This document shows positions 1 through 64,000 of a stretch of DNA of 64,000 nucleotides, one piece after another. Every line of letters starts with the position of its first letter. Position 1 is the first letter of the stretch. Below the pieces are notes generated by a model. The model saw nothing but the letters and a program-made list of their open reading frames with translations. It did no database searches and was not told where the DNA came from. Position numbers and translations under genes: made by a program. Source of the DNA: Variovorax sp. TBS-050B. GTDB taxonomy: Bacteria; Pseudomonadota; Gammaproteobacteria; Burkholderiales; Burkholderiaceae_C. The stretch is from the NCBI RefSeq assembly GCF_029893635.1, contig NZ_JARXYR010000002.1:4811001-4875000 (forward strand), read 5' to 3'.

Positions 1-63
1 TCGGGGATTGAGGGATTACCCGCAGTCGTCTGGGCCATGGTCAAGATAATAATCCGCTCTCAG

Positions 64-74
64 TTGTACGACAA
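64..74. promoter_or_regulatory. GntR/FadR-type operator upstream of the uronate operon
   Basis: The sequence TTGTACGACAA, extended to GTTGT-acg-ACAAC at 63-75, fits the FadR-subfamily consensus TNGTNNNACNA. It lies about 50 bases before the first uronate gene, next to an AT-rich TAATAAT stretch at 46-52 that could be a -10 element. Hexuronate and aldarate operons in proteobacteria are commonly controlled by GntR-family repressors of this subfamily. No regulator is in the window; it may lie just left of base 1. The palindrome is observed; the regulator family is inferred. Confidence 0.55.
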
Positions 75-123
75 CAGATAACTTAACACTTCTCACTGCC
101 CCATACGGGCGATGGCTCCAAGA

Positions 124-954
124 ATGTCGACATCCGAATCCGTTTCCAATCCCCGTCTCCACCGGCTGCTGCTGACCGGCGCGGCCGGCGGCCTCGGCAA
201 GGTGCTGCGCGAGCGCCTGCGCCCCTTTGCCGACGTGCTGCGCCTCTCCGACATCGCGGCGCTCGCGCCGGCCGACGGCGCGCACGAGGAAGTCGTGCCC
301 TGCGATCTTTCCGACAAGGCCGCGGTCGATGCGCTGGTCGAGGGCTGCGACGCGATCGTGCACCTCGGCGGCGTTTCGGTCGAGCGCCCGTTCGAGGAGA
401 TCCTCGAAGCCAACATCAAGGGCGTGTTCCACATCTACGAGGCCGCGCGCCGGCACGGCGTGAAGCGCGTGGTGTTCGCGAGCTCGAACCACGTGATCGG
501 CTTCTACAAGCAGAACGAGCACATCGACGCCCATGCCGCGCGCCGCCCCGACGGCTACTACGGCCTGTCGAAGTCCTTCGGCGAGGACGTGGCGCAGTTC
601 TACTTCGACCGCTACGGGATCGAGACCGTCAGCATCCGCATCGGCTCCTCGTTCCCCGAGCCCGCCAACCGCCGGATGATGAGCACCTGGCTCAGCTACC
701 GCGACCTGACCACGCTGATCGAGAAGTCGCTGTTCACGCCGGACGTGAAGCACACGGTGGTCTACGGCATGTCGGCCAACCGCGACGTGTGGTGGGACAA
801 CAGCGCGGCGGCGCACCTGGGCTTCGTGCCGCAGGACAGCTCCGAGGTGTTCCGCGACAAGGTCGAGGCGCAGCCGCCGGTGGCCGCGGACGATCCCAAC
901 GCCATCTACCAGGGCGGTGCGTTCACGGCCCAGGGGCCGTTCGGCGACGAGTGA
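124..954 (+). CDS. udh: NAD-dependent uronate dehydrogenase (SDR/epimerase fold)
   Basis: This predicted cytoplasmic extended short-chain dehydrogenase has 276 residues. The nucleotide-binding glycine motif TGAAGGLG is at residues 18-25 and the catalytic YxxxK (Tyr146, Lys150) sits in YGLSKSFGE. Uronate dehydrogenase oxidises D-galacturonate or D-glucuronate to the aldarolactone, the first step of the oxidative uronate pathway. The following lactonase, TRAP transporter and GarD support this over a generic sugar-nucleotide epimerase. An upstream in-frame ATG at 112 would add four residues; neither start has a clear Shine-Dalgarno sequence. It ends 8 bases before the next gene. Confidence 0.85.
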   Translation: MSTSESVSNPRLHRLLLTGAAGGLGKVLRERLRPFADVLRLSDIAALAPADGAHEEVVPCDLSDKAAVDALVEGCDAIVHLGGVSVERPFEEILEANIKGVFHIYEAARRHGVKRVVFASSNHVIGFYKQNEHIDAHAARRPDGYYGLSKSFGEDVAQFYFDRYGIETVSIRIGSSFPEPANRRMMSTWLSYRDLTTLIEKSLFTPDVKHTVVYGMSANRDVWWDNSAAAHLGFVPQDSSEVFRDKVEAQPPVAADDPNAIYQGGAFTAQGPFGDE

Positions 955-962
955 TCCGGGCG

Positions 963-1862
963 ATGCAAGCCGAACTCGTCCTCGACGCGCGTTGCGCCAC
1001 CGGCGAAAGCCCGGTCTGGCGCGCCGACGAAGAGGCCCTCTACTGGGTCGACATCCCCGCGCGCCACCTGCACCGGCTGCATGCGCCGAGCGGGCGGCAT
1101 GAACGCTGGACCGGCAGCGAGATGCTGGCCTGCATCGCGCCGCGCGCCGGCCATGCCGGCGAATGGATCGCCGGCATGGAAAGCGGCCTCTTCGTGATCG
1201 CGCCGCGCAGCGACGGCACGCTGGCAGAGAGCCCGCTGGCGACGGTCGCGCATGCCGAATCCGGCATGCGCTTCAACGACGGCCGCTGCGACCGGCAGGG
1301 CCGCTTCTGGGCCGGCACCATGCTGATGGACATGGCGGCGGGCCGCGACGTGGGCCGCGTCTACCGCTACCAGGCCGACGTGAACGCCGAGGTCGCGCTG
1401 CGCCCGCAGTTCGATCACCTCATCGTGCCGAACGGCATGGCCTTCAGCCCGGACGGCAAGACCATGTACCTCTCCGACTCGCACCCCGAGGTGCAGGCCA
1501 TCTGGGCCTTCGACTACGACACCGCCACCGGCACGCCGCACGGCCGCCGCCCGTTCGTCGACATGAAGCCGCTGCCGGGCCGTCCCGACGGCGCGGCCGT
1601 CGACGCAGACGGCTGCTACTGGATCTGCGGCAACGACGCCGGGCTGGTGCACCGCTTCACGCCCGAAGGCAGGCTCGACCGCTCGCTCGGGCTGCCGGTG
1701 AAGAAGCCCGCGATGTGCGCCTTCGGCGGCGCGCAGCTCGACACGCTCTACGTCACCTCGATCCGGCCCGGCGGCGACCTGTCGGACCAGCCGCTCGCGG
1801 GTGGCGTCTTCGCGCTGCGCCCCGGCGTCAAGGGCCTGCCGGAACCCGAGTGCCGCTTCTGA
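963..1862 (+). CDS. SMP-30/gluconolactonase family aldonolactonase
   Basis: The 299-residue six-bladed beta-propeller is of the SMP-30/regucalcin/gluconolactonase family. The metal ligands of the family can be placed at Glu15 (ATGESPVW), Asn157 ([11 protein letters not shown]) and Asp209 (GRPDGAAVD); [18 protein letters not shown] is also typical. No signal peptide is seen, so it is cytoplasmic. Coming straight after uronate dehydrogenase, it most likely hydrolyses galactaro- or glucarolactone to the aldarate. The family assignment is firm. The substrate is inferred from position, and L-arabinonolactone or gluconolactone remain possible. Confidence 0.85.
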
Positions 1863-1908
1863 TCGCTTCGTTCTTCAACCCATTACCACCACAACCCGAG
1901 GAAGACAA

Positions 1909-2877
1909 ATGAAATACGCCCGCCACCTCGTCGCGCTGGCCGCCGGCCTGTGCGCGCTCGCCGCGAACGCCGTCGAGTTCCGCTCCGCAGACGTGCACAA
2001 CAGCGACGACTACCCCACCGTCGCCGCCGTCAAGCACATGAGCGAACTGCTCGAGAAGCGCAGCAACGGCAAGTACAAGATCAAGGTGTTCAACAAGAGC
2101 GCGCTCGGCAGCGAGAAGGAGACGCTCGACCAGGTGAAGATCGGCGCGCTCGAGATGAACCGCGTCAACATCAGCGCGCTCAACTCGATCTGCCCGAAGA
2201 CGCTGGTGCCGACGATGCCCTTCCTGTTCGACTCGATCGCGCACATGCGCAAGTCGCTCGACGGTCCGGTCGGCGAGGAGATCCTCAAGGGCTGCGAGCA
2301 CGAGGGCCTGATCGGACTGGCCTTCTATGACAGCGGCGCCCGCTCGATCTATGCCAAGAAGCCGGTGAAGACGCTGGCCGACGCGAAGGGCCTGAAGATC
2401 CGCGTGCAGCAGTCGGACCTGTGGGTCGCACTCGTCAGCGCCATGGGCGCCAACGCCACGCCGATGCCGGCCGGCGAGGTGTTCACCGCGCTCAAGACCG
2501 GACTGATCGACGCCGCGGAGAACAACATTCCTTCCTACGACGGCTTCAAGCACTACGAGGCCGTGAAGTTCTATTCGCGCACCGAGCATTCGATGGCGCC
2601 CGAGATGCTCGTGATGTCGAAGGCGGTCTACGACAAGCTGCCGAAGGCGGACCAGGAGCTGTTCCGCGCGACGGCCAAGGAGTCGGTCGCGTTCCAGCGC
2701 AAGAAGTGGGACGAACAGGAAGCCAAGTCGCTCGAAGTGGTGACCAAGGGCGGCGCGCAGATCGTCGCGGACGTGGACAAGGCCTCGTTCCGCGCCGCCA
2801 TGACGCCGGTCTATGCCAAGTTCATCTCGACGCCCGACCTGCAGCGCCTCGTGAAGACCGTGCAGGACAACAAATAA
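1909..2877 (+). CDS. dctP: TRAP transporter solute-binding protein, DctP family
   Basis: This 322-residue periplasmic binding protein has a signal peptide ([21 protein letters not shown], cleavage near residue 22). The DctP fold signatures are clear: the Arg-containing KIRVQQSD segment that contacts the ligand carboxylate, and [18 protein letters not shown] in the hinge. Several characterised TRAP binding proteins from uronate operons bind D-glucuronate or D-galacturonate, and the flanking udh, lactonase and garD genes suggest the same here. The start follows GAGG at 1898-1902. A strong hairpin lies between its stop and dctQ. Confidence 0.92.
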
Positions 2878-2889
2878 GAAGCGCGCTCC

Positions 2890-2917
2890 GGCCCTTCCCT
2901 CTCGCGGGGGAAGGGCC
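2890..2917 (+). terminator. Intercistronic hairpin between dctP and dctQ
   Basis: A perfect 10-bp stem is formed by GGCCCTTCCC (2890-2899) and GGGAAGGGCC (2908-2917), with an 8-nt loop. Two T residues and then ATGATTTT follow, so it is at most a weak terminator. Its place directly after the binding-protein gene fits a partial terminator or 3'-end stabiliser that raises DctP over the membrane subunits. Confidence 0.6.
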
Positions 2918-2941
2918 TTCATGATTTTCCAGGGACATCCC

Positions 2942-3529
2942 ATGACACTGACCGTTCCCGCGGCAGACACCATCGCGACCGGCGCGCCGATCGAGCTCGA
3001 GCAGCTGGTCGACCCGCACGGCCGGCCGCCGTCCAATCACGCCTATTCGCGCTTCTGCGCCCTTCTTTCGAAGGCGAGCCTGATGCTCGCGGTCGCGATG
3101 CTGATCACCATCATCGTCTGCGTGCAATACCAGGTGGTCGGCCGCTACGTGTTCAACGACACGCCGACCTGGGCCGAAGGGCTCGCGCTGCAGCTGGTGC
3201 TGTACGTCACCGCGCTCGGCGTGGCCGTGGGCGTGCGCGACGCGGGCCACATCGGCCTCGATTCGCTGCTCGTGCTGCTGCCCGACGCGCTGCGGCTGAA
3301 GGCCGAGGTGCTGATCCACGCGCTGACCGCGCTCTTCGGCGGCATCATGGCCTGGAGCGGCTGGACCTGGACCACGCTCAAGTGGACGGACATCAAGCCG
3401 ATGATGGGCGTGCCCGTCGGCCTGGACTACCTGGCGCTCGTGGTCGCGGGCCTGCTGATCGTGCTTTTCTCGATTGAACATGTCGTCGCCCTGCTGCGCG
3501 GCGAAGAAGTGGTGCCCGCGTGGAACTGA
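2942..3529 (+). CDS. dctQ: TRAP transporter small permease, DctQ family
   Basis: The 195-residue inner-membrane protein has four predicted transmembrane segments (LMLAVAMLITIIVCV, LALQLVLYVTALGVAVGV, ALTALFGGIMAWSG and YLALVVAGLLIVLF). A polar N-terminal extension of about 40 residues precedes the first segment. The motif YVFNDTPTWAEGLA matches the DctQ hallmark around the conserved Trp-Glu. It forms the membrane complex with DctM. An in-frame ATG at 2921 overlaps the hairpin's 3' side and is less likely. Its last 10 bases overlap dctM. Confidence 0.88.
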   Translation: MTLTVPAADTIATGAPIELEQLVDPHGRPPSNHAYSRFCALLSKASLMLAVAMLITIIVCVQYQVVGRYVFNDTPTWAEGLALQLVLYVTALGVAVGVRDAGHIGLDSLLVLLPDALRLKAEVLIHALTALFGGIMAWSGWTWTTLKWTDIKPMMGVPVGLDYLALVVAGLLIVLFSIEHVVALLRGEEVVPAWN

Positions 3530-4818
3530 CTGTCCTCTCCCTCGTTTTCCTGGTGCTGCTGGTGCTGGGCGTGCCGGTCGCGTTCTCGATCGGCCTGGCC
3601 TCCATCGCCACCGTGCTCTATGCGGGCCTGCCCGTGGCCGTCGTGTTCCAGAAGATGGTCGGCGGCATGCAGATCTTCTCCTTCCTGGCGATCCCCTTCT
3701 TCGTGTTCGCGGGCGAGCTCATGCTCTACGGCGGCATCGCCCAACGCATCGTGCGTTTCGCGAACAGCCTGGTAGGCCACGTGCGCGGCGGCCTCGGCAT
3801 GAGCAACGTGGTGGGCTGCACGCTGTTCGGCGGCGTGGCGGGGTCGCCGGTGGCCGACGTCTCGGCCATGGGCTCGGTGATGATCCCGCTGATGAAGAAG
3901 GAAGGCTACGACGCCGACTATGCCGTCAACGTGACGACGCACGCGGCGCTGGTGGGTGCACTGATGCCGACCTCGCACAACCTGATCATCTTCACGCTCG
4001 CGACCACCGGCATCGCCTCGGTCAGCGTGCTGAGCCTGATCCTCGCGGGACTGATCCCGGCGCTGCTGCTCACGATCTGCAACCTCGGCGCGGCCTACTA
4101 CGTGGCGATCCGCCGCGGCTATCCGATCCGCGGCGCCTTCCCGGGCTGGCGCGAGGTGCTCGCAGCCTTCATCGGCGCGCTGCCGGGACTGATGATCGTG
4201 GTGATCATCCTGGTGGGCATCCTCTCGGGCGTGTTCACCGCCACCGAGTCGGCCGCGACGGCGGTGCTCTGGGCCCTGGCGGTGACGGTGCTCGTCTATC
4301 GTTCGCTGAGCCGCAAGGACTTCTTCAAGGCGTGCGCGAAGGCCTGCAAGACCACCGGCGTGGTGCTGCTGCTGATCGGCATTTCCTCGGCCTTCGGCTA
4401 CTTCATGGCACTGTACGAAGTGCCGCAGAAGACCGGCGACCTCATGACCAGCGTTTCGAGCAGCCCGTGGGTGATCTTCCTGATGATCAACGTGCTGCTG
4501 TTCGTGCTCGGCACCTTCCTGGACATGGCCGCCACGATCCTGATCTGCACGCCGATCTTCCTGCCGATCGCGATGCAGTTCGGCATGAGCCCCGTGCAGT
4601 TCGGCATCGTCATGCTGATCAATTGCGCCCTCGGCCTCAATACGCCGCCGGTGGGCACCACGCAGTTCATCGGCTGCGCGATCGGAGGGGTATCGGTCGG
4701 GCAGGTGATGCGGTCGATATGGCCTTTCTACGGCGCCCTGCTGATCTGCCTGATGCTCGTGACCTACGTGCCGGCGTTCTCGATGTGGCTGCCGGACCTC
4801 GTCAACTCGGTGAAGTAG
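3520..4818 (+). CDS. dctM: TRAP transporter large permease, DctM family
   Basis: This 432-residue membrane protein has about 12 hydrophobic segments and the usual DctM length. It begins with GTG at 3520, inside the end of dctQ, implying translational coupling. Hallmarks include [10 protein letters not shown] near the N-terminus, [21 protein letters not shown] in the middle and [11 protein letters not shown] near the C-terminus. It catalyses sodium- or proton-driven uptake of the ligand delivered by DctP. In this operon the ligand is inferred to be a hexuronate or aldarate. Confidence 0.93.
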
Positions 4819-4828
4819 CAGCGCGGCG

Positions 4829-6415
4829 ATGACCCAGGCACCCTCCACCCCTGCGGCGCGCCCGCCGCACCGCATCCGCATCCACCCGGCCGACAACGTG
4901 GCCATCGTCGCCAACGACGGCGGCCTGCCCGCCGGCACGGTGTTCGACGACGGCCTGCAGCTCGTCGACAAGGTGCCGCAGGGCCACAAGGTGGCGCTGG
5001 TCGACCTCGCCGAAGGCGACGCGATCGTGCGCTACAACGTGGTGATCGGCCATGCGTCGAAGGCGCTGCCGCGCGGCAGCTGGGTGCACGAGCGCGTGAT
5101 GACCATGCCGACCGCGCCCGGGCTCGACGGCCTGCCGGTCGCCACCGTCAAGCCGCCCGCCCTGCCGCCGCTCGAGGGCCACACCTTCGAGGGCTACCGC
5201 AATGCCGACGGCTCGGTGGGCACGCGCAACATCCTCGCCATCACGCAGACGGTGCAGTGCGTCGCGGGCGTCACCGAATTCGCGGTCCAGCGCATCAAGG
5301 CCGAGCTGCTGCCGAAGTATCCGAACGTGGACGACGTGGTCGCGCTCGAGCACGGCTACGGCTGCGGCGTGGCGATCGACGCGCCCGATGCGGTGATCCC
5401 GATCCGCACGCTGCGCAACATCAGCCTCAATCCCAACTTCGGCGGCGAGGTGATGGTGGTGAGCCTGGGCTGCGAGAAGCTGCAGCCCGAGCGTCTGCTG
5501 CCGCCCGGCGCCATTCCGATCACCGACCGGCGCGTCGATTCCGGCAGCGCCGAACTCGACGTGGTGTGCCTGCAGGACGAGGCGCACGTCGGCTTCATGT
5601 CGATGATCGATTCGGTCATGCGCCAGGCCGAGGTGCACCTCGCGCGCCTGAACGCGCGCCGCCGCGAGACCGTGCCCGCGAGCGAGCTCGTGGTCGGCGT
5701 GCAGTGCGGCGGCAGCGACGCCTTCTCGGGCGTGACCGCCAATCCCGCGGTGGGCTTCTGCACCGACCTGCTGGTGCGCGCCGGCGCGACCGTGATGTTC
5801 TCCGAGGTGACCGAAGTGCGCGACGGCATCGACCAGCTCACCTCGCGCGCCGCCTCGCCCGAGGTGGCCGAGGCCATGGTGCGCGAGATGGCCTGGTACG
5901 ACGCCTACCTCGAGAAGGGCCGCGTCGACCGCAGCGCCAACACCACGCCCGGCAACAAGAAGGGCGGCCTGTCGAACATCGTCGAGAAGGCGATGGGCTC
6001 GATCGTGAAGAGCGGCAGCGCGCCGATCGCGGGCGTGGTCCCGCCGGGCGAGAAGGCCCGGCAGAAGGGGCTGCTCTACGCCGCCACGCCCGCGAGCGAC
6101 TTCATCTGCGGCACGCTGCAGCTCGCCGCCGGCATCAACCTGCACGTGTTCACCACCGGCCGCGGCACGCCGTACGGCCTGGCCGAGGTGCCGGTGATCA
6201 AGGTCGCCACGCGCAGCGACCTCGCGCGCCGCTGGCACGACCTGATGGACGTGAACGCCGGCCGCATCGCCGACGGCGCGGCCTCGATCGAGGACGTGGG
6301 CTGGGAGCTGTTCCGCCTGATGCTCGACGTGGCCAGCGGCCGCAAGAAGACCTGGGCCGAACAGTGGAAGCTGCACAACGCGCTCGTCCTGTTCAACCCC
6401 GCACCCGTGACCTGA
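4829..6415 (+). CDS. garD: Galactarate dehydratase
   Basis: The 528-residue enzyme belongs to the UxaA/GarD altronate-galactarate dehydratase family and converts galactarate to 5-keto-4-deoxy-D-glucarate. It has the N-terminal SAF-like region (VHDTDN-type [12 protein letters not shown]), [53 protein letters not shown] and [17 protein letters not shown]. The C-terminal LFNPAPVT also ends E. coli GarD. The length is closer to GarD (about 523) than to altronate dehydratase UxaA (about 495). It supplies the third step after udh and the lactonase. The downstream ketodeoxyglucarate dehydratase or aldolase is not in the window. Confidence 0.88.
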
Positions 6416-6426
6416 AAGGAACCATC

Positions 6427-7188
6427 ATGGAAGACCTCCGAGGAAAGACAGCCCTCGTCACCGGCGCCAGCACCGGCATCGGCGCCGCCGTGGCCATCGC
6501 CTTCGCGGCGCGCGGCATGCGCGTGGCGGTGCACTACAACAGTTCGGCCGATGCCGCGAAGCAGGTGGTCGAGACCATCGCCGCGGCGGGCGGCGAAGCC
6601 TTCGCGCTGCAGGCCGACGTGCGCGACACGGCCGCGATCCGCGAATGCACGAAGCAGGCGGCCGCGCGCCTCGGGCGCATCGACGTGCTGGTGAACAACG
6701 CCGGCAGCCTCGTGAAGCGCGTGCCGATCGCCGAGTTCGACGACGCGCTGTTCGACGAGGTGATGCACATCAACGCACGTTCGGTGCTTGCGTTCTCGCG
6801 CGAGGTGGTGCCGCTGATGCGAGCGCACGGCGGCGGCAACATCATCAACGTGACCTCGGTCGCGGCGCGCACCGGCGGCGGCCCGGGCGCCTACCTGTAC
6901 GCGGGCGCCAAGGGCTTCGTGAGCACCGCCACGCACGGGCTCGCGAAGGAACTCGTGGGCGACCGCATCCGCGTCAACGCGGTGGCGCCCGGCGTGATCC
7001 AGACGCCGTTCCAGGACCGCTTCTCGACGCCCGCGATGCTCGAATCCTTCCGCGCCGGCATTCCGATGGGCCGGCTCGGCACGCCGGACGAATGCGTGGG
7101 CGCCTTCCTCTATCTCGCTTCGGAGCAGCTTTCGGGCTACGTGACGGGGCAGGTGATCGAGGTCAACGGCGGGCAGTACATGCCCTGA
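6427..7188 (+). CDS. Short-chain dehydrogenase/reductase
   Basis: This classical SDR of 253 residues has the cofactor motif TGASTGIG at 12-19, NNAG near residue 90, and a catalytic triad of Ser144, Tyr158 and Lys162. The C-terminal SGYVTGQVIEVNGGQYMP is typical. A good AAAGGA sequence lies before the ATG. It follows garD by 11 bases and is surely in the operon. The substrate is not evident: a keto-uronate, keto-aldarate or a related polyol would fit. The family is certain and the substrate unknown. Confidence 0.85.
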   Translation: MEDLRGKTALVTGASTGIGAAVAIAFAARGMRVAVHYNSSADAAKQVVETIAAAGGEAFALQADVRDTAAIRECTKQAAARLGRIDVLVNNAGSLVKRVPIAEFDDALFDEVMHINARSVLAFSREVVPLMRAHGGGNIINVTSVAARTGGGPGAYLYAGAKGFVSTATHGLAKELVGDRIRVNAVAPGVIQTPFQDRFSTPAMLESFRAGIPMGRLGTPDECVGAFLYLASEQLSGYVTGQVIEVNGGQYMP

Positions 7189-7248
7189 GCACCGGCCTTC
7201 TTCCGGACCCGCGGCGACCCACAAACACAAGACGGAGACAGACGCCCG

Positions 7249-8325
7249 ATGACCCACAAGAGCCGATCCCTTCTCGGCGCCCTCGCGCTCGCGCTGCTCG
7301 CGGGCCCTGCGGGCGCAGCCACCTGGGTCTACGTGTCGAACGCCGACAGCCGGGAGATCTCGGTGCTCGAGCTCGACCGCGCGCAGGGCACGCTCCGGCC
7401 CGTGCAGACGGTCGACGTCGGCGGCACCGTGATGCCGATGGCGGTGAGCCCCGACAAGCGCGTGCTGCATGCCGCGCTGCGCTCGCAGCCGTACCGCGTG
7501 GTCTCGCTCGCGATCGATCCGGCGAGCGGCAGGCTGCGCAAGCTCGGCGAGGCGCCGCTGGCCGACAGCATGGCCAACATCGACCTCGATGCGAGCGGCA
7601 AGTGGCTGTTCGCGGCCTCCTACCAGGGCGGCAAGATCTCGGTCAACGCGATCGGCAAGGACGGCGCCGCGGGCGCGATCCAGCAGCTGGTGCAGACGGG
7701 GCCGAACGCGCATGCGATCCATGCCGACGCGAGCAACCGCTTCGTGCTCGCCACCAGCCTCGGCGGTGACAACGTCTCGAGCTGGCGCTTCGATGCCGAC
7801 AAGGGGCTGCTCTCGCCGAACGACCCGCCGCTCACCCAGGGCGCCGCCAAGTCGGGGCCGCGCCATTTCGTCTGGGACAAGGCGCAGCGCCACGTCTATC
7901 TGCTCGACGAGCTCGACGCCGCGCTCCACGTCTACGACTGGGACGCCGCCAGGGGCACGCTGTCGCTCCAGCAGAGCACCACCGTGCTGCCGCCGGGCTT
8001 CGACGGCAAGCCGTGGGCCGCGGACCTGCACCTCACGCCCGACGGCCGCTTCCTCTATGCCTCCGAACGCACCTCGAGCACGCTCGCTTCGTTCCGCGTC
8101 GACGGCGCGAACGGCCGCCTGCAGCCGATCGGCCACACGCCGACTGAGAAGGTGCCGCGCGGCTTCGCGATCGATCCGGCCGGGCGCTACCTGATCGCTG
8201 CCGGCCAGGAATCGCACGGCCTCGCGCTCTACCCCATCGACGGCGCCACCGGCGCGCTCGGCACGCCGGCACGCACCACCGTCGGCAAGAACCCGAACTG
8301 GATCGAAATCGTCGACCTGCCCTGA
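7249..8325 (+). CDS. Secreted lactonase-family beta-propeller protein (YbhE-like)
   Basis: The 358-residue seven-bladed propeller is of the lactonase family that includes E. coli 6-phosphogluconolactonase YbhE/Pgl. Unlike cytoplasmic Pgl it starts with a signal peptide (MTHKSRSLLGALALALLAGPAGA), so it should act in the periplasm on an unphosphorylated lactone. Repeated blade motifs include VSPDKRVLHAALR, FVLATSLGGDNVSSW, LTPDGRFLYASERTSSTLASF and AIDPAGRYLIAAGQES. Position after the uronate genes suggests it opens sugar-acid lactones before uptake. The activity is inferred. Confidence 0.8.
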   Translation: MTHKSRSLLGALALALLAGPAGAATWVYVSNADSREISVLELDRAQGTLRPVQTVDVGGTVMPMAVSPDKRVLHAALRSQPYRVVSLAIDPASGRLRKLGEAPLADSMANIDLDASGKWLFAASYQGGKISVNAIGKDGAAGAIQQLVQTGPNAHAIHADASNRFVLATSLGGDNVSSWRFDADKGLLSPNDPPLTQGAAKSGPRHFVWDKAQRHVYLLDELDAALHVYDWDAARGTLSLQQSTTVLPPGFDGKPWAADLHLTPDGRFLYASERTSSTLASFRVDGANGRLQPIGHTPTEKVPRGFAIDPAGRYLIAAGQESHGLALYPIDGATGALGTPARTTVGKNPNWIEIVDLP

Positions 8326-8373
8326 CGGCGCAGGCCCTCATCACGTCAAAGCAACGCCCAAGGAGATCGCTCA

Positions 8374-9366
8374 ATGCAACGCCGCACACTCATCCGCACC
8401 GCCCTCGCCTCGTCCGTCGCGGCCCTCACGGGGCTGCCCGCGCTGGCCCAGGGGAACTGGCCCACGGGCAAGGCCATCACCTACCTCGTGCCCTTTCCCG
8501 CCGGCGGCACCACCGACGTGCTCGCGCGCCTGATCGGCCAGAAGCTCGGGCCGGCCCTGGGCACCAACGTCATCATCGACAACAAGGGCGGCGCCGGCGG
8601 CAGCGTGGGCTCGGAGATCGGCGCGCGCGCGGCGCCCGACGGCTACACGGTGGTCGGCGGCACGATCAGCTCGCATGCGATCAACGTGAGCCTCTATCCC
8701 AAGCTCGGCTACGACCCGCAGAAGTCCTTCGCGCCCGTGACGCTGATCGGCACCAACCCGGTGGTGCTGGTGGTGAACCAGGCGAGCCCGTACAAGACGC
8801 TCAAGGACGTGCTGGAGGCGAGCAAGTCGAAGGCGGGCGGCCTGTCGTCGGCATCGGCCGGCACCGGCACCTCGCAACACCTCGCGCTCGAACTGCTCGC
8901 CTTCAAGTCGGGCGTGAAGTTCACGCACATTCCCTACAAGGGCAGCGGCCCCGCGATCCAGGACGTGATCGGCGGCCAGGTCGACATGATGTTCGACACC
9001 ACGGTGGTGGCGGGTCCGCACATCCAGAGCGGCAAGCTGCGCGCGATCGCCGTGAGCTCGGCCAAGCGCCTGGCCTCGATGCCCGACGTGCCGACGGTGG
9101 CCGAATCGGGCATCGCGGGCCTGCAGGACTTCGAGGTGCTGTCGTGGCAGGCGGTCTTCGTGCCCGCGGGCACGCCGGCGCCGATCGTCGACCGGCTGCA
9201 CGGCGAGATCCGCAAGATCCTCGCCACGCCCGAGATGCAGGACAAGCTCAAGGGCTTCGGCATGGAACCGGCGGACCTGAGCACCGCGAAGATCGCGGCC
9301 TTCCAGAAGGCCGAGGTCGAGAAGTGGGCGCAGGTGATCAAGGCGGCGGGCATCAAGGCCGACTGA
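8374..9366 (+). CDS. Bug/TctC family periplasmic binding protein
   Basis: The 330-residue extracytoplasmic receptor is of the Bug (tripartite tricarboxylate transporter TctC) family. It has an N-terminal signal ending in LPALAQ, then YLVPFPAGGTTDVLARLI, INDKGGAGG-type DNKGGAGGSVGSE, PDGYTVVGG and IPYKGSGPAIQDVIGGQVD. Bug proteins bind carboxylated metabolites. This one ends the uronate operon and may add aldarate capture, or serve signalling, because no TctA/TctB genes are present. The strong AAGGAG lies 10 bases before the ATG. Confidence 0.9.
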   Translation: MQRRTLIRTALASSVAALTGLPALAQGNWPTGKAITYLVPFPAGGTTDVLARLIGQKLGPALGTNVIIDNKGGAGGSVGSEIGARAAPDGYTVVGGTISSHAINVSLYPKLGYDPQKSFAPVTLIGTNPVVLVVNQASPYKTLKDVLEASKSKAGGLSSASAGTGTSQHLALELLAFKSGVKFTHIPYKGSGPAIQDVIGGQVDMMFDTTVVAGPHIQSGKLRAIAVSSAKRLASMPDVPTVAESGIAGLQDFEVLSWQAVFVPAGTPAPIVDRLHGEIRKILATPEMQDKLKGFGMEPADLSTAKIAAFQKAEVEKWAQVIKAAGIKAD

Positions 9367-9424
9367 TCCTCCGAGGGCGGTCCGCGAAGCAGGGAAGCTC
9401 CTACGCGCGGGCCGCGGCGCGCTT

Positions 9425-9432
9425 TATAGAAT
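9425..9432 (+). promoter_or_regulatory. Possible -10 element for psd
   Basis: TATAGAAT lies about 34 bases upstream of the psd start. This resembles the lone, AT-rich -10 elements seen before other genes here (CTATAGT before 10487, CTAAAAT before thyA, CAAAATA before xth). No good -35 box is visible, so confidence is low. Confidence 0.35.
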
Positions 9433-9465
9433 GCCCGTCCGATCCGAATTGCAGGCATTCCACAC

Positions 9466-10320
9466 GTGTCCGACCGCTCCGCCGTACTTCCGCAATACCT
9501 GTTCCCGAAGCAGGCCCTGACGAACTTCGCCGGCTGGGTCGCGGGCAAGGAACGCGGCGCCGTCACCACCTGGATCATCCGGCGCTTCGTGGCCAAGTAC
9601 GGCGTGGACATGGGCGAAGCGCTCGAGTCGGACATCCAGCACTACAAGAGCTTCAACGAGTTCTTCACGCGCGCGCTCAAGCCGGGCGTGCGGCCGCTTG
9701 CGCAGGCCGACCTCGTGTGCCCGGTGGACGGCGCCGTCAGCCAGTTCGGCGCGATCGAGGGCGACCAGATCTTCCAGGCCAAGGGGCACAACTACACCAC
9801 CACCGCGCTCGTCGGCGGCGATGCGTCGCTCGCGGCGCGGTTCGCGCACGGCAGCTTCGCCACGCTCTACCTGAGCCCGCGCGACTACCACCGCATCCAC
9901 ATGCCCTGCGACGGCCGGCTGCTGCGCATGATCCACGTGCCGGGCGACCTGTTCTCGGTCAACCCGACCACGGCACGCGGCGTGCCGGGCCTGTTCGCGC
10001 GCAACGAGCGCGTGGTCTGCGTGTTCGACACGGCACGCGGCCCCTTCGTGCTGGTGCTGGTGGGTGCCACCATCGTGGGCAGCATGGCCACGGTGTGGCA
10101 CGGCGTGGTCAATCCGCCGCGCGGCGGCGAACTGCGCGAGTGGCACTACGCCGACCAGCAGCAGATCGTGCTGCGCAAGGGCGAGGAGATGGGTCGCTTC
10201 CTGCTGGGCTCCACCGTGGTGATGCTGTTCCCCGCGCCGCCGCTCGCCTTCAACCCCGAGTGGGCGCCGACCCGCGCGGTGCGGCTCGGCGAGGCCATGG
10301 CAAATTTCGCAGAGTTGTGA
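9466..10320 (+). CDS. psd: Phosphatidylserine decarboxylase proenzyme
   Basis: The 284-residue membrane-associated enzyme decarboxylates phosphatidylserine to phosphatidylethanolamine. The LGST autocleavage site is at residues 247-250, so the protein should self-cleave between Gly248 and Ser249 to give the beta and pyruvoyl-alpha chains. SFNEFFTRALKPGVRP and SPRDYHRIHMPCDG are family hallmarks. It starts with GTG at 9466, giving the usual length for the family. It seems to be a single transcription unit after the uronate operon. Confidence 0.95.
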   Translation: MSDRSAVLPQYLFPKQALTNFAGWVAGKERGAVTTWIIRRFVAKYGVDMGEALESDIQHYKSFNEFFTRALKPGVRPLAQADLVCPVDGAVSQFGAIEGDQIFQAKGHNYTTTALVGGDASLAARFAHGSFATLYLSPRDYHRIHMPCDGRLLRMIHVPGDLFSVNPTTARGVPGLFARNERVVCVFDTARGPFVLVLVGATIVGSMATVWHGVVNPPRGGELREWHYADQQQIVLRKGEEMGRFLLGSTVVMLFPAPPLAFNPEWAPTRAVRLGEAMANFAEL

Positions 10321-10486
10321 AGCTTTGTCTCAGGGGCCGCGTCCAGCATGCGGTCGCAGCTATAAAACTAGTAGCATCGTAATCCTTGCGCTATAGTCGC
10401 CCGCCAATGCGCGCCGACGAAGCAGCCCACAAGAACGCGAGGCGCCGGTCCTGCCCCGGACCGGCGGCCCGTCCAGTCCCGAGGAG

Positions 10487-10951
10487 ATGATGTCGATGAG
10501 TACCAAGGAAAACGCAGCCATCAGCCAGTTGCTCGCACTGCTCGAGGCGCGTTACGCCCTGCGCGTGCTCTGGGCCCTGCGCGACGGCCATGCCCAGACC
10601 TTCCGGCTGCTGCAGGACAGCGTCGGCGGCATCACGCCCAACACGCTCAACACCCGCATCAAGGAACTGCGCGAGGCCGGGCTCGTGAGCCACGGCGGCG
10701 ACGGCTACAGCCTCACGGTGAGCGGACAGGACCTGCTCAAGCGGCTGTCGGACCTGCAGGCCTTCGCGGGCAAGTGGCAGCTGGGGCAGGTCAGGAAGGC
10801 CGCGGCGCCCCCCATCCCGGCGACGGGTGCTTCCGCCGCCCCCGGCTCCGCGCCCGCCACGCCGCCCGGTCCCGCGGCCGCGCCCGGATCGCAGCCCCCC
10901 TCGCCTTCTTCGCCGCCCTCGCCCATCCCGCCCGTCGACGGGGCGGATTGA
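10487..10951 (+). CDS. HxlR-type winged-helix transcriptional regulator with proline-rich tail
   Basis: This 154-residue protein has a winged helix in residues 5-100 (LEARYALRVLWALRDG, GGITPNTLNTRIKELREAGLVSH), matching HxlR/DUF24 regulators. The last 50 or so residues are almost wholly Pro, Ala and Ser and are unlike the compact family ends. The cysteine used by redox-sensing HxlR members is absent from the N-terminal helix. GAGGAG precedes the start; an in-frame ATG two codons later is equally possible. Its target is not evident. Confidence 0.75.
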   Translation: MMSMSTKENAAISQLLALLEARYALRVLWALRDGHAQTFRLLQDSVGGITPNTLNTRIKELREAGLVSHGGDGYSLTVSGQDLLKRLSDLQAFAGKWQLGQVRKAAAPPIPATGASAAPGSAPATPPGPAAAPGSQPPSPSSPPSPIPPVDGAD

Positions 10952-11065
10952 GCCGCACGGCGGCACGCCCCGGAGGCGTCGCTAAACTCGCCGGCTCCGG
11001 TCTGCTTTCCGCTCACCCTTCTTTTTCTTTCTTCATCCCCTCATCTGACGCAAGGAGCGTTCGAC

Positions 11066-11416
11066 ATGCCTACCACTTCCTCCGGCCTCCAATACGAAGA
11101 CACCACCGTGGGCGACGGCGCCGAAGCCAAGGCCGGCCAGCACGTGCATGTGCACTACACCGGCTGGCTCTACAACGACGGCGTGCAGGGCGCCAAGTTC
11201 GACTCCAGCCACGACCGCAACGACCCCTTCGCCTTCTCGCTCGGCGCCGGCCAGGTCATCAAGGGCTGGGACGAAGGCGTGGCCGGCATGAAGATCGGCG
11301 GCAAGCGCACGCTGATCATTCCCCCGGCGCTCGGCTATGGCGCGCGCGGCGCCGGCGGCGTGATCCCGCCGAACGCCACGCTGAAGTTCGACGTCGAGCT
11401 GCTCGACGCGCATTGA
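11066..11416 (+). CDS. FKBP-type peptidyl-prolyl cis-trans isomerase
   Basis: The 116-residue single FKBP domain has no signal peptide, so it is cytoplasmic. It starts with [24 protein letters not shown], then [53 protein letters not shown] and [14 protein letters not shown]. All active-site aromatic positions are present. AAGGAG lies 9 bases before the start. It catalyses proline isomerisation in protein folding and sits just upstream of the grpE-dnaK-dnaJ chaperone genes, separated by a dispersed repeat. Confidence 0.93.
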
Positions 11417-11423
11417 AGGCTCG

Positions 11424-11515
11424 CCCCCAGGCTGCGCGGCACTTCGTGTCCGCTGCGCCACCCCCCTACCGGGGGCAACACCTGCGGCCCGGCGGAGCCG
11501 GTTCCGCGGTGTTTC
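11424..11515 (+). repeat. Dispersed intergenic repeat, copy A
   Basis: This copy of a roughly 90-bp element begins with CCCCCAGGCTGCGC, has an imperfect CACTTCGTGTC segment, then GGGGGCAACACC and the core GGCGGAGCCGGTTCCGCGG, and ends with TGTTTC. It lies between the FKBP gene and grpE in the same orientation as both. The core is an imperfect inverted repeat able to form a long GC stem closed by AACACC/GGTGTT. Other copies are at 24925-25015 and, inverted, at 38081-38173. Confidence 0.8.
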
Positions 11516-11570
11516 GCGCGAAAACCGCCTCCGACACCGTGCTGCGGCCCTTTCTGGCCGCATTTTTTTG

Positions 11571-11600
11571 CTTGAAATGGTCCGGGCCAGCCCCATGTGG
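11571..11600 (+). promoter_or_regulatory. Sigma-32 heat-shock promoter of grpE
   Basis: CTTGAAA (11571-11577), a 13-base spacer and CCCCATGTGG (11591-11600) match the sigma-32 consensus CTTGAAA-N11-16-CCCCATNT almost perfectly. It lies 43 bases before the grpE start. A perfect 7-bp inverted repeat, GCCAGCC (11586-11592) and GGCTGGC (11599-11605), overlaps the -10 element, which might be a repressor site or chance. Confidence 0.85.
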
Positions 11601-11643
11601 CTGGCTATCGTTTGTTTTCCGGCGCATGCCGGTTCTTTGAAAA

Positions 11644-12216
11644 ATGTCTGACCCGCAACAATCCGAACAGAATTCGCAAATGCTGCAAGGCGAGCCAAGC
11701 CCCGAAGAACTGGAGGCCGCACAGGCGGCCAACGAAGCCGACGCGCAGAGCGCCCTCGCCGCCGCCCAGGGCGAGCTGGCCGCGCTGCAGACCAAGAACG
11801 CCGAACTGGCCGACCAGTACCTGCGTGCCCAGGCCGACGTGCAGAACGCACGGCGCCGTGCCGATGAAGAAGTCAGCAAGGCGCGCAAGTTCGCGGTCGA
11901 GTCCTTTGCCGAGAGCCTGCTGCCGGTGACCGACAGCCTCGAGGCCGGCCTCGCCGTGAAGGACGCCACCCCCGAGCAGATCCGCGAAGGCGCCGAAGCG
12001 ACGCTGCGCCAGCTCAAGAGTGCGCTCGAGCGCAACAAGGTGCTCGAGATCGCGCCCGCGCCCGGCGCCAGGTTCGATCCGCACCAGCACCAGGCGATCT
12101 CCGTGGTGCCTGCCGACCAGGAGCCCAACACCGTGGTGAGCGTGCTGCAGAAGGGCTACACCATCAACGAGCGCGTGCTGCGCCCGGCGCTGGTGACGGT
12201 CAGCGCGCCCAAGTGA
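11644..12216 (+). CDS. grpE: Nucleotide exchange factor GrpE
   Basis: The 190-residue GrpE has the expected layout: an acidic, disordered N-terminus (1-45), a long coiled coil ([33 protein letters not shown]) and a C-terminal beta domain with [12 protein letters not shown] and [18 protein letters not shown]. It releases ADP from DnaK. No Shine-Dalgarno sequence is visible; instead the leader holds a short hairpin, CCGGC-gcat-GCCGG (11619-11632), just before the start. The strong sigma-32 promoter upstream drives heat-shock expression. Confidence 0.95.
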
Positions 12217-12332
12217 GCCCGCCCGCCTTCCACACGCTTCCCACAGGAAATCCCCGCTTCATACCTTGAATCGCGCCGGGTTATCCACAAGTTCATAACA
12301 ACATTTTTTTCAGGCTTTCAGGAGTAAAGAAC

Positions 12333-14270
<1,938 letters not shown>

Positions 14271-14287
14271 GCCTCGGTCCTTCGCAC

Positions 14288-14321
14288 AAGGCTGGATCAC
14301 CTCCACGGGTGTTCCAGCCTT
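14288..14321 (+). terminator. Hairpin between dnaK and dnaJ
   Basis: AAGGCTGGA (14288-14296) pairs with TCCAGCCTT (14313-14321), and inside it CACC pairs with GGTG, giving a near-continuous 13-bp stem. The downstream TTCTCGCTT is only moderately T-rich, so this may attenuate rather than end transcription. That fits lower DnaJ than DnaK. Confidence 0.6.
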
Positions 14322-14367
14322 TCTCGCTTCAAGTTAAGGCTTCACGCCCGCCCCGACCGAACCAGCC

Positions 14368-15504
14368 ATGGCCACCAAACGCGACTACTACGAAACCCTC
14401 GGCGTTCCCAAGAACGCGAGCGAGGAAGAGATCAAGAAGGCTTATCGCAAGCTCGCGATGAAGCACCACCCGGACCGCAACCACGGCGACACCAGCAAGG
14501 ACGCCGAGGCCAAGTTCAAGGAGGTCAAGGAAGCGTACGAAATGCTGTCCGACAGCCAGAAGCGCGCGGCCTACGACCAGTACGGCCACGCCGGCGTCGA
14601 CCCCAACATGCGCGGCGGCCCGGGTGCCGACGGCTTCGGCGGCTTTGCCGAGGCCTTCGGCGACATCTTCGGCGACGTGTTCGGCGGCGGCCGCGGCCGC
14701 ACGAGCGGTGGCCGCCAGGTGTTCCGCGGCAGCGACCTGAGCTATGCGATGGAGATCACGCTCGAGGAAGCCGCCGACGGCAAGGACGCCCAGATCCGCA
14801 TTCCGAGCTGGGACGACTGCGGCACCTGCAAGGGCAGCGGCGCCAAGCCCGGCACCAAGCCGATCACCTGCACCACCTGCCACGGCGCCGGCGCGGTGCA
14901 GATGCGCCAGGGCTTCTTCAGCGTGCAGCAGACCTGCCCCACCTGCCACGGCAGCGGCAAGATCATTCCCGAGCCCTGCACCACCTGCCACGGCCAGGGC
15001 AAGATCAAGAACAACAAGACGCTCGAGGTCAAGATCCCGGCCGGCATCGACGACGGCATGCGCATCCGTAGCACCGGCAACGGCGAGCCCGGCACCAACG
15101 GCGGCCCGCCCGGCGACCTGTACATCGAGATCCGGCTCAAGAAGCACGACCTCTTCGAGCGCGACGGCGACGACCTGCACTGCGTGGTGCCCGTGAGCAT
15201 CACGACCGCGGCACTGGGCGGCGAGATCAGCGTGCCCACGCTCAAGGGCGCGGCAGCCATCGACATTCCCGACGGCACGCAGAGCGGCAAGCAGTTCCGC
15301 CTGCGCGGCAAGGGCATCAAGGGCGTGCGTTCGAGCTACCCGGGCGACCTGTACTGCCACGTGCGCGTCGAGACGCCGGTCAAGCTCACCGAGCACCAGC
15401 GCAAGCTGCTGAAGGAACTCGACGAGTCGCTCAAGAAGGGCGGCGAGAAGCACAGCCCCACCGACAAGGGCTGGTTCGACAAGGCCAAGGAATTCTTCAG
15501 CTGA
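14368..15504 (+). CDS. dnaJ: Co-chaperone DnaJ (Hsp40)
   Basis: This 378-residue type I DnaJ has a J domain at 1-75 with HPD in MKHHPDRN, then a Gly/Phe-rich linker (about 80-120, [20 protein letters not shown]). The zinc-binding region has four CxxCxGxG motifs ([32 protein letters not shown]), followed by the C-terminal substrate-binding domains. It delivers clients to DnaK and stimulates its ATPase. It lies 97 bases after dnaK behind a hairpin, with no obvious promoter of its own. Confidence 0.97.
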
Positions 15505-15525
15505 AGACCGCCTTCGGCCTCCGCG

Positions 15526-15545
15526 GGGCGCCTGCCCGGGCGCCC
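15526..15545 (+). terminator. Possible dnaJ terminator hairpin
   Basis: GGGCGCC (15526-15532) and GGCGCCC (15539-15545) form a 7-bp GC stem around a 6-base loop, 21 bases after the dnaJ stop. A second GC-rich inverted repeat follows at about 15563-15585. Neither has a U-tract, so a Rho-independent function is uncertain. Confidence 0.35.
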
Positions 15546-16229
15546 TGCCCCGGCGGCGCACAGCCGGCCGGCGGCTTGCCGGCCACGCCGGTTCTCCTGT
15601 GATTTCAAGTAGTTAGCAGCGCCCGCGGCCGGCGGACCGGCCACCGCGCGCCCCTTCGCACGCCCATGGTGCGCTGCGAACTCCTTCGGTGCCGCGCACC
15701 ACGACAACCCGCTCTGCGGAAGCACGCCGACCGTGCGTTGGCGCGCTTTCCCACGCCCACATGCGCAAGCGGCCCATCAAAAGATGGCGCGCAGATTGCT
15801 TTTATATTTTTTTGAGCTGAGCAATAAACCTAAACAGCATGCCGAGCGTTATTGGCATGTCAGCTTTGGGCCGTTGGAAGCTCAATAGGGGGTGTTTTCC
15901 CGGAAAAGACTTGATGACCGCATATGCCGATCGCCATAGGTATTTTCACTGTGGGTCGGGGTGGAGCGAAGTCCGTTTGCCGAACCTCGAAATTTAGCTG
16001 GATTTGCCAAATGCTGCGGGTGTTTGTAGGGAACTTTACTCGGCACTGTGGTTCTGATTTAACAAATAAAAATCCGGGTGCACTCTTTGCTTTATGCTGT
16101 TTGTGCAGATTGTGATTAAGGGAGTTTTCCACGGCTTGCAGCCATGGGGCGGCACACCTTTAAAAAGATGCGACGCATTGCGGCTGCTGGCCTCGGGCGA
16201 ATACCCGCAGACCTGATGGAGGCGTGACC
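15546..16229. other. Long AT-rich intergenic region upstream of prkA
   Basis: This is the longest gene-free stretch in the window. The first part (to about 15770) is GC-rich with inverted repeats, for example GGTGCGC...GCGCACC near 15667-15705. From about 15780 to 16130 the base composition drops sharply, with runs such as TTTTATATTTTTTTGAG. A small inverted repeat, CATGCC (15838-15843) and GGCATG (15854-15859), lies here. Short frames on both strands (15860-16132 minus, 15924-16115 plus) have no recognisable domain, no Shine-Dalgarno sequence and unlike codon use, so I do not call them genes. It probably holds the prkA promoter and perhaps remnants of acquired DNA. Confidence 0.6.
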
Positions 16230-18152
16230 ATGGATGTGATCAGCAACTTTGCCGCCCGCTACGAGCGCACTCGCGAGGAAGTCCTCTCGCTGCAGGACTA
16301 CCTGGATATCTGCAAACGCGATCCCACCGCGTATGCGACGGCCTCCGAGCGGATGCTCAAGGCGATCGGCGAGCCCGAGCTGGTCGACACGCGCAACGAC
16401 CCGCGGCTCTCGCGGATCTTCGCCAACAAGGTCATCAAGATCTACCCGGCGTTCAAGGAGTTCTACGGCATGGAGGACGCCATCGAGCAGGTGGTGTCGT
16501 ACTTCAGGCATGCCGCCCAGGGCCTCGAGGAGAAGAAGCAGATCCTCTACCTGCTCGGCCCGGTGGGCGGCGGCAAGAGCTCGATCGCCGAGCGCCTCAA
16601 GCAGCTCATGGAGCACGTGCCCTTCTACGCCATCCAGGGCTCGCCGGTCAACGAGACGCCGCTCGGCCTCTTCAACGCCGTGGAAGACGGCGAGATCCTC
16701 GAAAAGGAATACGGCATTCCCCGCCGCTACCTGAACCGCATCCTCTCCCCCTGGGCCGTCAAGCGGCTCGAGGAGTACGGCGGCGACATCCGCCAGTTCA
16801 AGGTGGTCAAGCGCTACCCCTCGGTGCTGCGGCAGATCGCGGTGGCCAAGACCGAGCCGGGCGACGAGAACAACCAGGACATCTCCTCGCTGGTCGGCAA
16901 GATCGACATCCGCAAGCTCGAGACCTATGCGCAGGACGACCCCGACGCCTACGCCTACTCGGGCGGCCTGTGCCTCGCGAACCAGGGCCTTTTGGAGTTC
17001 GTCGAGATGTTCAAGGCGCCGATCAAGGTGCTGCACCCGCTGCTCACGGCCACGCAGGAAGGCAACTTCAAGGGCACCGAGGGCTTCGGCGCCATTCCCT
17101 TCGACGGCATCGTGCTCGCGCACAGCAACGAGAGCGAATGGAAGGCCTTCCGCAACAACAAGAACAATGAGGCCTTTCTCGACCGGATCTACATCGTCAA
17201 GGTGCCCTACTGCCTGCGCGCCTCGGAAGAGATCAAGATCTACGAGAAGCTGGTGCGCAACTCCTCGCTCTCGAAGGCGCCCTGCGCGCCCGGAACGCTG
17301 CGCATGATGGCGCAGTTCTCGGTGCTCACGCGCCTGAAGGAGCCCGAGAACTCGAGCATCTACAGCAAGATGCAGGTCTACGACGGCGAGAACCTCAAGG
17401 ACACCGACCCGAAGGCGAAGTCGATCCAGGAGTACCGCGACTACGCGGGCGTCGACGAAGGCATGAGCGGCGTGTCGACGCGCTTCGCCTTCAAGATCAT
17501 CTCGAAGGTGTTCAACTTCGACAGCTCCGAGGTCGCGGCCAACCCGGTGCACCTGATGTACGTGCTGGAGCAGCAGATCGAGCGCGAGCAGTTCCAGCCC
17601 GAGACCGAGCAGAAGTACATCAGCTACATCAAGGAACTGCTGGCGCCGCGCTATGCCGAGTTCATCGGCAAGGAGATCCAGACCGCCTACCTCGAGAGCT
17701 ACAGCGAGTACGGCCAGAACATCTTCGACCGCTACGTGACCTACGCCGACTACTGGATCCAGGACCAGGAGTTCCGCGACGTGGACACGGGCGAGGTGTT
17801 CGACCGCGCGGCGCTCAACGCCGAGCTCGAGAAGATCGAGCGGCCCGCGGGCATCGGCAATCCGAAGGACTTCCGCAACGAGATCGTCAACTTCGTGCTG
17901 CGCGCACGCGCGGGCAATGCGGGGCGCAACCCGGCATGGACGAGCTACGAGAAGCTGCGCGCCGTGATCGAGAAGAAGATGTTCTCGAACACCGAGGAAC
18001 TCCTGCCGGTGATCAGCTTCAACACGAAGAGCAGTGCCGAGGAACAGAAGAAGCACGAAGACTTCGTGACCCGCATGGTCGAGAAGGGATACACGGCCAA
18101 ACAAGTGCGTCTGCTCTGCGAGTGGTACCTGCGGGTGCGCAAGAGTTCATAG
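16230..18152 (+). CDS. prkA: PrkA family serine protein kinase (YeaG)
   Basis: The 640-residue protein has an N-terminal AAA+-like PrkA domain with Walker A LLGPVGGGKSS (Lys116) and a C-terminal kinase-like PrkA domain (about 400-640). The family phosphorylates proteins on serine. E. coli YeaG works with YeaH in nitrogen-starvation and stationary-phase responses. GGAGG at 16218-16222 is 7 bases before the ATG at 16230, better placed than for the in-frame GTG at 16224. It heads the conserved trio prkA-yeaH-spoVR. Confidence 0.93.
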   Translation: MDVISNFAARYERTREEVLSLQDYLDICKRDPTAYATASERMLKAIGEPELVDTRNDPRLSRIFANKVIKIYPAFKEFYGMEDAIEQVVSYFRHAAQGLEEKKQILYLLGPVGGGKSSIAERLKQLMEHVPFYAIQGSPVNETPLGLFNAVEDGEILEKEYGIPRRYLNRILSPWAVKRLEEYGGDIRQFKVVKRYPSVLRQIAVAKTEPGDENNQDISSLVGKIDIRKLETYAQDDPDAYAYSGGLCLANQGLLEFVEMFKAPIKVLHPLLTATQEGNFKGTEGFGAIPFDGIVLAHSNESEWKAFRNNKNNEAFLDRIYIVKVPYCLRASEEIKIYEKLVRNSSLSKAPCAPGTLRMMAQFSVLTRLKEPENSSIYSKMQVYDGENLKDTDPKAKSIQEYRDYAGVDEGMSGVSTRFAFKIISKVFNFDSSEVAANPVHLMYVLEQQIEREQFQPETEQKYISYIKELLAPRYAEFIGKEIQTAYLESYSEYGQNIFDRYVTYADYWIQDQEFRDVDTGEVFDRAALNAELEKIERPAGIGNPKDFRNEIVNFVLRARAGNAGRNPAWTSYEKLRAVIEKKMFSNTEELLPVISFNTKSSAEEQKKHEDFVTRMVEKGYTAKQVRLLCEWYLRVRKSS

Positions 18153-18215
18153 CGACAGTGACCGCGGCGAGGCACGGGCCTCGCCCACCTTTTTGCAAGG
18201 AGCTTTGAGACCATC

Positions 18216-19508
18216 GTGGCCATCCTGCAGCAGATCATCGACCGCCGGCTCTCGGGCAAGAACAAATCCATCGGCAACAGGGAGCGCTTCCTGCGCCGAT
18301 ACCGAGGGCAGATCCAGGAAGCCGTGCGCCGCGCGGTCAGCGGGCGCAACATCCGCGAACTGGAACAAGGCGAAGACGTGACCCTGCCGCGCCGCGACGT
18401 CTCGGAGCCGGTGTTCGGCCATGCGCGCGGCGGCGACCGCGAGTACGTGCACCCGGGCAACCAGGAATACGTCAAGGGCGACCGCATCGCGCGGCCCGAG
18501 GGCCAGGCCGGCGGCGGTTCCGGCAGCGGCGAGGCCGGCGATGGCGGCGAGGGCGAGGACGATTTCGTCTTCCGCCTCACGCGCGAGGAGTTCATGCGCG
18601 TCTTCTTCGACGACCTCGCGCTGCCGCACCTGGTGCGCACGCAGATCGCCGACGTGCCCGAATGGAAGAGCCACCGCGCAGGCTTCACCAACGACGGCAC
18701 GCCGAACAACCTGCACGTGGTGCGCTCGATGCGCGGCGCGCTGGCCCGCCGCATCGCGCTCGGCGGCGAGCCGCGCAAGGAGCTCAAGCGGCTCGAGGCC
18801 CACCTGGCGCATCTCAAGGCGCATCCGCAGGCGGCGCAGGGTTTCATGCAGACCGAGATCCGCGAGACCGAGGAGCGCATCGCCGAACTGCGCCGCAGCA
18901 TGCGGCACGTGCCCTACATCGATCCGATCGACCTGCGCTACCGCAACCGCGTGAAGACGCCGGTGCCGAGCGCCAAGGCCGTGATGTTCTGCCTCATGGA
19001 CGTCTCGGGCTCGATGGACGAGGCGCGCAAGGACATGGCCAAGCGCTTCTTCATGCTGCTGTACATGTTCCTCACGCGCCACTACGAGACCATCGACCTC
19101 GTGTTCCTGCGCCACCACACGCAGGCGCAGGAAGTCAGCGAGGACGAGTTCTTCCATGCCACCGAGACCGGCGGCACCGTGGTGTCGAGCGCGCTGGTGC
19201 TGATGGACGAGATCGTCAAGGCGCGCTATCCCAGCGGCGAGTGGAACATCTACGGCGCGCAGGCCAGCGATGGCGACAACTGGCACCAGGACAGCGGACG
19301 TTGCCGCGAGCTGCTGGTCGACCACATCCTGCCGGTGGTCCGCTACTACGCCTACGTGCAGGTCGCCGAGACGGAGCAGAACCTGTGGCAGGAATACGCG
19401 CAGCTCGAGGGCATCGAGCCCAACTTCGCGATGCGCAAGGTGTCCGAGGCGCGGGACATCTACCCCGTGTTCCGCGAGCTCTTCAAGAAGGAGGGAGCCG
19501 CCGCATGA
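18216..19508 (+). CDS. yeaH: UPF0229/DUF444 protein YeaH
   Basis: The 430-residue DUF444 protein starts with GTG and MAILQQIIDRRLSGKNKSIGNRERFLRRY, a typical family N-terminus. A Gly-rich acidic linker (about 95-115) separates this from a VWA-like C-terminal half with the MIDAS-type motif FCLMDVSGSMDE (near residue 260). E. coli YeaH is a functional partner of kinase YeaG. The gene lies 63 bases after prkA, and its stop overlaps the spoVR start by four bases. It is cytoplasmic; no signal or membrane segment is seen. Confidence 0.92.
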   Translation: MAILQQIIDRRLSGKNKSIGNRERFLRRYRGQIQEAVRRAVSGRNIRELEQGEDVTLPRRDVSEPVFGHARGGDREYVHPGNQEYVKGDRIARPEGQAGGGSGSGEAGDGGEGEDDFVFRLTREEFMRVFFDDLALPHLVRTQIADVPEWKSHRAGFTNDGTPNNLHVVRSMRGALARRIALGGEPRKELKRLEAHLAHLKAHPQAAQGFMQTEIRETEERIAELRRSMRHVPYIDPIDLRYRNRVKTPVPSAKAVMFCLMDVSGSMDEARKDMAKRFFMLLYMFLTRHYETIDLVFLRHHTQAQEVSEDEFFHATETGGTVVSSALVLMDEIVKARYPSGEWNIYGAQASDGDNWHQDSGRCRELLVDHILPVVRYYAYVQVAETEQNLWQEYAQLEGIEPNFAMRKVSEARDIYPVFRELFKKEGAAA

Positions 19509-21046
19509 CCACCGCCGACCACCCTCCCCTCGAACGCCTGGAGCGGCTGCCCAGCCCTTCGGACTGGACTTTCGAACTCATCGAGACCTACCACGCCGAG
19601 ATCGCGAAGACGGCCAAGGGCTATGGTCTCGACGTGTATCCGAACCAGCTCGAGGTGATCACCGCCGAGCAGATGATGGATGCCTACGCGAGCGTGGGCA
19701 TGCCCATGATCTATCGCCACTGGTCGTACGGCAAGCAGTTCATCGCCACCGAAAAGAACTACCGCCGCGGCCACATGGGCCTCGCCTACGAGATCGTCAT
19801 CAATTCCGACCCCTGCATCGCCTACCTCATGGAAGAGAACTCCATGGCGATGCAGGCGCTGGTGATCGCGCATGCGGCCTACGGCCACAACAGCTTCTTC
19901 AAGGGCAACTACCTGTTCCGCATGTGGACGGATGCCTCGTCGATCATCGACTACCTGGTCTACGCGCGCCACTACATCGCCGAATGCGAGGAGCGCCACG
20001 GCCTCGATGCGGTGGAACAGCTGCTCGACTCCTGCCATGCGCTCATGAACTACGGCGTCGACCGCTACCGCCGGCCGCAGAAGCGCTCGCTCGCGCAGGA
20101 GGGCCTCCAGCGCGCCGAGCGCGAGCGCTACATGCAGCAGCAGGTCAACGACCTCTGGCGCACCCTGCCGAAGCGCAGCGAACAGGCGACCGAGGGAGCC
20201 GACCCGTCGCGCCGCTTTCCGTCGGAGCCGCAGGAGAACCTGCTGTACTTCATCGAGAAGAACGCCGCGCTGCTCGAGCCCTGGCAGCGCGAGGTGGTGC
20301 GCATCGTGCGCAAGATCGCGCAGTACTTCTACCCGCAGCGCCAGACCCAGGTCATGAACGAGGGCTGGGCCACCTTCTGGCACTACACGCTGCTCAACAC
20401 CATGTACGACCGCGGCCAGCTCGCCGACGGCTTCATGATGGAATGGCTCAGCTCCCACACGGGCGTGATCTTCCAGCCGCCCGTCGGCCACCGCGCCTAC
20501 AGCGGCATCAACCCCTATGCGCTGGGCTTCTCGATGTTCACCGAGCTGCGGCGCGTGTGCGAAAACCCCACCGAGGAAGACCGCCGCTGGTTCCCCGACT
20601 TCGCGGGCACCGACTGGGTCAAGACGCTCGACTACGCGATGCGCAACTTCAAGGACGAGAGCTTCGTCGGCCAGTTCCTGAGCCCGAAGACGATGCGCGA
20701 CTTCCGGCTGTTCGCGATCCGCGACCACCAGAGCGAGCCCGAACTCGAGGTGTCGGCCATCCACGACGACAGCGGCTACCAGGCGCTGCGCGAATCGCTG
20801 TCACGGCAGTACGACATCGGCAGCCGCGAGCCCGACATCCAGGTGTGGAACGTCAACATGCGCGGCGACCGCGCGCTCACGCTGCGACACACGCAGCGCA
20901 ACAACCTGCCGCTGCACGACAACGCCGAGGAAGTGCTCAAGCACGTCGCGCGGCTCTGGGGCTTCGACGTGCATCTCGAGAGCGTCGACGCCCAGGGCCA
21001 CATCAGCCGCAGCTGGAAGGCCGCGGCGCCCCGGCAGACCGACTGA
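19505..21046 (+). CDS. spoVR: SpoVR family protein (YcgB)
   Basis: The 513-residue SpoVR/YcgB protein has ADEMWSYGKQF-like HWSYGKQFIATEKNYRRGHMGLAYEIVINSDPCIAYLMEENS, HAAYGHNSFFKGNYLF, and a His/Glu-rich FYPQRQTQVMNEGWATFWHYTLLN. These conserved residues hint at metal binding, but the biochemical role is unknown. In Bacillus, SpoVR affects the spore cortex; in non-sporulating proteobacteria it travels with prkA and yeaH as a stationary-phase or stress module. The ATGA overlap with yeaH shows coupling. Confidence 0.93.
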   Translation: MTTADHPPLERLERLPSPSDWTFELIETYHAEIAKTAKGYGLDVYPNQLEVITAEQMMDAYASVGMPMIYRHWSYGKQFIATEKNYRRGHMGLAYEIVINSDPCIAYLMEENSMAMQALVIAHAAYGHNSFFKGNYLFRMWTDASSIIDYLVYARHYIAECEERHGLDAVEQLLDSCHALMNYGVDRYRRPQKRSLAQEGLQRAERERYMQQQVNDLWRTLPKRSEQATEGADPSRRFPSEPQENLLYFIEKNAALLEPWQREVVRIVRKIAQYFYPQRQTQVMNEGWATFWHYTLLNTMYDRGQLADGFMMEWLSSHTGVIFQPPVGHRAYSGINPYALGFSMFTELRRVCENPTEEDRRWFPDFAGTDWVKTLDYAMRNFKDESFVGQFLSPKTMRDFRLFAIRDHQSEPELEVSAIHDDSGYQALRESLSRQYDIGSREPDIQVWNVNMRGDRALTLRHTQRNNLPLHDNAEEVLKHVARLWGFDVHLESVDAQGHISRSWKAAAPRQTD

Positions 21047-21049
21047 GGC

Positions 21050-21490
21050 TCAGGGCACGAGGGCCGCGATCGCGAGCACGTAGCCCTTGACCCCCAGGCC
21101 CACGATGATGCCCTTCGCGGCCGGCGAGATGTACGAGCGATGGCGGAATTCCTCGCGCGCATGCACGTTCGAGATGTGCAGCTCGATCAGCGGCACGCTC
21201 GCGCCCTTGATCGCGTCGTGCAGCGCGATCGAGGTGTGGGTGTAGGCGCCCGGGTTCATCACCACGCCGAGCATGCGGCCCGCGGCCACTTCGCGGCCCG
21301 CTTCCTGGATCCAGTCGATCAGCACGCCTTCGTGGTTCGACTGGCGGCATTCGATCGCCACCCCGTGCTTCGCGCCCGCTTCCTGGCAGAGGCGCTCCAC
21401 GTCGGCGAGCGTGTCGCGTCCGTACTGTTCGGGCTCGCGGGTGCCGAGCAGGTTGAGGTTGGGGCCGTTGAGGACGAGGATTTTCTGCAT
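21050..21490 (-). CDS. aroQ: Type II 3-dehydroquinate dehydratase
   Basis: The 146-residue dodecameric-type enzyme of the shikimate pathway dehydrates 3-dehydroquinate to 3-dehydroshikimate. Motifs are [18 protein letters not shown] with the catalytic Tyr, ECRQSNHEG with the Asn-His pair, [15 protein letters not shown] and [17 protein letters not shown]. It is convergent with spoVR (3-base gap) and divergent from the Rieske gene. It has no functional link to either neighbour that I can see. Confidence 0.96.
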
Positions 21491-21569
21491 GGCGATGAAT
21501 GGCGGTCGTCGGACGATCCGTCATTATCGTGGCGGCCGCGGCGGCACTTGCGCTAAGGTGGCGCGCATC

Positions 21570-22256
21570 ATGCAAACGGATTTTTCACCGGACTGGCATC
21601 CGGTCGCCCCCTCGGCCGGCCTGCACGCCGGTGCCAACATCGTCGCGGGCTTCGCCGCGGGCCAGGAACTCGCGCTCTGGCGCGCCGCGGACGGGCGCGC
21701 GCAGGCATGGGAGAACCGCTGCCCGCACCGCAGCGTGCGCTTCACGCTCGGCACCGTGGCCGGCGATCAGCTCGCCTGCGCCTACCACGGCTGGCAGTAC
21801 GCCGCGGGCAGCGGCCAGTGCACGCGCATTCCCGCGCATCCTGCGATGCAGGTTCCGCAGAGCGTGTGCGCGAAGGTCTTCGACGTGTCCGAGGCGGCCG
21901 GCATGCTGTGGGTCCGGCTCGCGGCTTCCGGGACGGCCGACGTGCCGCGCGACGATGCGGTGCCCTCCGGCTGGTCCTTCGGCCGCACGCTGTCCGTGCG
22001 CGCCGACCTGGCGCAGGTGCGCGATGCGCTCGCGGCGCGCGGCTTCGCGACGCAAGGCTCGCACGCGGCCCTGCGCGGCCGGCTCGGGGGCGTCGACACG
22101 GTCGCGCTCCTGCTCGACGCGCGGCCGCAGCTGGCCTTCCTCCATCTCTGGACCGAGGCGACCCCGGGCAGCGCAGCGATGGCGACGCTGCACCGTGCCG
22201 CACGCGAACTGCGCGCCGCGGTCGAAGCGCTGCAACCGCCGCAGGCCGCCCCCTGA
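21570..22256 (+). CDS. Stand-alone Rieske [2Fe-2S] protein
   Basis: The 228-residue protein has an N-terminal Rieske domain (about 5-110) with the full cluster motif: Cys51-Pro-His53, 16 residues, Cys70-Ala-Tyr-His73 (CPHRS and CAYHGWQY). This is the oxygenase-type Rieske fold. The last 110 or so residues match nothing I recognise and lack the mononuclear iron motif, so it is not itself an oxygenase. The next gene is an oxygenase lacking exactly this cluster. I infer that this protein passes electrons to it, as the Rieske domain fused to NdmD does for NdmC in caffeine N7-demethylation. No reductase gene is nearby. Confidence 0.82.
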   Translation: MQTDFSPDWHPVAPSAGLHAGANIVAGFAAGQELALWRAADGRAQAWENRCPHRSVRFTLGTVAGDQLACAYHGWQYAAGSGQCTRIPAHPAMQVPQSVCAKVFDVSEAAGMLWVRLAASGTADVPRDDAVPSGWSFGRTLSVRADLAQVRDALAARGFATQGSHAALRGRLGGVDTVALLLDARPQLAFLHLWTEATPGSAAMATLHRAARELRAAVEALQPPQAAP

Positions 22257-22261
22257 ACACC

Positions 22262-23131
22262 ATGTCTTTGTTCCTCACCGACGATCCCAACATGCTCGAC
22301 GACTGGCTGGTCGTCGGGCCCGCCTCGGCACTGGCCGGTGCCACCGAAGCACGGCCGCACGCCGTGCGCCTGCTCGGCACGGCCCTGCGGCTCTGGCGCG
22401 ACGCGGCGGGCGCGCCGCAATGCCGCCTCGGCAGCGAGGCGCTGGCCGTGCAGCAGCGCCATGGCTACCTCTGGGTCTGCCCGAGCGGCAGGCCCGCACG
22501 GCCGCTGTTCGACTTTCCCGAATACGGCGAACCCGGCCGCCGCCTCGTCGACTGCGGCGGCATCGGCGTGGCGGTGTCGGGGCTGCGGGTGATCGAGAAC
22601 TTCCTCGACATGGCGCACTTCCCCTTCGTGCATGGCGGTTGCCTCGGCATGGTGCCGCACACCGAAGTGGCGAAGTACCAGGTCGAGGTCGACGCCGCCA
22701 CGGGCGAGATCTGGGCCACCGATTGCCGCTTCTGGCAGCCGCGCGCCTCGGCCGCGCACGACGGCAGCGGCAGCGAGGTGCTCTACAAGTACCGCGTGAT
22801 GCAGCCTTTCTCGGCCATGCTCTACAAGTCGAGCCACCGCGCCGGCGCGCTCGATGCCATCGGGCTGTTCCTGCAGCCGCTCGACGACGAGCACGTGATC
22901 GCGCACACGCTGCTCGCCTGCTACGACGACGTCTCCAGCGACGCCGAGCTCATCGCGTTCCAGCAGACGATCTTCGGCCAGGACAAGCCGATCCTCGAGA
23001 ACCATGCCTTCAAGCGCATGCCGCTCGAAGGCCGCGCCGAGACGCCGACGCGCGGCGACACCTCCTCGGTCACCTACCGCCGCTGGCTGCGCGAGCGCGG
23101 CATGCGCTTCGGCGTGAGGCAGGCGGCATGA
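22262..23131 (+). CDS. Rieske oxygenase alpha subunit lacking its Rieske cluster (NdmC-like)
   Basis: The 289-residue protein aligns with the PobA/NdmA type of Rieske oxygenase. It enters with DDWLVVGP and RLLGTALRLWRD and then jumps to LAVQQRHGYLWVCPSG, so the segment that should carry CxH and CxxH is missing. The catalytic mononuclear iron motif is intact: Glu112-x3-Asp116-x2-His119-x4-His124 (ENFLDMAHFPFVH). C-terminal FGQDKPILENHAF and SVTYRRWLRERG are also family-like. Rieske-less NdmC, of similar size, removes the N7-methyl of 7-methylxanthine and needs a GST-like partner, NdmE. Here a Rieske gene precedes and a GST gene follows with an ATGA overlap. The substrate is unknown. Confidence 0.82.
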   Translation: MSLFLTDDPNMLDDWLVVGPASALAGATEARPHAVRLLGTALRLWRDAAGAPQCRLGSEALAVQQRHGYLWVCPSGRPARPLFDFPEYGEPGRRLVDCGGIGVAVSGLRVIENFLDMAHFPFVHGGCLGMVPHTEVAKYQVEVDAATGEIWATDCRFWQPRASAAHDGSGSEVLYKYRVMQPFSAMLYKSSHRAGALDAIGLFLQPLDDEHVIAHTLLACYDDVSSDAELIAFQQTIFGQDKPILENHAFKRMPLEGRAETPTRGDTSSVTYRRWLRERGMRFGVRQAA

Positions 23132-23766
23132 TCCGGCTCTACGACCACCCGCTCTCGGGCAACTGCTTCAAGGTGCGCCAGCTGCTCGCCTGGCTCGATC
23201 TCGCGTACGAGCGCGTGCCGATCGACTTCCATCCGGGGCGCCAGCACAAGTCGGCCGCGTTCCTTGCCGAGGTCAACCCGCTCGGCCAGCTGCCGGTGAT
23301 CGACGACGAGGGCTTCGTGCTGCGCGACGCGCAGGCGATCCTGGTCTACCTGGCGAGCAGACACGACGCACATCGCCGCTGGTACCCCGACGACGCGCGG
23401 CTGCGCGGCGAGATCGCGATGTGGTTCGCGACCGCCGACGAGCTCACGCGCACCGCATCGGCGGCGCGCCTGCATGATGCTTTCGGCTACGTCCACCTCG
23501 ACATCGACGCCTGCCGGCGCGGCGCGCATGAGGTCTTTCGACTGTTCGACGACCATCTCGCCGAGCGCGCGAGCAGCGGCGGCCTCTGGCTCGCCGGACC
23601 GCACGCGACGCTCGCGGACCTGGCGTGCTTCCCGTATGCGGCCCTCGCGGGCGAAGGCGGCATCGCGCTCGACGAATACCCGGCGCTGCGGCACTGGCTC
23701 TGGCAGTTTCGCCACCTGCCCGGCTTCATCGGCATGTCGGGTATCCCCGCGCTGGCGCCAAATTGA
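23128..23766 (+). CDS. Glutathione S-transferase-like protein (NdmE-like)
   Basis: The 212-residue protein has an N-terminal thioredoxin-fold GST domain (about 1-80: MIRLYDHPLSGNCFKVRQLL, NPLGQLPVIDDEGF, LRDAQAILVYLA) and an all-helical C-terminal domain (about 88-205: GPHATLADLACFPYAAL). It overlaps the oxygenase stop by four bases, so the two are co-translated. In caffeine degraders, NdmE is a GST-like structural partner required by NdmC, and the gene order here mirrors that. A real glutathione-transferring activity is also possible given the following glutathione-dependent formaldehyde genes. Confidence 0.85.
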   Translation: MIRLYDHPLSGNCFKVRQLLAWLDLAYERVPIDFHPGRQHKSAAFLAEVNPLGQLPVIDDEGFVLRDAQAILVYLASRHDAHRRWYPDDARLRGEIAMWFATADELTRTASAARLHDAFGYVHLDIDACRRGAHEVFRLFDDHLAERASSGGLWLAGPHATLADLACFPYAALAGEGGIALDEYPALRHWLWQFRHLPGFIGMSGIPALAPN

Positions 23767-23817
23767 CCCGCGCACTGGGTATCCTTCTTCCTTCGTTCCC
23801 GAATCCGCTACAAGCCC

Positions 23818-24924
<1,107 letters not shown>

Positions 24925-25015
24925 CCCCCAGGCTGCGCGCACTGCGTGTCGCTTCGCCCACCCCCTTGCGAGGGGGCAACACCGGCGGACCGGCGGAGCC
25001 GGTTCCGCGGTGTTT
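24925..25015 (+). repeat. Dispersed intergenic repeat, copy B
   Basis: This copy starts at the base after the frmA stop with CCCCCAGGCTGCGC and runs through CCCACCCCC, GAGGGGGCAACACCGGCGG and GGCGGAGCCGGTTCCGCGG to TGTTTC. It has the same orientation as copy A. It splits frmA from the downstream hydrolase-fghA genes and could act as a terminator-like or mRNA-processing structure. Confidence 0.82.
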
Positions 25016-25057
25016 CTGGCTTGGGACATCAGCTCACTCTCTGGAGATGATCTCGTG

Positions 25058-25978
25058 ATGGAAAGAATGGAGCCCCTGCGGAAGATCGAAGCCGGCGTGC
25101 TCGAAGTCGCGTACTTCGAGGCCGGGCCGGCGGACGGTCCGCCGGTGCTGCTGATGCACGGCTTTCCCTACGACATCCACACCTATGCCGAGGTGGCGCC
25201 GCTGCTCGCGGCGCAGGGCTGCCGCGTGATCGTTCCCTACCTGCGCGGCTATGGCGCCACGCGCTTCCTGAGCGATGCGACCCCGCGCTCGGGCGAACAG
25301 GCGGCGCTGGGCGCCGACCTGCGCGCGCTGCTCGACGCGCTGGCGATTCCGCGCGCGGTGCTGGCCGGTTACGACTGGGGCGGCCGCGCCGCCTGCGTGG
25401 TGGCGGCGCTGTGGCCCGAGCGCTGCGCGGGGCTGGTCTCGTTCAACAGCTACAACATCCAGAACATCGCGAAGGCGATGGAGCCCGACACGCCGGCCAA
25501 CGAGCTGAGCCTCTGGTACCAGTACTACTTCCACAGCGAGCGCGGCCGCGCCGGGCTCACGAAGGACCGCCGCGGGATCGCACGGCTGCTCTGGAAGCTC
25601 TGGTCGCCCACCTGGGCCTTCGACGACGCCACCTTCGCGCGCAGCGCCGCCGCCTTCGACAACCCCGACTTCGTCGAGGTGGTGATCCATTCGTACCGGC
25701 ATCGCTTCGGCCTGGTCGCGGGCGACCCGGCCTGCGCGGAGATCGAGCGCCGGCTCGCCGCGCAGCCCGTCATCAGCGTGCCGGCCATCACCTTCGACGG
25801 CCTCGACGACGGCGTGCGCCCGCCCGCCGAGGCATCGGCCCATGCGGACCGCTTCAGCGGTCCGCGCTCGCACCGGCTGGTGCCCGGCGTCGGCCACAAC
25901 ATGCCGCAGGAGGCGCCGCGCGTCTTTGCCGACGCGGTGCTCGAACTCGTGCCCCTTCTGAACACCGATCCTTCATGA
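25058..25978 (+). CDS. Alpha/beta hydrolase, epoxide hydrolase / haloalkane dehalogenase-like
   Basis: The 306-residue hydrolase has HGFPYD as the oxyanion motif and an Asp nucleophile in GYDWGGRAA, as in epoxide hydrolases and dehalogenases. An acidic residue lies in TFDGLDDGV and the catalytic His in GVGHNMPQEAP. The substrate is unknown. I chose ATG 25058, preceded by GGAG at 25043-25046. The frame stays open upstream to an ATG at 25010, but that lies inside the dispersed repeat and is unlikely. It overlaps fghA by four bases, so it is likely co-expressed with formaldehyde detoxification. Confidence 0.82.
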   Translation: MERMEPLRKIEAGVLEVAYFEAGPADGPPVLLMHGFPYDIHTYAEVAPLLAAQGCRVIVPYLRGYGATRFLSDATPRSGEQAALGADLRALLDALAIPRAVLAGYDWGGRAACVVAALWPERCAGLVSFNSYNIQNIAKAMEPDTPANELSLWYQYYFHSERGRAGLTKDRRGIARLLWKLWSPTWAFDDATFARSAAAFDNPDFVEVVIHSYRHRFGLVAGDPACAEIERRLAAQPVISVPAITFDGLDDGVRPPAEASAHADRFSGPRSHRLVPGVGHNMPQEAPRVFADAVLELVPLLNTDPS

Positions 25979-26850
25979 CCGACACCCTCGCCATCCTTTC
26001 CGAGCACCACGTCTTCGGCGGCGTGCAAGGCTTCTACGCACATGCCTCGCGCGAGATCGGGCTGCCGATGCGCTTCTCGCTCTACCTGCCGCCGCAGGCC
26101 GCGCATGGGCGCGTGCCGGCGCTGCTCTACCTGGCGGGGCTGACCTGCAACGAGGAGACCTTCGCGGTCAAGGCCGGCGCGCAGCGCATGGCGGCCAGCC
26201 TCGGACTCGCGCTGATCGCGCCCGACACCAGCCCGCGCGGCGTCGCGCCCGAGAACCTGCCCGGCGCCGCCACCGACTGGGACTTCGGCGTCGGCGCCGG
26301 CTTCTACCTCGACGCCACGAACGCGCCCTGGTCCGCCCACTGGCGCATGGAGAGCTGGATCGTCCATGAGCTGCTGCCCCTGGTGGCGGCGAAATTCGCC
26401 GTCGACGGCCAGCGCCTCGGCATCTTCGGCCATTCGATGGGCGGCCACGGCGCGCTCACGCTGGCGTTGCGCCACCCGGGGCGCTTCAAGTCGCTGTCGG
26501 CCTTTGCGCCGATCTGCGCGCCCACGCAATGCCCGTGGGGCGAGAAGGCGTTCGCCGGCTATCTGGGCGATGCGGGCGACGACCGCGCGCAGTGGCTCGC
26601 ACACGATGCGAGTGCGCTGATGAAGTCGCAGACCGCCGCGCCGTATCCGCAGGGCATCCTGGTGGACCAGGGGCTGGCCGACAAATTCCTCGCCGAACAG
26701 CTGAAGCCCGAAGCCTTCGAGGCCGCCTGCTTCGCCGCCGGCCAGCCGCTGACGCTGCGGCGCCATGCGGGCTACGACCACGGCTACTACTTCATCCAGA
26801 CCTTCATGGCAGACCACATCGCCCACCATGCCCAGACGCTGCACGGCTGA
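25975..26850 (+). CDS. fghA: S-formylglutathione hydrolase
   Basis: The 291-residue esterase-D family serine hydrolase splits S-formylglutathione to formate and glutathione, completing the pathway begun by FrmA. Motifs are YLAGLTCNEETFAVKAGAQR, PDTSPRG, the nucleophile elbow GHSMGGHGAL, and HAGYDHGYYFIQTF with the catalytic His. The length is typical (about 280-290). It starts within the stop of the preceding hydrolase gene. The pair frmA and fghA is split here by the repeat and the unknown hydrolase. Confidence 0.95.
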   Translation: MTDTLAILSEHHVFGGVQGFYAHASREIGLPMRFSLYLPPQAAHGRVPALLYLAGLTCNEETFAVKAGAQRMAASLGLALIAPDTSPRGVAPENLPGAATDWDFGVGAGFYLDATNAPWSAHWRMESWIVHELLPLVAAKFAVDGQRLGIFGHSMGGHGALTLALRHPGRFKSLSAFAPICAPTQCPWGEKAFAGYLGDAGDDRAQWLAHDASALMKSQTAAPYPQGILVDQGLADKFLAEQLKPEAFEAACFAAGQPLTLRRHAGYDHGYYFIQTFMADHIAHHAQTLHG

Positions 26851-26897
26851 CACGCCACGCCGGCCCGTGTGCACGGCGCGCGCGGCGGAGCACTGAG

Positions 26898-27392
26898 ATG
26901 TCGGCTTCGCAGATTCCTGCCTTCCGGCTGCGTTCCCGCGACGGCACGGCCGAGGAGAGCCTGGCGCTGGCCGGCATCTGGCGCCGCGCCTGGATCGCGG
27001 CCAACCGCAACGCCGCCTTCATCGAGCCGATCACCCACTGGCTGCGGCGCGTGCAGACCGAATTCGTCCCGCCGGCCGAGGTGGTGCTCGCGGAGCGCGA
27101 GGGCCAGGTGCTCGCCTTCATGGTGCTGATGCGGCGCAACGGCTACGTGGCGCAGCTCTTCGTCGAGCCCCATCTGCGCAACCAGGGACTCGGCCAGGCG
27201 CTGCTCGACGAAGCCGGCGTGCGCATGCCGAACGGCTGGAAGCTGCACGTCGCGACCGGCAATGCCGCCGCACAGCGCTTCTACGAGCGCTACGGCCTCG
27301 TGCGCGGCGCGGTCGACCGGCATCCCACCAGCGGGCGCGAGCGCGTGGCCTACCATTGGCATCCCTCCGGCCCGCCGCGGCGGCGCGGCTGA
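26898..27392 (+). CDS. GNAT family N-acetyltransferase
   Basis: The 164-residue GNAT protein has AFMVLMRRNGYVAQLFVEPHLRNQGLGQALLDEA, which contains the acetyl-CoA pyrophosphate-binding Q/RxxGxG/A segment (RNQGLG), and NAAAQRFYERYGLV near the C-terminus. The acceptor is unknown. It follows fghA by 47 bases and may share its transcript. A GAGATG context gives a modest ribosome site. Confidence 0.85.
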   Translation: MSASQIPAFRLRSRDGTAEESLALAGIWRRAWIAANRNAAFIEPITHWLRRVQTEFVPPAEVVLAEREGQVLAFMVLMRRNGYVAQLFVEPHLRNQGLGQALLDEAGVRMPNGWKLHVATGNAAAQRFYERYGLVRGAVDRHPTSGRERVAYHWHPSGPPRRRG

Positions 27393-27412
27393 ACCCGTTT
27401 TTTCTTCCGGCC

Positions 27413-27802
27413 ATGCGCATCGATCACATCGCTCTCTGGACCACCGACCTCGAACGCTGCAAGCGCTTCTACGTCGACTACTTCGGCGCCACGGCCGGCG
27501 CGGGCTACGTCAATCCTGCCAAGGGGTTCGCATCCTGCTTCCTGAGCCTGGGCGACGGTGCGCGCATCGAGGCCATGACCACCAGCACCCTTTCGCCGGT
27601 GCCGGCCGAGCCCGGCGCGCAGCGCATGGGCTGGACGCACCTCGCGATCAGCGTGGGCTCCGACGCCGCGGTGGACGCGCTCACGCAGCGGCTGGTGGCC
27701 GACGGCCATCCGCTGCTCGACGGGCCGCGCCGCACCGGCGACGGCTACTACGAGAGCGTGGTGCTCGACCCCGACGGCAACCGCATCGAGATCACCGCAT
27801 GA
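27413..27802 (+). CDS. VOC family (glyoxalase/bleomycin resistance-like) protein
   Basis: The 129-residue protein has a glyoxalase/dioxygenase fold with paired beta-alpha-beta modules. It begins MRIDHIALWTTDLERCKRFYVDYFGA and ends YYESVVLDPDGNRIEITA, with likely metal ligands His5, a mid-protein His (GWTHLAISV) and the C-terminal Glu. It could be a lactoylglutathione lyase-like enzyme, which would fit the nearby glutathione chemistry, but the activity cannot be read from sequence. Confidence 0.85.
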   Translation: MRIDHIALWTTDLERCKRFYVDYFGATAGAGYVNPAKGFASCFLSLGDGARIEAMTTSTLSPVPAEPGAQRMGWTHLAISVGSDAAVDALTQRLVADGHPLLDGPRRTGDGYYESVVLDPDGNRIEITA

Positions 27803-27818
27803 CCCCCGGAGCCCGCCG

Positions 27819-28253
27819 ATGAGCGCCTTCGTCCAGAGCCTGCACGAGATCTTCGCGCCGCTCGGCCGTATCGAGACGCGCCGGATGTTCGGCGGCCATG
27901 GCGTCTGGCACGACGGCCGCATGATCGCGCTGGTGGCCGGCGACACGCTCTACCTCAAGTCCGATGCGGAGAGCGCCGCGCACTTCGACCGCCTCGACCT
28001 GCCGCCCTTCACCTACGAACGCCGGGGCCAGCCGACGCCCACCTCGTACCGCCAGGCACCGGCTGATCTGTTCGAAGACCGCGAGCAGGCGGCGCTCTGG
28101 GGCCGTCGCGCCTACGAGGCCGCGCTGCGCTCGGGCCACATGCCGAAGGCCAAGGCGCCGCGCGCCACGGCACGCAAGACCCCTGGCGCGGCGAAGACGA
28201 GGAAGAAAGCGACGCCCGCCGCGCCGGCCTCGAAGAAGGCGACCGCGCGTTGA
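27819..28253 (+). CDS. TfoX N-terminal domain protein with Lys/Ala-rich tail
   Basis: This 144-residue protein has the TfoX-N domain (about 1-100: LGRIETRRMFGGHGVWHDGRMIALVAGDTLYLKSD). The C-terminal 40 residues are Lys, Ala, Pro and Thr-rich (KAKAPRATARKT, KKATPAAPASKKATAR), like histone H1-type bacterial tails, suggesting nucleic-acid binding. It lacks the TfoX C-terminal domain, so full competence-regulator activity is not implied. Its stop overlaps the next gene's TTG start. Confidence 0.8.
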   Translation: MSAFVQSLHEIFAPLGRIETRRMFGGHGVWHDGRMIALVAGDTLYLKSDAESAAHFDRLDLPPFTYERRGQPTPTSYRQAPADLFEDREQAALWGRRAYEAALRSGHMPKAKAPRATARKTPGAAKTRKKATPAAPASKKATAR

Positions 28254-28864
28254 ACCGCGACGACCCCGCCCTTCTTCCGCCGCTGCCCGAGCGCGAGCAG
28301 ATCGCGCTCCTCGCGCCCTTCGAAGGCCTGGGCCTCGATCGCATCTCGGTCGTGGCCACGCTGCAGGACGCCGAACGCGCCGCCGCGGCCCTGCTCGCGG
28401 CGCGCGTGGTCGGCTTCGACACGGAATCCAAGCCCACTTTCGCGAAGAACGAGGTCTCGGGCGGACCGCACGTGGTCCAGTTCGCGACGCCGACGTCGGC
28501 CTGGCTGTTCCAGCTGCACCGCAGCGACTGCAACGAGGTGCTGGCCGCGCTCATTGCCTCGAGCGCGCTGCAGAAGGTGGGCTTCGGCCTGTCGAGCGAC
28601 CTGGCGCTCTTGCGCCGGCGCCTCGCGATCGAGCCGCAGGCGGTGTACGACATCGACCATGAGTTCCGCCGCCGCGGCTATCGCAAGTCGGTGGGCGTGA
28701 AGGCGGCGGTGGCGCTGGTGTTCGGACAGCGCTTCGTCAAGTCGCGCAAGGCCACGACCTCGAACTGGGCCAACCGGCAGCTCACGCCGGCGCAGATCCG
28801 CTATGCGGCCAACGATGCCTATGCCTCGATCCGCGTCTTCGACGCGCTGCTGCCGCGCGACTGA
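28250..28864 (+). CDS. 3'-5' exonuclease domain protein (RNase D / WRN-like)
   Basis: The 204-residue DEDD-type exonuclease domain has motif I GFDTESKPTF (Asp-x-Glu), motif II VGFGLSSDLALL and motif III YAANDAYASIRVFDALL. The Tyr four residues before the last Asp makes it the DEDDy type. It has no HRDC domain, unlike full RNase D (about 370 residues), so it is closer to the small WRN-exo-like family. It starts with TTG at 28250, overlapping the TfoX-N stop. Its nucleic-acid target is unknown. Confidence 0.85.
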   Translation: MNRDDPALLPPLPEREQIALLAPFEGLGLDRISVVATLQDAERAAAALLAARVVGFDTESKPTFAKNEVSGGPHVVQFATPTSAWLFQLHRSDCNEVLAALIASSALQKVGFGLSSDLALLRRRLAIEPQAVYDIDHEFRRRGYRKSVGVKAAVALVFGQRFVKSRKATTSNWANRQLTPAQIRYAANDAYASIRVFDALLPRD

Positions 28865-28954
28865 GGCACGGGGGCATCGCGGCGCCGGGCTGCAGCGCCG
28901 GCGCGGCATCGGCACAATGCCCGGCACATCCAAGCACACACGAAAGCACAGACC

Positions 28955-30376
28955 ATGAGCGACAAGAAAAGCGACTTCGGACTGATCGGCCTGGCCGTGA
29001 TGGGCCAGAACCTGGTGCTCAACGTCGAGAGCCGCGGCTTCCAGGTCAGCGTCTACAACCGCACCGAGGCCACCACCGAGGCCTTCGTGGCTGCGCATCC
29101 CGGCAAGAAGCTGGTCGGCGCGAAGACGCTCGAGGCCTTCGTCCAGAGCCTCGCGCGGCCGCGCAAGATCCAGATCATGGTGAAGGCCGGCGCGCCGGTG
29201 GACCAGGTGATCGAACAGCTGATCCCGCTGCTCGACAAGGACGACATCGTGATCGACGGCGGCAACAGCCTCTACACCGACACCGAGCGCCGCGACGCCT
29301 ACCTCGCGAGCCGCGGCCTGCGCTTCATCGGTGCGGGCGTCTCGGGCGGCGAGGAAGGCGCGCGCAAGGGGCCGTCGATCATGCCGGGCGGACCGCTGTC
29401 GACCTGGGAGGTGATGAAGCCGATCTTCGAGAGCATCGCCGCCAAGGTGGACGGCGAGCCCTGCGTGATCCACATCGGCCCCGGCGGCGCCGGCCACTAC
29501 GTGAAGATGGTGCACAACGGCATCGAGTACGGCGACATGCAGCTGATCTGCGAGGCCTACAGCCTGTTCAAGGCCGCGGGCTTCAGCACCGACGAAATGG
29601 CCGCGGTCTTCAACGAATGGAACGAAGGCGAGCTGCAGAGCTACCTGATCCAGATCACCGCCAAGGCCCTCGAACAGAAGGACGCCGAAACCGGCCGGCC
29701 GATCGTCGACCTCATCCTCGACAAGGCGGGCCAGAAGGGCACCGGCCAGTGGACGCTGCTGAACGCGGCCGAGAACGCGGTGGTCATCAGCACCATCAAT
29801 GCCGCCGTGGAAGCGCGCGTGCTCTCGTCGCAGAAGCAGCAGCGCGTGGCGGCGAGCAAGCTGCTGCAGGGCCCGGCCCCCACGCTGTCGATGGAGAAGA
29901 AGGCGCTGGTCGCCAAGGTGCACGATGCGCTCTATGCCTCCAAGGTCATCAGCTACACGCAGGGTTTCGACCTCATCCAGACCATGGGCGAGAAGAAGGC
30001 CTGGCAGCTCGACCTCGGCCGCATCGCGGCGATCTGGCGCGGCGGCTGCATCATCCGCGCCCGCTTCCTGAACCGCATCACCGACGCCTACCGCGCCGAT
30101 CCCGCGCTCGGCAACCTGATGCTCGATCCCTTCTTCAAGGACCTGCTGAACCGCACGCAGCAGAACTGGCGCGAGGTGGTGGCGCTGGCGGTGAGCCACG
30201 GCATTCCGGTGCCGGCATTCAGCGCCTCGCTCGGCTACTACGACAGCTACCGCACCGAGCGCCTGCCGGCGAACCTGCTGCAGGCGCAGCGCGATTTCTT
30301 CGGCGCGCACACCTACGAGCGCGTGGACAAGCCCGCGGGCGAGTTCTTCCACACCAACTGGCCCGAGGTGATCTGA
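28955..30376 (+). CDS. gnd: 6-phosphogluconate dehydrogenase, decarboxylating
   Basis: The 473-residue enzyme of the oxidative pentose phosphate pathway converts 6-phosphogluconate to ribulose 5-phosphate and NADPH. It shows GLAVMGQNLVLNVESRGF, the signature DGGNSLYTDTERRD, GVSGGEEGARKGPSIMPGG, HNGIEYGDMQLICEAY with catalytic Lys and Glu nearby, and C-terminal YDSYRTERLPANLLQAQRDFFGAHTYERVDK. The length equals E. coli Gnd plus a few residues. The convergent gntK makes its substrate. Confidence 0.97.
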   Translation: MSDKKSDFGLIGLAVMGQNLVLNVESRGFQVSVYNRTEATTEAFVAAHPGKKLVGAKTLEAFVQSLARPRKIQIMVKAGAPVDQVIEQLIPLLDKDDIVIDGGNSLYTDTERRDAYLASRGLRFIGAGVSGGEEGARKGPSIMPGGPLSTWEVMKPIFESIAAKVDGEPCVIHIGPGGAGHYVKMVHNGIEYGDMQLICEAYSLFKAAGFSTDEMAAVFNEWNEGELQSYLIQITAKALEQKDAETGRPIVDLILDKAGQKGTGQWTLLNAAENAVVISTINAAVEARVLSSQKQQRVAASKLLQGPAPTLSMEKKALVAKVHDALYASKVISYTQGFDLIQTMGEKKAWQLDLGRIAAIWRGGCIIRARFLNRITDAYRADPALGNLMLDPFFKDLLNRTQQNWREVVALAVSHGIPVPAFSASLGYYDSYRTERLPANLLQAQRDFFGAHTYERVDKPAGEFFHTNWPEVI

Positions 30377-30382
30377 GCCGGA

Positions 30383-30402
30383 GGGCCGTCAGCCGACGGC
30401 CC
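30383..30402. terminator. Shared hairpin between gnd and gntK
   Basis: GGGCCGTC (30383-30390), loop AGCC and GACGGCCC (30395-30402) give a perfect 8-bp stem. It begins 7 bases after the gnd stop and overlaps the convergent gntK stop, so it could end transcripts from both sides. There is no T-tract. Confidence 0.55.
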
Positions 30403-30901
30403 GCGGCATCTCGCGCCTGACCTGCGCCACGAGCTGCGCGGTCGGCGCGGTCGCATCCACCGCCACCACGCCCGGCTCGCCGACCGGCGATTCGAGCGTG
30501 GCGAACTGGCTGTCGACGAGGCTCGCCGGGAACATGTGCTCGCCCGCGCCTTCGCGTGCCGCGACGCGCCGCTCGGCCTCGTCGCGTTCGATGGCCATGA
30601 AGACGAAATGCAGCGCCGGCACCGCCGCGCGCAAGCGATCGCGGTAGGCCCGCTTGAGCGCCGAGCAGGTGAGCACCGCGCCGCCCGGCGCTGCGGCCAG
30701 CGCCTGTCCCAGCACGTCCAGCCAGCCCGCGCGGTCGGCATCGGTCAGCGGGATGCCCTGGCGCATCTTCTCGACGCTCGCGGGCAGGTGATAGTCGTCG
30801 CCTTCGATCAGCGGCAGCCCGAAATCCTCGGCCAGCGCCGCGCCCAGGGTGGACTTGCCGCAGCCCGACACACCCATCACCACGATCCAGATTCCGTTCA
30901 T
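30389..30901 (-). CDS. gntK: Gluconokinase
   Basis: The 170-residue kinase phosphorylates D-gluconate to 6-phosphogluconate, the substrate of the neighbouring Gnd. It has Walker A GVSGCGKST near the N-terminus, EGDDYHLPASVEKMRQGIPLTDADRAGWL and LTCSALKRAYRDRLR, all typical of GntK/IdnK. I chose the ATG at 30901 (MNGIWIVVMGVSG), which gives family length. The frame is open upstream to an ATG at 30961 that would add about 20 atypical residues. Confidence 0.93.
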   Translation of the reverse strand: MNGIWIVVMGVSGCGKSTLGAALAEDFGLPLIEGDDYHLPASVEKMRQGIPLTDADRAGWLDVLGQALAAAPGGAVLTCSALKRAYRDRLRAAVPALHFVFMAIERDEAERRVAAREGAGEHMFPASLVDSQFATLESPVGEPGVVAVDATAPTAQLVAQVRREMPRAVG

Positions 30902-31003
30902 CTTCAGCTTGCTCCCGTTGCGGACGGCGACGGTGCCGCCCCCGTGCGAATCTAACGCCATTCGGCCCGCGCTCCGTCGCGGTCGCCTTCCGCGCGCAGG
31001 CCC

Positions 31004-32098
31004 TCAGAACAGGCTGGCCTGCCCCGCCGCCCCGGGCGGGCGGAAGGCACCCAGGTCGAGCGCGATGCGCTCGCGGTTGAAGCCGATGCGGCGCGCCGCC
31101 TTCTCGAAGCGCTGGTGGATCAGGTCGGCCCAGAGCCCGCTGCCTTTCATGCGCGTGGCGAAGTCGGCGTCGTAGTCCTTGCCGCCGCGCATCTCGTGGA
31201 TGCGCGCCATGATGCGCTGCGCGCGCTGCGGATAGTGCAGTTCGAGCCACTCCTTGAAGAGCGGCGCCACTTCCCAGGGCAGGCGGATCACCGTGTAGAA
31301 GGCGCTGCGCGCACCGGCCTCCCAGGCGGCCTCGAGCACCTGCTCCATGTCTTCGTTGACGAAGGGAATCTGCGGCGCCACGCTCACGCCCACCGGCACG
31401 CCCGCCTCCGCGAGCGTGCGGATGGTGCGCAGCCGCCGGTGCGGCGCGGCCGCGCGCGGTTCGAGCTTGCGCGCCAGTTCGCCGTCGAGCGTGGTCACCG
31501 TCATGTACACCGCGGCCAGCCGTTCGGCGGCCATGGGCGCGATCAGGTCGAGATCGCGCTCGACCGCGCTCGACTTGGTGACCAGCGCGAACGGATGGCG
31601 CACCTCCTTCAGCAGTTCGATCACCGCGCGCGTCAGGCGCAGCTCGCGCTCGATGGGCTGGTAGCAGTCGGTGGCGGTGCCGATCGCGATGTGGCCGGGC
31701 CGGTAGCCCTTGCGGCCCAGCTCCCGGCGCAGCACCTCGGCGATGTTGGGCTTGGCGATCAGCTTGGTCTCGAAGTCCAGCCCCGGCGAGAGGTTGAGGT
31801 AGCTGTGGGTGGGCCGCGCGAAGCAGTAGATGCAGCCGTGCTCGCAGCCGCGGTAGGGATTGATCGAACGGTCGAAGGACACGTCGGGCGAATCGTTCTC
31901 GCTGAGCGCCGATTTCGCGTCTTCGAAGCGAACCTCCGTCGCGAGCGGCGGCAGGCCGTCGCCGTCGGCCACGCCTTCCTCCAGCGTGCCCCAGCCGTCG
32001 TCGAAGGCATCGCGCTCGTCGCGCGAGAAACGGTGGGCAAGGCGCGTGGCCGCGCCGCGGCCCTTGATGGCATGGATCGGGATGAGAGCGGCGGGCAT
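31004..32098 (-). CDS. PA0069-family radical SAM protein (SplB-like)
   Basis: The 364-residue radical SAM protein has the 4Fe-4S motif CEHGCIYC in NPYRGCEHGCIYCFARPTHSY, followed by GTATDCYQPIERELRLTR and TKSSAVERDLDLI. This family is related to spore photoproduct lyase but its reaction is unknown. I recall PA0069 as a LexA-regulon member in Pseudomonas aeruginosa. The LexA box 24 bases upstream of this start supports a DNA-damage role. AAAGGA lies 7 bases before the ATG. Confidence 0.9.
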   Translation of the reverse strand: MPAALIPIHAIKGRGAATRLAHRFSRDERDAFDDGWGTLEEGVADGDGLPPLATEVRFEDAKSALSENDSPDVSFDRSINPYRGCEHGCIYCFARPTHSYLNLSPGLDFETKLIAKPNIAEVLRRELGRKGYRPGHIAIGTATDCYQPIERELRLTRAVIELLKEVRHPFALVTKSSAVERDLDLIAPMAAERLAAVYMTVTTLDGELARKLEPRAAAPHRRLRTIRTLAEAGVPVGVSVAPQIPFVNEDMEQVLEAAWEAGARSAFYTVIRLPWEVAPLFKEWLELHYPQRAQRIMARIHEMRGGKDYDADFATRMKGSGLWADLIHQRFEKAARRIGFNRERIALDLGAFRPPGAAGQASLF

Positions 32099-32121
32099 GG
32101 CGGTCCTTTGGCACTGAACAA

Positions 32122-32137
32122 CTGTTTATTTATACAG
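32122..32137. promoter_or_regulatory. LexA (SOS) box upstream of the radical SAM gene
   Basis: CTGT-TTATTTAT-ACAG matches the CTGT-N8-ACAG LexA box with the usual AT-rich centre. It lies 24 bases before the minus-strand radical SAM start and 94 bases before the plus-strand regulator. On the minus strand it contains TATAAAT, a possible -10 element, so LexA would block that promoter. Confidence 0.8.
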
Positions 32138-32172
32138 TGTTTAAGCCATCAACGCCATGGCGCCATTTTTCA

Positions 32173-32208
32173 TTTCTCTGTTGACAGAAATTTCTAAAAA
32201 CCTAGACT
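32173..32208 (+). promoter_or_regulatory. Promoter and palindromic operator of the GbsR-type regulator
   Basis: A sigma-70 promoter is clear: TTGACA (32181-32186), 16 bases, TAGACT (32203-32208). An 18-bp imperfect palindrome, TTTCTCTGTTGACAGAAA (32173-32190), covers the -35 box. Nearly the same sequence precedes the next gene at 32829-32846, so it is probably the binding site of the regulator itself. The predicted start point falls at or within two bases of the ATG, implying a leaderless or nearly leaderless message. Confidence 0.7.
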
Positions 32209-32215
32209 CCGAGGC

Positions 32216-32806
32216 ATGCAACTCACCGACATCCAGCGCAGGTTCGTTCTCCACTGGGGCGAAATGGGCTCGATGTGGGGCGTGAACCGCACGGTGTCGC
32301 AGATCCACGCGCTGCTGTTCGCCAACGGCAAGCCGATGCATGCGGAAGAAATCTCCGACACCCTCGGCGTCGCGCGCTCCAACGTGAGCAACAGCCTCAA
32401 GGAACTGCAGGCCTGGAACCTCGTGCGCGTGACGCACATCCTCGGCGACCGGCGCGACTATTTCGAAACCAGCGTCGACGTCTGGGAACTGTTCCGCACC
32501 GTGGTGCGCGAGCGCAAGGAACGCGAGTTCGATCCCACCATCCGCGTGCTGCGCGAACTCGTGGCCAGCCCCGACTTCCAGAAGGAACCGGCCGATGCGC
32601 AGGACCGCATCCGCTCCACCCTGGACCTGATGAGCAAGCTCGCGACCTGGGCCGACGAAATGCTTCGCCTCTCGCCCGGCACGCTCGACAAGGTGCTGAC
32701 GCTGGGCGCGAGCGTGCAGAAGTTCGTGCGCGGCAATGGCGGTGCAGCCAAGTCGACGAGGAACGACGACAGCGATCCCGGCCAGTCGGGCCTGCCGATG
32801 ATCTGA
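32216..32806 (+). CDS. GbsR/MarR-family transcriptional regulator
   Basis: The 196-residue winged-helix protein has the GbsR-type N-terminus MQLTDIQRRFVLHWGEMGSMWGVNRTVSQIHALLF and the recognition region MHAEEISDTLGVARSNVSNSLKELQAWNLVR. A helical dimerisation region and a disordered Ser/Asn-rich tail follow. GbsR proteins sense small molecules such as choline in Bacillus; the ligand here is unknown. It heads a probable operon with a DUF393 protein, a methyltransferase and a DUF4166 protein, and likely represses both its own promoter and the one before DUF393. Confidence 0.88.
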   Translation: MQLTDIQRRFVLHWGEMGSMWGVNRTVSQIHALLFANGKPMHAEEISDTLGVARSNVSNSLKELQAWNLVRVTHILGDRRDYFETSVDVWELFRTVVRERKEREFDPTIRVLRELVASPDFQKEPADAQDRIRSTLDLMSKLATWADEMLRLSPGTLDKVLTLGASVQKFVRGNGGAAKSTRNDDSDPGQSGLPMI

Positions 32807-32828
32807 CCCACCTTTTTTTGCCCATGGG

Positions 32829-32846
32829 TTTCTGTTTTGACAGAAA
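32829..32846 (+). promoter_or_regulatory. Second palindromic operator, upstream of the DUF393 gene
   Basis: TTTCTGT-tttg-ACAGAAA is a perfect inverted repeat that also contains TTGACA (32837-32842) and is followed by the same TTTC as the first site. Fifteen of 18 positions match the site at 32173-32190. No convincing -10 box follows at the right spacing, so it may be a repressor or roadblock site inside the operon, or an internal promoter. Confidence 0.65.
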
Positions 32847-32860
32847 TTTCGGAATCAACA

Positions 32861-33283
32861 ATGAAGCACACCACCGTTCCTCCGCTGACCGTCTACTTCG
32901 ACGCGAGCTGCCCGCTCTGCACCACCGAGATGGCCGCCATGAAGTCACGCGACCATGCCGGTCGCCTGCATCTGGTCGACTGCTCCCCGATCGGCTTCGC
33001 CGCAGGCCCGGCACCGCGCGAGGCACTGATGACCGCGCTGCATGCCGTCGACGCGACCGGCAGGGTCCTGGTAGGCGTCGCGGCCATCCGCGCCTGCCGC
33101 GAGGCCGTGGGCCTGCCAAGCGGCGCCCGGCTGCTCGACCTCCCGTGGGCCGCCGCGTGCGCCGATCGCGCCTATGCGCTGCTCGCGCGCCACAGGCATC
33201 GCCTGCCGCGGCCGCTGGTGGCGCTGCTCGTGCGCGCGAACGCGCCGCGCGGCACCTGTGCCGGCGGCAACTGCCGGATCTGA
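32861..33283 (+). CDS. DCC1-like thiol-disulphide oxidoreductase (DUF393)
   Basis: The 140-residue DUF393 protein has the DxxCPLC motif in YFDASCPLCTTEM, which gives the family its name and resembles a thioredoxin active site. It ends with a Cys-rich RGTCAGGNCRI. The electron or disulphide partner is unknown. The ATG at 32861 is chosen because the earlier in-frame TTG at 32837 lies in the operator. It is followed 28 bases later by the methyltransferase. Confidence 0.85.
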   Translation: MKHTTVPPLTVYFDASCPLCTTEMAAMKSRDHAGRLHLVDCSPIGFAAGPAPREALMTALHAVDATGRVLVGVAAIRACREAVGLPSGARLLDLPWAAACADRAYALLARHRHRLPRPLVALLVRANAPRGTCAGGNCRI

Positions 33284-33311
33284 CGGAGAAACAAAAGAAG
33301 GAGCGCCCACC

Positions 33312-34280
33312 ATGCCCAGCATCTTCCAACCCGACTTCCCCCTGCCCCGCACGCCCACCGCCGGAACCCCGCACGACGCAGCGGCACCGGCGGCGATCAC
33401 CAAGGCCGACACGCAGGACTACTTCACCGAGGTGGCCGACGACTACCGCGCCTGGAGCCCGAGCTACAACATGCACTTCGGCTTCTGGCGGCTGGGGCTG
33501 AACCCGTTCAGGCGCGAAGGCATGCTGGTCGAGATGAACCGCGCCGTCGGCCGCGCGCTGAAGCTCGACACCGGCACGGAAGCGCACCGCTGCGTGGTCG
33601 ATCTCGGCTGCGGCGCGGGCGCCACCGCGCGCACGCTGCTGGCCGAGGACCCTGCGCTCCATGCCGTCACCGTGACCAACGTGGCCGTGCAGAACCGCAT
33701 CGCCGCCCGGCTCGACGCCGCGGCGGGCGTGGCCGACCGCGTGGCGCACCTCGAGGCCGACTACACCCGCACCGGGCTGCCCGCGGCCCAGGCCGACGGC
33801 GCCTGGGCGGTGGAAAGCGCCTGCTACGCCGACGGCACGGCCAAGGCCGATTTCGTGCACGAAGCGGCCCGCCTGCTCAAGCCCGGCGCGCGGCTCGCGG
33901 TGGTCGACGGTTTCCTGCTGCGGCCCCGGCCCGGCCGCCTCGCCGGCTGGCTGCACCGGCTGTGGGCCGACAGCTGGGCCGTGCCCACGCTCGCAGTGCG
34001 CGACGATTTCGTGGCGTCGCTGCGCGCGCACGGCTTCGAAGACGTCGAAGTGCGCTCGCTGCGCTGGCGCGTGGCGCCGAGCGCGCTGCACATCCCCGTG
34101 CTCGCCACCCGCTTCGCGCTGGTCGAGCTCTGGAAGGCCCGCGGCCGGCTCAGCCCCTGGCGGCGCAAGCACATCGTGGCGAGCTATTGCGCGCTGGTGC
34201 TGGGGCTGTTCTGGCGCGACTTCGACTACTGCATCGTCACGGCCCGCCGCGGCCGCCCGACCGGGCCGGCGGCCGCATGA
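33312..34280 (+). CDS. Class I SAM-dependent methyltransferase
   Basis: The 322-residue methyltransferase has motif I VVDLGCGAGATARTLL (near residue 100), VTNVAVQNRI, and LKPGARLAVVDGFLL as the post-I strand. The N-terminal DYFTEVADDYRAWSPSYNMHFGFW resembles methyltransferases acting on fatty acid-like or sterol-like substrates (cyclopropane-synthase and gamma-tocopherol types). The C-terminus is hydrophobic with basic residues. The substrate is unknown. It overlaps the DUF4166 gene by four bases. Confidence 0.85.
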   Translation: MPSIFQPDFPLPRTPTAGTPHDAAAPAAITKADTQDYFTEVADDYRAWSPSYNMHFGFWRLGLNPFRREGMLVEMNRAVGRALKLDTGTEAHRCVVDLGCGAGATARTLLAEDPALHAVTVTNVAVQNRIAARLDAAAGVADRVAHLEADYTRTGLPAAQADGAWAVESACYADGTAKADFVHEAARLLKPGARLAVVDGFLLRPRPGRLAGWLHRLWADSWAVPTLAVRDDFVASLRAHGFEDVEVRSLRWRVAPSALHIPVLATRFALVELWKARGRLSPWRRKHIVASYCALVLGLFWRDFDYCIVTARRGRPTGPAAA

Positions 34281-34921
34281 AAGACACCCGCCCCGTCTTC
34301 CAGCAGGCGCTCGGGCCGCAGTGGGAGCGGCTCGGCGCGGTGATCCGCCGCCACTACACGATGGCGCCCTTCTCCGCCGACCACGTGTGCGTGCGCGGCA
34401 CCATGGACGAAGTGCACCATGCGCCCTGGGCACGTCTGCTGATGCCCATCGGCCGTCTTTTCGGTGCACTCGTGCCGCACACCGGCACCCAGGTGCCGAT
34501 CGAGGTGCACTACCGCTGCCGGCCCGACAGTACGCTGCTCCACTGGGACCGCATCTTCCGCTTCGCGGGCCTGGCGCCCTTCCACTTTCGCTCGCACATG
34601 GCGCTCTCGGAGAAGGACGGCGAGGTGATCGAATACGTGCGCTTCGGTCTCGGCATGCGCCTGGCCGTGAGCGCCGAGGAAGGCGCGCTGGTGTTCCGCG
34701 ATCGGGGCTACGTCTGGCGCGTCGGCGGAAGGCTGCACGTGCGGCTGCCGCTCGGGCTGCTGATGGGCACGGCCTATGTCGAGGAGCGGCCCGACCCCGA
34801 CGACGCCGAAGCCTTCCGCATGAAGATGGTGCTGCGCCACCGATGGTTCGGCGACGTGTTCCGCTACAGCGGGCGCTTCCGGATGCCGGCAATCGCTAGC
34901 GCCGGGCGCGCGGCCCCTTGA
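34277..34921 (+). CDS. DUF4166 domain protein
   Basis: The 214-residue protein matches the DUF4166 family, which has no known function: QALGPQWERLGAVIRRHY at the start and HVCVRGTMDEVHHAPWARLLMPIGRLFG. The second half is rich in beta strands with conserved Trp, Phe and His (LLHWDRIFRFAGLAPFHFRSHM, LVFRDRGYVWRVGGRLHVRLP). It has no signal peptide. It starts in the methyltransferase stop, and its last 26 bases overlap the convergent LysR gene. Confidence 0.8.
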   Translation: MKDTRPVFQQALGPQWERLGAVIRRHYTMAPFSADHVCVRGTMDEVHHAPWARLLMPIGRLFGALVPHTGTQVPIEVHYRCRPDSTLLHWDRIFRFAGLAPFHFRSHMALSEKDGEVIEYVRFGLGMRLAVSAEEGALVFRDRGYVWRVGGRLHVRLPLGLLMGTAYVEERPDPDDAEAFRMKMVLRHRWFGDVFRYSGRFRMPAIASAGRAAP

Positions 34922-35852
34922 GCGCGCGGCGCCGCACCGCCGTCTCGCTGCCGCGGGGCAGCCGCTCGCGCAGGAAGGCGATCAGTTCCTGCGCCGCCAC
35001 GTTGCGCATCGGCCCGGGCAGATAGGCCAGCACCACGCGGCGTTCGATGCGCGGCTTCATCAGCGGCAGCACCGCGAGTTCGGGGTCGCGCAGCGAGCCG
35101 GTGTAGAGCTGCGGCATCAGGCCCAGCGCCTGGCCGCTGCGCACCAGCGCATAGAGCGTTTCGGAATAGCTCACGCGGTAAGGCTCGGCGCCCTGTGCGA
35201 ACTGCGCGCGCGCCGGATTGCCGAGCGCCGGCATGCTGCCGCTTTCGAACATCACGAGCCGTTCGCGGCCGATCGCCTCCCAGCTCGCATCCCCGGCCGC
35301 CGCCAGCGCATGGTCGCGCCGCACCACCAGCACCAGCGGATCGCGGAACAGGTCGACGCAGACCAGGCCGCCGGGCGGCTCGGTGATCGCCGCCACCGCC
35401 ATGTCGAGCTGGCCGCCGCGCAATTCCGCCAGCAGCGTGGTGGAAGGCGCGTCGCGCCAGGCGATCTCGAGGCCGCGCCCGCTGCCCTGCAGGAACTCGC
35501 TCGCCGCGGCGGTGACGCGCGCGCTGGCCGAGGGGATCACGCCCACGCGCACGAAGGCCCGGCCGCGCTGCACCATGCTCTCGATGTCGCGCAGCGCCAC
35601 GTCGACGGTGTTGACGAGGAAATCGGTGCGCGCGAGCACCTCGGCGCCCACGGCCGTGAGTTCCAGCCGATGGGTGGAGCGGGTCAGCAGTTCGGCGCCG
35701 AGCAGCTTCTCCATCTGCTTGATGGCGTTGCTCAGCGCCGGCTGCGTGATGGCGAGCCGGCGTGCCGCACGGCCGAAGTGGCCCTCCTGCACCAGCACCG
35801 AGAAGAACTGGAGCTGGCGGAGCGTGAGCGCGCGCAGCGGCGAGGCGGCCAT
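34896..35852 (-). CDS. LysR-family transcriptional regulator
   Basis: The 318-residue LysR protein has an N-terminal winged helix (LTLRQLQFFSVLVQEGHFGRAARRLAITQPALSNAIKQMEKLL, about 9-60) and an effector domain (about 95-295). It is divergent from the adenosine deaminase-like gene with 96 bases between them and probably controls it and the following Bug gene. The intergenic TTGAT-N7-ATCAA is a likely LysR box. The C-terminus is Arg-rich. Confidence 0.9.
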   Translation of the reverse strand: MAASPLRALTLRQLQFFSVLVQEGHFGRAARRLAITQPALSNAIKQMEKLLGAELLTRSTHRLELTAVGAEVLARTDFLVNTVDVALRDIESMVQRGRAFVRVGVIPSASARVTAAASEFLQGSGRGLEIAWRDAPSTTLLAELRGGQLDMAVAAITEPPGGLVCVDLFRDPLVLVVRRDHALAAAGDASWEAIGRERLVMFESGSMPALGNPARAQFAQGAEPYRVSYSETLYALVRSGQALGLMPQLYTGSLRDPELAVLPLMKPRIERRVVLAYLPGPMRNVAAQELIAFLRERLPRGSETAVRRRALKGPRARR

Positions 35853-35878
35853 GGCTTGGACGAGGGGTGATTGGTCTA

Positions 35879-35895
35879 TTGATCCGTTGAATCAA
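35879..35895. promoter_or_regulatory. Candidate LysR-binding box
   Basis: TTGAT (35879-35883) and ATCAA (35891-35895) form a 5-bp inverted repeat spaced by 7, in an AT-rich 96-base divergent region. It fits the T-N11-A LysR motif and lies 27 bases upstream of the lysR start and 54 before the deaminase-like gene. Confidence 0.5.
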
Positions 35896-35948
35896 ATTAT
35901 AGAAATTCAAAATTTTGCTGATGACGCGCCGCTGCCTAGACTGCGCGC

Positions 35949-37055
35949 ATGACCGACGCCGCCTTGCCGCCCCTGACGCTCGAAACGATGCTGCGGCAGA
36001 TGCCGAAGGTCGAGCTGCACTGCCACCTGTTCGGCACCGTCCGGCACCAGACCTTCCGCCAGCTCAACGCCCGGGCCGGCGCGCCGCTGGCCGACGCGGA
36101 GATCGACGGCTTCTACACGCGCGGCGAAAAGCCGGTCGGGGTGCTGCGGGTGCTGCGCGCCCTCGATGCGCAGCTGGTGCGCAGCGCGGGCGACCTCTAC
36201 CAGATCACGCGCGAATACCTGGAAGACGCGGCCGCCCACCAGGTGCGCCATGCCGAGTTCTCCTGGAACCCCACCGGCACGGTGCACGGCTCGGGCATCC
36301 CCTATGCGATGGCCCAGGGTGCGATCGTGCGCGCCATCCAGGACGCGCAGCAGGAGTTCGGCATCACCGGCCGCCTGATTGCCGCGATCGACCGCGAGGC
36401 CAGCCCCCAAGCGGCCGTGGAGATGGTCGAGTGGGTCAAGGCGCACCGCTGCGACGAGGTGGTCGGCATCGGCATCGACTACCGCGAGGTCGACCGGCCG
36501 CCCGAGCTCTTCGCGCGCGCCTACGCCGAGGCGCGGCGCGCGGGCCTTCGCACCACCGCGCACGCGGGCGAATTCGGCATGCCCTGGACCAACGTGCGCA
36601 CCGCGATCGAACTGCTGCAGGTGGACCGCATCGACCACGGCTACACGGTGGTCGACCAGCCCGACTTCGCGCGCGAATGCGCCGCGCGCGGCGTGGTCTT
36701 CACCGTGGTGCCGACCAACTCCTACTACCTGCGCACCCTGCCGCCCGAACGCTGGGCGCTCGACCATCCGATCCGCCGCATGCCCGGCCTGGGCCTGCGC
36801 ATCCATCCCAACACCGACGACCCGACGCTGCACAAGGTCACGCCCACGCAGGCGTGGCTGATGATGGTGCGGGACTTCGGCTTCGGCCTCGACGATCTGC
36901 GCGGCTTCATGCTGAACGGGCTCGACGGCGCCTGGATCGACGACACCCTGCGCCAGGCATGGCGCAGCGCCTGGCGCGCCGAATTCGACGCGCTGCGCGC
37001 CCGCCTTCCGCAACCGCTGCCCTCCGACGACCCTCCGCACCGAGCCCTGCCATGA
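35949..37055 (+). CDS. Adenosine deaminase family protein
   Basis: The 368-residue amidohydrolase has the adenosine/adenine deaminase signatures: VELHCHLFG (HxH metal site), TTAHAGEFG (catalytic His-x-Gly-Glu), DRIDHGYTV and IHPNTDDPT (Asp-Asp at the metal). It would deaminate adenosine, adenine or a related aminopurine. The substrate loop after HxH is not the classic HLHLDGA sequence, so the exact base is uncertain. It overlaps the Bug gene by four bases, linking deamination with periplasmic capture of the substrate. Confidence 0.87.
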   Translation: MTDAALPPLTLETMLRQMPKVELHCHLFGTVRHQTFRQLNARAGAPLADAEIDGFYTRGEKPVGVLRVLRALDAQLVRSAGDLYQITREYLEDAAAHQVRHAEFSWNPTGTVHGSGIPYAMAQGAIVRAIQDAQQEFGITGRLIAAIDREASPQAAVEMVEWVKAHRCDEVVGIGIDYREVDRPPELFARAYAEARRAGLRTTAHAGEFGMPWTNVRTAIELLQVDRIDHGYTVVDQPDFARECAARGVVFTVVPTNSYYLRTLPPERWALDHPIRRMPGLGLRIHPNTDDPTLHKVTPTQAWLMMVRDFGFGLDDLRGFMLNGLDGAWIDDTLRQAWRSAWRAEFDALRARLPQPLPSDDPPHRALP

Positions 37056-38038
37056 ACCACACCTCCCGCCGACAGCTTCTTCTCGCCGCCGCGCTCGGCG
37101 CGGCCCTGCCCGCCGCGGCACTTGCGCAGCCCGCCTGGCCGGCGGCGAAACCGATCACGCTGATCGTGCCCTACACCGCGGGCGGCAGCGTCGACGTCAA
37201 CGCCCGCCTCGTCGCCACCCGGCTCGCCGAGCGGCTCAAGCAGTCGGTGGTGATCGACAACGTGGCCGGCGCGGGCGGCGCCATCGGCGTGGCCAAGGCC
37301 GTGAGCGCGGCGCCGGACGGCTACACGCTCGTGGTCGGCCCCGACAGCGCGATCGCCATCGGCCGGCTGGTGAATCCCGCAGCCTTCAAGTTCGATCCGC
37401 TCAAGGACCTGGCGCCGGTCGGCATGCTCAACACCGCGCCGATGGTGCTCGTGGCGCGCCCCGGCCTGGAGGCCGCCACCTACGCCGACTTCGTCAAGCT
37501 CGCGAAGGCCAAGCCCGGCGCCTACAACTACGCCACCTCGGGCGTGGGCACGGTGCTGCAGCTCGCGATGGAGCTTCTCAAGCAGCGCAGCGGCATCTTC
37601 GTGACCCACGTGCCCTACCGCGGCGGCGCGCAGATCGCCACCGACGTCATCGGCAACCAGGTCGACCTCGCGATGCTGGTCAGCACCAGCGCGATCCCGC
37701 ATGTGAACGGCAAGCGCCTGCGTGCGCTCGGCATCACCGGCAGCCAGCGGCTCGCCGCCCTGCCCGACGTGCCCACCTTCAACGAGATGCCCGGCCTCAA
37801 GGGCTTCGACATGGTGAGCTGGACCGGCATCTTCGCGCCCGCCCGGACCCCGCCCGCGGTGGTCGCCCGCCTCAACCAGGAACTGAATGCCGTGCTCGCC
37901 GAAGAACAGGTGCGCGCCAAGCTCGCCGAACAGGGCGCCCTCCCGGGCCAGGGCACGCCCGAGGACTTCGGCCGCTTCGTGCACGCCGAATACGCACGCA
38001 ATCAAAAGATCGTGCAGTCCGCCAACATCAAGGAATAG
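37052..38038 (+). CDS. Bug/TctC family periplasmic binding protein
   Basis: The 328-residue secreted receptor has an RR-containing signal peptide (MNHTSRRQLLLAAALGAALPAAALA), then LIVPYTAGGSVDVNARLVA, VIDNVAGAGGAIG, PDGYTLVVGPDS and VPYRGGAQIATDVIGNQVD. Its start overlaps the deaminase-like gene, so it may bind the same compound or a product. No TctA/TctB permease is nearby. Confidence 0.9.
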   Translation: MNHTSRRQLLLAAALGAALPAAALAQPAWPAAKPITLIVPYTAGGSVDVNARLVATRLAERLKQSVVIDNVAGAGGAIGVAKAVSAAPDGYTLVVGPDSAIAIGRLVNPAAFKFDPLKDLAPVGMLNTAPMVLVARPGLEAATYADFVKLAKAKPGAYNYATSGVGTVLQLAMELLKQRSGIFVTHVPYRGGAQIATDVIGNQVDLAMLVSTSAIPHVNGKRLRALGITGSQRLAALPDVPTFNEMPGLKGFDMVSWTGIFAPARTPPAVVARLNQELNAVLAEEQVRAKLAEQGALPGQGTPEDFGRFVHAEYARNQKIVQSANIKE

Positions 38039-38080
38039 AGACCGCCCGCCCCCAGGGCCGGCGCAGCCCGGCCCCTTCGC

Positions 38081-38173
38081 GAAACACCGCGGAACCGGCT
38101 CCGCCGGGCCGCCGGTGTTGCCCCCTCGAGGGGGGAGTCGAGCCACACGAAGTGGGCGAGGGACGGGGGTGGG
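38081..38173 (-). repeat. Dispersed intergenic repeat, copy C (inverted)
   Basis: Read on the minus strand, this copy gives GCCCACCCCC, CACTTCGTGTGGCTCGA, GAGGGGGCAACACCGGCGG and GGCGGAGCCGGTTCCGCGG, then TGTTTCGCG. It fills the space between convergent genes (Bug, plus strand; CBS protein, minus strand) and ends exactly at the CBS stop codon. Confidence 0.82.
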
Positions 38174-38614
38174 CTACTGCTCTTCTGGCCAGTCGCGAAT
38201 GTAGGCCTTGAGCATCTTGTTCTCGAAGTTCTGCGCATCGACCACCGCCTTGGCCACGTCGTAGAAGCTGATCACGCCCATCAGCATGCGCTTGTCCATC
38301 ACGGGCATGTAGCGCGCATGGCGCTCCAGCATGATGCGGCGGATCTCGTCGAGTTCGGTTTCCAGGGTGCAGGTCACGGGCGCGTCGTCCATGGCCTTGC
38401 GCACGAGCGTGCCGCCGACCTGACCGCCGTTGTCGACGATGGCCACGATCACTTCGCGGAAAGTGAGCATGCCCACGAGGTCGCCGTGTTCCATGACCAC
38501 CAGGGAGCCGATGTCCTTTTCCGCCATGGTCTTGACCGCTTCGGCCAGCAGGTCGTCGGGCGTGATGGTGAAGAGCGTGTTGCCCTTGACGCGAAGGATG
38601 TCGCTGACTTTCAT
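38174..38614 (-). CDS. CBS-domain pair protein
   Basis: The 146-residue protein is made of two CBS domains (about 5-65 and 75-135): DDLLAEAVKTMAEKDIGSLVVMEHGDLVGMLTFREV and TCTLETELDEIRRIMLERHARYMPVMDKRMLMGVISFYDVAKAV. Such stand-alone pairs bind adenine nucleotides and act as energy sensors for partner proteins. The partner is unknown. It begins MKVSDILRVKG, a common family N-terminus, and is divergent from metY. Confidence 0.9.
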   Translation of the reverse strand: MKVSDILRVKGNTLFTITPDDLLAEAVKTMAEKDIGSLVVMEHGDLVGMLTFREVIVAIVDNGGQVGGTLVRKAMDDAPVTCTLETELDEIRRIMLERHARYMPVMDKRMLMGVISFYDVAKAVVDAQNFENKMLKAYIRDWPEEQ

Positions 38615-38759
38615 CGTGTGCTCCTCTCGGAAATCTTTCTCGGCGGCGTGCCGAATTGAATATAGCCCACAATCGGCGCCGACCCGCTACGCCCATGAAG
38701 CGCACGCATGTTTCGCCGGACGTGACGGGCCCTGTGCGAACGAACCCAGAAAGGCCTTC

Positions 38760-40067
38760 ATGCCCGGCTATTCCGACCCCGGCTTCGACACCCTGGCGCT
38801 GCATGCCGGCGCCGCGCCCGACCCCGCGACCGGCGCGCGGGCGGTGCCGATCCACCTCAGCACCTCCTTCGTCTTCGAATCGAGCGACCATGCGGCCGCG
38901 CTCTTCAACCTGGAGCGCGCGGGCCACGTCTATTCGCGCATCAGCAACCCGACCAACGCCGTGCTCGAGCAGCGCGTCGCGGCACTCGAAGGCGGCATCG
39001 GCGCGATCGCCACCGCCAGCGGGCAGGCCGCGCTGCACCTGTCGGTGGCCACGCTCATGGGTGCGGGTTCGCACATCGTGGCGAGCACCGCGCTCTACGG
39101 CGGCTCGCAGAACCTGCTGCACTACACGATGCGGCGCTTCGGCATCGAGACCACCTTCGTCAAGCCCGGCGACCTCGACGGCTGGCGCGCCGCGATCCGG
39201 CCCGAAACCAAGCTGCTGTTCGGCGAGACCGTGGGCAACCCCGGGCTCGACGTGCTCGACATCCCGGCGGTGAGCGACATCGCCCATGCGGCCGGCGTGC
39301 CGCTGCTGGTCGACTCCACGCTCACCTCGCCCTACCTCATCAAGCCCTTCGACTGGGGCGCCGACCTGGTCTACCACTCGGCCACCAAGTTCCTCTCGGG
39401 CCACGGCACCGTGATCGGCGGCGTGGTGGTCGACGGCGGCAGCTTCGACTGGGAACGCTCGGGCAAGTTCGCCGAGCTGACGCAGGCCTACGACGGCTTC
39501 CACAACATGGTGTTCAGCGAGGAGAGCACGGTCGGCGCCTTCCTGCTGCGCGCGCGACGCGAGGGGCTGCGCGACTTCGGCGCCTCCATGAGCCCGCACA
39601 CCGCCTGGCTGATCCTGCAGGGCATCGAGACCCTGCCGCTGCGCATGGAACGCCACATCGACAACACGCAGAAGGTGGTGGAGTTCCTCGCGAGCCATCC
39701 CTTCGTCTCGCGCGTGGGCCATCCGCTGATCGAATCGCATCCGAGCCATGCGCTCGCGCAGAAGCTGCTGCGCCACGGCGCGCGCGGCGCGGGCGCGGTG
39801 TTCAGCTTCGACATCAAGGGCAGCCGGGCGCAGGGCAAGGCCTTCATCGAATCGCTGAAGCTCTTCAGCCACCTGGCCAACGTGGGCGACTGCCGCAGCC
39901 TCGTGATCCACCCCGCGAGCACCACGCACTTCCGCATGACGGACGAGGCGCTCGCGGGCGCCGGCATCTCGCAAGGCACGATCCGGCTCTCGATCGGGCT
40001 GGAAGACCCGGCGGACCTGATCGACGACCTCAAGCGGGCGCTGAAGGCGGCCGAAAAAGCGGCATGA
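38760..40067 (+). CDS. metY: O-acetylhomoserine sulfhydrylase-type PLP enzyme
   Basis: The 435-residue Cys/Met-metabolism PLP enzyme has the aminotransferase-like core, YSRISNPTNAVLEQRVAALEGG, and the PLP lysine in YHSATKFLSGHG. The length and DVGANLVH-like features fit O-acetylhomoserine aminocarboxypropyltransferase rather than shorter cystathionine enzymes. It would make homocysteine from O-acetyl- or O-succinylhomoserine and sulphide. AAAGG precedes the ATG. The next gene starts within its stop. Confidence 0.9.
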   Translation: MPGYSDPGFDTLALHAGAAPDPATGARAVPIHLSTSFVFESSDHAAALFNLERAGHVYSRISNPTNAVLEQRVAALEGGIGAIATASGQAALHLSVATLMGAGSHIVASTALYGGSQNLLHYTMRRFGIETTFVKPGDLDGWRAAIRPETKLLFGETVGNPGLDVLDIPAVSDIAHAAGVPLLVDSTLTSPYLIKPFDWGADLVYHSATKFLSGHGTVIGGVVVDGGSFDWERSGKFAELTQAYDGFHNMVFSEESTVGAFLLRARREGLRDFGASMSPHTAWLILQGIETLPLRMERHIDNTQKVVEFLASHPFVSRVGHPLIESHPSHALAQKLLRHGARGAGAVFSFDIKGSRAQGKAFIESLKLFSHLANVGDCRSLVIHPASTTHFRMTDEALAGAGISQGTIRLSIGLEDPADLIDDLKRALKAAEKAA

Positions 40068-42496
40068 GCCCCGATGACGCCTGCGCGGCCATCGATGCGC
40101 TGCACGAGGAAGATCGCCTCGATGCCGCGCTGACGCTGGCCGACGAACACCTGCTTCGCCACCCCTCCGATGCCGGCCTGCTGCTGCGCCGGGCGCGCCT
40201 GCTGGGTGCGCTGGAACGCGGCGACGAGGCGATGGAAGGCTACGAGCGCCAGCGCGCGGCGCTGCTCGCCGCCGAGCCGCGCACGCCGCAGCGCTGGCAG
40301 GAAGCGGGCTTTTCGCTGCACGAGCAGGCGCACCTCGCGCGCCGGCTCGGCCGCGGTCCCGAATCGCGCGCACTGATGCTCGAGGCGGTCACGCGCCTGG
40401 GCTCGATCGCGCTGCCGCAGGCCTGGTTCGAGGCTGCCGACTGGGCGTTCGAAGACGGCGACCACGACGTCGCCGGCCGGCTTTACCACGACGCGATGTT
40501 CAAGACCGGCGGCTGCTCCGAGGGGGAGGTGCAGCGCATCGTCGAGCGTCTGCGTTCGCTGGGCGACGACCATGGCCATCCCTGGGTCTGGACCGCGCTG
40601 ATGCGCGCTTCGCTCGGCGATGCCGGCGAAGCCTCGGCGCCCGAACGCCTTCGCGCCATCGAGGCGATGCACGAGCGTGCCGGCGGCCTGCCGGCGGCGC
40701 TGCGCATCCGGGCCCGCGCGCGCGACAACGCCGGCGACCTCGAAGGCGCGGCGGCCGACCTGGACGCCTACATGGCGCGCGCGGCCGACCCGCGCGTGCC
40801 GGTCTGGCGCGCGCTGCTCGACCACCGGATGAACCGGCCCTTCGACCTCGAGGCCATCCAGTGGCCCGAGCACCGCGACCTCGGCGGCGGAGACTATTAC
40901 AACGCCGGCTGCGAGTTCGCGGAGGTGATCGAACTGCTGCAGGAAGAGGAAGGCCTGTACACGGGCAGCGAGGACCTCTCGCGCGTAAAGGCCGTGGAGG
41001 CGCAAGCCTACGAGCTGGGCGCGGCGCGCTTCGAGCACTACTTCGCCACCGGCGAAGGCGGCCCGCTCGACGCCGAACCCCACATCTACGCGATGCTGTG
41101 CAACAACCTCGCGATCGCCGGCTGCCACCGGCAGGAGAAGTTCGCGCAGGCGATCCTCTGGCACGACAAGGGCTGGGCGGCGTCGCCGTTCTGGGAACAG
41201 TACGTCGGGCGGCTGCGCGGCCAGGCCCGCATCGGGGACTGGGCCGGCGTCGTCGCGTCGTGGAAGGTGCTGCAGCACGCCTTCGGCAGCGACTGGCCGG
41301 CGGAGCAGGCTGCCAGCGAGGTGGCCTGGGCGCACGACCGGCTCGGCCAGCCGGCGCAGGTGCTCGAACTGCTCGGCTCGCAGGCCGCGGGCGCGGGCAC
41401 GCCGCTGTCGGCACTCGCCGCCGACGTCGAGGCCGAGACCCGCCGTGCGATGCTGATCGCGCTGGCCGCCAAGGCGGCCGGACAGCTGGGGCAGCGCGCC
41501 CTGCTCGAGCAGCTCACGCAGGAACTGCTGGCCAGCGACCGCCTGAGCGAGGGCCTGTGCCAGCACCTCGCGCAGGCCTGGCGCCTGCTGGGCGACGAGG
41601 TCCGGGCCGAGCGCTGCGCGCAGGCGCTCGAAACGCCGGACCCGCAGCAGCGCCCCGCCCTCGCGCAGTCGGCGGCGCCGACGGTCGAGGTCCTGCTCGG
41701 CTGGGCCCAGGCGCCGCTCCTGAACGACGGCTACCCGGTGGTGCGCTTCGCAGCCGCGACCGACGACGGCTGGTCCTTCGATCTGCGCAAGGACGGCGAA
41801 ATGGGCGATGAGACGCTGCCGGTCTACGTGCAGATGTGCCAAGGCGCGGACGGCCAGGACGGCGAGGACGGCGAGGACGCGCCGCCGCGCGCCGTGCCCA
41901 CCTGGCAGTTCGGCGTGCTCAACCAGGCGCCCGGCCTGCTGGGTCGGCTGCGCGGCAAAGCGCCGACCGCACGGCTGTATCTGGCGCACAGCCCCACGGG
42001 CTACGCGCCTCCGGCCGAATGGACCGAGCTGCCGATCGCGCAACTGCCACCCGTGTGGCCCGAATTGCAACGCCGCGTGACCGACGCCGACGCGGCCTGG
42101 CAGCGGCTCGGCGCCGCCGCGCCGCTCGAGCGCATCGAGGCCGCCATCGCCAGGCTGCATGCACAAGGCGTGGTCGACGGACGCGACGTCGACATCGGCA
42201 TATGCCGCATCGGGCCGAACCTTGGTGCATCGGGCGGCGCCTGGATCGGCCTCAGCGTGGACCGCAAGCTCGACACCGACCCCACGCTGCCCGAGCGGGC
42301 CTGCGACCCCCGCCACTTCATCTACCAGATCGTGCCGGCCACCGACACCGCGCCCGCGTGGGCGATGTACGGCGTCCAGGACGGTGCCGGCAAAGGCCGC
42401 CAGATCGAGCCGGGCAACGCGGCGCTCGCACTGGCGGCCGCCCGGCTGTTCGAGCGCGCGATGCGGCGCCTGGAGCGCAGGGCCGCCGCGCGATGA
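40064..42496 (+). CDS. Large protein with TPR-like helical repeats, function unknown
   Basis: I do not recognise this 810-residue protein. Residues 1-550 are regular helical hairpins of TPR or SEL1 style (DEEDRLDAALTLADEHLLRHPSDAGLLLRRARLLGALERGDEA-type, YAMLCNNLAIAGCHRQEKFAQAILWHDKGW). From about 550 to 810 the sequence becomes more beta-like, with an acidic low-complexity stretch near 605-615 and a distinct C-terminal domain (GLSVDRKLDTDPTLPERACDPRHFIYQIV). It has no signal peptide or membrane helix. It is tightly coupled with metY (ATGA overlap), and a hydrolase follows 47 bases later. A scaffold or adaptor role is possible but unsupported. Confidence 0.8.
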   Translation: MSPDDACAAIDALHEEDRLDAALTLADEHLLRHPSDAGLLLRRARLLGALERGDEAMEGYERQRAALLAAEPRTPQRWQEAGFSLHEQAHLARRLGRGPESRALMLEAVTRLGSIALPQAWFEAADWAFEDGDHDVAGRLYHDAMFKTGGCSEGEVQRIVERLRSLGDDHGHPWVWTALMRASLGDAGEASAPERLRAIEAMHERAGGLPAALRIRARARDNAGDLEGAAADLDAYMARAADPRVPVWRALLDHRMNRPFDLEAIQWPEHRDLGGGDYYNAGCEFAEVIELLQEEEGLYTGSEDLSRVKAVEAQAYELGAARFEHYFATGEGGPLDAEPHIYAMLCNNLAIAGCHRQEKFAQAILWHDKGWAASPFWEQYVGRLRGQARIGDWAGVVASWKVLQHAFGSDWPAEQAASEVAWAHDRLGQPAQVLELLGSQAAGAGTPLSALAADVEAETRRAMLIALAAKAAGQLGQRALLEQLTQELLASDRLSEGLCQHLAQAWRLLGDEVRAERCAQALETPDPQQRPALAQSAAPTVEVLLGWAQAPLLNDGYPVVRFAAATDDGWSFDLRKDGEMGDETLPVYVQMCQGADGQDGEDGEDAPPRAVPTWQFGVLNQAPGLLGRLRGKAPTARLYLAHSPTGYAPPAEWTELPIAQLPPVWPELQRRVTDADAAWQRLGAAAPLERIEAAIARLHAQGVVDGRDVDIGICRIGPNLGASGGAWIGLSVDRKLDTDPTLPERACDPRHFIYQIVPATDTAPAWAMYGVQDGAGKGRQIEPGNAALALAAARLFERAMRRLERRAAAR

Positions 42497-42543
42497 CCGC
42501 CGGACCGCACATCACAAAGCAACAAGGCAACCGAGGAACACGC

Positions 42544-43359
42544 ATGAGCACGTTCGACGTCCACCATCACGCCACCTACTGCTACACCGGCGGCAAGCCC
42601 TTCGATGCCGCCAAACCCACCGTGGCCTTCATCCACGGCGTGCTCAACGACCACAGCGTGTGGATCCTGCAAAGCCGCTGGTTCGCCAACCACGGCTGGA
42701 ACGTGCTCGCGCTCGACCTGCCGGGCCATTGCCGCAGTGAAGGCCCGCCGCCCGCGAGCGTGGAGGAAGCGGCGCAGTTCGTGCTGGCGCTGCTCGATGC
42801 GGCCGGCGTGGAGAAGGCGGCGCTGGTCGGCCACAGCTTCGGCTCGCTGATCGCGCTGGAAGCCGCCTCGCGCGCGCCGGGGCGCGTGACGCACCTCGCG
42901 ATGGTCGGCACGGCCTATCCGATGACGGTGTCGCCGGCGCTGCTCGAGAGCGCGCTGAACGACCCGCAGCGCGCGATCGCGATGGTCAACACCTTCTCGC
43001 ATGCGCTGCTCGCGCCGCCGCCCTCCTCGCTCGGCCCCGGCACCTGGCTCTACGGCAGCTCGCGCGCGCTGATGCGGCGCGTGCTCGCGAGCAATCGCGA
43101 GGCCAACGTGTTCCACATCGGATTCAAGGCCTGCAACGACTACGCCAACGGCGAGGCGGCGATCGAGAAGCTGCAGTGCCCCGTGCTGTTCCTGCTTGGC
43201 GACGCCGACCAGATGACGCCGCCGCGCGCGACCCAGGCGCTGGTCGGCAAGGCGCGCCAGGCCAAGGTCGTGACCGTGCATGCGGGCCATGCGCTGATGA
43301 GCGAGGCGCCCGACGACGTGCTGTTCGCGCTGCGCGACTTTCTCGGCCTGCCGGCCTGA
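42544..43359 (+). CDS. Alpha/beta hydrolase
   Basis: The 271-residue hydrolase has the oxyanion motif FIHGVLNDHSVW, LDLPGHCRS, the nucleophile elbow GHSFGSLIAL with Ser, an acid in LLGDADQMTPP and the catalytic His in VHAGHALMSEAP. It resembles esterases of the MhpC/BioH type, but the substrate is unknown. It may be cotranscribed with metY and the 810-residue gene. GAGGAACACGC precedes the ATG. Confidence 0.88.
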   Translation: MSTFDVHHHATYCYTGGKPFDAAKPTVAFIHGVLNDHSVWILQSRWFANHGWNVLALDLPGHCRSEGPPPASVEEAAQFVLALLDAAGVEKAALVGHSFGSLIALEAASRAPGRVTHLAMVGTAYPMTVSPALLESALNDPQRAIAMVNTFSHALLAPPPSSLGPGTWLYGSSRALMRRVLASNREANVFHIGFKACNDYANGEAAIEKLQCPVLFLLGDADQMTPPRATQALVGKARQAKVVTVHAGHALMSEAPDDVLFALRDFLGLPA

Positions 43360-43374
43360 GCGGCCGCCGCGCGG

Positions 43375-44367
43375 CTACTCCGCCGCAATGCCCGCGCGGT
43401 GGGCCAGCGCGCGGTAGCGCGAGATCTCGCCTTCCATCTGGCTGCGGAAGGCCGCCGCGCCGATGACCGCCGGCTCCATGCCCTGCGCGCGCAGCTGCGC
43501 CTGCAGCGCCGGGCTGCCCATGGTGGCGCCGACCGCGCGCGCCAGCCTGTCGAGCACCGGCGCCGGCGTGCGTGCCGGCGCGGCAAAGCCGTACCAGGCG
43601 TCGAAGGTCGCCTCGGGCAGGCCCTGCTCCGCCAGCGTGCGCACCTCGGGCAGCAGGCTGGAGCGCGCCGCGCCGACGATGCCGAGCGCCCTCAGCTTGC
43701 CCGAGCGCACATGCGGCGCGACCGACGCGACCGTGTCGATGCCGACCTCGATCTCGCCGCCGACCAGCGCCAGCGCGGCCTGGCTGCTGCCCTTGTACGG
43801 GATGTCCTGCAGTTGCACGCCCGCGGCCAGCGCCAGCAGTTCGCCCGCCAGGTGCGGCCCCGAGCCGGCGCCGAAGGTGGCGTAGCGGATGCCCTTCGGC
43901 CGGGCCTTGGCCGCCGCCACGAGTTCGGGCAGCGTGCGCCACGGCGTGCCCGCGCCGACCACCAGCACCAGCGGCGTGCGCGCGACGATGGCGATCGGCG
44001 CCAGGTCGCGCACCGGGTCGTAGGGCAGCTTCGCGCGCAGCGCGGGGTTCACGCTGTAGCTCGTCGAGCCCGAAAGCAGCAGCGTGTAGCCGTCGGGCGC
44101 CGCCTTGGCGACCGCGTCGGTGCCGATGATCGTCGATGCGCCGGGCTTGTTGTCGATCACCACGGGCTGGCCGAGCCGCTCCGAGAGGCCCTGGCCCATG
44201 GCGCGGGCCACGATGTCGGTGCCGCCGCCGGGCGGGAACGGCACCACCAGCTTGACCGGCTTGTGGGGCCATGCGTCCTGCGCAGCCACGGGCGAGGAAA
44301 AGGCCAGCAGCGCGCAGGCCGCGGCGAAGAGGCCGCGAAGGCGGAGGGAGAAGAAGTCGTTGTTCAT
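43375..44367 (-). CDS. Bug/TctC family periplasmic binding protein
   Basis: The 330-residue secreted receptor has a signal peptide ([29 protein letters not shown]) and the usual motifs [49 protein letters not shown] and [19 protein letters not shown]. It follows the M20 peptidase gene by 20 bases, so it likely captures a peptide-like or N-acyl amino acid substrate for that enzyme. It ends 15 bases from the convergent alpha/beta hydrolase. Confidence 0.92.
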
Positions 44368-44387
44368 CGGGCGTGGGCCAAGAAAGT

Positions 44388-45806
44388 TCAGGAGAGGGCG
44401 TGCGCCGTGCTGCCGGCGGACCACGGCGCGCTGTCCGGTTCGCCGAGGTCCCAGTAGAGCCCGGCCATGATCTGCAGGCCCTCGCGCGCGAGCGGCGCCA
44501 GCAGGTGTTCGTTGGGCGCATGCTGGGCGCAGGCCGGGTACGAATGCGGCACCCAGAGCGTGGGCAGGCCCAGCAGCTCGGCAAAGACGTCGTTCGGCAG
44601 CGAGCCCGCGAGGTTGGGCAGCAGGTCGACTTGCCGGCCGCTGCTCTGCGCGATGGAGCGCCGCGCCCAGCCGACCCAGGGGTTCTCCACGTCGAGTCGC
44701 GTGGCCGCACCCTCGAGCGTGACCTGCACCGCCACGTCGCCGAAGCCGCGCGCATCGAGGTGCGCGCGCACGATGGCCGCGAGTTCGCGCCACGGCGTGC
44801 CGACCACGAAGCGCAGCTGGCAATGCGCGACCGCCTCGGCGGGAATCGCGTTCACCGGCCGCTGCGGCGAGCCCGCGCCGAGGGCGAGCACCTCGATGGT
44901 GTTCCACGCCACGAGCCGTTCGGCCGCGCTCAGGCCCGGTTCGCCCCAGCCCGCATCGAGCACGGGATCGTCCGCGCCGCCGCCGATCGCGAGGCCGGCC
45001 AGTGCTTCGCGCACGCCCGCCGGCACGGCCGGGGGCCGCAGCGCCTCGACCAGGATGCGGCCCTGCGCATCCACCAGCGAGGCCACCGCGTGGCTCAGCA
45101 CCGTGGCCGGATTGGCGAGCACGCCGCCCCAGTTGCCCGAGTGGTAGCCGCGGGTCCGCGCGCGCAGCCGCAGGCTGAAATTGACGGCGCCGCGCGAGCC
45201 CAGGAACAGCGTGGGCCGCTGCGCGCTCAGCCGCGGGCCGTCGCTTGCGAGGAACAGGGCGGCGCGCAGGCGCTCGCGCTGCTGCTCGCACACCGCATGC
45301 AAGCCCGGCGAAGCGGCCTCCTCGCCGGTCTCGATCAGCCAGCTGATGTTGTAGCCCAGCCGCCCGCCGCGCGCCTGCAGCGCGGCAGCCAGCCCGCCGA
45401 GCGCGATGCTGTGCTGGCCCTTGTTGTCGGCCGTGCCGCGGCCGTACCAGCGCTCGCCGCGCACCGTGAGCGCCCAGGGCGAGAGGCCCTCGTCCCACTG
45501 CGCGTCCTGCCCGCTCACCACGTCGCCGTGGCCGTAGCAGAGCACCGTCGGCAGCGCCGGGTCTTCGATGCGGCGCGCGATCAGGAACGGCCCGCCGCCC
45601 GCCACCGGGTTCTTGACGATCTCGCAGTCGAAGCCGAGCGCAGCCAGCGGCGGCGCGAGTTCGTCGCGCAGGTAGGCGCCGAGCGCGGGCGTGGCGGCGC
45701 CGGTGTCGCTTTCGGTGCGGAAGGCGACGCGCCGCGCGAGGTCCGAAAAGAAGCCGCCGCCGTCGAAATAGGCGGCCGCGGCGGCGAGGCTCTGGGTACG
45801 TGACAT
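44388..45806 (-). CDS. M20-family metallopeptidase
   Basis: The 472-residue zinc amidohydrolase of the M20/ArgE/CPG2 family has the metal ligands in LCYGHGDVV (His, then Asp), [10 protein letters not shown] (Asp), [13 protein letters not shown] (catalytic Glu-Glu) and a C-terminal His in [12 protein letters not shown]. It has no signal peptide, so it is cytoplasmic. It cleaves peptides or N-acyl amino acids. I chose the ATG at 45806 ([16 protein letters not shown]); an in-frame ATG at 45824 is possible. It is followed by the Bug gene and is divergent from a LysR gene. Confidence 0.88.
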
Positions 45807-45889
45807 GGCAGGAAATCCGTTCATCGGGCGATGCAGCAAGTACAAGGCCTGGCGGGCGATGCTTCCAGCACCGTTTTCGCAAGCTACCA

Positions 45890-45904
45890 TTGCCTTCAAG
45901 GCAA
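45890..45904. promoter_or_regulatory. Candidate LysR-binding palindrome
   Basis: TTGCCTT-c-AAGGCAA is a perfect 7-bp inverted repeat containing T-N11-A, the LysR box pattern. It lies 15 bases before the LysR start and 83 bases before the divergent M20 peptidase, so it suits autorepression and activation of the peptidase-Bug pair. Confidence 0.65.
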
Positions 45905-45919
45905 CGCTTCCGCTCCTCC

Positions 45920-46858
45920 ATGACGCCACAACTCCTCAGCATTCCGATGCGCCATTTCCTCGAGGTGGCGCGCAGTGGCTCGGTCAGCCAGGCGGCGGCG
46001 CGGCTCTTCGTGGCCTCGTCGGCCGTGAGCCGCCAGATCGCCCGGCTGGAGGACGGCCTGGGCACCCCGCTGTTCGAGCGCCATGCCCGCGGCATGGCGC
46101 TCACGCCCGCGGGCGAGCGGCTCGCCGCTCACCTGCGCAATGCGCAGCTCGACATCGAACAGGTGATCGAACAGGTGCGCGACCTCGGCGGCCAGGGCGC
46201 GCACCGCATCCGCATGGCCTGCACCGAGGGCTTCGCGGCGCACTTCATGCCGCAGGTGATGCGCAGCTTCGAGAGCCTGCATGCGGGAACGCAGCTGGAG
46301 CTCCACGTGGGATCGCCCGACGGCGTGAGCGCCCTGCTCGCGCGCGGCGAGGCCGACATCGCGCTCAAGTACGTGGTGGCGCCGGAGCCCGGCCTGCGCA
46401 TCGCGCATTCGTCCGGCGCGCCGGTGTTCGCGGTGCTGCGCCCGGACCATCCGCTCGCGCGCCGGCGCGTGGTGTCGGTGGCCGATGCGGTCCGCTATCC
46501 GCTGGCCGTGGGCGACAAGGGCGTGACCGCGCGCCAGCTGTTCGACCAGGCCTGCAGCCTCCAGGGGCTGCAGTACCGGGCCATCTTCATCAGCAATTTC
46601 TCGTCGGTGCTGCTGCCGCTGCTGCGGGCGACGGACGTGATGCTGTCGGGCCACCTCACGGTCACGCACCTGATCGACGCCGGCACGGTGGTGGCGCGGC
46701 CCTTCGCCGAGGCGCCGCTGCAGCAGCGCCAGCTGCAGGTGCTGGCGCTCGAGGGCCGCACGCTGCCGCCGCTCGCGCAGGCCTTCGTGCAGCACCTGGT
46801 CGACGCCATTGCCAGCGCGGGGCGGCGCAAGCGGGGTCGCGCACGGCGCGCGGATTGA
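45920..46858 (+). CDS. LysR-family transcriptional regulator
   Basis: The 312-residue LysR protein has a winged helix ([46 protein letters not shown], about 10-60), an effector domain and an Arg-rich tail ([12 protein letters not shown]). It is divergent from the M20 peptidase gene and likely controls that gene and the Bug gene through the 15-bp palindrome upstream of its own start. Confidence 0.92.
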
Positions 46859-46877
46859 GGCGGCGGGCGGCGCGCGC

Positions 46878-47270
46878 TCAGACCGCGAACTCGGCCGGGC
46901 GCTTCTCGAGCACCGCCAGCAGCAGGTCGACGTCGAGGCTCGACGGCTGCGGCGCCTGCAGCGCGCCGAGCATGCGCGCCAGGGTTTCGGCATGCGGCAG
47001 CAGCGGCCCGAGGAAGCGGGTGCCGTCGGCGCCGGCGATCAGCAGCGTGGGGAAGGTCTCGACGTCGAAGGCGTCGGCGATGTCGGCATGGTCCTCGATG
47101 TCGACCCAGGCGAAGCGCAGCTGCGGATGCGCCCGCGCCACCTGCTCGAACAGCGGCCGGTACTCGCGGCAGGTGCCGCACCATTCGGCGCACAGGCACA
47201 CCACCCAGGGCGTGGCGGGGGCCTGCGCGGCGGTGCCGGAGTCAGCGGAGTCAGCGGGAAGAGCGCTCAA
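46878..47270 (-). CDS. Thioredoxin-like protein
   Basis: The protein has a complete thioredoxin fold with the active site AEWCGTCREY, FAWVDIEDHADIADAFDVETFPTLLIA with the cis-proline, then a C-terminal extension of about 35 residues. No ATG is available in the frame before the domain. TTG at 47270 gives 130 residues and is my tentative start; GTG codons just before CLCAEWC would trim the first strand. The domain is certain and the start is not. It is divergent from the DUF962 gene. Confidence 0.75.
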   Translation of the reverse strand: MSALPADSADSGTAAQAPATPWVVCLCAEWCGTCREYRPLFEQVARAHPQLRFAWVDIEDHADIADAFDVETFPTLLIAGADGTRFLGPLLPHAETLARMLGALQAPQPSSLDVDLLLAVLEKRPAEFAV

Positions 47271-47384
47271 GGCGGATGTGGCGAAGGGGTGGATCTGAAG
47301 CCGGGGTGGTGCGGCCGCGGGGTCGTGGCTATTATGGACAAAGCGCCCTGCGCGCGCAGGGCGACACGACAGGAGACCCGCACG

Positions 47385-47723
47385 ATGAACACCACGACTG
47401 CCCCGGAATCTGCCGTCGATCCGCGTCGTTTCAAGCGCTTCGCGGACTTCTATCCCTTCTACCTGAGCGAGCACGCGAACCGCACCTGCCGCCGGCTGCA
47501 TTTCGCGGGCTCGACCATCTCGCTCCTGTGCCTGGTCGCGCTGGCGCTGACATGGAACCCGCTCTGGCTGCTCGCGGGGCTGGTGGCCGGCTACGGCTTT
47601 GCCTGGGTCGGCCATTTCGGCTTCGAGAAGAACCGGCCGGCCTCGTTCAAGCGCCCGCTCTATTCCTTCATGGGCGACTGGGCCATGTACCGCGACATCT
47701 GGCTCGGCAGGATCAAGCTCTAG
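47385..47723 (+). CDS. Mpo1-like / DUF962 membrane protein
   Basis: The 112-residue DUF962 protein has FADFYPFYLSEHANRTCRRLHFAGSTISLL, two hydrophobic segments and WVGHFGFEKNRPASFKRPLYSFMGDW. The conserved His residues match yeast Mpo1, a dioxygenase in 2-hydroxy fatty acid alpha-oxidation, so a lipid role is possible. The bacterial function is untested. AGGAG lies 9 bases before the ATG. Its 3' end overlaps the convergent YihY gene by four bases. Confidence 0.87.
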   Translation: MNTTTAPESAVDPRRFKRFADFYPFYLSEHANRTCRRLHFAGSTISLLCLVALALTWNPLWLLAGLVAGYGFAWVGHFGFEKNRPASFKRPLYSFMGDWAMYRDIWLGRIKL

Positions 47724-48919
47724 ATCAACAGCACGTCGCCCAGGCGCAGCGATTGCAGCGGCCCCTTCTGCCACAGGTCCTCGAGCGGCTCCGCGCGCGG
47801 CATCAGCAGTTCGCGCAGGAGCGGTTCGAGCGGCGTGGAGGGATCGGCCAGCAGCACGTAGCGCGGATCCTCGTGCGGGGTTTCCTCGGCCAGCGGCGCG
47901 ATCCAGTCCAACGCCACCAGCGTTTCGAGCACCGGCACCACCTGCAGCATGTCGACGCGCATCCAGGTGACGAGCTCGCGCGCGCCCAGCCCCTTGGCCG
48001 GCGTGGCGCGCGCCCGCGCCAGGTGCTGCAGCACCTCCATCGCGAGCTGCAGCGGCCAGCCGGCGCGGCCGCCGCGCCGCGCCACGCCGGTCAGCAGGCT
48101 CGGCAGGTAGGCCGCGATCACCGCGCCCAGCAGCACGATGACCCAGGCCACGTAGATCCACACCAGCAGGATCGGCACCGTGGCAAAGGCGCCGTAGAGC
48201 ACCGAGTAGGTCGGCACCAGGCTCAGGTAGTAGCCGAGCACGCGCTTCGCGATCTCGATCGCGGCCGCCACGAAGAAGCCGCCGGCCCAGGCATGCGACC
48301 AGCGCACGTGCGTGTTGGGCACGTAGTGGTAGAGCGAAGCCATGCCGGCCGCGAGCAGCACGAACTCGAAGGTGTCGAAGATCAGCTTGACGATGCCGCC
48401 GCCCACCACGTCGCGCGAGACGGAGAACACGTAGGAGGTGGTGGACAGGCTCACCGCGAGGATCAGCGGGCCGAGCGTGATCGCGGCCCAGTAGATCAGC
48501 ACCCGCTGCGCGAACGGCCGCGGCGAGCGCACGCGCCAGATGTTGTTGAGCGTCTTGTCGATGGTGAGGATCAGCGCGATCGCGGTGATCAGCAGCACCA
48601 CCAGGCCCGCGATGCCGAGGCCGCCGGCCTTGCTCGAGAACTGGTTCAGGTAGCCCAGCACCTGGCGCGCGATGTTGTCCGGGATCAGGCTCTCGATCAG
48701 CCAGCGCTGCAGCCGCCCCTGCATCTTGGCGAACATGGGGAACACGGTGAAGAGCGCGAGCGCCACCGTGAAGAACGGCACCATCGCGATGGTGGTGGTG
48801 AAGGTCAGGCTGCTGGCCGTGAGGCCGAGGCGGTCTTCGCGGAAGCGCTCGCCGAGCACCGCGGCGGTGTTGCGCCACGGAAAGCGCGAAAGATCCCTCC
48901 AGAGCTGCCGACGATTCAT
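47720..48919 (-). CDS. YihY/UPF0761 family inner-membrane protein
   Basis: The 399-residue protein has the YihY (formerly RbN/BrkB) domain with six or seven membrane segments in residues 30-265 (SSLTFTTTIAMVPFFTVALAL, YWAAITLGPLILAVSL, AWAGGFFVAAAIEIAKR, VPILLVWIYVAWVIVLLGAVIAAY). A cytoplasmic C-terminal region of about 120 residues resembles a winged-helix tail. Older claims that it is RNase BN were corrected; its function is unknown. Confidence 0.92.
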   Translation of the reverse strand: MNRRQLWRDLSRFPWRNTAAVLGERFREDRLGLTASSLTFTTTIAMVPFFTVALALFTVFPMFAKMQGRLQRWLIESLIPDNIARQVLGYLNQFSSKAGGLGIAGLVVLLITAIALILTIDKTLNNIWRVRSPRPFAQRVLIYWAAITLGPLILAVSLSTTSYVFSVSRDVVGGGIVKLIFDTFEFVLLAAGMASLYHYVPNTHVRWSHAWAGGFFVAAAIEIAKRVLGYYLSLVPTYSVLYGAFATVPILLVWIYVAWVIVLLGAVIAAYLPSLLTGVARRGGRAGWPLQLAMEVLQHLARARATPAKGLGARELVTWMRVDMLQVVPVLETLVALDWIAPLAEETPHEDPRYVLLADPSTPLEPLLRELLMPRAEPLEDLWQKGPLQSLRLGDVLLI

Positions 48920-48985
48920 GGCCGGTATCATAGGAGTGAACCCTTCCCCGCCCTCCCAGCCGGCTCCGCGGTGCCCTCGTCTTCC

Positions 48986-49405
48986 ATGAATTCCATCCCG
49001 CCGCAGCATCCCGCCCCCTCCGTCGCCGCCACGCGCTGGCTCGCCGTCGGCAGCCTGGTGGGGCTGATCGTGCTCGGCCTGGCCTGGGAGCTGTGGCTGG
49101 CGCCGCTGCGGCCCGGCGGCTCGCTGCTGGCGCTCAAGGTGCTGCCGCTCGTGATCCCGCTCGCGGGGCTGTGGAAGAACCGCATGTACACCTACCGCTG
49201 GGTCAGCCTGATGATCTGGCTCTATTTCACCGAAGGCGTGGTGCGCGCATGGAGCGACACCAACGGCGTGGGCCAGGTGCTCGCGCTCGTCGAGGTGCTG
49301 CTGTGCCTCGCGCTCTTCACCGCCTGCGCGCTGCACGTGCGCCTGCGCCTCCGGCATGCCAAGGCCGCTGCCGCCGCCCGTCCAATGGAAGCCCCTGCCC
49401 CATGA
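48986..49405 (+). CDS. DUF2069 membrane protein
   Basis: The 139-residue protein has about four hydrophobic segments (LAVGSLVGLIVLGLAWELWL, LKVLPLVIPLAGLW, WVSLMIWLYFTEGVVRAW, LALVEVLLCLALFTACALHVRLR), typical of DUF2069. The function is unknown. It is divergent from YihY, and its stop overlaps the start of the GlcD-like gene by four bases, so the two are co-transcribed. Confidence 0.87.
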   Translation: MNSIPPQHPAPSVAATRWLAVGSLVGLIVLGLAWELWLAPLRPGGSLLALKVLPLVIPLAGLWKNRMYTYRWVSLMIWLYFTEGVVRAWSDTNGVGQVLALVEVLLCLALFTACALHVRLRLRHAKAAAAARPMEAPAP

Positions 49406-50832
49406 CCTCCTCTTCCCCCGCATTGCTCGACCAGCTGCGCGCCATCGTCGGCGCGCCCCACGTACTCACCGAGGGCGACCTCGCCGCCTACGAGCAGGAC
49501 TGGCGCAAGCGCGCGCGCGGCAGATCGCTCGCCGTCGTGCGGCCGGCCGACGCACGGCAGGTGGCCGAGGTGGTCAAGGCCTGCGCCGCGGCCGGCACCG
49601 CCATCGTGCCGCAGGGCGGCAACACCGGCCTCGCGGTCGGCTCCATTCCGGACGACAGCGGCACGCAGGTGGTGCTGAGCCTGCAGCGGCTCAACGCCAT
49701 CCGCAGCATCGACGCGGCCAACCTCACCATGACGGTGGAGGCCGGCTGCATCCTCCAGACGCTGCAGGAGGCGGCCGAGAAGCAGGGCTACCTGTTCCCG
49801 CTGAGCCTCGCGGCCGAGGGCAGCTGCACCATCGGCGGCAACCTCGCGACCAATGCGGGCGGCACGCAGGTGGTGCGCTACGGCAACACACGCGACCTGT
49901 GCCTGGGCCTCGAAGTGGTCACGCCGCAGGGCGAGATCTGGGAAGGCACCAGCGGCCTGCGCAAGGACAACACCGGCTACGACCTGCGCGACCTGATGAT
50001 CGGCAGCGAAGGCACGCTGGGCATCATCACCGCGGCCACGATGAAGCTCTATCCGCTGCCGGCGGCGCAGCTCACGGCCTGGGCCGCGGTGCCGTCGCTC
50101 GACCATGCGGTGACGCTGCTGGGCCTCGCGCACAAGCACCTGGGTTCGGGCCTCACGGGCTTCGAGGTGATGGGCCGCTTCGCGCTGAGCCTGGTCGACA
50201 AGCACATGCCGCAGCTGCGCGTGCCGTTCATCGGCGACGAAGCCGTGCCGTACTGCGTGCTGCTCGAGAACTCCGACAACGAGTCGGAGGACCATGCGCG
50301 CTCGCGCTTCGAGGCGCTGCTCGAAACCGCCTTCGAGGACGGCTGCGTGACCGACGCGGTGGTGGCCGAGAACCTCACGCAGGCGCACCAGCTCTGGCAC
50401 ATCCGCGAGAGCATTCCGCTCGCGCAGGCCGAGGAAGGGCTGAACATCAAGCACGACATCTCGGTCCCGGTGTCGCGCATCCCCGCCTTCGTGGCCGAGA
50501 CCGATGCGCTGCTCGAACGCGAGATCGCGGGCGTGCGCCTCGTGAACTTCGGGCATCTCGGCGACGGCAACCTGCACTACAACGTGCAGGCGCCCGAGAA
50601 CATCGACACCAAGGCCTTCCTCAAGAACGAGGAAGAGCGCATCAACACGCTGGTGTACGACGCGGTGCAGAAGTTCGGCGGCTCTTTCTCGGCCGAGCAC
50701 GGCGTCGGCTCGCTCAAGGTCGACAAGCTCGAGAAGCACAAGTCGCCGGTGGCGCTCGGGATGATGCGCGCGATCAAGCGCGGGCTCGATCCGAAGAACA
50801 TCCTCAACCCGGGCCGCGTGATCCGGGTCTAG
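49402..50832 (+). CDS. FAD-linked D-2-hydroxyacid oxidase/dehydrogenase (GlcD/D2HGDH-like)
   Basis: The 476-residue protein has an N-terminal PCMH-type FAD domain (VVRPADARQVAEVVKACAAAGTAIVPQGGNTGLAVGS, TIGGNLATNAGGTQVVRYGNTRDLCLGLEVV) and a C-terminal FAD-oxidase domain with GHLGDGNLHYNVQAP and SFSAEHGVGSLKVDKLEKHK. The sequence fits D-2-hydroxyglutarate or D-lactate dehydrogenase relatives better than the three-subunit glycolate oxidase, whose other subunits are absent. The electron acceptor is unknown. Confidence 0.9.
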   Translation: MTSSSPALLDQLRAIVGAPHVLTEGDLAAYEQDWRKRARGRSLAVVRPADARQVAEVVKACAAAGTAIVPQGGNTGLAVGSIPDDSGTQVVLSLQRLNAIRSIDAANLTMTVEAGCILQTLQEAAEKQGYLFPLSLAAEGSCTIGGNLATNAGGTQVVRYGNTRDLCLGLEVVTPQGEIWEGTSGLRKDNTGYDLRDLMIGSEGTLGIITAATMKLYPLPAAQLTAWAAVPSLDHAVTLLGLAHKHLGSGLTGFEVMGRFALSLVDKHMPQLRVPFIGDEAVPYCVLLENSDNESEDHARSRFEALLETAFEDGCVTDAVVAENLTQAHQLWHIRESIPLAQAEEGLNIKHDISVPVSRIPAFVAETDALLEREIAGVRLVNFGHLGDGNLHYNVQAPENIDTKAFLKNEEERINTLVYDAVQKFGGSFSAEHGVGSLKVDKLEKHKSPVALGMMRAIKRGLDPKNILNPGRVIRV

Positions 50833-50839
50833 CCGGCCC

Positions 50840-51214
50840 TCAGCGCGCGAAGTCTCCGTCGCGCAGCTCGATCGGCTGGCCATGCGGCGTGCGGTCGGCC
50901 GCATGGTCCCAGGCATCGCGCCAGCGCGCGAGTTCATCGCCCGAGCTCGCGCCCTTCCGCGCCACCAGGCTTTCGAGCGCCGCGAGCCAGTGCCGGTAGT
51001 AGGTGTCGCCCGCATCGGGATCGCCCGCGGCCTGCGCGGCCGTGATCTGCGCCGCGAGCGCCTCGGCCCATTCGGGCCAGCTGAACAGGCCCTTTTCGTG
51101 CAGCGCCAGCGTCATCGCGAAAGCCTGCGCCTCCCACGGCGCCGCGAAGACGGGCCCGTCGCCATCGCGCGGCAGGCCGGGCACGAGCGCGAGCGGCGGC
51201 ATCGCCGTGCTCAT
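50840..51214 (-). CDS. Nitrile hydratase accessory protein
   Basis: The 124-residue protein is related to the N-terminal half of nitrile hydratase beta subunits (FAAPWEAQAFAMTLALHEKGLFSWPEWAEAL, YYRHWLAALESLVARKG) and belongs to the accessory/activator family that helps insert cobalt. It follows the beta gene with a four-base overlap as the third gene of the operon, an order seen in cobalt-type enzymes. It faces the GlcD-like gene with a 7-base gap. Confidence 0.88.
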   Translation of the reverse strand: MSTAMPPLALVPGLPRDGDGPVFAAPWEAQAFAMTLALHEKGLFSWPEWAEALAAQITAAQAAGDPDAGDTYYRHWLAALESLVARKGASSGDELARWRDAWDHAADRTPHGQPIELRDGDFAR

Positions 51215-51876
51215 GCTGCGTGCTCCAGGTAGCTCTCCCACGCGTCGACCGAGACCGCGAGGTTCTGGCGCGGCGCTTCACCGCCCCAGAGCTCGGCTTC
51301 GTCGAAGACGACGGTGTAGAGCCATTGCGGCTGCTCGCCGAGGCCGCGTGCATGGGTGTCGGCGAACACGTGCGCGCCGTGCACCCGCTCGACCATGCCG
51401 CGCCGGCCGCGTACGTAGCCGGGCAGCCGCGTGTGGTGGTCGACCGCGGCGCCGCGCATGCGCACCGCGTCGCCGACCGCGAAGCGCGCGGGGCCCGGTG
51501 CGGGGCGTGCCGCGGGCGAACCCTTGGCGAGCACGGCGGGCACATCGGCGGCGCGCAGCACGCGCGCGACCGGCGCCCCCGGATGGCGCATCGCGCCGGC
51601 CTCGATCTCGTCGGGGAAGAGCTGGCCGCGTTCGCGCATCAGTTGCTCGAGCGCGGCGAGCCAGATCGCGTAGTAGCTCATGCGCCGGTAGGCCGGCAGC
51701 GTCTCGCGCGCGGCGCGGCTCGCATCGATGTTCCAGGAGCCGGTGGCGCCCATCGCGAGCGTGAGCGCGAGCGCGCGCGGCTCCCAGGCGGCGTGGAACA
51801 GCTCGCCCTCGGGCTCGGGCGCGACCGCGCCGAAACCGGGCAGCCCGCCGAGGTCGGCCTGCGTGATGTAGCTCAT
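51211..51876 (-). CDS. nthB: Nitrile hydratase beta subunit
   Basis: The 221-residue beta subunit begins [18 protein letters not shown], has [35 protein letters not shown] and [13 protein letters not shown], and a C-terminal SH3-like barrel ([48 protein letters not shown]). Nitrile hydratase converts nitriles to amides as an alpha-beta dimer. It overlaps the alpha and accessory genes by four bases each. It is intact even though the alpha gene has an amber codon. Confidence 0.93.
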
Positions 51877-52514
51877 CGCGGCACCTCCACCACGCGCGTA
51901 CCGATCATCGAATCGCGCGTGACCAGCGCCGCGAGTTCTTCCTCGCCCATGCCCTCGGTGCCCGCGGGCCGCTGCGGAATCACGAGATAGCGCACCTCGG
52001 CGGTCGAATCCCAGACGCGGATGCGCGTCGACGCGGGCAGCACGGTGCCGAAGTCGGCGAGCACGCCGCGCGGATCCTTCACCGCGCGCGAGCGGTAGGG
52101 CGCGCTCTTGTACTAGGTGGGCGGCAGCCCGAGCACGGGCCAGGGGTAGCAGCTGCACAGCGTGCAGACCACCATGTGGTGCTCCGCATCGCTGTTGGCC
52201 ACCGCCACCATGTGCTCCCCCTGCCGGCCGGTGTAGCCCAGCGAGGCGATCGCCGCGGTGGCATCGGCCATGAGCCAGTCGCGGAACGCCGGGTCCACCC
52301 AGGCTCTGGCGACCACGCGTGCGCCGTTGCGCGGGCCGATGCGGGTCTGGTAGGTGTCGATCAGCGCGTCAAGCGCAGCTGGATCGAGGTAGCCTTTCTC
52401 GGTGAGCACGGATTCGAGGGCCCGCACGCGCAGGTCCATCTCGCCGAGTTCGCTGTGTTCATGGCCGTGCTCGTGGTCGTGTCCATGGCCTTGTCCGGGG
52501 TGCTGGGCGCTCAT
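51873..52514 (-). pseudogene. nthA: Nitrile hydratase alpha subunit, cobalt type, with in-frame amber codon
   Basis: Read through, this is a complete 213-residue alpha subunit. Residues 117-122 are CTLCSC, the metal claw of cobalt enzymes, followed by [10 protein letters not shown]. Codon 134 is TAG (52113-52115 on the plus strand as CTA), where the family has Trp before [16 protein letters not shown]; a single TGG to TAG change explains it. The frame continues normally to the stop overlapping nthB. The N-terminus is His-rich ([12 protein letters not shown]). As given, translation would yield 133 residues, ending just after the metal site. It could be a real loss of function, readthrough or a sequence error. 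Confidence 0.9.
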
Positions 52515-52538
52515 GGGGCCGATGCTACGCCAGACCAC

Positions 52539-52544
52539 TAAAAT
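52539..52544 (+). promoter_or_regulatory. Possible -10 element for thyA
   Basis: TAAAAT lies 43 bases before the thyA start in the 72-base space between the divergent nitrile hydratase and thyA genes. No good -35 box is seen, so confidence is low. Confidence 0.3.
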
Positions 52545-52586
52545 TCGCGCTCCCCTCCGTCCAGACGCCCGCCGCGCCGAACCGCC

Positions 52587-53420
52587 ATGAATGCCCGCCC
52601 GATCCGCTCCCAGTACGAAGATTTCATGCGCCACGTCGACACCCATGGCGTGTACAAGAGCGACCGCACGGGCACCGGCACCAAGAGCGTGTTCGGCCAC
52701 CAGATGCGCTTCGACCTGAACGAAGGCTTTCCGCTGGTCACCACCAAGAAGGTGCACGTGAAGTCGATCATCCAGGAACTGCTGTGGTTCCTGACCGGTT
52801 CGAGCAACAACAACTGGCTCCGGGAGCGCGGCGTCACGATCTGGGACGAGTGGGCGCGCGAGGACGGCGACCTCGGCCCCGTCTACGGCGTGCAATGGCG
52901 CAGCTGGCCCACGCCCGACGGCGGCCACATCGACCAGATCGCCGAGGTGGTCAAGACCCTGAAGACCAACCCCGATTCGCGCCGCATCATCGTGAGCGCC
53001 TGGAACGTGGCCGAGCTCTCGAAGATGGCGCTCATGCCCTGCCACGCCTTCTTCCAGTTCTACGTGGCCCCGCCGCAGAACGACGGCGAGCGCGGCCGGC
53101 TCAGCTGCCAGCTCTACCAGCGCAGCGCCGACATCTTCCTCGGCGTGCCCTTCAACATCGCGAGCTACGCGCTGCTCACCCACATGATGGCGCAGCAGTG
53201 CGACCTCGACGTGGGCGACTTCATCTGGACCGGCGGCGACTGCCACATCTACATCAACCATGCCGAGCAGGTGGCGCTGCAGCTCGGCCGCACGCCCTAC
53301 CCCTATCCCACGCTGCGCATCAAGCGCCGGCCCGATTCGATCTTCGACTACCGGTACGAAGACTTCGAATTCGAGGACTACAAGCACCACGATGCGATCA
53401 AGGCGCCGGTGGCGGTCTGA
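52587..53420 (+). CDS. thyA: Thymidylate synthase
   Basis: The 277-residue enzyme methylates dUMP to dTMP using methylene-tetrahydrofolate. It has the N-terminal [18 protein letters not shown], the catalytic Cys in [36 protein letters not shown] and [11 protein letters not shown]. An insert in the small domain (NDGERG) gives slightly more than the E. coli length of 264. FolA follows 15 bases later and regenerates tetrahydrofolate, a standard pairing. Confidence 0.97.
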
Positions 53421-53435
53421 CGGAGTGAGCCGCCC

Positions 53436-53960
53436 ATGACCGCCGCGCCGCGCATCAACCTCATCTTCGCCCGCGCCGCCAACGGCGTGATCGGCATCAA
53501 GGGCACCATGCCCTGGCACCTGCCCGAGGACATGGTGCACTTCAAGACGCAGACCGCGGGTGCGCCCGTGGTCATGGGCCGCAAGACCTGGGACTCGCTG
53601 CCCGAGCGCTTTCGGCCGCTGCCGGGGCGGCGCAACATCGTGATCACGCGGCAGGACGACTGGAAGGCCGACGGCGCGCAGCGCGTGGGCAGCCTCGAGG
53701 AAGCGATCGCGCTCTGCGAGGAATCGCAGGTGCCCGAGATGTGGGTGATCGGCGGCGCGCAGATCTATGCACAGGCCGAGCCGCTCGCATCGCGCGTGGT
53801 CGCGACCGAACTGGCCCGCGCCTACGACGGCGATGCGCATGCGCCCGAACTCTCGCCCGCGCACTGGCGCGAGACGAAGCGCGAGGCGCACGTCTCGGCG
53901 AAGGAAGGGCTGCCCTTCGCCTTCGTCACCTACGAACGCATCGGCCCCGCGAAGGCATGA
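53436..53960 (+). CDS. folA: Dihydrofolate reductase
   Basis: The 174-residue enzyme reduces dihydrofolate to tetrahydrofolate with NADPH, recycling the product of ThyA. Motifs are [30 protein letters not shown] with the Trp and Glu active-site region, [25 protein letters not shown] and [24 protein letters not shown] sequence precedes the ATG. It ends about 60 bases before the next gene. Confidence 0.97.
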
Positions 53961-54021
53961 GCCCCACCCGCCCGCCCGAAGGGGCCCGCACCACAGCCCG
54001 CCAGGGCGAAGGCCGTCTCCA

Positions 54022-55137
54022 GTGAGCAGGACAGCCGCGCTGCCGCCACGGCGCCGCGCGCTGCTGGCCGGTGCCGCCGCACTGCTCGGCGGACTGGCGC
54101 CGCTGCGCGGGCCGCAGGCGGCCGAGCGGCTCGAACCCGACGAGGAGGCGCTGTTCCTTCCGGGCACCGCGCGGCCCACGCCCGACGGCCGGCTCGAGAT
54201 CGACATCCACGCCTGGGTCTACGAGCGCGAGCGGCGCTGGGGGCTCAATGCGGTGTTCGCGCGCTACCTGGGCCTCGACCTCAAGAACCTCTCGCCCGCG
54301 GCACGCCTGCGCTTCAACCAGCGCACCGCGCTGTTCCATGCGGAGTCGGAGGAAGGCAAGGTGTTCGAACTCGATTTCGACGGCGCCGCCGGCCGCCTGA
54401 CCACGCCGCCCTCGGGCGCCGACGGGCGGGTCGACATGCGCGCCGTGATCGACATGCCGCAGGCATCGCCCGCGAGCGAGTGGCAGCGCTTCCATGCGGT
54501 GACCGGCCCGGGCGAGCTGCTGCACCGCTTCAGGGGCCAGTCGCTGATCGTTCCGGCGCAGGGGCTCTCGGTGATCTCGGACATCGACGACACCATCAAG
54601 CGCACGCAGGTGCGCGACCGGCGCGCGATGCTGCTGAACACCTTCGCGCGCCGCTTCGAGCCCACGCCCGGCATGGCGGCCTTCTACCGCAGCCTGGCCC
54701 GGGTGCCCGACACGCGCTTTCACTACTTGTCGGCAAGCCCGATTCAGCTCTACCCCGCGCTCGCCGACTTCGTGCGCGACGCCGACTTTCCGGCCGGCAG
54801 CATGCACCTGCGCGAGAGCACGACCTGGCGGACGCTGATTCCGGGCGACCAGGATTCGCGCACGCACAAGCTCCGCGTCATCGAGCGGCTGCTGGCCGAC
54901 TTTCCGGCGCGCCGCTTCATGCTGGTGGGCGATTCGGGCGAAAGCGATCCGGAGATCTACGCCCAGGTGGCGCGCACCCATCCGTCGCGCATCGCGCACA
55001 TCGCGATCCGCGACGTCACGGGCGAGGACGCGCGTGCCGAGCGTTACGCGGCCGCGTTCGACGGCATCGACGCAGCGCTGTGGCAGGTGTTCCCGGGCGA
55101 CCGTGCGCCGTCGCCGGGCGAGCAGTTCGCGCGCTAG
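54022..55137 (+). CDS. App1-like DUF2183 (phosphatidate phosphatase-type) protein
   Basis: The 371-residue protein has a DUF2183/App1 domain in its C-terminal half with the HAD-type catalytic motif [10 protein letters not shown] (near residue 190), [13 protein letters not shown], and [17 protein letters not shown]. Yeast App1 is a phosphatidate phosphatase. The N-terminus ([24 protein letters not shown]) looks like a twin-arginine or Sec export signal, so it may act outside the cytoplasm. GTG at 54022 is the only start that includes this signal. Confidence 0.85.
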
Positions 55138-55295
55138 CCGCAGCCCGAAACAAATTCAGCACCTTCGTTTCAAGACGGAAGTCGAAAGAACACTTCCGTA
55201 CACATCGGATAGGCGTGCGTGGCGCAGGGATTAGGCACAAGTGTGAAATTTTGCGCAGAATGATCTCCACGCCCATCTAGACAAGGAGACGGCTC

Positions 55296-55535
55296 ATGTC
55301 CATGGAGTTTCTTCGAGTCATTGCCGAACAGAAGCTGCCCTACGTCGTCCACACGCCCGCAGACATCGACCGCCTGCGCGTGCTGCGCGCGGCCGAACTG
55401 GTGACGGCCTTCATCCCGCCGTCGAGCCACGGGGCCGACGGCCGTGCGATCCGCCAGCTCGCGCAGGTGGAATCGATCACCGCCAAGGGCATGCTCGCGT
55501 TGAACAAGGCGACCTCCGCCTTCATCGAACTCTGA
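55296..55535 (+). CDS. Small hypothetical protein
   Basis: The 79-residue protein (MSMEFLRVIAEQKLPYVVHTPADIDRLRVLRAAELVTAFIPPSS at its start) has no domain I recognise. AGGAG at 55284-55288 with a 7-base spacing and the codon use support a real gene. A second ATG two codons in is possible. It has no signal peptide or membrane segment. The 158 bases before it contain only AT-richer sequence and no clear promoter. It is convergent with ligD. Confidence 0.75.
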   Translation: MSMEFLRVIAEQKLPYVVHTPADIDRLRVLRAAELVTAFIPPSSHGADGRAIRQLAQVESITAKGMLALNKATSAFIEL

Positions 55536-55545
55536 ACAGCGGCCG

Positions 55546-58119
55546 CTAGCGCTTTCGCCCCCGCGCACCGGCCTCGAAGCCGAGTTTCCGCATGGCCGCC
55601 CCCGGGCTGATCGCGGCCTTCGCATAGCCGGCCCACGGCGCGTTGCCGCGGTCGAGCCGGGTGTGGATGTTCCTCAGGTTCCACTGCGCGCCGCCCGTGA
55701 GCGTCGGCACCTCTTCCCAATCCACCGGCACCGACACGCCCATGCCCGGCCGCGCGCGCAGCGACCATGCGCAGACGGTGGTGGCGCCGAAGCCGTTGCG
55801 CAGGTAGTCGATGAAGATGCGGCCGATGCGGTTGCTCGGCCCGCTCTTGGCGACGAACATCTGCGGCAGCGTGCGGGCCATGTGGCGCACGATGGCCTGC
55901 GAGAAGTCCTTCACCGTGTCCCAGTCGTACTGCCGCTTGAGCGGCACCACCACGTGCAGGCCCTTGCCGCCGCTGGTCTTGCAGAAAGCTGGCAGGCCCA
56001 GCTCGTCGAGCACCACGCGCATCAGCTCGGCGGACTGCAGCACCATGGGCCAGCCCACGCCCTCGCCGGGGTCGAGGTCGAAGGTCATGCGGTCGGGCTT
56101 CGCGATCAGCGTCTTCACGCCGTTCCAGGTGTGGAACTCGACCACGTTCATCTGCGCCGCGCTCAGCAGGCCGAGCGGCCCCGCCACCTCGATCAGTTCG
56201 GGATGCGAGGGCCAGAGCGCGCGGTCGAGCTGCCGCACGCCGTCCATCTGGCCGGCCTCGACATGCTTCTGGAAGAAATGCTGCCCCGCGATGCCCTGCG
56301 GCGCGCGCACGAAGGACACCGGCCGGCCCTTCAGGTGCTCCATCATCAGCGGCGCGACGAGCCCGTAGAAGCGCACCACCTCCACCTTGGTGATGCCGGT
56401 GGAGGGATCGACCACGCGGTCGGCATGCGAGACCTTGAAGTTGGCGGGCATGGTGGCGGCAGGCGCGTCCTCGCGTGCCGCGTCGCGCGGTGCGGCGGGC
56501 TGGTGCACCGGCTTCTCGCGCACGATCGCCTTCGCCGGCTTGTCGGTGCGCACGCTGTGGAAGACCGGATGGCGCACGTGGCCGTCCTTGGTCCAGTCGG
56601 AGAAAGTCACCTCGGCCAGCAGTACGGGCTTGACCCAGTGCGCGCGGCGATCGTTCTCGGTCGGGTTCTTGAACGGCCGCTCGTCACTGCGCAGCGGCGT
56701 CAGCCTGTCGAGCATCTCGGTCAGCGAACGGCCGTTGAAGCCCGCGCCCACGGCACCGGAATAGACGAGGTCGCCCTTCTCGTCGTGCACGCCGATCAGC
56801 AGCGCGCCGATGCCCACGCGCGAGCCCTTGGGATCGGTGTAGCCGCCGATGACGAACTCTTGCCGGCGCGAGCACTTGAGCTTGATCCAGTCGGGCGAGC
56901 GGCGCGAGGCATAGGTGCTGTTCTTGCGCTTGCCGATGACGCCCTCGAGGCCGATCTTGCAGGCCGAGGCGACGATGTCCTCGGGCGGCGCGTCGAAGAT
57001 CTCGCTGAAGCGGATCTCGGGCGGCGCCTTGGCGAGCAGCGACTGCAGCAGCGCGCGGCGCTCGAGCAGCGGCACACCCGTCAGGTCGAAGCCGCCATGG
57101 TGCGGCAGGTCGAACAGGAAGTAGACGATGTTGCGCGTCTTTTCGCTGTCGAAGGCATTCTGCAGCGCCTGGAAATCGGTGCCGCCGGATTCGTTGAGCA
57201 CCACGATCTCGCCGTCGAGCCAGCACGGCGCGAGCTTCATGCGCTCGATGGCACGCACGAGGTGCGGCATGCGCTCGCTCCAGTCGTGCCCGTTGCGCGT
57301 GAAGAGCCGCACCGTGCCCTTGGCGTCGATGCGCGTGAGCAGCCGGTAGCCGTCGAACTTGATCTCGTAGATCCAGTTGCCCGGGTCGGGCGGCGGGCCG
57401 TCGACCAGCGTGGCCAGCAGCGGCGAGAGCTTGGCCGGCAGCGCTGCCTTCACCGCATCGGCCGGTGCGCCGCTCGCAGCGGCCTTCCCGCCGCGCCGCC
57501 GCGGTGCAGGGGCGGCGGCAGCCGACGCGGCCGGCGGCGCTGCCGCGGCGCCGGGCGTGGGCATGGGCATCTCGGCCACGCTGTCGGGAAACTGGTCGAC
57601 CACGCTGAACTCGCTCGCGGGCCGCGCGTACTCGTCGTGCTCCTTGATCAGCAGCCACGCGTCCTGCTTGTCGTCCTGCTTGCCGTGCATGCGCACCAGC
57701 GCCCAACGGCCGCGCAGCTTGTAGCCGTGCAGCTCGAACTTGATGTGGCCCGCGCGGTAGGCCTTGCGTGCATCGCCAATCGGCGTCCAGGTGCCCTTGT
57801 CCCAGATGATGACCTTGCCCGCGCCGTACTGCCGCGCCGGTATCTCGCCCTCGAACTGGTTGTACGAGATGGGGTGGTCCTCCACATGCACCGCCATGCG
57901 CTTGTCGTGCGTGTCGTAGCTCGGGCCCTTGGGCACCGCCCAACTCTTCATCGCGCCGTCGAGCTCGATGCGGAAGTCGTAGTGCAGCCGCCGCGCCCAG
58001 TGCTTCTGCACCACGAACTGCAGCGTGCCGGGCAGCGAGGCACCGCCCTCCGCGGGCTCCGGCGTGACGTCGAAGTCGCGCTTCTCCTTGTAGCGCTTCA
58101 GGGGGTTGGCGCGGGCCAT
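55546..58119 (-). CDS. ligD: DNA ligase D (3'-phosphoesterase, ligase, polymerase)
   Basis: The 857-residue multidomain enzyme is for bacterial non-homologous end joining. The order is phosphoesterase (about 15-175; His40, His46 and Asp48 in KHWARRLHYDFRIELDG), a Pro/Ala linker (185-225), ATP-dependent ligase (KFDG at 254-257 with catalytic Lys254; OB domain to about 530) and an LigD-type primase-polymerase (about 560-857; TFDLDPGEGVGW). This PE-LIG-POL order matches the Pseudomonas type. The Ku partner is not in the window. Its start overlaps the upstream membrane gene by 22 bases. Confidence 0.96.
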   Translation of the reverse strand: MARANPLKRYKEKRDFDVTPEPAEGGASLPGTLQFVVQKHWARRLHYDFRIELDGAMKSWAVPKGPSYDTHDKRMAVHVEDHPISYNQFEGEIPARQYGAGKVIIWDKGTWTPIGDARKAYRAGHIKFELHGYKLRGRWALVRMHGKQDDKQDAWLLIKEHDEYARPASEFSVVDQFPDSVAEMPMPTPGAAAAPPAASAAAAPAPRRRGGKAAASGAPADAVKAALPAKLSPLLATLVDGPPPDPGNWIYEIKFDGYRLLTRIDAKGTVRLFTRNGHDWSERMPHLVRAIERMKLAPCWLDGEIVVLNESGGTDFQALQNAFDSEKTRNIVYFLFDLPHHGGFDLTGVPLLERRALLQSLLAKAPPEIRFSEIFDAPPEDIVASACKIGLEGVIGKRKNSTYASRRSPDWIKLKCSRRQEFVIGGYTDPKGSRVGIGALLIGVHDEKGDLVYSGAVGAGFNGRSLTEMLDRLTPLRSDERPFKNPTENDRRAHWVKPVLLAEVTFSDWTKDGHVRHPVFHSVRTDKPAKAIVREKPVHQPAAPRDAAREDAPAATMPANFKVSHADRVVDPSTGITKVEVVRFYGLVAPLMMEHLKGRPVSFVRAPQGIAGQHFFQKHVEAGQMDGVRQLDRALWPSHPELIEVAGPLGLLSAAQMNVVEFHTWNGVKTLIAKPDRMTFDLDPGEGVGWPMVLQSAELMRVVLDELGLPAFCKTSGGKGLHVVVPLKRQYDWDTVKDFSQAIVRHMARTLPQMFVAKSGPSNRIGRIFIDYLRNGFGATTVCAWSLRARPGMGVSVPVDWEEVPTLTGGAQWNLRNIHTRLDRGNAPWAGYAKAAISPGAAMRKLGFEAGARGRKR

Positions 58120-59111
58120 GGCGTGTCGGCCTTTCCGTCGGGTGGATGGCTGGCGGCATGGCGCTCCAGCAGCAGGTAGAGCCCGATGCCGCCGGCCAGC
58201 GGCAGCAGGTAGTAGAGCGCGCGGTAGGCCAGCACCGCCCCCATCAGCGTGCCCTGCCGCACCGTGCCCGAGAGCAGCGCGAGGTACACCGCCTCGAGCA
58301 CGCCGAGGCCGGCCGGAATCGGCGTGACCACGCCGACGATCGAGGCCGCGAGCAGCACGCCCAGCGTGGTCGCATACGGCACCTGCTGGCCGAGCAGCAG
58401 GTACATCGCACCGCCCATCAACGCCCAGTTGGCAGTGGAGAGCGCGAGCTGCACCAGCGCGAGCTGCGCGGTCGGCAGCTCGATGCGCCGCCCGCGCACG
58501 ACCCAGTGCCGCCCGTGCAGGAAGAAGCAGGCCACCACGTACGCGGCCGCCAGAAGGATCATCAGCACACCGAGGGCGCGGAACGCGTCCGCGCCGATGT
58601 GCGCCTGGCGCGGCGGCGTGATGGCGCCGCCCGCGAACAGGCTGCCCGCCAGCAGCCCGTAGCCGAGCCAGTTGGTCGCCAGGCTGATGCCGACGATCTG
58701 CGCCACCGTGGTTTCGTCGAGCCCGGCACGCGCATAGAGGCGCGCGCGCAGTGCGATGCCGCCCACCAGCGAACCGAGGTTGAGGTTGAAGGCATAGCTC
58801 GCGACCGCGATGGCCCAGGTGCGCCAGCGCTGCAGCCGATGGCGCGTGTGCCGCCTGCCGATCAGGTCGAAGCATCCGTAGAGCGCGTGGCTCAGCGTGG
58901 CGAGCCCCAGCGCCGCCAGCAGCACCGTCGCGGGATAGCGCTGCAGCGCCTGCCAGGCGCCGGCCCAGTCGACCTTGTGCGCATGCGACAGCAACAGGCC
59001 GAGCACCACCAGCCCGAGCGCCGGCAGCGCCCAGCGGCGGCAGCGGCGCCAGAGCGACTGTTTCTCCGCGACGGGAACCGCGGTGGGGAGCGTGGTGGCA
59101 TCGCGGGTCAT
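58098..59111 (-). CDS. UPF0104 / lysylphosphatidylglycerol synthase-type membrane protein
   Basis: The 337-residue integral membrane protein has eight or so hydrophobic segments and belongs to the family of flippase-like domains of lysyl-PG synthases (AglD/MprF-N-like): YAFNLNLGSLVGGIALRARLYARAGL, VGVVTPIPAGLGVLEAVYLAL. It lacks the aminoacyl-transferase domain. The substrate is unknown; it may move lipid-linked compounds. It overlaps ligD by 22 bases and the histidine kinase gene by four. Confidence 0.87.
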   Translation of the reverse strand: MTRDATTLPTAVPVAEKQSLWRRCRRWALPALGLVVLGLLLSHAHKVDWAGAWQALQRYPATVLLAALGLATLSHALYGCFDLIGRRHTRHRLQRWRTWAIAVASYAFNLNLGSLVGGIALRARLYARAGLDETTVAQIVGISLATNWLGYGLLAGSLFAGGAITPPRQAHIGADAFRALGVLMILLAAAYVVACFFLHGRHWVVRGRRIELPTAQLALVQLALSTANWALMGGAMYLLLGQQVPYATTLGVLLAASIVGVVTPIPAGLGVLEAVYLALLSGTVRQGTLMGAVLAYRALYYLLPLAGGIGLYLLLERHAASHPPDGKADTPWPAPTP

Positions 59112-60661
59112 CGGGGGCCTTCCTGGAGCGCGGCGATCAGCGCCGCCAGATCGAGCGGCTTGAGCAGATGGTGGTGGAAGCCGGCGGCGGCGATGCGTTC
59201 CTTGTCGCCCTGCTGCCCCCAGCCGGTCAGCGCGACCAGGACGAGCCCGGAAAGCGCCGGATCGGCGCGCAGCCGGGTCGCGAGTTCGCAGCCGTCCATG
59301 CCGGGCATGCCGATGTCGAGGATCGCGATGCCGGGCCGCACGCCGTCCGCGACCATGCGCAGCGCCTCCTGGCCGCCGTAGGCCACGCGCGGCGCGGCGC
59401 CCAGCGATCGCAGCAGGTCGCCCAGCGCATCGGCCGCATCGCGGTTGTCGTCGACCACCAGCACGGCATGCGGCAGGGCCGCGGGCCAGCCACCGACGGC
59501 CGGCGGCGCGGCGGCGGGCAGGCCGCTTTCGCTGCGGCTGAGCGGCAGCCGCACGCAGAACATCGCGCCTTGTCCGAGCCCCGCGCTCAGGGCCTCGACG
59601 CTGCCGCCGTGCAGTTCGACCAGGCTCTTCACCAGCGTCAGCCCGATGCCCAGCCCGCCCTGCGCCGCCTTCGAGGTGCCGCTGACCTGCACGAACATCT
59701 CGAAGATCGAGGTCAGCATCTCGGGCGCGATGCCGGTGCCGTTGTCCCAGACCTCGACCACCGCATCGCGGCCCTCCTTGCGCGCGACGATCCGGATCCT
59801 GCCGCCGGGCATCGTGTACTTGGCCGCGTTGTTGAGCAGGTTCGAGAACACCTGCGTCAGTCGCACGCCGTCGCCGCGCACCACGAGCGGCGGGTCGCCG
59901 AGCTCCATGGCGAGCGCGTGCTTCGCCCCCTCGAGCAGGGGGCGGCTGAGTTCGACCGCGTCCTTGATCACCGCGTCGAGCGCGACGGCCTCCATGCGCA
60001 GCTCGATCTTGCCGCGCGTGATGCGCGACACCTCCATCAGGTCGTTCACCAGCCGCACCATGTGGTCGATCTGGCGGCCCATGAGTTCGTAGTAGCGCAT
60101 CGCCTCGCCGGGCTCGTGCGGCTTTCGCATCAGCAGCGTGAGCGCGGTGCTCATCGGCGCGAGCGGATTGCGCAGCTCGTGCGCCAGCGTCGCGAGGAAC
60201 TCGGTCTTGCGCTGGTCGGCCTCGCGCAGCCCGCCGAGCAGGTCGCGCATCTGGTACTGGCGGTTGCGTGCGCGCAGCACGGTGCGCGCCGCGCTGACCA
60301 GCGACGCCACCCGCATCGGCCGCTCGATCACGGTCACGTTCGCGAGCCGCTCCATCGCATCGGCAATGACGCGCGAATCCGCGCCCTGGCGGGCCAGCAC
60401 GATGACCGGCAGGTCGGACCAGGGCGGCTGCGCGCCGAGCGCATCGATCAGCGAGGCGGCGGCCGGATCGGCCAGCACTTCTTCCGCGAGCATGATCGCG
60501 CCGGCGCCTTCTTGCAGGCCGCGCACCAGTTCGCCGAGGTTCGCGCAGGTGTGCGTCTCGACCTGCGCGCGCGCGAGCACGGCACTTGCCATGAACGCAT
60601 CCCTCGAGGTGGCGGTGCGCAGCAGGATGCGCTGTTCGACGGATGCGGCAGGGGGACTCAC
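59108..60661 (-). CDS. Hybrid histidine kinase with pseudo-receiver and C-terminal receiver
   Basis: The 517-residue soluble sensor kinase has three parts. Residues 1-130 resemble a receiver that has lost its key residues (AIMLAEEVL with Glu60/Glu61 where Asp is usual, and Arg114-Pro in place of Lys-Pro). The HisKA/HATPase part has His161 in LATLAHELRNPLAP, the N box NLLNNAAKY and G boxes. The C-terminal receiver has Asp449 in ILDIGMPGMDG and LLKPLD. It starts with GTG at 60661 inside the kaiC stop, so it is translationally coupled to the KaiC-like ATPase and probably reads out its state. Confidence 0.9.
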   Translation of the reverse strand: MSPPAASVEQRILLRTATSRDAFMASAVLARAQVETHTCANLGELVRGLQEGAGAIMLAEEVLADPAAASLIDALGAQPPWSDLPVIVLARQGADSRVIADAMERLANVTVIERPMRVASLVSAARTVLRARNRQYQMRDLLGGLREADQRKTEFLATLAHELRNPLAPMSTALTLLMRKPHEPGEAMRYYELMGRQIDHMVRLVNDLMEVSRITRGKIELRMEAVALDAVIKDAVELSRPLLEGAKHALAMELGDPPLVVRGDGVRLTQVFSNLLNNAAKYTMPGGRIRIVARKEGRDAVVEVWDNGTGIAPEMLTSIFEMFVQVSGTSKAAQGGLGIGLTLVKSLVELHGGSVEALSAGLGQGAMFCVRLPLSRSESGLPAAAPPAVGGWPAALPHAVLVVDDNRDAADALGDLLRSLGAAPRVAYGGQEALRMVADGVRPGIAILDIGMPGMDGCELATRLRADPALSGLVLVALTGWGQQGDKERIAAAGFHHHLLKPLDLAALIAALQEGPR

Positions 60662-62163
60662 GATGTGCTGCGCTGTGGGCTGTCGATCGGAACGGGCAGG
60701 CCCGTCAGGATGCCGCGGAAATGCCGCAGCGGCTCACCGACGTGCAGGCCGTCCGCGCCCATGGAGAAGTCGCGGATGGTGCGCTCGTGCGTACCGCCGC
60801 GCTTCTTCAGCACCGAGATCGCCTGGCGCACTTCGCCTTCGAGCTCGAAGTAGCGCAGCAGCACCACCGCGTCCGCGAGATAGCTCGCATCCACCGGCGT
60901 CTGCATCTGCGTGCCGATGAGGCCGTGCTGCGCGCCCACCAGCAGCGTGGCGACGCCGGCCTGGCCGAGGTAGGACAGCAGTTCGTGCAGCTGCGCGATC
61001 AGGAAGCGCTCGTCGGGCATGGCGTTGAGGTAGCCGTTGAGGCTGTCGATCACCACCACCGTGGCGTGCGACTGCGTCACCGCGAGCCGGATCAGGTGCA
61101 CGAACTCGCCCGGCGACAGCTCGGCCGGATCGACCTGCCGCACCATGATGTGGCCCGAGTCGATGTGCGGCGACAGGTCCATGCCCATGCTCTGGCAGCG
61201 CGTGCGCAGCGTATGGATGCTCTCGTCGAAGATGAAGAGCGCCGCGCACTCGCCGCGCTTGGCCGCGGCAATCGCGAACTGCACCGCGACCGTCGACTTG
61301 CCGGTGCCCGGCGCACCGACGAACAGCGTGCTGGTGCCGCGCTCGATGCCGCCGCCCAGCAGCGCGTCGAGCGCCGGCAGGCCGCTCGGGATGCGCACCT
61401 GGTCCAGCGCGCCCGCATGCTCGGCCGCCACCAGGCGCGGAAACACGCGCAGGCCGCCGCGGTCGATGCGGTAGTCGTGGTAGCCGCCGCGGAACTGGTG
61501 GCCGCGGTACTTGCTCACCACCAGCCGGCGCCGCGCGGTGCCGTAGTCGGAGTTGATCTGCTCCAGGCGCAGCACCGCGTGCGCGATGCTCTGCACCTGC
61601 AGGTCGTGCTTCATGGCGGTCATGTCGTCGAGCAGCAGCACGGTGCACTGGCGGCCCGCGAAGAACTGCTTGAGCGCGAGGATCTGGCGGCGGTAGCGCA
61701 GCGAGCTGCCGGCCAGCAGGCGCAGCTCGGACAGCGAATCGAACACCACGCGCGAGGGCTTGATCACGTCGACGTCGGACAGGATCTTCAGCGTCGTTTC
61801 GCTGAGCTCGACCTCGGAGGGATGGAACATCGTGTACTGCTCGTCGGGCTCGAGCGCGGCTTCCGACGGCAGCATCTCGCGCACGTCGATGCCGCTCAGG
61901 TCCCAGCCGTGCGACTGCGCGACGCCGTGCAGCTCCTGCGCCGTTTCCGAGAGGGTGACGTAGAGCACCGACTCGCCGCGCTTCACGCCTTCGATCAGGA
62001 ACTGCAGCGCGATGGTGGTCTTGCCCGCGCCGGGCGTTCCCTCGATCAGGTAGAGCCGGTTGGACGTCAGGCCGCCCCCGAGCACGTCGTCGAGGCCGGG
62101 CACGCCGACCTTCATCAGGCTTTCTTCCTGCATGGCCGCTCGGGCCGCGCCGTCGAATTTCAT
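60658..62163 (-). CDS. kaiC: KaiC-like double-domain ATPase
   Basis: The 501-residue protein has two RecA-like KaiC domains. CI has Walker A GTPGAGKT at 42-49 and VLYVTLSETAQ. CII has GAPGTGKS at 283-290 and ALFIFDES. Aligned to cyanobacterial KaiC, the phosphosites Ser431-Thr432 are Ser427-Tyr428 (ASYLADAVVLLRYFE), the CII glutamate pair is Asp313-Glu314, and CI Glu77-Glu78 is Ser72-Glu73. No kaiA or kaiB is in the window. I chose ATG 62163 because GGAGG lies 8 bases before it; an ATG at 62178 is in frame. Outside cyanobacteria such proteins act in stress or timing responses. Confidence 0.92.
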   Translation of the reverse strand: MKFDGAARAAMQEESLMKVGVPGLDDVLGGGLTSNRLYLIEGTPGAGKTTIALQFLIEGVKRGESVLYVTLSETAQELHGVAQSHGWDLSGIDVREMLPSEAALEPDEQYTMFHPSEVELSETTLKILSDVDVIKPSRVVFDSLSELRLLAGSSLRYRRQILALKQFFAGRQCTVLLLDDMTAMKHDLQVQSIAHAVLRLEQINSDYGTARRRLVVSKYRGHQFRGGYHDYRIDRGGLRVFPRLVAAEHAGALDQVRIPSGLPALDALLGGGIERGTSTLFVGAPGTGKSTVAVQFAIAAAKRGECAALFIFDESIHTLRTRCQSMGMDLSPHIDSGHIMVRQVDPAELSPGEFVHLIRLAVTQSHATVVVIDSLNGYLNAMPDERFLIAQLHELLSYLGQAGVATLLVGAQHGLIGTQMQTPVDASYLADAVVLLRYFELEGEVRQAISVLKKRGGTHERTIRDFSMGADGLHVGEPLRHFRGILTGLPVPIDSPQRSTS

Positions 62164-62358
62164 TGCTTCTTCCTCCATCGTCGGGACAGACAGTCCTTTT
62201 CTTCTGCCCTGTTCTGCTGGCCGCTCGCGGCCGGGTTGATCGCAGGAGGATTTGTATCAATGGCGACGAAGCTGTGGTTGTAGGGCATCACCCTTCTTCC
62301 GCAGAAGACAAAGCCACGGCACCGCGCGGTCCGGCGGGCTGCCTTGCGGCCGGGCGGC

Positions 62359-62542
62359 TCAGGACTTCGCCGGCGTCTTGCGTTCGGCGTCGCCGGGCTC
62401 CCGCAGCTTCTCGTTGCCGACCTTCTTCATCAGTTCCTCGCCTTCGGTGTCCCGGCCGTCGGTGGGCACGGACTCCTCCTGCGTGATCTCCGGTTCGTCG
62501 GTGGGGGCGCTCGCGGCGCGGGGGCGATGGGGTGTTGGGCAT
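62359..62542 (-). pseudogene. Small hydrophilic protein gene, apparently frameshifted
   Basis: The ATG at 62542 has a good AGGAG 6 bases upstream. The frame starting there soon turns into Arg/His-rich sequence. The adjacent frame reads a plausible acidic-basic protein (TDEPEITQEESVPTDG, EELMKKVGNEKLREPG, AERKTPAKS) to a TGA at 62359-62361. Removing one base from the five-G run at 62520-62524 joins the two into 60 residues. It may be a real frameshift or a homopolymer sequencing error. No function is known. Confidence 0.5.
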
Positions 62543-62649
62543 GGCGGTCTCCTGTGAGCGAGCCATCACCTTGGGACGCGGCCGCACGGCGGGCGCTCAG
62601 GCAATGGCGGCAACGGCCGTCAGCAAAGGCCGACGACGCCCGGCGCGCT

Positions 62650-63573
62650 TCAGGCGTGGCCGAGCGGCTCGACCGGCGCCTCGCTGGCCTCGATGAAGAG
62701 GCGCCGGATCATCGGGAAGCGCGCGCGCACCTGCTGCTCGATCGCGGCGATCGCATCGGCCGCCTCGCCGGTGGCAGTGCCTTCCTTGAAGTTCACGTCG
62801 ACGATCGCCAGCACCTCGTCGGGGCCGATGTACATCGACAGCACGCGGCCGACCTCGTGCACGCTGGGCTGCTGCATCGCCAGGTCGCGGATCGCGCGTG
62901 CCGTCTCGGGCCGGATGCCCTCGCCGATGAGCAGCCCGCGCGCCTGGCTGATCAGCAGCACCGCCACGCCCGCGAGCAGGAGCCCGATCACCACCGAGGC
63001 GGCGCCGTCGAGCACCGGCATGTCGAGGCGGTGGCTCAGATAGATGCCGAGCGCGGCCACCAGGAGCCCGGCCAGTGCGGCCGAGTCCTCGGCGAGGACG
63101 GTGTAGGTCGTCGGATCCTTGCTCTGGTCGAGTGCGCGCCAGAACGGAACGCCGCGGGCCTCGCGCCGGAACTGGCGCAGCGCGATGAGGAAGCTCGTGC
63201 CCTCGAACAGCGCCGCCAGCGCGAGCACCACGTAGTTCCAGGTCGGGTCCCGCATCGGCTCCGGATGGCGCATGTGCTGGATGCCTTCGTAGAACGACAC
63301 CCCGCCGCCGAGCCCGAAGATGAGCACCGCGACGATCAGGCTCCAGAAGTAGAGCTCCTTGCCATGGCCGAAGGGATGCTCGACCGTCGCAGGCCGCTGG
63401 CTGAGGCGGATGCCCACCAGCAGCAGCACGCCGTTGAAGGTGTCGACCGCCGAGTGGATGCCCTCGGACAGCATCGCCGAGCTGCCGGTGATGCCCGCGA
63501 CCACGAACTTGGTGGCCGCGATCGCGACGTTGGCGGCGATCGCGCCGTAGATCGCGACCTTCGACTCGGCCAT
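62650..63573 (-). CDS. Cation diffusion facilitator (CDF) metal transporter
   Basis: The 307-residue protein has six membrane segments: VAIYGAIAANVAIAATKFVVAG near the start, HSAVDTFNGVLLLVGI (His-x3-Asp metal site), HPFGHGKELYFWSLIVAVLIF, AEDSAALAGLLVAALGIYL (Glu-Asp second site), and a cytoplasmic C-terminal domain (about 210-295). CDF proteins export zinc, iron, manganese or cobalt in exchange for protons. The HD-ED pairing in TM2/TM5 deviates from the HD-HD of zinc exporters, so the metal is uncertain. Confidence 0.93.
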   Translation of the reverse strand: MAESKVAIYGAIAANVAIAATKFVVAGITGSSAMLSEGIHSAVDTFNGVLLLVGIRLSQRPATVEHPFGHGKELYFWSLIVAVLIFGLGGGVSFYEGIQHMRHPEPMRDPTWNYVVLALAALFEGTSFLIALRQFRREARGVPFWRALDQSKDPTTYTVLAEDSAALAGLLVAALGIYLSHRLDMPVLDGAASVVIGLLLAGVAVLLISQARGLLIGEGIRPETARAIRDLAMQQPSVHEVGRVLSMYIGPDEVLAIVDVNFKEGTATGEAADAIAAIEQQVRARFPMIRRLFIEASEAPVEPLGHA

Positions 63574-63609
63574 CAGCGGCTGCGGCCGGCGCCCGGTCCC
63601 GGCGCGTGG

Positions 63610-63789
63610 TCAGGGAAGGCCAAGGTAGATGCGGAGATCGTCCTTCATCGTGCCAGCCGAGGCCACCGCCATGCGCAGCCGCGCCTCGCTCACGCCGAAC
63701 CACTTGGTCCAGTAGTCGACCTCCTTGAGGTCGGTGATGTCGATGCGCTCGTCGTCTTGCGGAATGCGGATCTCCATGTCGTCCAGCAT
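63610..63789 (-). CDS. DUF3606 small protein
   Basis: The 59-residue protein (MLDDMEIRIPQDDERIDITD at its start, ending RIYLGLP) is a typical DUF3606 member, of unknown function and standard length. GGAGAC lies 7 bases before the ATG. The frame is open further upstream to 63954, but that part has no family similarity. It ends 36 bases before the CDF gene start. Confidence 0.85.
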   Translation of the reverse strand: MLDDMEIRIPQDDERIDITDLKEVDYWTKWFGVSEARLRMAVASAGTMKDDLRIYLGLP

Positions 63790-63966
63790 CGGGCGTCTCC
63801 AGGCAGGGGGTTGAAACGAGACGGCAGTTTCGCTGCCGACCGGCGGGACCTTGCCAGCCGGATGCGATCGTTGATGCAGGACATTCTCTACACGCGCTCC
63901 GGCCGCAGCCAGCTTTGTTTCATCAAGACACCGGCCGCGGGCGGCGGCATGCAAAATAGCGCCCCT

Positions 63967-64000
63967 ATGAAGATCGCCACCTGGAACGTCAACTCCCTCA
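63967..64000 (+). CDS. xth: Exodeoxyribonuclease III, truncated by the window edge
   Basis: Only the first 11 codons are present, reading MKIATWNVNSL. This is the near-invariant N-terminus of exonuclease III family AP endonucleases. A possible -10 element (CAAAATA at about 63952-63958) lies just upstream, which would give a very short leader. The identity rests on this short motif. Confidence 0.75.
   Translation, partial: MKIATWNVNSL

Follow-up and report, generated by a model that had tools for sequence, protein, structure and literature searches.

A probable N-demethylase of the NdmC clade divided between a free-standing Rieske protein and a Rieske-less oxygenase

What enzyme is encoded by three adjacent genes in which a Rieske oxygenase and a Rieske cluster sit on separate proteins? 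The genes are found on the + strand of a 64-kb stretch (64,000 nucleotides) of Variovorax sp. TBS-050B, which was analysed as a whole and is called the window here. They encode a free-standing Rieske [2Fe-2S] protein of 228 aa (21570..22256; PF00355, E 2.1e-18), a Rieske-less, NdmC-like non-heme iron oxygenase of 289 aa (22262..23131; VanA_C, E 9.8e-18) and an NdmE-like protein of 212 aa with GST_N and GST_C domains (23128..23766). The oxygenase gene starts 5 bases after the Rieske gene, and the GST start overlaps the oxygenase stop in an ATGA (23128-23131). The gene calls agree with the initial annotation, which had placed the three genes at these positions and with this overlap. The + strand order continues, 51 bases after the GST gene, with frmA for S-(hydroxymethyl)glutathione dehydrogenase (23818..24924; TIGR02818, 626.9 bits, cut-off 543.95), an alpha/beta hydrolase (25058..25978; PF00561, E 9.6e-22) and frmB for S-formylglutathione hydrolase (25978..26850; TIGR02821, 415.3 bits, cut-off 281.7), so that the six genes span 21570-26850. 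The initial annotation did not mention frmA or frmB. Upstream of the trio, aroQ is divergent (21050..21490, - strand; PF01220, E 1.2e-60). No BMP-type transporter or deaminase gene lies beside the trio in the window.

A domain search found no Rieske domain in the oxygenase, and the N-terminal CxH...CxxH site expected of alpha subunits is absent. What is left is a fold remnant (aa 11-73; 22292..22480, + strand), in which the cluster-binding segment is missing after about aa 54. In a profile alignment with 23 intact oxygenases (pairwise E 3.7e-63), a single large gap of ~53 residues spans the cluster segment. Because this one gap lies there, the oxygenase has no hidden cluster, and its lack of CxH/CxxH stands as initially described. 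Residues 11-54 of the oxygenase match residues 5-47 of the Rieske protein (profile, E 3e-9), and the match stops 4 residues before Cys51. The predicted model superposes nearly over its full length on intact alpha subunits, with SxtT/GxtA as the best structure match, and it indicates that the Rieske fold is retained with the cluster segment excised. Searched at the DNA level, the window contains 1 match to the first half of the cluster motif where chance predicts 1.57, a result that by itself says nothing. The motif occurs in 0 of 88 related oxygenase ORFs from the best 80 loci of at least 521 relatives, a count that is no independent test because those loci were picked for likeness to Rieske-less enzymes.

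The catalytic iron site is kept. Across 65 aligned oxygenase sequences, Asp116, His119, His124 and Asp241 are invariant. The initial annotation had listed Glu112, Asp116, His119 and His124 as retained; of these, the last three are invariant and Glu112 is nearly so. Asp241, probably the third iron ligand, was missing from that list. We take Asp116 to be the bridging residue and His119, His124 and Asp241 to be the iron ligands, and the site has the 2-His-1-carboxylate and bridging Asp of Rieske oxygenase alpha subunits. Comparisons with NdmC, NdmD and NdmE were made with the Pseudomonas putida KF715 homologues, named by gene order and annotation, and not with the CBB5 sequences. On this basis the proposed relation to NdmC was supported, with 49.5% to the KF715 NdmC-like protein and a place in the same clade (100/100).

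The preceding gene encodes a Rieske domain with Cys51, His53, Cys70 and His73, as had been noted, and all four are invariant in 71 aligned sequences. The protein ends at 22256 without a reductase part, which fits the earlier description of the module as free-standing. Its C-terminal part (aa 136-220; 21975..22229, + strand) carries no iron ligands. It had been proposed as a novel domain of about 110 residues, a proposal that is ruled out by the model, by structure comparison and by the occurrence of the same segment inside NdmD. In pairwise profile comparisons, the Rieske protein aligns with roughly residues 1-240 of NdmD-type proteins (E 9.5e-58). Its C-terminal part, taken alone, still matches the stretch of those proteins that separates the Rieske domain from the reductase (E 1.9e-9 to 1.6e-10). 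The predicted model superposes over almost its entire length on intact Rieske-oxygenase alpha subunits, SxtT/GxtA being tied for best. On these grounds, the C-terminal part is best read as a shrunken, iron-less relic of a catalytic domain.

This relic is evident mainly from the model and through NdmD as an intermediate, and the Rieske relic of the oxygenase from sequence profiles as well. Directly compared with the oxygenase, the C-terminal profile of the free protein gave only a weak local match of 21 residues (E 0.0016 to 0.0045) and nothing significant in global mode (E 0.12 to 0.91). The NdmD segment matched the oxygenase catalytic domain with E 1.6e-6 and 6e-7, and a combined free-plus-NdmD profile matched it with E 0.00021 (best of 50 column-shuffled controls, 0.17). 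None of the C-terminal or NdmD-segment profiles matched intact oxygenases significantly (E 0.012 to 0.92). A simple Rieske-type ferredoxin has no further domain; here, an extra folded domain of about 90 residues is present. For both halves, the best solved sequence matches are SxtT/GxtA, followed by NdmA. The Rieske protein and the oxygenase look like complementary halves of a duplicated oxygenase.

A scan of genome contigs confirmed at least 521 relatives, of which the best 80 loci, by likeness to Rieske-less enzymes, were kept; this set is rich in Rhizobiales. Among these best 80, the Rieske protein is free in 67 and fused to a reductase (NdmD type) in 10; the three loci without one come from stretches of 9.5 to 10.8 kb. 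With a Rieske protein within the examined DNA of 77 of the 80, the split arrangement is not due to chance, and the homologues do not lie apart in other genomes. Of the 67 free-Rieske loci in this best-80 set, 14 have both domains, Rieske and oxygenase, on one strand; in the other 53 they lie on opposite strands, separated by 0.5 to 8.5 kb and often with transporter genes in between.

Five further loci (L033, L034, L035, L038, L156) have an oxygenase-reductase fusion ORF and a separate Rieske protein, the mirror image of NdmD. They come from four genomes of the same genus (G005, G051, G014, G049) and one of the same family (G215), and the ORF is 604 to 618 residues long in L033, L034 and L035. 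Both halves are thus found fused to a reductase, which ties both to one reductase type. In a further genome of the set (G015, L036:6824-8697), a frame break between the oxygenase and reductase parts is either an assembly error or a broken gene. The sets of L033, L034 and L036 sit between aroQ and frmA, the same place as the trio of the window.

Other arrangements were also seen. A tandem pair of Rieske-less oxygenases, 49% identical to each other in L005 (L005:7986-9797), occurs with one NdmD-type protein and one GST there and in L120, L124 and L199. Within the fused group, L104 (10897-12266) has an NdmD-like Rieske protein and no reductase before the GST, possibly a secondary loss. The Komagataeibacter/Paracoccus cluster (L006:4811-5344, also L046, L047 and L048) contains a second Rieske-less oxygenase with a Rieske-like protein, and the GST and reductase come after this second set. 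The third ligand Cys of the L006 Rieske-like protein is missing (GVYHGW), so it should hold no ordinary Rieske cluster; its counterparts in L046, L047 and L048 fail the same motif test.

The GST of the window matches the KF715 NdmE-like protein at 48.6% and a Komagataeibacter GST at 54.4%, in support of the NdmE-type partner suggested earlier. An NdmE-type GST lies near 76 of the 80 split loci (best 80 of at least 521) and near none of 13 unsplit loci; the GST therefore belongs to the split. Neither a reductase gene nor a Rieske-reductase fusion matched in the 64-kb window. Ten reductase matches are found elsewhere in the genome, the best four at 36-40%. Two candidates (L166, L167) are near another Rieske oxygenase; near L164 and L165, none was recognised, either with the reference panel or in a scan of two neighbouring genes for each.

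In a tree of 70 catalytic domains, the 48 Rieske-less rows formed one clade (100/100) apart from the 22 unsplit rows. The oxygenase-reductase fusions were one clade (100/100), and the window oxygenase clustered with four others from its genus and family (99/97). The rows of NdmD type were nested inside the Rieske-less clade. A single origin of the NdmD fusion survived the AU test (p-AU 0.536), for which some labels were changed by hand: L104 (a Rieske protein but no reductase), L110 (cut off by the contig end) and L111 (no Rieske gene within its stretch) were set to fused, L131 to unsplit and L036 (frame broken) to oxygenase-reductase fusion. With raw labels, the first version of the tree needs 18 changes for six labels. 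The Rieske-domain tree (94 rows, few columns) separated 48 of the 51 free-labelled rows, together with all 8 of the NdmD type, from the unsplit rows (SH-aLRT 93); the other 3 free-labelled rows lay outside the main free-plus-NdmD group. From these trees the free Rieske form looks older and NdmD derived, with moderate support for the order inside the clade.

Within the genus, 48 of 100 genomes, including that of the window, have a window-type oxygenase (E <1e-120), with no stops inside the listed matches. In the 47 others, identity to the window oxygenase is 81-89% for 46 and 66% for one; in G028 it was matched in two pieces. In a further 26 of the 100 genomes, the match has an E value of 1e-42 to 9e-37 and was taken to be of the unsplit type; 8 of these 26 loci were inspected. 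No genome among the 100 had both types. This mutual exclusion has a Fisher p of 7e-10, a value that ignores kinship and comes from lists drawn by hand, with the fragmentary G003 excluded. Beyond the genus, matches were found in 9 of 300 genomes of the order (E 1e-50) and 15 of 398 of the phylum (E 1e-45), some of them unsplit.

Clues to the substrate came from the neighbours of relatives. In the best 80 loci of at least 521, BMP-type transporter genes are present in 61, spread over 32 of 40 taxon labels, and deaminases of the guanine or 8-oxoguanine type in 43, over 20 of the 40. One representative deaminase passed the NCBIfam cut-off for 8-oxoguanine deaminase, and another that for guanine deaminase. 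The transporter representative is Bmp/PnrA-like by Pfam, a label that we take to be linked to purines; among NCBIfam models, a putative B6 transporter comes nearest, but with a score far under the cut-off. On the strength of label and presumed link, the BMP-type proteins are provisionally read as purine-type transporters. The transporter part was also found in 10 of 10 unsplit loci checked, and a deaminase in 5 of the 10. Most window-type loci of the genus have neither transporter nor deaminase neighbours: of eight with wide flanks, one of them in the window itself, L037 alone has a BMP-type binding protein. The genome of the window has three distant matches to 8-oxoguanine deaminase (26-32% identity).

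Locus L158 comes from G215 in the family of the window, presumably Comamonadaceae. It encodes, in order, a BMP-type binding protein, the Rieske protein, the oxygenase (59% to that of the window), a reductase, the GST (64%), an NdmB-like protein, FrmB and an NdmA-like protein, with unassigned ORFs among the last genes. The NdmB-like protein scores 481 bits to NdmB and at most 424 to NdmA, and the NdmA-like protein 570 bits to NdmA and 405 to NdmB; by these scores they are probable orthologues of NdmB and NdmA. We read L158 as a putative caffeine N-demethylation cluster with the free-Rieske set in place of NdmCDE. A Komagataeibacter nataicola plasmid from kombucha tea carries the same trio together with a stand-alone reductase gene and two genes for NdmA/NdmB-like enzymes. 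The oxygenases of this kombucha plasmid (L006) and of Paracoccus versutus (L046) share 99% identity, suggesting that a caffeine-type cluster was transferred recently.

Judged from sequence, then, the Rieske-less clade probably acts on methylated purines, and N7 is the likely position because of NdmCDE. The initial annotation had proposed a related demethylase, and this is likely given the kinship to NdmC, NdmD and NdmE and the relatives beside NdmA/NdmB-like genes. For the native source, we infer 7-methylguanine; among the titles and abstract openings listed (20 of 70 and 25 of 577 papers), none describes a bacterial enzyme for its breakdown. The substrate in the strain of the window is a guess, because there is no reductase, transporter or deaminase beside the trio and the deaminase matches are distant.

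The value of the formaldehyde genes as proof of function is weakened by three loci of the same genus without the trio (L203, L208, L209), in which aroQ lies 64 to 75 bases from frmA. In eight unsplit-type genomes of the genus, frmA was above the limit in seven, with aroQ directly adjoining in three of the seven; aroQ is about 1 kb from frmA in L206, and there is none near frmA in the DNA stretches examined of L205, L207 and L210. The position of frmA beside the trio may thus be partly a landmark of the genus. However, frmA/frmB recur near split sets elsewhere (L117, L159, L198, L046, L048), and the caffeine gene map of P. putida CBB5 includes both (PMC4408171). For these two reasons, frmA and frmB are kept as supporting evidence.

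The split, the kinship to NdmC and NdmD, the gene order, the fusions and the neighbours, all evident in the sequences, are best explained by an N-demethylase of the NdmC clade whose Rieske oxygenase is split in two and which most likely removes the N7-methyl group of methylated purines. We consider this explanation probable. An ancestral full-length Rieske oxygenase would have been duplicated; one copy would have lost the cluster-binding segment and kept the mononuclear iron, giving the oxygenase, and the other would have kept the cluster while its catalytic domain shrank, giving the Rieske protein. A reductase encoded elsewhere would pass electrons from NADH to the [2Fe-2S] cluster of the Rieske protein. 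In the trimer of ordinary Rieske oxygenases, the electron comes from the Rieske domain of the neighbouring subunit, and the Rieske protein may dock on the oxygenase at this very position. The electron would then travel via Asp116 to the iron held by His119, His124 and Asp241. O2 would be activated, and an N-methyl group, most likely at N7 of a methylated xanthine, would be hydroxylated and released as formaldehyde. The GST would clamp the two halves to each other; in addition, it may couple formaldehyde to glutathione as a supply for FrmA and FrmB.

The same machine could also serve another substrate, as an O-/N-demethylase or hydroxylase of a non-purine that passes formaldehyde to FrmA/FrmB. 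The nearest solved structures include O-demethylases and saxitoxin hydroxylases, the window-type loci L039-L041 and L043-L045 have no BMP-type transporter or deaminase, and the purine cargo of the transporter family is an assumption, with a putative B6 transporter, below cut-off, as nearest NCBIfam model. We nevertheless regard a non-purine substrate as rather unlikely. L157 and L158, at 59-60% identity, lie beside a BMP-type binding protein, L158 also beside the probable NdmA and NdmB orthologues, and a transporter or deaminase is near 61 of the 80 split loci (best 80 of at least 521) and all 10 unsplit loci checked.

Another alternative, in which the Rieske protein would be an ordinary ferredoxin that carries an unrelated extra domain, works with several oxygenases and is placed here incidentally, is very unlikely. 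In its favour, the protein is free-standing with four cluster ligands, and the Rieske tree leaves 3 of 51 free-labelled rows out of its main group; against this, a Rieske protein accompanies 77 of the 80 oxygenase-clade loci (best 80 of at least 521), 48 free and all 8 NdmD-type rows stand apart from the unsplit ones (SH-aLRT 93, few columns), and the entire predicted fold is that of an alpha subunit. Decay, with a broken Rieske oxygenase in a non-functional trio, could explain why the cluster segment and the iron ligands are each missing from one half. It is hardly credible for an oxygenase that 48 of 100 genus genomes keep (E <1e-120) without stops inside the listed matches, and with ligands invariant in alignments of 71 and 65 sequences.

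The split N7-demethylase that we prefer can be set in a broader scheme, which we offer tentatively and rate at somewhat under an even chance. Complementary degeneration would have produced two paralogous pseudo-subunits clamped by the GST, NdmCDE would be a late fused offshoot of a wide family, and the ancestral job would have been recycling of N7-methylpurines, not caffeine, in plant-associated and soil Proteobacteria, with purines from nucleic acids. The proposed route would deaminate 7-methylguanine to 7-methylxanthine, which would be demethylated to xanthine.

Among the papers searched, judged by titles and abstract openings, none describes a free-standing Rieske version of NdmC-type enzymes. 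The present data outline a broader family whose Rieske module, iron site and reductase occur apart or are fused in different combinations, and which has unsplit relatives in like neighbourhoods. This family offers natural experiments on the way a Rieske cluster gains access to iron held by a different chain and on the role of the GST, which tracks the split, as well as a starting point for building Rieske enzymes with exchangeable electron donors. Its neighbour genes suggest a route for bacterial breakdown of 7-methylguanine.

The closest known system is NdmC-NdmD-NdmE, the 7-methylxanthine N7-demethylase of P. putida CBB5 (PMC4408171). Like the set of the window, it combines a Rieske-less oxygenase of the same clade, a Rieske module supplied by another protein and an NdmE-type GST, with frmA and frmB in the published gene map (PMC4408171). 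An NdmCDE-type enzyme also has a GST that is required for solubility and activity, forms a complex of three proteins and demethylates 7-methylxanthine, features that the trio of the window would be expected to share. NdmD, as its KF715 homologue, contains the same module of Rieske plus relic domain as the Rieske protein of the window, and adds a reductase. The Rieske module is fused to the reductase in NdmCDE, whereas it is a separate protein with no reductase gene nearby in the window; in five genomes, four from the same genus and one from elsewhere in the family, it is the oxygenase that carries the reductase. NdmA and NdmB, the methylxanthine N1- and N3-demethylases (PDB 6ick, 6icl), resemble the trio in fold, catalytic site and likely substrate class. 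Unlike the trio, each is one protein with its own Rieske domain, and the parts of the literature covered describe no GST partner for them. SxtT/GxtA (SxtDIOX; PDB 6wn3, 6wnc), the best solved sequence match for both halves, differ in being intact single-chain alpha subunits with other substrates. Full-length Rieske oxygenases that are not split, from the genus and the order of the window (such as L026 and L192-L197), lie outside the split clade and adjoin it, with about 40-50% identity in the catalytic part. They have their own Rieske cluster and no NdmE-type GST nearby, but they are found beside BMP-type transporters and share the transporter/deaminase neighbours of the split loci.
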